Below, one piece after another: positions 1 through 16,971 of a DNA stretch of 16,971 nucleotides. A model generated the notes under the pieces. The model did no database searches. It had not been told where the DNA came from and saw nothing but the letters and a program-made list of their open reading frames with translations. Positions within the stretch are counted from its first letter, which is position 1. Each line of letters opens with the position of its first letter. Position numbers and translations under genes: made by a program. Origin of the DNA: a bacterium (GTDB taxonomy: Bacteria; CLD3; SB21); the NCBI GenBank assembly GCA_013360215.1, contig JABWCP010000042.1, positions 1 to 16,971 on the forward strand, given 5' to 3'.

Positions 1-2
1 CG

Positions 3-128
3 AAAATTGCTACGCTTCCTACATTCAATCTCGACCTGCTCTGGAAATTCAAACTTGAAAACAACAGCCAAAGGGGGTATGATCTTATTCAGTATCCCTT
101 TTTTGATTCAACTTTGCGAGACTATTGA
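3..128 (+). CDS. C-terminal fragment of an unidentified protein (5' end outside window)
   Basis: An open frame runs from the window edge to a TGA at 126-128 and gives 41 residues. They are rich in aromatic and alternating polar/hydrophobic positions (for example FNLDLLWKFKLENN and a final TLRDY). That pattern would suit the last strands of a beta-rich or outer-membrane protein, but the piece is too short to assign a family. A second frame, starting at base 1, is also open to about 141 but reads less like a protein. I cannot name a function, and the call that this is coding at all is only moderately supported. Confidence 0.4.
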   Translation, partial: KIATLPTFNLDLLWKFKLENNSQRGYDLIQYPFFDSTLRDY

Positions 129-296
129 TATTGTTTTTTAAGGATTTGTAAATTTAATCTGACTTGAGTTCATGCGAAAAAAATTCAAAACAACTATCTT
201 TCTTACTTTCTTTCGCTCTGTATCATACTCGATGTTAATTTTGTTGAATTAAACTAATTATTGCTTATTTTTGCAATTCATTTATAGGTTTATATC
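129..296. other. AT-rich intergenic region
   Basis: These 168 bases between the fragment and the GAF phosphatase gene are AT-rich and hold no credible gene. No hairpin followed by a T run is evident after the upstream stop. The last 55 bases contain the Bacteroidota-type promoter candidate listed separately. Confidence 0.6.
244..273 (+). promoter_or_regulatory. Bacteroidota-type promoter candidate for the GAF-PP2C gene
   Basis: TTG at 244-246 is followed, after exactly 19 bases, by TATTTTTG at 266-273. This matches the primary-sigma consensus known from Bacteroidota (TTG-N19-21-TAnnTTTG). It lies 23 bases upstream of the ATG at 297, so the leader would be short. No strong Shine-Dalgarno sequence precedes that ATG, which is also common in Bacteroidota. 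The match is visible directly; use by the host is inferred. Confidence 0.5.
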
Positions 297-1556
297 ATGG
301 ATTTGCTTCACAAACTCAAACAAGTTTCGGAAGAAGCCGAGCGTTTATTGGCTATCGTCGAAATCGGAAAATTACTCAATTCGACAATTCATCTGGACCA
401 GTTGCTTGAGATTATATTGGATACCGCATTACAAAATCTTCAGGCGGAACGCGGAACATTGTATCTGATTGATTTTGAAAAAAAGGAATTGTGGTCCAAA
501 GTACTCAAAGGCGAAGAGACCATACGACTTCCTATCGGCAAAGGTATTGCGGGAACCGTTGCAGCTACAGGAGAAACGATATTCCTGACCGATGCCTATG
601 ACGATCCCCGATTTAACCCTGAATTTGATAAAAAATCAGGATTTCGCACGAGCAGTATGTTATGTACACCGATGAAAAACAGAGAAGGCCGAATGATCGG
701 TGTTTTCCAAATTCTCAATAAACGTGAAGGTGAATTTGAAAAATCGGATATCGAATTTTTGGACACCTTATCACTCGATGCATGTATCGCGATCGAAAAT
801 GCGCGGTTGCATGAAGCCGATCTCGTAAAGCAGCGCATTCTAAAGGAGCTTGAAGTTGCAGCCACCATTCAGAGAATGATATTACCAAAAGAAATCACCT
901 CCATTCCCGGTCTTGATCTGGCCGGATTGAATGTCCCCAGTCGACAGGTTGGAGGGGATTACTACGATGCCGTACCTCTCCCCGACGGACGGGTGGCTTT
1001 GGTCATGGCCGATGTATCCGGCAAAAGTGTACCCGGCGCATTGCTCGTATCCACTCTACAAGCTTCGTTACGCGCCTATTTGGAAAGCCCTTTTGAACTC
1101 GCACCGCTCGTAACCAAACTCAATCGTGTCATACTCAAAAATTCGACCGATGACAAATTTATAACTTTTTTCATCGGCATAGTAGATACACAAAAAAACA
1201 CACTCGAATACCTCAACGCAGGACACAACCCTCCGCTTTTGATGACCAAAGGTCAATTGATCAAGTTGACTAAAGGAGGTATCCCGTTGGGTATGATCGG
1301 CTTTGATGACTATGCCGCGCAAACGTTAAATCTTCATTCAGGTGATACGTTGGTCTTATTCACCGACGGGATTACTGAAGCTGTTTCCCCTAATGACGAT
1401 ATGTATGACGATGCACGATTAGAAAATTTAGTACAAAATGTCGCGCATTCTTCCGCGGAAGACCTTAAAAAAATTATCTATAACGACGTAATGGCTTTTG
1501 TGAACGGTGCCGAACAAGCCGATGACATCACATTACTAATAGCAAAATACCAATAA
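297..1556 (+). CDS. GAF domain-containing PP2C (RsbU/SpoIIE-type) serine phosphatase
   Basis: A soluble 419-residue signalling phosphatase with no signal peptide or membrane segment. Residues about 20-170 form a GAF sensor domain (GKGIAGTVAATGE at 81-93). Residues 170-200 form a helical linker ending in the LEVAATIQRMILP signature that usually precedes these phosphatases. Residues about 205-417 are the PP2C core, with metal-binding acidic motifs VGGDYYD (218-224), DVSGK (239-243), DGITEA (357-362) and DDIT (409-412), plus AGHNP (308-312). All expected catalytic aspartates are present. Family members dephosphorylate STAS anti-anti-sigma factors and so release a sigma factor, or act on similar switch proteins; the GAF ligand and the target are not predictable. 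It stands alone, convergent with hflX only 13 bases away. A second PP2C phosphatase is encoded at 6140-8725. Confidence 0.93.
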   Translation: MDLLHKLKQVSEEAERLLAIVEIGKLLNSTIHLDQLLEIILDTALQNLQAERGTLYLIDFEKKELWSKVLKGEETIRLPIGKGIAGTVAATGETIFLTDAYDDPRFNPEFDKKSGFRTSSMLCTPMKNREGRMIGVFQILNKREGEFEKSDIEFLDTLSLDACIAIENARLHEADLVKQRILKELEVAATIQRMILPKEITSIPGLDLAGLNVPSRQVGGDYYDAVPLPDGRVALVMADVSGKSVPGALLVSTLQASLRAYLESPFELAPLVTKLNRVILKNSTDDKFITFFIGIVDTQKNTLEYLNAGHNPPLLMTKGQLIKLTKGGIPLGMIGFDDYAAQTLNLHSGDTLVLFTDGITEAVSPNDDMYDDARLENLVQNVAHSSAEDLKKIIYNDVMAFVNGAEQADDITLLIAKYQ

Positions 1557-1569
1557 ACTCAGTTCGCAC

Positions 1570-2859
1570 TCACACTTTATCCCAATCTGCTCTTTCGGAT
1601 TGTAGTTTTTTTATACGTTCGGCATTCACCTTTAATGCACGGAAATGAAGTGTCGTTTTAGAATCCGTGTACGTCTCTTCCAAAACTTCCGCTAGATGGT
1701 GTACGGTCGCATAAAACTTACCATCACCGCTATCAAACGAAACTTTATCCAACGTGAACGCATGATCTATTTCGTCCTTGATAGCTTGTTTCAGTCTATC
1801 CAACCCGATACGGCGACCGGCCGATATGAACACGGTATTGGGAAACTGATGACGCATACTCGTGATCAGCGCTTCATCGCTCACACGATCCACTTTATTA
1901 AATACGACGATGCGCGCATCTTTGAGCGCATTTAATTCACGCAATACTTTTTCGACCGCCTCCATTTGCTCCATAAAAATAGGACTGCTCAAATCCACGA
2001 CATGCAATAAAATATCTGCTTCGCGTACTTCTTCGAGTGTGGAGCGAAATGAAGCGACCAAGTGATGCGGCAGCTTTCTGATAAAACCGACCGTATCTGT
2101 TATCAAACAGGAATGATCGTTATCTAAAAACACTTTGCGCGTCGTAGCATCAAGCGTAGCAAAAAGCCTGTCCTCCACGTACACATCAGCCTGCGAAAGT
2201 GCGTTGAGTAATGTAGATTTACCGACATTGGTGTATCCGACCAAAGCTACACGAAAGATCTCACCGCGTCCCGCCCGTTGGGTTTCCCGTTGTCGTTCGA
2301 TTTTTTTAAGCTCTTCTTTTAAAACAGCAATACGTTGTCCGACCAAACGCCGATCCGTCTCGAGCTGCGTTTCACCGGGACCTTTGGTAAATACCCCGCC
2401 GCCTTGCCGTTCTAAGTGAGTCCACATTTTAGAAAGTCTTGGAAGCAGATATTCGAGTTGTGCCAATTCAACTTGGGTTTTCGATTCGCGCGTGCGTGCA
2501 CGCTTAGCAAAAATATCAAGAATCAACGCGCTCCGATCTATGATTTTACATTTCGCTTCACGCTCGATATTTTTTGTTTGGCCCGGAGAAAGATCATCAT
2601 CAAATATAACTACCTGAATATTCTCGGCCTGCACTTTGAGCACGATCTCGTGCACCTTTCCTTTACCGATATATGTGGAAGGATCAATTTGCCGAAGCTG
2701 CTGTTTCACGGATGCCACCACTTCCACACCGGCGGTATCCGCTAACAAAGCAAGTTCTTCAAGATAGTCATCCACTAACCTGTTTTCCTGGCGATCATGT
2801 GCAACGCCTACAAGTAATGCGCGTTCTTTTTTTCGTGTCGTATCGTGTGTTTTATTCAT
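1570..2859 (-). CDS. hflX: GTPase HflX
   Basis: 429-residue translational GTPase of the HflX family; characterised members bind the 50S subunit and split stalled or hibernating ribosomes, especially in heat stress. The N-terminal HflX domain (about 15-125, with IGKGK at 64-68) leads into a basic helical linker carrying GPGETQLETDRR (160-171). The G domain follows: G1 GYTNVGKS (208-215), G2 FATLDATTR (233-241), G3 DTVGF (255-259), G4 NKVD (321-324) and G5 SAG (346-348). A C-terminal alpha/beta domain completes the usual architecture, and length is normal. The start is supported by AGGAG three bases before the ATG (2863-2867). It lies 14 bases downstream of the DUF2130 gene on the same strand, so the two are probably co-transcribed, with the ribosome site lying in the gap. 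Confidence 0.96.
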   Translation of the reverse strand: MNKTHDTTRKKERALLVGVAHDRQENRLVDDYLEELALLADTAGVEVVASVKQQLRQIDPSTYIGKGKVHEIVLKVQAENIQVVIFDDDLSPGQTKNIEREAKCKIIDRSALILDIFAKRARTRESKTQVELAQLEYLLPRLSKMWTHLERQGGGVFTKGPGETQLETDRRLVGQRIAVLKEELKKIERQRETQRAGRGEIFRVALVGYTNVGKSTLLNALSQADVYVEDRLFATLDATTRKVFLDNDHSCLITDTVGFIRKLPHHLVASFRSTLEEVREADILLHVVDLSSPIFMEQMEAVEKVLRELNALKDARIVVFNKVDRVSDEALITSMRHQFPNTVFISAGRRIGLDRLKQAIKDEIDHAFTLDKVSFDSGDGKFYATVHHLAEVLEETYTDSKTTLHFRALKVNAERIKKLQSERADWDKV

Positions 2860-2873
2860 ATTCTCCTAAAATT

Positions 2874-4010
2874 TTATGATTTATCCTCAGGTAATTCCAA
2901 CGCCGGAATAACCGGTAAAGCCGTGCCCATGATGCCTTCTAAATCGCCATTCATTCGGCTCATGCTCACCATCATGCGTTCAATTTGTTTTTCTCGGCGT
3001 TGCCAGTTCTTTTCCATGCTGCGGCGCTCCTGATCTAAATCGCCGCGCATTTGCACAAAAGCCTCAAGTACGGCCTCCATCTTTTGGCGGAACTCATTGC
3101 CCGTAAGATAGTTGTATAACATTTCCATTTTCTCATTTTTACCAACCGCCGCAATACGTGTTTGCGCAAGCTCCGTCATTCCCACACGTAAAACTTCAGC
3201 CAGTTCGACCGCTGTTCCAAACCCTGTAATCCAGACGCCGTCCAGATTGCCCATCGTTTTAATTTCTTTCGGCAAGGCTTGGGTAACCAAAACGGCCACG
3301 TTGGCTCCCGCCGAACGCATATCATCTTTGAGCTTTTGAATCCACGATGGGCTCCATTCTTTGGTACGTTTCGATTCCCATATTATGGTTCCAGACTCCA
3401 AACCTGATCTGTTATAAACCCGCTGCAAAACATCGGCGCCCCGAATTCCTTTGGGAACTTCGCTGATAACATCAAGCGGAAATTTTTCACGTAGTAAATT
3501 CTCCAAAGCCAGTTCCATGACCTCTCCTTGGGATTGCTGTGAACCTTGTTCGGCTTTGCGTTTGAGTTCGTCCACTTGACGCATCATATCGGCAATACGT
3601 TTATCTTTCTCAGCATCTTTGAGTCGAAATGCTTCGATCGCCTTCGCTTCGACTTCGATACGGATTTTATTACGCTCTTCCATAATCAGACGTTCGGTTT
3701 CCAACTTCAAATTTTGTTCGCGTTCTTCGATCTCACGTTGCTGTTTCATCAATTGCAACTCGCGGGTACGCGCGTCCTGCATGTTCTTATCTTTGATGGC
3801 CAGTTGTTGCTGCAGATCGGCCAACTGCAATGTCCATTGCTCTGTCGCATCACGACGAATCTTCTCTTCACGTTTGGCTATTTCGGACTTAAATTTCTGA
3901 TTAAATTCGTCCCGTATTTTTTGCTCGGCCTGCGCTTCAAAGCGACTTTGAAAGGCATCTGAAAGTTCAAACTGATGCTTGCATTTGGGACATATAATCT
4001 GTTCACTCAT
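2874..4010 (-). CDS. DUF2130 family protein: CxxC knuckle, coiled coil, PD-(D/E)XK-like core
   Basis: 378 residues, cytoplasmic. The N-terminus has CPKC (7-10), the only two cysteines in the protein, so a full four-cysteine zinc ribbon is absent. Residues about 20-155 are a long charged coiled coil. Residues about 160-300 match DUF2130: GEVMELALENLLREKFP, then GIRGADV with D193, then IIWESKRTKEW with E212 and K214. The order Glu166 - Asp193 - Glu212-x-Lys214 is that of a PD-(D/E)XK nuclease fold, although activity of this family has not, to my knowledge, been established. Residues about 310-350 form another helical coil. AAGGAG (4016-4021) sits five bases before the ATG, a strong start. It is first in a two-gene unit with hflX, hinting at a stress role; that is inference. 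Confidence 0.85.
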   Translation of the reverse strand: MSEQIICPKCKHQFELSDAFQSRFEAQAEQKIRDEFNQKFKSEIAKREEKIRRDATEQWTLQLADLQQQLAIKDKNMQDARTRELQLMKQQREIEEREQNLKLETERLIMEERNKIRIEVEAKAIEAFRLKDAEKDKRIADMMRQVDELKRKAEQGSQQSQGEVMELALENLLREKFPLDVISEVPKGIRGADVLQRVYNRSGLESGTIIWESKRTKEWSPSWIQKLKDDMRSAGANVAVLVTQALPKEIKTMGNLDGVWITGFGTAVELAEVLRVGMTELAQTRIAAVGKNEKMEMLYNYLTGNEFRQKMEAVLEAFVQMRGDLDQERRSMEKNWQRREKQIERMMVSMSRMNGDLEGIMGTALPVIPALELPEDKS

Positions 4011-4092
4011 GATAACTCCTTACATAAACAACGCCGCCATGATACGATGATTTGCAGAGATTTTCTACCATATTTTTTCCCATTTTTTTCTA

Positions 4093-4121
4093 TTGCGTAT
4101 TCGAACGTATAACTGTATTTT
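4093..4121 (+). promoter_or_regulatory. Weak promoter candidate for the PorV-TPR / sensor operon
   Basis: In the divergent gap between the DUF2130 gene and the PorV-TPR gene, TTGCGT (4093-4098) is followed after 17 bases by TATTTT (4116-4121). The same bases also nearly match the Bacteroidota pattern (TTG, 20 bases, TATTTTTA instead of TAnnTTTG). This places transcription start near 4128 and gives a leader of about 45 bases to the ATG at 4175. Several mismatches make this tentative. A promoter for the minus-strand DUF2130-hflX unit must also lie in 4011-4174, but I cannot single one out. Confidence 0.25.
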
Positions 4122-4174
4122 TATTGAAAATAGCACACTTCGGTTTTTTCACGTTTCAAGTAAAGCGCTTGCCC

Positions 4175-6133
4175 ATGTCGGATTATTTCCGCCGTATAGT
4201 TTTGTGTCTGGGTGTATCTTTGATAGGTGTATTGCCGCTTCGCGCGCAAGGCACGCTCTATCGTGGCACGCAGAGTCTTTTTATGGAAACCGGTGTTGGC
4301 GCACGCGCACAGGCTTTGGGTCGTGCGTTTACGGGGCTCGCCAATGACGGTTCGGCCGTTTTTTGGAATCCCGCCGGGTTAGATTTTTTGCAACAGCCTA
4401 ATTTTGTAGCCTATCATTCCACCCTTGTCGAAGGTACTTTTTTCAATTTTGCCGCCGTAACATATCCTTTTTTAGAATTTGGCTCCGTCGGAGTCGGTAT
4501 GGCACGTATCGGGGTCAATGGCATCCCACTCAATAACGAGTGGACTAATCTAGCTCAAGGCGAATACTCAGAACAAGAATACTATATCGCGTATGGCAAA
4601 CGCCTACCATTTTGGAATTTATCACTAGGTACAACTTTTAAAATGGTCAATGTCAATGCCAGCGAACTGAATGCCAATGATGCGCCGGTTTCGAAATCCG
4701 GATTTTCAAGCGGTCTGGATATCGCACTGATGTGGAAACCTGATTTTGAAAATGCAATAGTACGCAATATGTCTTTCGGTTTTAATTATCAAAATGTAGT
4801 CGCTCCCTCCTTCAAACTTTCCACATTTTCGTACAACGATCCCCGCAATCTGCGTTTTGGTATAGCCAAAGAAATTTATTTTGGCGGTGACCAACTCAAA
4901 CGACTAACTATCCTTGCGGATGTGAGCAAAGGTTCACGTTCCGGAATAGAATATATGGCGGGGATGGAATATTCGTTTAATCGTTTTCTGATAGCTCGCG
5001 GCGGTTTTGACGCCGGACGCATGACCGTGGGTATGGGCACAGAATTTACGCAGTTTCAACGCTTTCAAGTGGATTATTCTGTCAATCTCGGGAGTCAATA
5101 CGGGACAGCGCTGCATCGCCTCTCGCTTACGATGAATTTTGGTAAAACCATCGAAGAGCGCCAAAATATTGCCCGCGCGCTTCGCGCCGATCAGGATCAA
5201 AAAATGATCGCACAAAATCAGGAAGCAGTCAAAATCCGTGCGATCAAAGAACACTCGACGCTCGGCACCGAATATCTGAAAGACGGCAAACTTATCCCCG
5301 CACTAGTTGAGCTGGAACAAGTAGTCTCCTTGGATCCCAATAATGCGAACGCAAAATCTTTATTAGATACGGTGCGTTTCAGGATGGATAAACAATTGTC
5401 GGATCGCTTAGCCGATACGGCGACCAGTGTCCGCGAAATGACTGTTTCCCAACAACAAAATAAATTTGTCGAAGATCACTACCGCAAAGGATATCAATTA
5501 GTACAAAAGGGAGATTACATAGCCGCCCTGAGCGAATTTCAAACAGCGCTTGAGCGGTCTCCCAATAATCCCGATATTCAGCGTTCACTCAACGAAACAC
5601 GCGGTCTTCTTGATAAACGAATTGCCAGTATTATCGCTAAAGCCCGATCCAATGCGGCCGGTAATAATTTCTCCGAAGCGCTAAAATTACTGAGTGAAGC
5701 GCGCAGTCTTGACCCGACCAATCAACAAATACAACGTGAGATTGATACGGAACTCAAGCGGATAAGCAACCGACTTAGTTTTCTGGAAAGCACCCGTAGT
5801 GGTCTTGATGCGTATCAAAAAGGTGATTATCAAGCGGCTATGGAAGCTTTTGAAGCTGCGCTGCTCGTTGACCCGCAGAATCCGACGGTCAAGGAATACC
5901 ACAAAAAATCCATTGTCAGGGCTTTCGCTACATTCAAAAATCTTGAAGGCGATGTAGAAAAAACATACCTGCAGGGTGTGGATTTGTATGTCGAAGGAAA
6001 ATACGAGCAGGCCATAGCGATTTGGCAGCGCATTTTAGAAAAAGACCCGCTCAATAAACGCGTATTAAAAGCCATCGATAAAGCCGAAGATCAAATTCGT
6101 CAACGCGATGAAGCCAAAGGACGGAAAAAATAA
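4175..6133 (+). CDS. PorV/PorQ-type outer-membrane barrel fused to five TPR repeats
   Basis: 652 residues from ATG 4175. An in-frame ATG at 4052 would add 41 hydrophobic residues before the signal peptide, so the later start is preferred: it begins with MSDYFRR, a hydrophobic core, and LRAQ-G as likely cleavage point near residue 25. Residues about 35-325 are a PorV/PorQ-like beta barrel; the signature is GVGARAQALGRAFTGLANDG followed by FWNPAGL. PorV is a type IX secretion outer-membrane component in Bacteroidota, but in other FCB phyla such barrels are common without that system. After a short coil, five tetratricopeptide repeats follow (about 359-393, 435-469, 488-524, 539-574, 596-631), each ending with a DPxN or SPNN-type turn, giving a periplasmic protein-binding tail. 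No Shine-Dalgarno site is clear. It ends six bases before the sensor gene, so the two probably form an operon. Confidence 0.85.
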   Translation: MSDYFRRIVLCLGVSLIGVLPLRAQGTLYRGTQSLFMETGVGARAQALGRAFTGLANDGSAVFWNPAGLDFLQQPNFVAYHSTLVEGTFFNFAAVTYPFLEFGSVGVGMARIGVNGIPLNNEWTNLAQGEYSEQEYYIAYGKRLPFWNLSLGTTFKMVNVNASELNANDAPVSKSGFSSGLDIALMWKPDFENAIVRNMSFGFNYQNVVAPSFKLSTFSYNDPRNLRFGIAKEIYFGGDQLKRLTILADVSKGSRSGIEYMAGMEYSFNRFLIARGGFDAGRMTVGMGTEFTQFQRFQVDYSVNLGSQYGTALHRLSLTMNFGKTIEERQNIARALRADQDQKMIAQNQEAVKIRAIKEHSTLGTEYLKDGKLIPALVELEQVVSLDPNNANAKSLLDTVRFRMDKQLSDRLADTATSVREMTVSQQQNKFVEDHYRKGYQLVQKGDYIAALSEFQTALERSPNNPDIQRSLNETRGLLDKRIASIIAKARSNAAGNNFSEALKLLSEARSLDPTNQQIQREIDTELKRISNRLSFLESTRSGLDAYQKGDYQAAMEAFEAALLVDPQNPTVKEYHKKSIVRAFATFKNLEGDVEKTYLQGVDLYVEGKYEQAIAIWQRILEKDPLNKRVLKAIDKAEDQIRQRDEAKGRKK

Positions 6134-6139
6134 ATTCCT

Positions 6140-8725
6140 ATGCTTTTTAAAGCTTCACTAAAAGAAGAACTCAAGCGCCCGGCTGATATGAAATATCTGG
6201 TCGAACTGCGCGACTTCGTCGTCGGCATCGGGCGGAAGTACGGCTTTGATGAAAAAGTCATAGGCACATTGCGCCTCGCAACGGATGAAGCCGTTACGAA
6301 TATCATTCGACATGCGTATCGTGATACCCCGGGCCGCGGCGTAGTCACTCTTCGGGCGATTGTAAAAACATCCAGCCTTACCATTATCATTATCGATCAG
6401 GGCAAAACATTCGACCCTCGAAACGCCAAAGCGCCTGATATGGCTGAGTATATCAAAATCGGCAAAAAGGGCGGTCTTGGTATTTTCATGCTCAAAAAGA
6501 TGATGGATGAGATTGATTACCAGGTCACTTCCGAAGGTAACGAACTTCGCCTTGTCAAATATCGTACGCAAGGTAAACGCGGCAGCCGAGCCAAGTGGCT
6601 CCGTGATGTGAATTTACGTAACCGCTATGCTATTATATCATCCGCCGCTCTCACGCTTCTCGTATTGATCGGATATGTGTTATACGAAAAAATACAGACG
6701 AAGAACATGGAGAACGAAATCCTCAAACGTATCACGGCGATTTCAGCAACCATGGCTTCGACAAGCGCGGATCTCATGGCCAGTTACGACGACCTTTCCA
6801 TGTTTCAGATTGCGCAGCGTTTGAAAAAAGACAACGAACAGATGATCGTGGACATTTTTGTAGTTGACCGCAACAACTATATTTTTGCTGCTTCCAATCG
6901 CAATAGCCTCGGTAAATATCCAATGCCTGAAAATTATGAAACACTATCTTTCGACGGTTCGGATTCTCCTCAACTTCCCGATAGTGTTGCGCAACAATTT
7001 GAAAACCCTGAGCTACTTACATTAGTAAAAACTTATAAATATACCCAGGAAGACTTGCCCACGTTCGATATTGCAACACCGGTTTACCGTTCCAATATCA
7101 TTTCACAAGACAATTTGCTCGGCTATGCCCACGTGTTGGTGCGCGAACAAACTATTCTCAATGAAATGACCAATTTGCGCATTTTAGGGATTGTCCTGGC
7201 ATTACTTGTACTCCTTGTCGGCTATACCGGTATCGCTATTCTTCTCGCTCGCATTATCAGTCCCTTCCAAAAACTAAGTGACTGGATTCGCAGTGCCGGC
7301 CATGAATCCGTTTCGGATGACGTTGACATTGATACGACCAATGAAGTCGGTGAAATCGCGCAGGCTTTTTCCGACATGGCATCCAAATTTCGCAAAGCTC
7401 AGATCGGCCTCGTACAGCAGAAGCAGCTTCAAAAAGAAATACAGGTTGCTCAAGAAATCCAGCACATGTTGTTACCGGTATCATTTCCTGAAGTTCAGGG
7501 TTATGACCTTTCTACTTATTACGAATCGGCTAAAGAGGTCGGCGGTGATCTTTTTGACTTTATAAAAGTAGATGATGATACGATCGGTATCGTAGTTGCC
7601 GACGTATCCGGTAAAGGTGTTCCGGGTTCGCTCGTTATGACGATGATTCGTACTGCATTGCGGCTCGAAGCCCGCGGGAACAAAAACCCCGCTGATGTAC
7701 TGGCTCGCGTCAATGAGTTTGTCGTGGATGATATGAAAAAGGGCATGTTCGTCACGATGTTTTATATCGTTCTTGATTCACGTAACCGTGAAATTCACTA
7801 TGCCAGTGCCGGTCATAATCCCATGATTCTTCACAGGGTTTCGACCAAACAAACATACTACCTCAATCCGCGCGGTTTTCCGGTGGGCATCTCGCTTCCC
7901 GATCGAAAGCTTTTTGGTCAATCTATCCAGACGGACAGTATTAAGTTACAAGAGGATGATATTCTCATTGCTTATACAGACGGTATTACGGAAGCAATGA
8001 ACCACGAGCGGGATTTGTACAGCGAAGAACGTTTTCTTGAGACGATCCGCCGACATGCACATTTGGATGCCAAAGCTTTTGTCGAAAATATGCGGAACGA
8101 TCTTAATGAGTTTACGCAAGGGGCTCCACAAAGCGACGATATTACGCTCGTTGCAATCAAAGAAAATTTAGCCGCCGGTGATGTGCTTTTCAACTTGCGT
8201 AAACAATTGATTGACATGGTAGCTGAAGGTATGAGTGTGAAAGAAGCCTGCGCAAAGACACGTATATCTACTTCAACTTATTATAAGTATAAGAAAAAAT
8301 ATGATGAACTCGGTGAAGCGGGACTCCGAAATAAATCGGAGGGCTCGAATATCGAGGCTAAACATTTTAGTATCGAACAGCGCGCTAAAATTTTTGATGT
8401 CATACGTAAACACCCTGAATTTGGCCCTAAAATGATCAGCAACACACTCAATTCAGAGGAATATAGTTTTACAACAATACCCGAAAAACGCATCTACGAT
8501 GAATTAGTTCGCCTGCGTCTCAACACGGAAGAAAAACGTCAGGCTTTTGTCAGTCAAAAAGCAAAAACGAAGCGTTTCAAAATGCCCGGCACACCACTTC
8601 TTACCATGGAGGGTGAAGTCATCAAGAATGACGGATCTAACGCGAACTCCATCGTTGATCGGATCATGCAACAGCGGCAACAAGCCATTGAGTCTGAGAA
8701 GAAAACGGAACCGGCTGAAGCGTAA
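6140..8725 (+). CDS. Membrane-bound RsbW-like kinase / Cache-like sensor / HAMP / PP2C phosphatase with C-terminal transposase-type HTH pair
   Basis: 861 residues in one uninterrupted frame. (1) 1-142: RsbW-like ATPase with N-box DEAVTNIIRHAY (49-60; E50, N54), G1 DQGKTFDP (86-93) and G2 GGLGIFMLKKMMD (111-123). (2) Transmembrane helix about 163-182. (3) About 183-346: extracytoplasmic Cache-like sensor (DIFVVDRNNYIFAASN at 238-253). (4) Transmembrane helix about 347-371, then HAMP about 372-423. (5) PP2C core 435-673 with GGDLFD (468-473), DVSGKGVPG (488-496), AGHNP (557-561), DGITEA (614-619) and DDIT (666-669). (6) HTH of IS481/IS630 type at about 684-732 (EGMSVKEACAKTRISTSTYY) and a second winged HTH at about 743-796 (HPEFGPKMISNTL). 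(7) A charged tail. Both enzymatic cores look intact. No DDE nuclease follows the HTH. Roles: reversible phosphorylation of a STAS-type partner, sensed from outside, plus DNA binding; the last is inference. No clear Shine-Dalgarno site precedes the start. Confidence 0.9.
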   Translation: MLFKASLKEELKRPADMKYLVELRDFVVGIGRKYGFDEKVIGTLRLATDEAVTNIIRHAYRDTPGRGVVTLRAIVKTSSLTIIIIDQGKTFDPRNAKAPDMAEYIKIGKKGGLGIFMLKKMMDEIDYQVTSEGNELRLVKYRTQGKRGSRAKWLRDVNLRNRYAIISSAALTLLVLIGYVLYEKIQTKNMENEILKRITAISATMASTSADLMASYDDLSMFQIAQRLKKDNEQMIVDIFVVDRNNYIFAASNRNSLGKYPMPENYETLSFDGSDSPQLPDSVAQQFENPELLTLVKTYKYTQEDLPTFDIATPVYRSNIISQDNLLGYAHVLVREQTILNEMTNLRILGIVLALLVLLVGYTGIAILLARIISPFQKLSDWIRSAGHESVSDDVDIDTTNEVGEIAQAFSDMASKFRKAQIGLVQQKQLQKEIQVAQEIQHMLLPVSFPEVQGYDLSTYYESAKEVGGDLFDFIKVDDDTIGIVVADVSGKGVPGSLVMTMIRTALRLEARGNKNPADVLARVNEFVVDDMKKGMFVTMFYIVLDSRNREIHYASAGHNPMILHRVSTKQTYYLNPRGFPVGISLPDRKLFGQSIQTDSIKLQEDDILIAYTDGITEAMNHERDLYSEERFLETIRRHAHLDAKAFVENMRNDLNEFTQGAPQSDDITLVAIKENLAAGDVLFNLRKQLIDMVAEGMSVKEACAKTRISTSTYYKYKKKYDELGEAGLRNKSEGSNIEAKHFSIEQRAKIFDVIRKHPEFGPKMISNTLNSEEYSFTTIPEKRIYDELVRLRLNTEEKRQAFVSQKAKTKRFKMPGTPLLTMEGEVIKNDGSNANSIVDRIMQQRQQAIESEKKTEPAEA
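8186..8554 (+). other. Transposase-type double helix-turn-helix module inside the sensor gene
   Basis: This part of the 6140-8725 gene encodes residues about 683-805. The first unit reads like the N-terminal HTH of IS481/IS630 transposases: a helix with EGMSVKEAC, a recognition helix TSTYYKYKKKY, then the characteristic GEAGLRNKS. The second resembles the winged helix that follows it in those enzymes: FSIEQRAKI, HPEFGPKMIS, then a final helix KRIYDELVRLRL. The catalytic DDE domain that should come next is absent; only about 56 charged residues remain. The frame is continuous with the phosphatase, and no internal start with a Shine-Dalgarno site is visible near 8183 (GTG) or 8216 (ATG). Confidence 0.75.
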
Positions 8726-8756
8726 ACAATGTATGTTTTAGAAAACATAAAATTGT
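8726..8756. repeat. Extended inverted repeat, candidate operator
   Basis: A perfect inverted repeat, TATGTTTT (8732-8739) and AAAACATA (8742-8749) around a two-base centre, is flanked by a second pair, ACAAT (8726-8730) and ATTGT (8752-8756), with one and two unpaired bases between. It begins right after the TAA of the sensor gene and ends one base before the TTGACT -35 candidate of fadL. The very small loop, weak A/T stem and lack of a following T run argue against an intrinsic terminator. Position and symmetry fit a dimeric repressor or activator site. Confidence 0.5.
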
Positions 8757-8757
8757 A

Positions 8758-8786
8758 TTGACTAATTTTCACTGTTTCGTTAGTAT
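8758..8786 (+). promoter_or_regulatory. Promoter candidate for the fadL / SGNH lipoprotein operon
   Basis: TTGACT (8758-8763, five of six to the sigma-70 -35) is followed after 17 bases by TAGTAT (8781-8786, four of six to the -10). The leader to the ATG at 8892 would be about 100 bases. A perfect TATAAT lies at 8794-8799 but has no -35 at a proper distance. The inverted repeat at 8726-8756 abuts the -35. Confidence 0.45.
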
Positions 8787-8879
8787 TCCTTTATATAATA
8801 TACTTGTCCCGTAATCCATTCTTTTTCAGGTCTTTTAGATTTTTTCAATCACATTCACTTTCCAATAACAAGGAAATTC

Positions 8880-8885
8880 AGGAGG
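8880..8885 (+). promoter_or_regulatory. Ribosome binding site of the FadL-type gene
   Basis: A perfect AGGAGG lies six bases before the ATG at 8892. It fixes the start and shows that this host does use Shine-Dalgarno pairing, unlike most core Bacteroidota genes. Confidence 0.85.
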
Positions 8886-8891
8886 ATCCCA

Positions 8892-10238
8892 ATGAAATCC
8901 CTTTGGAACACACGTATCCGGGCGTTCAGTGCGGCTGCTCTGGTGTTAGCCACCTTATCGGAGGTTTATGCCGGCGGTTTTTCGATTTATGAACAAGGCG
9001 GTCGTGCCACAGCCCAAGGCGGTGCTGTAGTAGCCCGCCCATGGGACGCTTCAGCTGCGTTTTACAATCCCGCCGGTTTAGCATTTTATGGTGGCGCGCC
9101 CGGAACATATCGTTTTTATGCCGGTTTAACCCCGGTACAGTCTCTTTCTAAATTCACGGGCCTTGATGAAAACCCAGGACTAGGGGTTCGCGAAGAAGCA
9201 AAAGAAAAGTGGTTTCCTCCTTTTTACGCTTACGCTGTTTATCAAATTAATGAAAATATGGCAGCTGGCTTAGCTATAACCACTCCTTTTGGACTCGGAA
9301 CGGAATGGAAAAATCCAGGTAATACATACAGCGGCCGTTTTCGTTCACTACTAAGTAATGTCGAAGCTGTATATGTGAGCCCTACTTTTTCATACAAAGT
9401 AAACAATATGTTCGGCATCGGAGCAGGTGTTGATTTCGTTTATTCTCGAGTCGCACTCCGCCGTCACCAAGGCGTACTCTTTTTCAACGGTGTTGAAGCT
9501 AAAATGTATGATGTTGCAGATGTGTATCTGAAGGGCGAGGATAAGGCCTCTTTTGGCTTCCACGTATCTGCTTATGCAAAAATGAACGAACAACTATCTT
9601 TCGGTGTGGACTACAAACACTCCGTAAAAAATGAATATGAAGGACACGGACGTTTCCGTCAAATCAAAACAGATATTGCAGCTTTGGATGCCACCGTAGC
9701 TTCTAATTTTGCTAATCCAGCATTTGGCAGTATGTACCAAAAAGGAAACACGGAACTTACATTCCCGAGTTCTTTGGTGGTTGGAGCTGCATTTAAACCG
9801 ATGGAAAATTTTTCAATCGAAACTGATTTTGTTTATGCCGGGTGGAGCGTGTTTAAGGAGGTCGTGATTGAATTTCCCGAGCAAAATGGCGGAACAACGT
9901 CAACATTGGAAGAAAAATATAAGAATACATGGCAGATCCGCGTCGGTGGTGAATATGATGTAAATGAGCGTTTGCAAGCACGATTCGGTTATATTTTCGA
10001 TAAAACTCCTGCCCCTACTGAAACTGTAAATCCACTCCTTCCCGATGCAGATCGTAACGATTTTTCAATCGGTGTTGGCTACAAAATAACTGAATCCATA
10101 CATGTAGATGCGGCATACATGGCCGTAGTTTTTAGTGAACGAAGCACCAAAGGAAAAAACGTTGACGGATACGATGGAGTATATAACTCGCATGTCAACC
10201 TTTTCTCGATTGGTTTTGGATACACTTTTGGAAAATAA
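8892..10238 (+). CDS. FadL/OmpP1/TodX-type outer-membrane transport protein
   Basis: 448 residues, close to the size of E. coli FadL. A signal peptide covers about 1-27, with cleavage after VYA. The mature N-terminus GGFSIYEQGGRATAQGGAV, then ARPWDASAAFYNPAGLAFYGG, is the hallmark of the FadL/toluene-porin family: the glycine-rich plug with the conserved NPAG (59-62). The rest is alternating beta strands ending in a glycine/aromatic strand (FSIGFGYTFGK). Family members admit long-chain fatty acids or other hydrophobic compounds across the outer membrane by lateral diffusion; the substrate here is unknown. It is first in a unit with the SGNH lipoprotein, 31 bases downstream. That pairing suggests fatty acids freed by the hydrolase are taken up through this porin (inference). 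Confidence 0.92.
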   Translation: MKSLWNTRIRAFSAAALVLATLSEVYAGGFSIYEQGGRATAQGGAVVARPWDASAAFYNPAGLAFYGGAPGTYRFYAGLTPVQSLSKFTGLDENPGLGVREEAKEKWFPPFYAYAVYQINENMAAGLAITTPFGLGTEWKNPGNTYSGRFRSLLSNVEAVYVSPTFSYKVNNMFGIGAGVDFVYSRVALRRHQGVLFFNGVEAKMYDVADVYLKGEDKASFGFHVSAYAKMNEQLSFGVDYKHSVKNEYEGHGRFRQIKTDIAALDATVASNFANPAFGSMYQKGNTELTFPSSLVVGAAFKPMENFSIETDFVYAGWSVFKEVVIEFPEQNGGTTSTLEEKYKNTWQIRVGGEYDVNERLQARFGYIFDKTPAPTETVNPLLPDADRNDFSIGVGYKITESIHVDAAYMAVVFSERSTKGKNVDGYDGVYNSHVNLFSIGFGYTFGK

Positions 10239-10269
10239 TAATATAGAATAGAAAGACTGGAGTATAGCA

Positions 10270-11664
10270 ATGAATACAAAACTTAATATAAAACTAATGA
10301 GCGTGGTCAGCCTGCTCATGGTTTTAATCTCAGCTGGTTGTTCCTTGGATTATCCCACAACGGCAAGCCGCGATCTTCCAAGAATTACAACAAGCGGAAC
10401 TGCTGACTTTTCAAAACTTGTTGTTGCCGGAAATAGCTTAACAGCAGGATACCAAAGTGGCGGTTTAGCCGGGAATTTTCAGGTAAATAGCTATCCGGCT
10501 ATGATTTCACGTCAATTGGGGATAGAAAACGGGGGTTACAAAGGCTCAGAATTTGAACAACCTCTCGCTTCCGACTCAGGAACCTCGGGAATCCTAATTT
10601 TAAACTACTCTCCGACAGGCCCCATTGCCAGCTCGGCAACCGCAATTACAGCACCTTTTGTAAATACGAATTTGACCAGATCTTATGACAACATGGCCGT
10701 ACCAGGTGCTTTCGTATATGATTTTTTGAATACTACGGCCTCAGGAAACGGTTGGGGTGGACTCATTTTATCCAGCCCGAATACATTATTTGATGCAATT
10801 TTGAGAAATAGCGGAACTCAATTCCAACAAGTAAAATCATTAAACCCCAGTTTTGTGATTTGGTGGGAAGGACACAATGATATTCTCGGTTATGCAACAC
10901 GTGGTGCCGGAGTGCATAAAATCCCAGGCCCTACCCAAGGCGCTCCGCCGTATACACCTCGCAATTCGACCGAAGCTGGTGCGATGGGTATTCCGTTCAA
11001 TTTTACTACGATGTATACTGCCGCCATTGACAGCCTTGCAGCAACCGGTGCTGATGTAATCGTCGGTAATATACCTTATGTCACGGATATACCTTACTTT
11101 ACAACTGTGTTCCCCTCAACCAGTATTTTTGCAGTTAACGATTCAATTTATCTTGTTACCAACGCATTAACCGGTGCAAAATCCGGTCTTTTTTTCGAAG
11201 AAGATCTTACGGGTGCCGATGATAGTATCAAATACATGCTGCTTCCGGTCAGTAGTCTTTTAGGTAAAACTAATGTTCCTGGTTTTACCGGACTCCCATA
11301 TGGGCTACACGCAAGTGCCCGCATTCAAGGACGTTACACGATAACCAATGAAGAGGCAACCAACATTGCAGGTATTATTGATGGTTATAATACTATTATT
11401 TCTACGGTTGCCGACGCTAAAGGTATTGCTGTCGTGGACTTCAAATCATATTTTAGCCAAATAAAAACGGATGGATATACTCTCCCGAATGGTACCAAAG
11501 CCGGTGCGTCATTTTTATCTGGCGGGCTTTTCAGTCTTGACGGAGTTCACCCGTCTACACTGGGATATGCCGTTGTTGCAAACAAATGGATATTGGAAAT
11601 AAATAACAAATTCAATAGTGAAATACCCTTGGTTAGAATCACAGATTACATGAACATTAAATAA
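10270..11664 (+). CDS. SGNH/GDSL-family hydrolase, lipoprotein
   Basis: 464 residues. The N-terminus has a signal peptide with lipobox SAGC (Cys24), so the protein should be lipid-anchored in the envelope. The four SGNH blocks are recognisable: GNSLTAG (54-60) with nucleophile Ser56, NMAVPG (141-146) with oxyanion glycine, GHND (201-204) with Asn203, and DGVHP (424-428) with Asp424 and His427. These enzymes are esterases/lipases acting on acyl esters; block I reads GNSL rather than GDSL, a common variation. The protein is longer than the simplest family members (about 200 residues), with inserts between blocks I and II and between III and V. GGAG (10259-10262) sits seven bases before the ATG. 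It follows the FadL-type gene and is followed by a strong terminator, so the two form a closed transcription unit. Confidence 0.9.
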   Translation: MNTKLNIKLMSVVSLLMVLISAGCSLDYPTTASRDLPRITTSGTADFSKLVVAGNSLTAGYQSGGLAGNFQVNSYPAMISRQLGIENGGYKGSEFEQPLASDSGTSGILILNYSPTGPIASSATAITAPFVNTNLTRSYDNMAVPGAFVYDFLNTTASGNGWGGLILSSPNTLFDAILRNSGTQFQQVKSLNPSFVIWWEGHNDILGYATRGAGVHKIPGPTQGAPPYTPRNSTEAGAMGIPFNFTTMYTAAIDSLAATGADVIVGNIPYVTDIPYFTTVFPSTSIFAVNDSIYLVTNALTGAKSGLFFEEDLTGADDSIKYMLLPVSSLLGKTNVPGFTGLPYGLHASARIQGRYTITNEEATNIAGIIDGYNTIISTVADAKGIAVVDFKSYFSQIKTDGYTLPNGTKAGASFLSGGLFSLDGVHPSTLGYAVVANKWILEINNKFNSEIPLVRITDYMNIK

Positions 11665-11682
11665 TACATCTAATTTGACGTT

Positions 11683-11714
11683 AAAACCCCGTTTCAAATG
11701 AAACGGGGTTTTTT
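11683..11714 (+). terminator. Strong intrinsic terminator after the SGNH gene
   Basis: A perfect 14-base inverted repeat (AAAACCCCGTTTCA at 11683-11696 and its complement at 11699-11712, centre AA) contains a GC-rich block and ends in six T residues (11709-11714). It lies 18 bases after the SGNH stop codon. It should end the fadL-SGNH transcript and separate it from the phospholipase D gene. Confidence 0.95.
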
Positions 11715-11750
11715 ATTTGTGTATCATGTGCTGATTGAATATTTTGTTTC

Positions 11751-13061
11751 ATGTTTAATAGAAGCGCTAAATTTGTAGTTTCAATCTTTGCGATCCATTT
11801 TTCTTTGGCACAGGGTCAAATTCGCTATAATACCAACCCTACCCCTTCTTTGGGCGGCAAGGTTTTTGTTTTTTTTAATGGTACAGCCAATTATGCAAAG
11901 AGCATTCCAGGAAATATCAGCAATGACCGGGAGAACCTTGAACAACGGGTTATTGATATTATCAATAATGCTAAGGCAAGCCTGGATGTGGCTGCATATG
12001 AACTGAATAGTCTTAATATCGTGGTGGCGTTATGTAAAGCCCGCGAGCGCGGTGTGCGCGTGCGCATTATCATGGATGATGAGGCCGCTCCGCACAATAA
12101 CGAAGAACTGTGGAAATATGTGCGCACTTTACTTAGCTATCGGTATCAGGTTCCTTGGATGACTGATGCGGGCTGGCCCATCGTAAAATCCAAAAAAAAT
12201 CTCTACAAAGCACGTACGGCACAGATGCACAATAAATTTGTAGTAGCCGATTATCTAAGTGCTGATACGACCGACGATGTGGTTTTGACCGGTTCGTATA
12301 ATTTTACCATTACCGGCATGGTTTCCATGCAAAATGTTGTCCAAATTCAAAGCGCGAAAGCCACACAAATTTATACTGAAGAATTCGAAAACATGTGGGG
12401 CTCCGATACGGAACAACCGGATACGACGAAAGCCGCATTTCATCAATACAAAGCTGCTTTAAAAACAGATCCTTCTATTTTTGGCGGAAAAATCTCTGTT
12501 TATTTGGCGCCTATGAATAAGTATAAAACGCGTCCTAACTACCTGGAAATGATTGCGGATATAGTGACCCGTGAAGCGCAACATGACATCAAAATATGTT
12601 CGTTTTCGTTTAGTACTAAAATCGATGTTGATGAGGCAATAAAGGAAAAGGCCGAGGAACGCGGCGTCAATGTAAAAGCTGTATTTGATAAATCGCTGGG
12701 GAAAGGAAATTGGAGTTTATATAAGTCAATGATCGGTGATACATCGGCGCGCGCCGTTTGGAAAAAAAAGGCTGAAGCGTACTTAGCATACGAAGATCGT
12801 CAATTGCATCATAAATATCTGATAATAGACGCCGAGTCGCCAGATACGTCAGATGTTCCCGTCGTAATTACGGGTTCATTCAATTTCAGTAAGAATGCCA
12901 ATGAAGCCAATGATGATAACTTTTTGGTCATACGTGATCGTGCGATAGCCAATCAATACTTACAGGAATTTTATGCACGCTTTGAAGCGGCCAAAAAACT
13001 TGAGCTTTCACGAAAAGAGACTAATCAAACTGAGAAACTGATCACGGACGACGACGAATAA
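11751..13061 (+). CDS. Exported phospholipase D-family protein with two HKD motifs
   Basis: 436 residues. A signal peptide (hydrophobic core at about 7-20, cleavage near SLAQG) indicates export to the periplasm or beyond. Two PLD domains follow. Domain 1 (about 55-220) has HNKFVVAD (H160, K162, D167) and GSYNFT (181-186). Domain 2 (about 247-415) has HHKYLIID (H353, K355, D360) and GSFNFS (375-380). Both HKD half-sites are complete, so an intramolecular active site is expected. The family includes phospholipases, cardiolipin synthases and nucleases; cardiolipin synthase is unlikely because of the signal peptide and lack of membrane helices, but phospholipid cannot be told from nucleic acid. 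No Shine-Dalgarno site is evident, and only 36 bases separate it from the terminator. It is convergent with the Ppx/GppA gene, nine bases away. Confidence 0.88.
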   Translation: MFNRSAKFVVSIFAIHFSLAQGQIRYNTNPTPSLGGKVFVFFNGTANYAKSIPGNISNDRENLEQRVIDIINNAKASLDVAAYELNSLNIVVALCKARERGVRVRIIMDDEAAPHNNEELWKYVRTLLSYRYQVPWMTDAGWPIVKSKKNLYKARTAQMHNKFVVADYLSADTTDDVVLTGSYNFTITGMVSMQNVVQIQSAKATQIYTEEFENMWGSDTEQPDTTKAAFHQYKAALKTDPSIFGGKISVYLAPMNKYKTRPNYLEMIADIVTREAQHDIKICSFSFSTKIDVDEAIKEKAEERGVNVKAVFDKSLGKGNWSLYKSMIGDTSARAVWKKKAEAYLAYEDRQLHHKYLIIDAESPDTSDVPVVITGSFNFSKNANEANDDNFLVIRDRAIANQYLQEFYARFEAAKKLELSRKETNQTEKLITDDDE

Positions 13062-13070
13062 AGATGCCTG

Positions 13071-14660
13071 CTAATTGATACGCACAGTAACAGAGCGCCC
13101 TAACGATTCTTCAAACAATCCTTTTTTCATATTAACTGCCCATTGTTCCAGTGTTCCCGACGATTTACAGTGCGCTTTGATCAAAATATGTTTAGGTTGA
13201 ATTTTGCACCTTAGCGACGTGATGCTTTGACTGTGCGTCCTATCCAATCCGTCAGCAATACGCAATATACCCGCCAATTTGCATACTAAACGCTGATTCT
13301 CGATTGAAAGATTAACAAAACCGTCATGCTTGGGTTTGGGATGGCTCTTGCGATGGTACCTCGCTATATTGGCTATAACTTCTTTTTCCTGATCGGTAAA
13401 TCCCGCTAACTCCGCATTTCGAATAAGATAATACGAATGGCGATGATGCTGTGCGTGTGAGACAAAAAACCCGACCTCGTGCATGATCGCCGCAAATTCA
13501 AGGAATTCCCGTTCCGTGCTACCCAGTTTGTGTATTTTAACAGTCTGATCAAAAATACTAAGTGCCAATCGGGTTACCTGATGTGCATGTTCCGCATCGT
13601 AGTGAAAATTTTCAGCCAGATGTATGACACTACGATAGCGAATGTTTGATAAGGGGTGATGCCCACCCGTATTCGTGCGGCTGTTTATGTAATCATGGAT
13701 AATACCCTCTCTCAGCGCGTATTCGGAAACGACCATTTGTTTGATCTTAAGTAAATCAAATGATTCCTGTAAAACCAAAGCACCGGCCACAATAATGTCT
13801 GCTCTTTTAATATCTAGCCCGATGATTTTTATTCGCTGCGCTACCGTTTTTGCTTTTAAGATATTCTGAACTACACGATCCAGTTCTTTTTTGGTAAAAG
13901 AAAAATTATTCAGCTGGGCATCCGATGAAATCCCGCTTCTATTAGCTCTAATCATATTGGCTAAATTGAGAATTGTACCCGAACTGCCAACTGCAAACTC
14001 GATTTTGCGATCGCGTACTTCCCGTGCTACGGCGCTTACAAATCCGCGAATATATTCTCGGCATTCCTGTATTTTTTTAGGCTTGATAACACCTTTATCG
14101 AAAAACCGCTGTGTTAAACGAATACATCCGATCTTAAGACTGTTCAGATATTGCGCTTCCCCTCGGACTCCAACGATATATTCGACACTGCCGCCACCGA
14201 TGTCCATTGCAATAATTTTGTGGTTAAAAACCGGTAATGCCTGCAGCACCCCTAGATAAATCAACCGTGCCTCTTCATTGCCGGAAACAACTTCAATATT
14301 TATGCCGGTTGCATCTTTTATTTTTTTTACAAAATGCGCCTGATTGAGCGCTTCGCGTACGGCACTGGTTGCTACAGCACGTATTGGTGCTTTGTATACT
14401 TTAGCAATTTCAGAAAAACGCTTTAATGCCGTAACGCCCCTTTCTATCGCATCCGGGGCAATCATTTTCATGTCGGAGCTGCCACTGCCCAAACGTACAT
14501 TTTCTTTTTCCCTGTCAACGATACGATACTTCCCGTTACCCAATAGCTCAACAACTATGAGATGAAATGAATTAGTACCAATATCAATCGCAGCAATATG
14601 CTTTTTGGAATTCCGCTCAGTGAATATCATTTTTTTAAGTTGCGAAACGACACGTGCCAT
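13071..14660 (-). CDS. Ppx/GppA-family phosphatase with C-terminal HD domain
   Basis: 529 residues, close to E. coli Ppx in length. Residues about 20-325 are the actin-like Ppx/GppA fold: phosphate-1 loop AAIDIGTNSFHL (23-34), SGNEEARLIYLG (126-137), phosphate-2 loop DIGGGSVE (153-160), VGSSGT (224-229) and DIIVAGA (288-294). Residues about 345-485 are the HD-like domain with HAH (358-360), MHEVG (393-397), HAQHHRHS (402-409) and ADGLDRTH (469-476). These enzymes remove terminal phosphate from polyphosphate and/or convert pppGpp to ppGpp; sequence alone does not separate the two. Its ATG overlaps the TGA of the SixA gene by one base (TGATG), and GGAGAG (14666-14671) lies five bases upstream. 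Translation coupling with the SixA gene is therefore likely. An alternative start at residue 11 (14630) is less supported. Confidence 0.93.
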   Translation of the reverse strand: MARVVSQLKKMIFTERNSKKHIAAIDIGTNSFHLIVVELLGNGKYRIVDREKENVRLGSGSSDMKMIAPDAIERGVTALKRFSEIAKVYKAPIRAVATSAVREALNQAHFVKKIKDATGINIEVVSGNEEARLIYLGVLQALPVFNHKIIAMDIGGGSVEYIVGVRGEAQYLNSLKIGCIRLTQRFFDKGVIKPKKIQECREYIRGFVSAVAREVRDRKIEFAVGSSGTILNLANMIRANRSGISSDAQLNNFSFTKKELDRVVQNILKAKTVAQRIKIIGLDIKRADIIVAGALVLQESFDLLKIKQMVVSEYALREGIIHDYINSRTNTGGHHPLSNIRYRSVIHLAENFHYDAEHAHQVTRLALSIFDQTVKIHKLGSTEREFLEFAAIMHEVGFFVSHAQHHRHSYYLIRNAELAGFTDQEKEVIANIARYHRKSHPKPKHDGFVNLSIENQRLVCKLAGILRIADGLDRTHSQSITSLRCKIQPKHILIKAHCKSSGTLEQWAVNMKKGLFEESLGRSVTVRIN

Positions 14661-15157
14661 CAGGACTCTCCGATAAACTTGAGTTGACGCGGTGTCATAA
14701 ACCAGCGTATTTCACCGCTCGGCGATGGATGGATACGTTCCACCTCGATTTTACAGATTGCACCTTTCTTAAAAGGAATAGCTAACCTCGGTACTCCCAT
14801 AAAAAAACCGGCTAATCTTCCGACATCCGGCATGTGGCCCACAAGTAAAACGCTGTAATCCATTTGAAACGGTTTGAATGCCTGCATAAGCTCGGCTGTT
14901 GACGCGGGTATTGCCAAACCATCACATACGACTACCTTTTTGTGCCCCAATACTTCGGCAACAGCCTCTGCCGTTTGTTTGGCACGTACCAAAGGACTGC
15001 TCATAATAACATTAAAACGTATATCTAGTCTTTTGAGGCCGCGTGCTTCTGCTTGCACCAATTTGACACCCTCACCGGTCAATGGTCGGTCAAAATCGGT
15101 TTTAATCTTCCCGCCTACATCTTCAGCAAAACCGTGTCTCATTAAAAATACATCCAT
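14660..15157 (-). CDS. sixA: SixA-type phosphohistidine phosphatase
   Basis: 165 residues, the usual size of SixA, a small histidine-phosphatase-superfamily enzyme. The catalytic RHG (7-9) with His8 opens the protein; LTGEG (26-30), SSPLVRAKQTAE (53-64, Arg58) and the second catalytic histidine in VGHMPD (H108) follow. In E. coli, SixA removes phosphate from histidine in phosphotransfer proteins (ArcB HPt, the nitrogen PTS). GGAG (15164-15167) sits six bases before the ATG, inside the end of the CHAD gene, whose stop is only three bases upstream. It therefore lies in a tight run between the CHAD and Ppx/GppA genes; the target in this organism is unknown. Confidence 0.92.
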   Translation of the reverse strand: MDVFLMRHGFAEDVGGKIKTDFDRPLTGEGVKLVQAEARGLKRLDIRFNVIMSSPLVRAKQTAEAVAEVLGHKKVVVCDGLAIPASTAELMQAFKPFQMDYSVLLVGHMPDVGRLAGFFMGVPRLAIPFKKGAICKIEVERIHPSPSGEIRWFMTPRQLKFIGES

Positions 15158-15160
15158 AAC

Positions 15161-16081
15161 TTACTCCATGACAAAGTGTTTAATTTGTTTTTGCAGAACA
15201 CGGCGCATATTACTATTCCAATACGAATAAAACCGATGGGTAATCGAAATACGTTCCCGTACTACATAGTGTATCGTTTTGATTATCGTTACGTTGTGTA
15301 TTTCATTTTCTGTCTTATAAATTTGCGCGGACTTTCTAAGTGTCTTTATTATCGTATCGCAATCGTGAATTAGTCCGAGATAATCTTGTAGTTTTTTTAA
15401 AATTTTTATCGTCTGAGATATGTTGCCGCCCAGTATTCCGCTCCACATTTCGACCGAATAACGTAACCTTTTGGTTTCAATTCGAAAAACATGGAGCGCT
15501 CTGGATGACAGTGGATCGCCACAATCAGATTCAGCAATCCACAACGCTTCACTTCTTTCTTTTATCCACTGAACCGCTAAGTCCACAGCGGTTACTCCTA
15601 TGGGATCGTTTTTAGTTTCGCTTTCTGAAAAAACCCATGATATGTCTATATCTAAATCCGTTTTCTGTATTGTATTTTGAAATTGCTGTAATGATCTCAA
15701 ACGTTTGGTTTCAATTTGATTCTCTATATAATCCCAATTCGCAGATTGTATTTTGGAGTGCTTGGATTTAAGAATCTGAATCTTATGCAACATAATATCA
15801 CTATCGCGCACTTCCCCGGCGTGATCAGCTAATGTTTTGATCGCATGATTGTGATGTTTCAGTTTCGCAGTCGAAGAAGAGTAAAATACAAGGCAGGCCA
15901 TCGCTTGACGTAATCGTCGCGAGGCTACTCTAAAGTCATGTATCTGCTCTGCACTCTGATTTTCTTTGACAGCATCGTATAAAGATTTCCATGAAATCCA
16001 GCGATGACGCATGATTCGCTGCATCGCTTCAGATGCGCCCATTGTCGGAAGCAAATCCGGGATATACCACGAAGCTTCCAT
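15161..16081 (-). CDS. CHAD domain-containing protein
   Basis: 306 residues made almost entirely of a CHAD (conserved histidine alpha-helical) domain. Two helical halves are seen: IHDFRVASRRLRQAM (47-61) with GEVRDSDIML (89-98), and HVFRIETKRLRYSVEMW (197-213) with LQDYLGLIHDCDT (231-243). Basic residues line the helices, as expected for a domain that binds polyphosphate and localises to polyphosphate granules in studied cases. No CYTH/triphosphatase domain is attached, so it is more likely a binding or scaffold protein than an enzyme. The gene begins 20 bases after the phosphoglycerate mutase stop, with no clear Shine-Dalgarno site. The neighbours SixA and Ppx/GppA support a role in polyphosphate handling. 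Confidence 0.88.
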   Translation of the reverse strand: MEASWYIPDLLPTMGASEAMQRIMRHRWISWKSLYDAVKENQSAEQIHDFRVASRRLRQAMACLVFYSSSTAKLKHHNHAIKTLADHAGEVRDSDIMLHKIQILKSKHSKIQSANWDYIENQIETKRLRSLQQFQNTIQKTDLDIDISWVFSESETKNDPIGVTAVDLAVQWIKERSEALWIAESDCGDPLSSRALHVFRIETKRLRYSVEMWSGILGGNISQTIKILKKLQDYLGLIHDCDTIIKTLRKSAQIYKTENEIHNVTIIKTIHYVVRERISITHRFYSYWNSNMRRVLQKQIKHFVME

Positions 16082-16101
16082 AGTAATTTTATTTCTATAG
16101 G

Positions 16102-16971
16102 TTACGCGCCAAACTTCTTCAATTTTCCTGCATTGGCTAATGCTAATTCCATGATATAATATGAGGGAAAATTACCCAATTGACCTTTTGAGCATTCGGT
16201 TTCTGTAAAAGCATTTGCATCATCAAAACTACATACGTCCGAATGAAGTAAAAATGGAACCGGATGCCAACTATGGCTTTTCATCGGCGGGGGTGTCGAA
16301 TGATCTCCCGTTACCATAATTACGGCAGGACCGAGTTCGCGCAACATCGGAATGTGCTTATCTACTTCTTCCATGATATGCATCTTTCCTTCAGAATTTC
16401 CGTCTTCGCCGTAGCTATCGGTTTTTTTTATATGAATAAAGAAAAAATCGTGTTTATCCCAATTTTCTTTCAGTGTTTGAAATTCATCAGCTATATCCAT
16501 ACCCGTTGGTAATATTTCCATACCCACGACACTGGCAACACCACGATAAAGAGGAAAACTGGCAATACACGCCGGTGACAAACCAAAACGTTCGGACATC
16601 GAAGGTACATGCGGCATACCCGAAAATCCGCGCATGAGTAGCGTATTGGCCTTGGCTTCATCCTTTAGGATTTTATTTGCTGCGGCTATAAATTTATCAG
16701 CTATTTTTGACATACGTGCTGACGCTTTATCTTGGGGAACGGCTTTCAGCGGTTTGGCTCCGGTTACTTGTGGGTCGGTATCAAGTATATTGCCGTGCAG
16801 ACGTTTACCGCGAAATACGACAACAAAACGGTATTGTTCGCCCGGTTTAATGATCACTTTGACGTCATCAATTTTTTTAATCTTGGCACTCAGCATCGCA
16901 CAAAGACGTTCGCATTCTTCCGAGGGGATACGACCTGCGCGCCGATCGGTAAGCAATCCTTTCGCATCCAT
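16102..16971 (-). CDS. apgM: Cofactor-independent phosphoglycerate mutase, ApgM type (N-terminus outside window)
   Basis: 289 residues of the C-terminal part are visible; the family is usually about 400 residues. The methionine at the window edge is internal: it directly precedes TDRRAGRI, a motif normally more than 100 residues into the protein, and the N-terminal metal-site motif is missing. Seen here are DRRAGRI (9-14 region), MRGFSG (113-118), HIKKTDSYGEDGN (180-192) with metal-site residues, TGDHSTP (221-227) and SHSWHPVP (232-239) with ligand histidines. The enzyme interconverts 3- and 2-phosphoglycerate in glycolysis/gluconeogenesis without 2,3-bisphosphoglycerate, using divalent metal. 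It appears to head, or lie in, the run apgM - CHAD - sixA - ppx, whose promoter is outside the window. Confidence 0.93.
   Translation of the reverse strand: MDAKGLLTDRRAGRIPSEECERLCAMLSAKIKKIDDVKVIIKPGEQYRFVVVFRGKRLHGNILDTDPQVTGAKPLKAVPQDKASARMSKIADKFIAAANKILKDEAKANTLLMRGFSGMPHVPSMSERFGLSPACIASFPLYRGVASVVGMEILPTGMDIADEFQTLKENWDKHDFFFIHIKKTDSYGEDGNSEGKMHIMEEVDKHIPMLRELGPAVIMVTGDHSTPPPMKSHSWHPVPFLLHSDVCSFDDANAFTETECSKGQLGNFPSYYIMELALANAGKLKKFGA

Follow-up and report, generated by a model that had tools for sequence, protein, structure and literature searches.

How would one bacterial protein use a serine kinase, an external sensor, a phosphatase and a pair of DNA-binding domains, and on what partner would it act? 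This question is raised by a gene in the stretch of DNA analyzed here (the window, 16,971 nucleotides of contig JABWCP010000042.1). The gene runs on the plus strand from 6140 to 8725 and encodes, from ATG to stop in one uninterrupted frame, an 861-residue protein that we call the switch. The answer toward which we lean, by a little, is that the switch serves as sensor and enzyme at the membrane in a partner-switching system of two proteins, with DNA binding as its output.

Domain architecture

The original prediction had described a continuous gene for an RsbW-like kinase with intact N, G1 and G2 boxes, two transmembrane helices around a Cache-like sensor, HAMP, a PP2C core with its acidic motifs and a C-terminal pair of helix-turn-helix (HTH) domains. 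This description was borne out, and its coordinates were correct to within a few residues. The N-terminal RsbW/SpoIIAB-type GHKL serine kinase domain (residues 12–142, 6173..6565; like all features of the switch, on the plus strand) was detected by Pfam (HATPase_c_2 at residues 14–140, E 2e-27), by the NCBIfam RsbW model (E 3e-22) and by a PDB sequence match to the RsbW structure 6m36 (E 1e-12). The residues of its conserved boxes, E50 and N54 (N box), D86-x-G88 (G1) and G111-G112-x-G114 (G2), are unchanged in every one of the 35 tailed relatives.

Two hydrophobic helices with basic cytoplasmic flanks, the first with a basic N-side (residues 164–182, 6629..6685) and the second at residues 351–369 (7190..7246), enclose a periplasmic Cache-like sensor (residues 186–345, 6695..7174). 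The sensor is fast-evolving and its Pfam Cache match in the window protein is weak (E 1e-3); in relatives, sCache_3_2 is clear at loci L080 and L082 and weak at L079. The HAMP domain (residues 371–423, 7250..7408) was matched by Pfam at 369–416 with an E value of 9e-5, marginally below the curated cut-off. The PP2C/SpoIIE phosphatase that follows (residues 446–675, 7475..8164; Pfam SpoIIE at 478–674, E 4e-52) has every metal ligand, and D470, D488, D614, D666 and D667 are identical in all 35 tailed relatives.

The gene is intact and recurs across lineages

Six other assemblies of the window's family carry the switch at full length, without stops, with the tail and in the full domain order, at 73–76% identity. 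The complete switch is kept in all seven genomes of the family and in about 40 further loci. A scan of genome contigs also found distant full-length relatives (35–51% identity) on contigs labeled Calditrichaceae (Calditrichota), Zixibacteria, Krumholzibacteriota, FCPU426, Firestonebacteria, Goldbacteria and others, and the architecture is present in no fewer than seven lineages of bacteria. Plasmid relatives gave partial matches alone, none of which spanned 80% of the protein.

The tail resembles the N-termini of IS481/IS3 transposases, as it would if the gene were a remnant or an artefact, made by an assembly join or by accidental fusion to part of a transposase. We give this explanation practically no credence and regard it as already refuted. 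The same stop-free frame in six other family assemblies and in other phyla rules out an assembly join, and the seven family genomes exclude a frameshift as well. The same junction is found in those seven genomes and in many other lineages under purifying selection, and the catalytic transposase domain was seen in no scanned relative. A recent transposase insertion is likewise ruled out by the purifying selection together with the lineage spread.

The C-terminal tail resembles a transposase-type DNA-binding module

HTH1 lies at about residues 684–735 (8189..8344). It is followed by HTH2, which is of the winged-helix type (about residues 742–805, 8363..8554), and by a linker tail (8555..8722) whose PGTPLLTMEGEVI motif also occurs in Calditrichaceae-type relatives. 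The window's family and these relatives (L067, L068-L073) have PGTPxLTLDGKVI in common behind HTH2. At L070 and L072 the switch ends in TPR repeats.

HTH_28, HTH_29 and HTH_23 matched residues 687–748 above the Pfam cut-off (E 6e-10 to 3e-8). HTH_32 (713–785, E 2e-5) fell below it, and the NCBIfam model for the IS481 transposase N-terminus (687–815, E 7e-15) fell below its curated cut-off. No DDE/rve catalytic domain was found in the window protein or in six scanned relatives, and no paralogous HTH was found elsewhere in the window's genome. The predicted recognition helix of HTH1 (residues 710–720, STSTYYKYKKK) is nearly invariant between lineages: among 35 tailed relatives S710 and Y715 never vary, Lys or Arg alone occupies positions 716 and 718, and S712, T713, Y714 and Y717 are kept in 31–32. 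In close pairs both HTH domains had dN/dS values of 0.00–0.06, much as elsewhere in the switch. The near-invariant helix and the low dN/dS values indicate selection on the tail.

An AlphaFold (AF2) model of the tail, built with 33 relatives, had a mean pLDDT of 85 and contained two helical HTH units, in agreement with the HTH pair first proposed. Its best structural matches were PAX5 (Z 7.4), TnsB (7.3), Tc3 (6.0), IstA (6.0) and Mos1 (5.9). The top-ranked folds (Foldseek, VIA-align), which also include the PAX6 paired domain and Mu, are bipartite DNA-binding domains, mostly solved on DNA. The Z scores are moderate (about 6 to 7.4) and the rmsd values large, presumably because the two HTH units sit at different angles; a structural Z below 8 is no proof of kinship, and the weight rests on agreement with the sequence matches. 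By sequence, the tail matched the solved structures of Lin0861 (E 0.005) and TnsB (E 0.07) weakly. The tail models as a bipartite DNA-binding module of the transposase/paired type (TnsB, Tc3, Mos1, PAX). Like the tail, transposases (IS481, TnsB, IstA, Tc3/Mos1) and the PAX paired domain have a tandem HTH pair, with matches over model residues 1–140; unlike them, the switch is without a DDE/rve domain and has its HTH pair fused to a signaling enzyme.

A STAS partner carries a homologous winged helix

It had also been proposed that the tail replaces the STAS domain of related systems. This proved incorrect: STAS is a separate gene, and it lies directly after the switch in most lineages other than the window's family. 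In the window's genome the partner is a STAS-winged-helix protein unlinked to the switch (G000:C6:24595-25260, 24.6 kb), with an orthologue in six of the seven switch-bearing genomes of the family; two class members that are without the switch gave no full-length match to this protein. The STAS fold matched that of SpoIIAA bound to SpoIIAB with a Z score of 18.7, and Ser60-Ser61 is invariant in 27 alignment rows. By alignment with SpoIIAA Ser58, we read Ser61 as the probable phospho-acceptor. The system thus appears to include the cognate STAS protein with a phospho-acceptor serine that marks a partner switch. Upstream of the STAS-winged-helix gene, between a galT-like gene and STAS, lies AAAAGACAAATGGAAA or a near variant; the block is conserved in five of six family genomes (L040, upstream of 1459, L045, L047, L050 and L051).

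An RsbW-like kinase and a SpoIIAA-like STAS protein would also suit a conventional anti-sigma switch, in which the kinase sequesters a sigma factor, STAS frees it and the HTH tail, as an accessory, brings the complex close to RNA polymerase or to promoters. We consider this improbable; no sigma gene recurs in the switch neighborhood and the SigB/F/G model stayed below cut-off in the window genome and in G003, G017 and G053. That model reaches cut-off in just one of 14 control genomes, so another sigma factor could fill the role.

Most of the neighboring STAS proteins end in a loose linker and a small winged helix. With hhalign, a profile of this domain matched the switch's HTH2 across 70 columns at 97.6% probability. 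Among 447 neighborhood proteins, an HTH2 model retrieved STAS C-termini alone (down to 3e-11), and a model of the STAS C-terminus retrieved these STAS proteins and switch tails (the window protein at 8e-10) and, beyond them, nothing but three matches at E 0.8 to other STAS proteins. Judged by these profiles, the STAS winged helix and HTH2 are homologous, so that far from being displaced by the tail, the STAS protein of most lineages bears a relative of part of it.

Variation of the tail among lineages

Zixibacteria switches are tailless, have HTH2 only (G097, G063) or have both HTH1 and HTH2. An end near codon 675 was accordingly seen in part of this group and in no close relative of the window protein, which indicates that a genuine tail has been acquired or lost in some lineages. 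The tailless Zixibacteria switches mostly adjoin a STAS protein with a winged helix (nine loci, including G017, which is placed in Zixibacteria because L102, to which it is close, carries that label); three lack a STAS gene beside them. Krumholzibacteria switches end in three fused STAS domains that follow the HTH in the chain, and STAS proteins encoded separately there are without the winged helix. The clade of the window, Calditrichota, Krumholzibacteriota and FCPU426 types has the full tail in all relatives, and on the core tree the three tail states require five changes versus 14.4 in shuffles.

A candidate rule that at least one partner bears a DNA-binding domain in each genome, judged without G072, G066 and G079, was nearly true; it is broken by G069 and G052, in which the winged helix/HTH is missing on both the switch and the adjacent STAS protein. 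Given these two genomes and the tailless switches, the system does not strictly require DNA binding.

The main rival to an output on DNA is that the HTH2-type domains pair the switch tail with the STAS C-terminus, holding enzyme and substrate together while neither binds DNA. A domain shared by both partners is a common sign of hetero-association, and a fused STAS alongside free STAS proteins without the winged helix, as in Krumholzibacteria, is what would be expected once tethering was unneeded. This explanation leaves HTH1 unaccounted for, however, which has no STAS counterpart and whose basic recognition helix is nearly invariant. Where the switch is tailless, its STAS protein usually retains the winged helix with no partner domain for it to bind, and the structural neighbors of the tail are mostly DNA-bound. 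We therefore judge pairing to be unlikely, if well worth bearing in mind; HTH1 and the tailless switches that retain the STAS winged helix speak for DNA.

Genomic surroundings

Six bases before the switch ends a gene for a PorV-family outer-membrane protein with TPR repeats (4172..6133, plus strand; PorV_fam E 6e-28). Its orthologue lies directly upstream of the switch in 41 of 41 loci with enough upstream sequence; in the five loci without it the sequence ends within about 350 bases upstream. Outside the window's family, a gene for a giant secreted protein precedes the PorV/TPR gene in most loci, and some of these proteins have an FlgD_ig-type C-terminal domain. L068 (1674-8060), L102 (3355-8148) and similar loci of many lineages encode giant secreted proteins with CARDB and an FlgD_ig-like C-terminus. 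Possibly these proteins and PorV represent type IX-like cargo with its own PorV. In the window's family, the regions ahead of the PorV gene and the STAS gene showed no obvious common operator, and promoter-like TTGC/TAT blocks alone were found.

In Zixibacteria the loci continue with a GGDEF gene and with polysaccharide export genes, the latter named from sequence only. The cluster at L091 (12868-19886), and likewise those at L085, L090, L092 and L100, runs into GGDEF, Wza-like, Wzc-like and BY-kinase-like genes. This arrangement may link the switch to c-di-GMP and exopolysaccharide. Taken together, the surroundings suggest that the system controls products of the cell surface or outside the cell, as SypE/SypA does.

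A ParA/BcsQ-like ATPase gene comes right after the switch in 17 Zixibacteria and Krumholzibacteriota loci. Such a neighbor would fit a positioning system, for example for placing a secretion or polysaccharide machine, in which the membrane-anchored HTH, together with the ATPase, ties a chromosomal site to the membrane and the STAS cycle controls the tether; a recognition helix that hardly varies between lineages could reflect a fixed site. No ParA gene adjoins the switch in the window's family or in the Calditrichota-type and FCPU426-type loci, though, and we think positioning very unlikely.

Proposed mechanism and comparison with known systems

A membrane-tethered transcription regulator, the role first suggested for the protein, is still the likeliest one from its domains, with DNA binding predicted from sequence and model. 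For the two-protein partner switch that we favor, we infer activity on STAS, DNA binding, target genes and switch direction as follows. The periplasmic Cache-like domain would sense a signal and HAMP would pass it on, so as to tip the chain toward its N-terminal serine kinase or its PP2C phosphatase, both acting on Ser61 of the STAS partner. Unphosphorylated STAS would dock on the kinase domain, and phosphorylated STAS would leave. Since the switch has HTH1 and HTH2 and the STAS protein has a homologue of HTH2, docking and undocking would change the combination of HTH domains on a promoter and with it the expression of linked cell-surface genes: those for the PorV/TPR protein, the giant secreted protein and, in Zixibacteria, exopolysaccharide. 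A more specific version, to which we give somewhat less than an even chance, is a sigma-free partner switch in which the switch and STAS share a domesticated transposase-type module and phosphorylation of the STAS serine picks the HTH combination on DNA. If true, this would be a direct membrane-to-promoter phospho-switch spread across many FCB-type and candidate phyla.

A regulatory domain flanked by kinase and phosphatase had been taken as new, but Vibrio fischeri SypE has the order kinase-REC-PP2C in one chain (PMC10120452). SypE switches between kinase and phosphatase action on one serine of the STAS protein SypA and controls exopolysaccharide (PMC10120452). Like the switch, it combines an N-terminal RsbW-type kinase, a central regulatory domain and a C-terminal PP2C, and it is a working precedent for one chain that both phosphorylates and dephosphorylates a STAS protein. 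Unlike the switch, which has TM-Cache-TM-HAMP in place of REC, SypE is described as having a central receiver and being under RscS control, without a membrane sensor or HTH; SypA is small (105 aa) and is without the winged helix of the STAS partner described here. We know of no identified downstream target of SypA.

Rv1364c of M. tuberculosis also has a PP2C and an anti-sigma kinase in one chain, and its PP2C gave the best PDB match (3ke6, E 1e-16). Its order is PAS-phosphatase-kinase-STAS, and it is cytosolic, without TM, Cache or HAMP segments and without a DNA-binding part. The RsbU-RsbV-RsbW and SpoIIE-SpoIIAA-SpoIIAB systems share with the switch and its partner the phosphatase, the phospho-serine STAS protein and the GHKL kinase, but they consist of separate proteins with a sigma factor as output, whereas the present system has two proteins, both usually with DNA-binding-type domains. 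To our knowledge, partner switching is known almost only as such sigma-factor control by separate proteins. ToxR and CadC resemble the switch in being membrane-anchored, with a sensor in the periplasm and an HTH in the cytoplasm. They are enzyme-free and carry an N-terminal OmpR-type (OmpR/PhoB) winged helix, whereas the HTH of the switch is C-terminal, transposase-like (HTH_28/29/32 type) and behind a kinase and a phosphatase.

In the open-access literature we found no account of such an HTH fused to a SpoIIE or STAS protein, absence there being no proof, and to that extent the architecture is undescribed, as originally predicted. A review of STAS-only proteins mentions neither HTH nor DNA binding (PMC8256260). 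With the kinase-regulator-phosphatase order already known from SypE, we rate the HTH-tailed partner switch as a new variant of partner switching. The architecture and the partner suggest a hitherto undescribed link from an external signal to gene control, with sensor, kinase, phosphatase, STAS and DNA-binding module in one or two proteins, and this compact version behind a PorV-type protein suggests that STAS switches can act on DNA directly. In phyla that are mostly uncultured it would give clusters of cell-surface genes a likely regulator, and the switch and STAS form a clear testable pair. The same winged helix, found on either the STAS protein or the switch or on the two together, also illustrates well how DNA-binding parts of transposases can be recruited into signaling.

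Other genes of the window

A second, soluble GAF-SpoIIE phosphatase is encoded at 297-1556, 4.5 kb upstream of the switch. On the minus strand, Ppx/GppA-like, SixA-like phosphohistidine phosphatase and CHAD-like genes stand in a row at 13071-16081 and, to judge by their sequences alone, may form a polyphosphate cluster.
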